A program made the position numbers and the translations under genes. DNA of 5,786 bases, taken from NCBI GenBank assembly GCA_016188625.1, contig JACPHL010000088.1, forward strand, positions 1 to 5,786, given 5' to 3'. Below the pieces are notes generated by a model. That model searched no databases. It was not told where the DNA came from and was given only the letters and a program-made list of their open reading frames with translations. The stretch comes from Candidatus Rokuibacteriota bacterium (GTDB lineage: Bacteria; Methylomirabilota; Methylomirabilia; Rokubacteriales; JACPHL01). Below are positions 1-5,786 of the stretch, one piece after another. Each line of letters opens with the position of its first letter. Positions within the stretch are counted from its first letter, which is position 1.

Positions 1-138
1 CATCAGGATTACAGCGAGCAGACTGCCCAGGAGATCGATCAGGAAATCCGCCGGTTTGTCATGGAAGCTTACGCGCGAGCCAGCGAGCTGATCAAGTCCC
101 GGATCGACGCGCTTCACGCGCTCGCTGCCGCCCTCCTG
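1..138 (+). other. Misplaced FtsH C-terminal segment (patch 1)
   Basis: The 46 residues read in frame from base 1 (starting [13 protein letters not shown], ending LHALAAALL) align without gaps to the resident FtsH C-terminus at 619-756 (starting [13 protein letters not shown], ending LHRLARALL). They are clearly a different version of the same helices. They then run straight into [15 protein letters not shown], which in FtsH belongs to the AAA lid more than 200 residues before the C-terminus. The likely crossover is around GCCCTCCTGG (130-139), a string also present at 748-757. About 11 of the first 43 codons end in A or T, against only a handful in the 230 codons that follow, so the donor has different codon use. 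Confidence 0.75.
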
Positions 139-834
139 GCCGCCCGCCAGAGCAAGAAGACGGTCGAGATGATCGATTTCGAGAACGCCAAGGACAAGGT
201 CCTCATGGGGGTGGAGCGGCGGTCCATGATCATCAGCGAGGAGGAGAAGCGGACCATCGCCTACCACGAGGCCGGCCACGCCCTGGTGGCCGAGTGTCTG
301 CCGGGGGCCGATCCGGTCCACAAGGTCACCATCATCCCGCGCGGTCGGGCGCTGGGCCTCACCCAGCAGCTCCCCACGGACGACAAGTACAACTACTCCA
401 AGGACTACCTCCTGAACCGGATCACCATCCTCCTGGGCGGCCGGGCGGCGGAGGAGGTCGTGCTGGGCCAGCAGACCACCGGCGCCGGCGACGACCTGGA
501 GAAGGCCACCGAGATGGCCCGGAAGATGGTCTGCGAGTGGGGGATGTCGGAGAAGCTGGGACCGCTCACCTTCGGCAAGCGGGAGGAGCATATCTTCCTC
601 GGCCGGGAGGTCGCCCGCCAGCAGGACTACAGCGAGGAGACGGCCGTCCTCATCGACAACGAGGTCAAGCGTATCGTCCTGGACTGCGCGATGCGGGCCC
701 GCGCCATCGTCGAGGAGAACCTGGAGAAGCTCCACCGCCTGGCCCGGGCCCTCCTGGAGCACGAGTCGCTGGACGGCGAGGAGCTCGCCCGCATCATCCG
801 CGGCCCGGAGGCCTGGGAGGGAGCGCCCGCCTGA
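1..834 (+). CDS. ftsH: ATP-dependent zinc metalloprotease FtsH, 3' part with anomalous 5' junction
   Basis: FtsH is a membrane-anchored hexameric AAA+ protease that unfolds and degrades membrane and short-lived cytosolic proteins. The frame is open at the window edge and ends at TGA 832-834. From about 139 the protein is a normal FtsH: the end of the AAA lid (LLAAR..., [12 protein letters not shown]), the linker [13 protein letters not shown], then the M41 peptidase. The zinc motif HEAGH lies at 265-279, and the likely third ligand is the second Asp of GDDLEKAT (493-495). The C-terminal helices DYSEETA...LHRLARALL are followed by a short tail. Bases 1-138 instead encode a second, diverged version of those C-terminal helices, so domain order is scrambled: a C-terminal end precedes the peptidase. 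No Walker A/B or SRH is visible, as it would lie upstream. Family identity is very secure. Whether the first 138 bases belong to this gene is doubtful. Confidence 0.9.
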
Positions 835-930
835 TCGGGACGCCGCTCCGCGGCCCGGCCCTCCCGCGTCCGACGTCCCCTCCTCCGGGATGGACGGCCG
901 ATCGCGCCGCCCGGGGCGAGGGGGTTTTCG

Positions 931-935
931 TGAGG
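931..935 (+). promoter_or_regulatory. Ribosome binding site deciding the folP start
   Basis: TGAGG lies 8 bases upstream of GTG 944. It favours GTG 944 over the upstream in-frame ATG at 890, which would add 18 low-complexity, Arg/Gly-rich residues with no counterpart in the family. Confidence 0.5.
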
Positions 936-943
936 CGACAGTC

Positions 944-1786
944 GTGATCCTCCGTGCTCGAGACCGCCGGCTGGACCTCGGGTTCCGGACCCGCCTCATG
1001 GGGATCCTGAACGTGACCCCCGACTCGTTCGCCGAGGTGGGACGGGTCCTCGACCCCGGGGCGGCGGTGGCGTACGCCGTCGGCCTGGCCCGCGCCGGGG
1101 CCGACATCATCGACGTGGGGGCGGAGTCCACCCGCCCGGGGAGCCGGGGGATCTCGGCCGGGGAGGAGCTGGACCGGGTGCTCCCGGTCCTCGAGGGGGT
1201 CTTGAAGGCCGTGGACTGCCTCGTGTCGGTGGACACCTCGAAGCCCGAGGTCGCCGAGGCGGCCCTCGCCCTGGGCGTGCACATGGTGAACGACGTGACC
1301 GCCCTGAGGGCCGGGCCGGCCGTCGCCGAGCGGGTGGCCCGTCACGGCGCCGGCCTGGTCCTCATGCACATGCGGGGGACGCCGGCGACCATGCAGCTCG
1401 ACCCCCGGTACGACGATCTCCTGGGGGAGGTGAGCGCCAGCCTCCGGGAGGCGGTGGCCGTCGCCGAGGCCGCCGGGGTCCGTCCCGACGCGATCGCGGT
1501 GGATCCGGGGATCGGGTTCGGGAAGACGGTGGCCCACAACCTGACCCTCGTGAAGCGCCTCGACGCCTTCCGGGCCCTGGGCAAGCCGCTGGTCGTGGGG
1601 CCGTCCCGGAAGAGCTTCATCGGCGCCATTCTCGACCTCCCGACGGGCGAGCGCCTGGAGGGGACGCTGGCTGCCTGCTGCATCGCGGCGTGGCAGGGAG
1701 CCCACATCCTCCGGGTCCACGACGTGGCGGCGGCCCGGCGGGCGGCCCTGGTGGTGGACGCCATCCGCGCGGCCCCGGAGGCCTGA
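944..1786 (+). CDS. folP: Dihydropteroate synthase
   Basis: This enzyme condenses 6-hydroxymethyl-dihydropterin pyrophosphate with p-aminobenzoate to give dihydropteroate in folate synthesis; it is cytosolic and the sulfonamide target. The GTG 944 start gives 280 residues, typical for the family, and places MGILNVTPDSF at residues 19-29, as in known DHPS proteins. All TIM-barrel signatures are in order: DIIDVGAESTRPGS, SVDTSKPEV, the ND of MVNDV, MHMRGTPATMQ, VDPGIGFGK (186-194), the phosphate-binding SRKSFIG (from residue 221) and RVHD (257-260). The usual SDGG after TPDSF is here AEVG, a loop variation. It starts 109 bp after ftsH and ends 9 bp before cdaA, consistent with one transcript. 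An alternative start is ATG 890. No disruption is visible. Confidence 0.93.
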   Translation: MILRARDRRLDLGFRTRLMGILNVTPDSFAEVGRVLDPGAAVAYAVGLARAGADIIDVGAESTRPGSRGISAGEELDRVLPVLEGVLKAVDCLVSVDTSKPEVAEAALALGVHMVNDVTALRAGPAVAERVARHGAGLVLMHMRGTPATMQLDPRYDDLLGEVSASLREAVAVAEAAGVRPDAIAVDPGIGFGKTVAHNLTLVKRLDAFRALGKPLVVGPSRKSFIGAILDLPTGERLEGTLAACCIAAWQGAHILRVHDVAAARRAALVVDAIRAAPEA

Positions 1787-1795
1787 GGCCCGACG

Positions 1796-2623
1796 ATGTG
1801 GGAGATCCTCCAGGCGGTCCGGGTCCGGGACATCCTGGACATCGCCATCGTCAGCTTCGTCCTCTACCGGGTCCTCGTGATGTTCAAGGGGACGCGCGCC
1901 GTCCAGATGCTCGCCGGGCTCGGCCTCCTCATGGTCGCCGCCTTCGTCTCCCGCACGTTCGGGCTCTACACCATGAACTGGATCCTCGAGAACTTCTGGG
2001 CCTTCTGGGTCCTGGCCCTCCTCGTCCTCTTCCAGCCCGAGCTCCGCCGCGCCCTGGCGCAGGTGGGCGAGGGCCGCCTCCTGCGCAGGGTGTTCGGCAG
2101 CTCGGCCGAGCAGGTCGTCCAGGTCATCGACGAGGTCGTCAAAGGGGTGGAGTCGCTGGCGGCCAAGCGGGTCGGGGCCCTGGTCGTCCTGGAGCGCACC
2201 ACCCCGCTCCGCCACTACGCCGAGCTGGGCGTCCCCATCGACGCCGTCGTCTCGGCCGAGCTGCTGGAAACCATCTTCCTCCCTTCCTCGCCGATCCACG
2301 ACGGGGCCGTCTTCATCCAGGGCGATCGCCTGACGGTGGCCGGGTGCTTCCTGCCCCTGTCGCGGAACCTCCAGCTCGCCCGCACCCTCGGGACCCGCCA
2401 TCGCGCCGCCCTCGGGCTCGCCGAGGAGACCGACGCGGTGGTGGTCGTCGTCTCGGAGGAGACGGGGCGGATCTCCCTCGCCGTGGAGGGGCGGATGGAC
2501 GGGCGCCTCGATCCCCCCACCCTCCGCCGCCGGCTCGAGGACCTCCTGGCCGAGGGGCCCTCCCCACGGACCTCCTTCTTCGAAGGGGTCGTCCGGCGCC
2601 TGGCCCTCCGGGAGAAGCTGTGA
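1796..2623 (+). CDS. cdaA: Diadenylate cyclase CdaA (membrane-bound c-di-AMP synthase)
   Basis: This enzyme makes cyclic di-AMP from two ATP at the cytoplasmic face of the membrane; c-di-AMP controls potassium/osmolyte balance and envelope homeostasis in bacteria that use it. It has 275 residues, the normal CdaA length. Three hydrophobic segments lie at about residues 12-30, 37-55 and 62-80, followed by a coiled linker and the DisA_N (DAC) domain. The catalytic motifs are intact: DGA at residues 169-171 in SPIHDGAVFI, and RHR at 201-203 in GTRHRAALG. The start is ATG 1796, with GAGG (1785-1788) 7 bases upstream and overlapping the folP stop. Its stop overlaps the GTG of the next gene (GTGA). 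The downstream cdaR-like gene and glmM reproduce the conserved cdaA-cdaR-glmM module, in which both partners are known in Firmicutes to modulate cyclase activity. Confidence 0.95.
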   Translation: MWEILQAVRVRDILDIAIVSFVLYRVLVMFKGTRAVQMLAGLGLLMVAAFVSRTFGLYTMNWILENFWAFWVLALLVLFQPELRRALAQVGEGRLLRRVFGSSAEQVVQVIDEVVKGVESLAAKRVGALVVLERTTPLRHYAELGVPIDAVVSAELLETIFLPSSPIHDGAVFIQGDRLTVAGCFLPLSRNLQLARTLGTRHRAALGLAEETDAVVVVVSEETGRISLAVEGRMDGRLDPPTLRRRLEDLLAEGPSPRTSFFEGVVRRLALREKL

Positions 2624-3000
2624 TCCGCTGGCGCCGCCTCATCGATCACTGGCAGCTGAAGCTCCTCTCCGTGGCCTTCGCCGTCGGCCTCTGGCTGTTC
2701 GTGGTCTCGGAGGACAAGGTGGAGACGGTCTTCGCCGCCCCCATCGAGCTCCGGGAGATCCCAATGGGGCTTGAGATCGCCCGGATGGAGACCGAGACCG
2801 TGGAGACGTCCGTCATGAAGACCGGGCGCCTCTTGGTCGTGGACGACGGCCCTCAGGCGGGAGGCTTCACGGCAGAGTTGGTTGCGCGGGTCTGCGAAAG
2901 TATTGATCTCGGCGCGACCCCCTCCCGGATCCGGGTCGTGCTGCGGCCGGTGGGGAGCGCCGGACCCGGGCCGCCCGATGCGGCGGGCCCCGGGGCCTGA
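2620..3000 (+). CDS. cdaR: CdaR/YbbR-family protein, truncated and chimeric
   Basis: CdaR proteins are membrane-anchored with several extracytoplasmic YbbR repeats and regulate the adjacent CdaA. The GTG 2620 start overlaps the cdaA stop and has GGAG at 2611-2614. Residues 1-53 look like a genuine YbbR head: HWQLKLLSVAFAVGLWLFVV is the single membrane helix, followed by SEDKVE and the first strand APIELREIPMGLEI. From about residue 58 to 96 the protein instead reads like a 2-oxoacid dehydrogenase E1-beta C-terminal domain (TSVMKTGRLLVVDDG, then GGFTAELVARVCE). From about residue 100, TPSRIRVVLRP resembles the end of a YbbR repeat, with a Gly/Pro tail. Total length is 126 residues, whereas family members with several repeats are usually about 300 or more. 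The frame stays open, but a working CdaR is unlikely. glmM begins 3 bp after the stop. The family call rests on the head and the context. Confidence 0.8.
   Translation: MIRWRRLIDHWQLKLLSVAFAVGLWLFVVSEDKVETVFAAPIELREIPMGLEIARMETETVETSVMKTGRLLVVDDGPQAGGFTAELVARVCESIDLGATPSRIRVVLRPVGSAGPGPPDAAGPGA
2791..2916 (+). other. E1-beta-like (transketolase C-terminal) patch inside cdaR (patch 2)
   Basis: Residues 58-96 of the frame match the pattern of pyruvate/branched-chain 2-oxoacid dehydrogenase E1 beta subunits, in which a DxETI..SVxKTGRLLVVDE segment is followed by GGFxAEIAARVxE. Here it reads TETVETSVMKTGRLLVVDD, then GGFTAELVARVCE. The segment shows a cluster of A/T-ending codons (between 2842 and 2910: CCT, GGA, GCA, GTT, GAA, AGT, ATT, GAT, that is 8 of about 22), unlike the flanking DNA. 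The left edge is blurred, since CCA and CTT codons already appear at 2761-2775. The right edge lies near 2911-2917, where GC-rich coding resumes. LLVVDD alone could suggest a response regulator, but the following GGF.AEL.ARV does not. Confidence 0.65.
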
Positions 3001-3003
3001 ACC

Positions 3004-4368
3004 ATGGGGCGACTGTTCGGGACCGACGGCGTCCGGGGCGTCGCCAACGCCCCGCCCCTGACCCCCGAGCTGGCGTACCGGCTCGGCCGGGTGACCGCCG
3101 CCGTCCTCGCGGAACGGCGCGCCAGCGCGGGGCGGCCGGGGCTGCTGGTGGGGCGTGACACGCGCCTGTCGGGCCCGCTCCTCGAGGCGGCCCTCCTCGC
3201 CGGCATCATGTCCACCGGGGTGGACGGGCTCACGGTCGGGGTGCTCCCGACCCCCGGGATCGCGTGCCTCACCCGGCGGCTCGGCGCCATCGGGGGAGCC
3301 GTCATCTCCGCCTCGCACAACCCGTTCGAGGACAACGGGATCAAGTTCTTCTCCGCGGACGGGGGGAAGCTTCCGGACGCCTGGGAGGAGGAGGTGGAGA
3401 CCCGGCTCGCCGAGGAGGCCGGTCCGCCTCGCCCCACCGGGGCCGCCATCGGGCGCCTCCGGCCGGTCCGGTCGGCCGAGACCCTCTATCTCGACACCGT
3501 CCGGGCGGCCTTCCCGGCCACCCTGGATCTCGGGGGGCTCCGCCTGGTCCTCGACTGCGCCCACGGGGCGACCTACCGGGTCGCCCCGCGCCTGTTCCGG
3601 GGGCTCGGGGCCGAGGTGACGACCCTCGGCGCGCGCCCCAACGGGACCAACATCAACGCCCGCTGCGGGGCCCTCCACCCCGAGGCGCTCCAGGCGCGGG
3701 TGCGGGCCGCGGGGGCGCACCTGGGGCTGGCCTTCGACGGGGACGGCGACCGCCTCATCACGGTGGACGAGAGCGGCGAGGTCCGGGACGGGGACTACCT
3801 CCTCGCCCTGCTCGGCCGTCACCTCCACGCCGAAGGCCTCCTCCGGGGCGGGTGCGTCGTCACCACCGCCATGGCCAACCTCGGGCTCGACCGCGCGCTG
3901 GCCGAGGCCGGGATCCGGACCGTCCGGACCCTGGTGGGCGACCGCTACGTGCTGGAGGAGATGCACCGGCTCGGGGTGAATCTCGGGGGGGAGCAGTCCG
4001 GACACCTCATCTTCCTCGACCACGCCCCCACCGGGGACGGGCTGATCTCCGCGCTGCAGCTCCTCCGCGTCATGCGGATGCGGGGGGCCTCCCTGGGCGA
4101 GCTCTCCCGCTGCCTCACGAAGTTCCCCCAGGTCCTGGTGAACGTCCCGGTCCGGGCCAAGCCGCCCCTGGCGAGCCTGCCCAGGCTCAGCGCGGCCGTG
4201 CGGGAGTGGGAGGCGAAGCTCGGGGATGCGGGCCGGATCCTCCTCCGGTATTCGGGGACCGAGCCCCTGGCGAGGATCATGGTCGAGGGCGAGGAGCAGA
4301 CGACGATCGAGACCATCGCCGGCGAGCTGGCGGCCGTGCTGCGGGCCGAGATGGACGAGACCCGATGA
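3004..4368 (+). CDS. glmM: Phosphoglucosamine mutase
   Basis: GlmM interconverts glucosamine-6-phosphate and glucosamine-1-phosphate, the step that leads to UDP-GlcNAc for peptidoglycan and lipopolysaccharide. It has 454 residues, full length for the family. Landmarks in order: N-terminal GTDGVRGVAN; GRDTRLSG; the phospho-serine loop SASHNPFEDNGIKFF with the catalytic Ser about residue 104; the metal loop DGDGDR at 245-250; the sugar-binding GGEQSGH at 328-334; and the phosphate-binding RYSGTEPLARIMVEG from 415. ATG 3004 lies 3 bp after the cdaR-like stop, and no strong Shine-Dalgarno is visible, so translation may be coupled. Its TGA overlaps the ATG of the lipoprotein gene (ATGA at 4365-4368). 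In Firmicutes GlmM is an established partner and inhibitor of CdaA, which fits the clustering. The gene appears intact and its codon use is uniform. Confidence 0.96.
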   Translation: MGRLFGTDGVRGVANAPPLTPELAYRLGRVTAAVLAERRASAGRPGLLVGRDTRLSGPLLEAALLAGIMSTGVDGLTVGVLPTPGIACLTRRLGAIGGAVISASHNPFEDNGIKFFSADGGKLPDAWEEEVETRLAEEAGPPRPTGAAIGRLRPVRSAETLYLDTVRAAFPATLDLGGLRLVLDCAHGATYRVAPRLFRGLGAEVTTLGARPNGTNINARCGALHPEALQARVRAAGAHLGLAFDGDGDRLITVDESGEVRDGDYLLALLGRHLHAEGLLRGGCVVTTAMANLGLDRALAEAGIRTVRTLVGDRYVLEEMHRLGVNLGGEQSGHLIFLDHAPTGDGLISALQLLRVMRMRGASLGELSRCLTKFPQVLVNVPVRAKPPLASLPRLSAAVREWEAKLGDAGRILLRYSGTEPLARIMVEGEEQTTIETIAGELAAVLRAEMDETR

Positions 4369-4817
4369 GCGGACCCTGGAGATCCCCCCGCGCATGGATC
4401 GTTTGGACGCTCCTCCTGCTCCTGGCCGGCTGCGGCGGCGGGGGAGGGGGCGGAGGGAGCCCGACCGCCTCGGCGAGCACCCAGGAGCTCGCCTTTCTCT
4501 TCCAGAACAATGCGCGGTTCAACAACGGACTCACGGTTCGCTGGCCGACCCTCCCCGTCCAGGTCCACACCGCCGGGATCGCCGGGGCAGAGAGCGAGGT
4601 CCAGAGCTGGACGGGCGCGACCGGGGGGGCGGTGACCTTCACCTTCATGGGGAGCCCGCCCGCGGAGGGGATCACTTTTATGCCCAACGCCGCGGGGAGC
4701 GACATCTGCGGGCTCTCGGTGGTGCAGTTCGACTCCGGCGGTCGGATCCTGAGCGCCCGGGCCGGCGGGAGCACCATGTACCGCATAGAATTCGTCTACC
4801 GGCCCCGCGGAGGATGA
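4365..4817 (+). CDS. Lipoprotein, metzincin/matrixin-like N-terminal part, 3' end replaced
   Basis: The first 23 residues form a lipoprotein signal peptide: MSGPWRSPR, a hydrophobic stretch, then LLAG followed by Cys23. Eight glycines after the Cys form a flexible tether. The body (LAFLFQNNARF, VRWPTLPVQVHTAGI, VQSWTGATGGAVTFTFMGSPPAEGITF) has the look of the N-terminal half of a secreted matrixin-type zinc protease: a WPxxPxxV strand and an E..V..W helix before a region where HExxHxxGxxH should follow. That motif is absent. After GGRILSA the frame enters a segment ending RIEFVYRPRGG and stops. The missing C-terminal half, with a Met-turn-like GLMDP, lies downstream at 4843-5031. The start overlaps the glmM stop (ATGA), so it is in the operon. 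The lipoprotein call is firm; the protease call is inference from pattern. As it stands the gene is probably non-functional. Confidence 0.75.
   Translation: MSGPWRSPRAWIVWTLLLLLAGCGGGGGGGGSPTASASTQELAFLFQNNARFNNGLTVRWPTLPVQVHTAGIAGAESEVQSWTGATGGAVTFTFMGSPPAEGITFMPNAAGSDICGLSVVQFDSGGRILSARAGGSTMYRIEFVYRPRGG
4753..4811 (+). repeat. 59-bp imperfect direct repeat, copy 1
   Basis: It matches 4964-5022 at 54 of 59 positions by hand comparison, without gaps, offset 211 bp. Both copies encode RAGG...RIEFVYRPRG, the C-terminal end of the lipoprotein. The divergence suggests two different alleles or paralogues rather than a fresh local duplication. Confidence 0.85.
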
Positions 4818-4849
4818 GGGTGGTTGTGGGAATCGGGATCGAGGGCTGA
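4814..4849 (+). pseudogene. Truncated start of a second acpS
   Basis: ATG 4814 overlaps the preceding TGA and encodes MRVVVGIGIEG, then a stop. This is the start of holo-ACP synthase (V-V-G-I-G-I-D), broken exactly where the catalytic Asp codon would be. An AGGA-like ribosome site precedes it. It is not a copy of the resident acpS start at 5214: the two differ by an extra codon and several synonymous changes. It must come from a homologous locus in which acpS directly overlaps the lipoprotein gene. Together with the upstream repeat it forms patch 3 (about 4753-4842). Confidence 0.7.
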
Positions 4850-5031
4850 TGGACCCCACGGGCGGGAACGGGGACATCACCGCCCCGGTCGCCAACATGA
4901 TCCGCCTCCTCTACTCCCTGCCGCCGGGGACGCCCGTGGCCGTGAGCCAGGTCGCGCGGGTCGGCGCCCGGGCCGGCGGGAACACCCTCTCCCGCATAGA
5001 ATTCGTGTACCGGCCCCGCGGATCGAGCTAG
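4849..5031 (+). pseudogene. C-terminal remnant of the metzincin-like lipoprotein
   Basis: The frame is open from ATG 4849 to TAG 5029-5031, 60 residues. Reading two codons further upstream gives GLMDPTGGNGD, which resembles the Met-turn that follows the HExxHxxGxxH helix in matrixins. It continues ITAPVANMIRLLYSLPPGTP and ends RAGGNTLSRIEFVYRPRGSS. This is best read as the true 3' end of the gene that starts at 4365, separated from it by patch 3. ATG 4849 is the Met-turn methionine and probably not a natural start, as no ribosome site precedes it. Expected but missing between the two parts: the zinc-binding helix, perhaps 30-50 residues. Confidence 0.65.
4964..5022 (+). repeat. 59-bp imperfect direct repeat, copy 2
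   Basis: It is the partner of 4753-4811 (54/59 identical) and encodes RAGGNTLSRIEFVYRPRG at the resident lipoprotein C-terminus. The sequences after the repeats diverge at once: copy 1 runs into an overlapping acpS start, while copy 2 runs into a TAG stop and the long palindrome. Confidence 0.85.
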
Positions 5032-5211
5032 GACGGGATTATTCGTGAATACCGCCAGCGGAGTCGGACGGGTGGCGCGCCGGGCGGGGCGCCCCACGCG
5101 GCGAGCCGGGGGACCCCACACCGGGCGGGGGTGGCGAGCCGAGTGGGGCTGCCCGGCGCGACAGGACCCGTCCGCCTCGCGGGAAGCCGTTCATGAGTAA
5201 TCGCGGCTAGG
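5027..5211. repeat. ~180-bp imperfect palindrome flanked by GCTAGG direct repeats
   Basis: The intergenic DNA between the lipoprotein stop and acpS folds on itself. The left arm (about 5034-5107) pairs with the right arm (about 5133-5205) at roughly three quarters of aligned positions by hand. Matching blocks, left arm against the reverse complement of the right arm, include GATTATTCGTGAA/GATTACTCATGAA, CGGACGGGT (exact), CGCGCCGGGC (exact) and GCCCCAC (exact). A ~25-base central loop is G/C rich. GCTAGG occurs at both ends (5027-5032 and 5206-5211). In the outer arm, three of four mismatches would be G-U pairs in + strand RNA. No protein is encoded. It could be a small non-autonomous mobile repeat, a REP-like element or an mRNA structure. 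Confidence 0.7.
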
Positions 5212-5213
5212 GT

Positions 5214-5603
5214 ATGGTAGTAGGCATCGGGATCGACCTGGTCGAGATCGCGCGGATCCGCCGGGCGCTCGACCGCTGGCAGGAGCGCTTCCTCCGGCGC
5301 GTCTTCACCCCGGGTGAGCTCGACTACTGCCTCCGGCGCCGGGATCCCGCCGAGCACCTGGCGGCGCGCTTCGCGGCCACGGAGGCCACCCTGAAGGCCC
5401 TCGGCACCGGGCTGTCGCTGGGGGTCCGTTGGCGGGAGATGGAGGTCCGGCGGGCGCGCGGCGAGCGCCCCAGCCTCGTCCTGACCGGCCGGGTGCGGGC
5501 CCTCGGCGCCTCGCGCGGGGTCCGGGCCCTCCACCTCTCGCTCACCCACGACGGCGACTACGCCATGGCCCAGGTCCTGGCCCTCGACGGGGAGGGCCCG
5601 TGA
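5214..5603 (+). CDS. acpS: Holo-[acyl-carrier-protein] synthase
   Basis: AcpS transfers 4'-phosphopantetheine from CoA to the serine of apo-ACP and so activates fatty-acid synthesis. It has 129 residues, the usual AcpS size. It starts [14 protein letters not shown] with the metal-binding Asp at residue 8. The second motif is [16 protein letters not shown], with Glu57 and Lys61 matching the known catalytic Glu and Lys. The C-terminal strand is [19 protein letters not shown]. The family's FAAKEA is FAATEA here (Thr56). ATG 5214 directly follows the palindrome. The only purine run (TAGGG, ending 2 bases before ATG) is too close for a normal ribosome site, so initiation may be weak or depend on the upstream structure. 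Its stop overlaps the next gene's GTG (GTGA at 5600-5603). Confidence 0.93.
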
Positions 5604-5786
5604 AGCTCTCCGTGGTCATCCCGGTCTACAACGAGCGGGCGACGCTCGTGACGCTTCTGGGCCGGGTGCTGGCCACGCCGATGGACAAGGAGATCATCCT
5701 CGTCGACGACGCGTCCACGGACGGTACGCGCGAGCTGCTGCGCGAGATCGAGGCGGGCCGGGTGGCCCTGCCCGCCGAGGGGCACG
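5600..5786 (+). CDS. Glycosyltransferase family 2, N-terminal part
   Basis: GTG 5600 overlaps the acpS stop and is preceded by GGAGGG (5591-5596). The 62 visible residues read [16 protein letters not shown], then a helix, then [18 protein letters not shown]. This is the GT-A nucleotide-sugar fold of family 2: VIPVYNE forms the first strand and loop, and VDD-S-DGT holds the nucleotide-binding aspartates. The pattern resembles dolichyl/undecaprenyl-phosphate mannosyl- or glucosyltransferases, but acceptor and sugar cannot be told from this fragment. The gene runs off the window. Overlap with acpS suggests co-transcription. Confidence 0.88.

Follow-up and report, generated by a model that had tools for sequence, protein, structure and literature searches.

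A coding patch in place of the zinc-site segment of a metzincin-like lipoprotein gene of a draft metagenome-assembled genome, probably a local misassembly

Introduction

When the zinc-site segment of a gene is replaced by pieces of other genes, has the organism lost the segment, or has the assembly? The question is raised by a lipoprotein gene in the window, that is, the whole stretch of DNA that was analysed (5,786 nucleotides). The window is the complete contig 214 of a draft metagenome-assembled genome that comprises 344 contigs and 2.6 Mb, with an estimated completeness of 84%, and the genes on it are, in order, ftsH (part), folP, cdaA, cdaR, glmM, the lipoprotein gene, acpS and a glycosyltransferase gene (part). 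A first-pass annotation of the letters had proposed that the lipoprotein gene lost a metzincin active site to a patch carrying a second acpS start. For short-read metagenome assemblies, local errors of such a kind, and the wrong protein-coding genes in databases that result from them, have been documented (Chen et al. 2020, PMC7111523).

Results

Two ends of one lipoprotein gene

The locus contains the following pieces.

4365–4757, plus strand: lipoprotein gene, N-terminal piece, to GGRILSA (47–48% identity to the intact homologues of G003 and G002; profile positions 14–107)
4758–4842, plus strand: predicted foreign patch of about 85 nt, replacing about 102 nt that encode HExxHxxGFxxHT in relatives (delimited by the profile gap at 108–139, the frames and the junctions)
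4843–5031, plus strand: lipoprotein gene, C-terminal piece, from GLMDPTGG to RPRGSS (59% identity to the G002 homologue)

Three apparent frames cross this region, and they belong to a single gene, as the first-pass annotation had it: because the patch is 85 nt long, which is no multiple of three, it shifts the frame. The first frame starts at 4365, reaches the GGRILSA end at 4757 and then continues through RAGGSTMYRIEFVYRPRGG to a stop at 4815–4817. The second carries RMRVVVGIGIEG and stops at about 4849–4852 (the listed open reading frame, 4226–4849, includes the stop), and the third runs from GLMDPTGG at 4843 to the stop at 5029–5031. The left edge of the patch is uncertain within 4753–4757. 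On both flanks the coding signal is unbroken up to the patch edges, and the halves of the lipoprotein gene are therefore without decay.

The gene was compared with its counterparts in two relatives, G002 and G003, from the same taxonomic order as the window's organism; relatives in the order include Candidatus Rokuibacteriota. In both, a protein 47–48% identical to the N-terminal piece is encoded directly after glmM, as in the window. These proteins are uninterrupted, with HETGHAIGFLDHT or HEAGHSIGFLGHT between the part resembling the N-terminal piece and the part resembling the C-terminal piece, and HExxHxxGFxxHT falls within the roughly 34 residues that lie at the position of the window's patch. 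Two further homologues, from Deltaproteobacteria/Thermodesulfobacteriota records, likewise carry HExxH between their N-terminal and C-terminal parts in the same motif order, and the expectation that the two pieces would prove to be one protein with HExxH between them was borne out in all of these records. The intact relatives of the metzincin-like lipoprotein are located as follows.

L031, 5623–6180: intact metzincin-like lipoprotein
L032, 5539–6180: intact metzincin-like lipoprotein
L033, 2–571: intact metzincin-like lipoprotein

A profile built from the two intact homologues (G003 and G002) and run on this genome gave two matches, both on this contig, at 4479–4757 (model positions 14–107) and 4834–4977 (model positions 140–189). 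Together with the frames, this two-piece match confirmed the GGRILSA end and the GLMDPTGG resumption that had been proposed. Profile positions 108–139, including HExxH, are missing from the window gene, and with these 32 motif-bearing positions gone the gene as assembled does not contain the metzincin zinc site HExxHxxGxxH. Because relatives carry the HExxH segment between the matches to the two pieces, the alignments indicate that a central segment of about 34 residues (about 102 nt) is missing from the window gene, and that 4365–4757 and 4843–5031 are opposite ends of a single lipoprotein gene lying between glmM and acpS. In its own genome the profile search found no second intact copy of the gene, just the two pieces.

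The intact family

Judged by its motifs, the intact gene encodes a metzincin-like, predicted membrane-anchored lipoprotein with a protease-like character; the motifs of this predicted lipoprotein family are HExxHxxGFxxHT and a conserved GLMD. Members of the family share HExxHxxG plus a further His with the metzincins (matrixin M10, astacin M12A, reprolysin M12B and related Pfam families), and they likewise have a conserved downstream Met, that of GLMD, and their matches to several metzincin models are weak and lie below threshold. They differ in that the third His comes one residue later than in HExxHxxGxxH and in falling short of every Pfam and NCBIfam cut-off. The prediction of HExxHxxGxxH between the halves was right about an HExxH motif at that place in relatives, but not about the spacing of the third His, the motif being HExxHxxGFxxH.

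The best Pfam matches of the intact homologues are to metalloprotease families, at E values of 0.0065 and 0.017, far below the cut-off, and no NCBIfam model scored above its cut-off. A search of solved structures returned weak metzincin matches only, the best being Myroilysin (E 0.2), and a structure prediction of an intact homologue from three sequences had a mean pLDDT of 38, too poor to judge the fold. The intact homologues bring to light a metzincin-like lipoprotein family beside glmM that is covered by no Pfam or NCBIfam model.

Content and origin of the patch

The patch and the gene downstream can be resolved into three features.

4753–4817, plus strand: probable end of a sister lineage's lipoprotein gene (RAGGSTMYRIEFVYRPRGG and stop), by similarity to 4964–5022
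4820–4842, plus strand: putative beginning of another acpS, with a GTG start and the reading MVVGIGI, broken off within the conserved Asp codon
5214–5603, plus strand: the contig's own acpS, whole (Pfam ACPS, 2.1e-17; TIGR00516, 2.2e-27)

The patch begins as the end of a homologous lipoprotein gene, in agreement with the first-pass annotation: positions 4753–4811 match the gene's own tail at 4964–5022 at 54 of 59 bases (E 6.7e-18), far above chance, and over the compared stretch the patch tail departs from the native tail by one silent and three amino-acid changes. The stop codon of this lipoprotein end overlaps an ATG (4814). A second acpS start does follow and is cut inside the Asp codon, but it probably does not read MRVVVGIGI from that ATG; the GTG at 4820 is the more likely start, aligning as it does to the start of the contig's own acpS at 5214, and the two starts both read MVVGIGI with silent differences only. 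The whole patch looks like sequence of a sister lineage where acpS follows the lipoprotein gene directly and the spacer of about 180 bases found in this contig is absent. The words shared at the patch edges are short.

The window's own spacer before acpS, at 5034–5206, is a MITE-like intergenic repeat of about 170 bases with inverted ends (GATTATTCGTGAAT / TTCATGAGTAATC), and about a dozen or more other sites in the genome match it. The lineage of the patch seems to be without this repeat.

Further patches in ftsH and cdaR

Two other genes of the contig carry displaced coding fragments.

1–138, plus strand: divergent FtsH C-terminal part before the contig's own FtsH protease domain (overlap at 127–138), probably a second wrong join
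About 2788–2913, plus strand: predicted pyruvate dehydrogenase E1-beta piece, in frame inside cdaR (Transketolase_C, 1e-6; E1-beta matches)

Bases 4–138 match FtsH residues 536–580 at 49% identity, and bases 127–807 match residues 371–597 at 88%; the contig thus opens with a segment from the C-terminal part of another FtsH, attached to the protease domain of the contig's own FtsH. The left edge of the cdaR patch is uncertain within 2788–2817. CdaR is continuous in both G003 and G002, and FtsH is whole in G003, the sole relative read at ftsH.

Discussion

Misassembly as the preferred reading

We infer, with a probability of about 0.92, that the lipoprotein patch arose by local misassembly of this draft metagenome-assembled genome, and that the fault is one of assembly, not of the chromosome. 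This reading is favoured because three displaced coding fragments, of about 85–130 nt, sit in three of the eight genes of one 5.8-kb contig. Its basis is the single gene in relatives, the missing middle, a patch drawn from real coding sequence and the two additional patches. The segment has no place in the relatives' gene, whose homologues are uninterrupted at the same location, and it comes from elsewhere, consisting of the end of a homologous gene and the start of an acpS.

Several results were counted against misassembly. The source of the lipoprotein patch was not found among 60 genomes of the order (nor was it found in viral contigs), the ftsH and cdaR patches had no DNA match elsewhere in the organism's own genome, and proteins from other contigs, about 34 kb in all, were read by eye and suggested genes that are mostly whole. 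Apart from these results, a look for local duplications in other contigs gave no second case like the lipoprotein patch, only some paralogues and one duplication with a spacing of 81 bases. We do not claim an assembly fault that spreads through the whole genome.

Under the misassembly reading, the metzincin-like lipoprotein gene would most likely be whole in the organism, as one gene between glmM and acpS; the assembler presumably failed to cover its middle, the stretch of about 102 nt that holds the zinc site. A sister lineage present in the sample may then have supplied the roughly 85 nt that bridge the flanks, a step that we infer, and the bridge would be the end of that lineage's lipoprotein gene running straight into its acpS. 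The proposed loss of the active site accordingly stands for the window, where the HExxH segment is missing, but the evidence points to the assembly, not the organism, as what lost it. The case resembles those of Chen et al. 2020 (PMC7111523) in that a short non-native stretch of consensus breaks protein-coding genes and in that related lineages in one sample would be the source of the chimera. It differs in the route of diagnosis: their errors were recognized by imperfect read support, whereas the present one is proposed from sequence comparison.

Alternative readings

It is improbable that the patch records a real chromosomal event, in which DNA from a relative's lipoprotein–acpS junction recombined at very short homologies into the middle of the gene and left a pseudogene, with similar events in ftsH and cdaR. 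Such an origin would fit a patch that is genuinely coding and comes from a related lineage, as well as the shortness of the words shared at its edges; however, it needs three events within 5.8 kb, in genes that are whole in relatives, and the halves flanking the patch show no decay. Taken for the contig as a whole, the proposition that the arrangement is real, with short coding fragments of relatives having broken ftsH, cdaR and the lipoprotein gene at very short homologies within 5.8 kb, is very improbable. It is hardly credible that the N-terminal piece forms a short but complete lipoprotein ending naturally in RIEFVYRPRGG, with the downstream piece being either a small gene by itself or what remains of a duplicated copy: the first frame is open and its ending resembles a normal tail, but a homologue naturally ending at RIEFVYRPRGG without a metzincin core, which the first-pass annotation had named as the contrary case, was looked for and not found, the core lies between the pieces in every clear relative, and the acpS start and the ftsH and cdaR patches are left unexplained.

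Given misassembly as the preferred reading, the gene calls of this contig (the truncated lipoprotein, the cdaR that contains a transketolase piece and the rearranged FtsH) should not be taken as biology, nor should they stay in databases as real proteins.

Two observations were made on other contigs. In L045, at 14997–15145, a 68-base stretch is repeated 81 bases on with 98.5% identity, at a gene boundary. In L034, at 3820–3840, a large Lhr-like helicase gene changes its coding frame, which may reflect a frameshift or a further assembly error.
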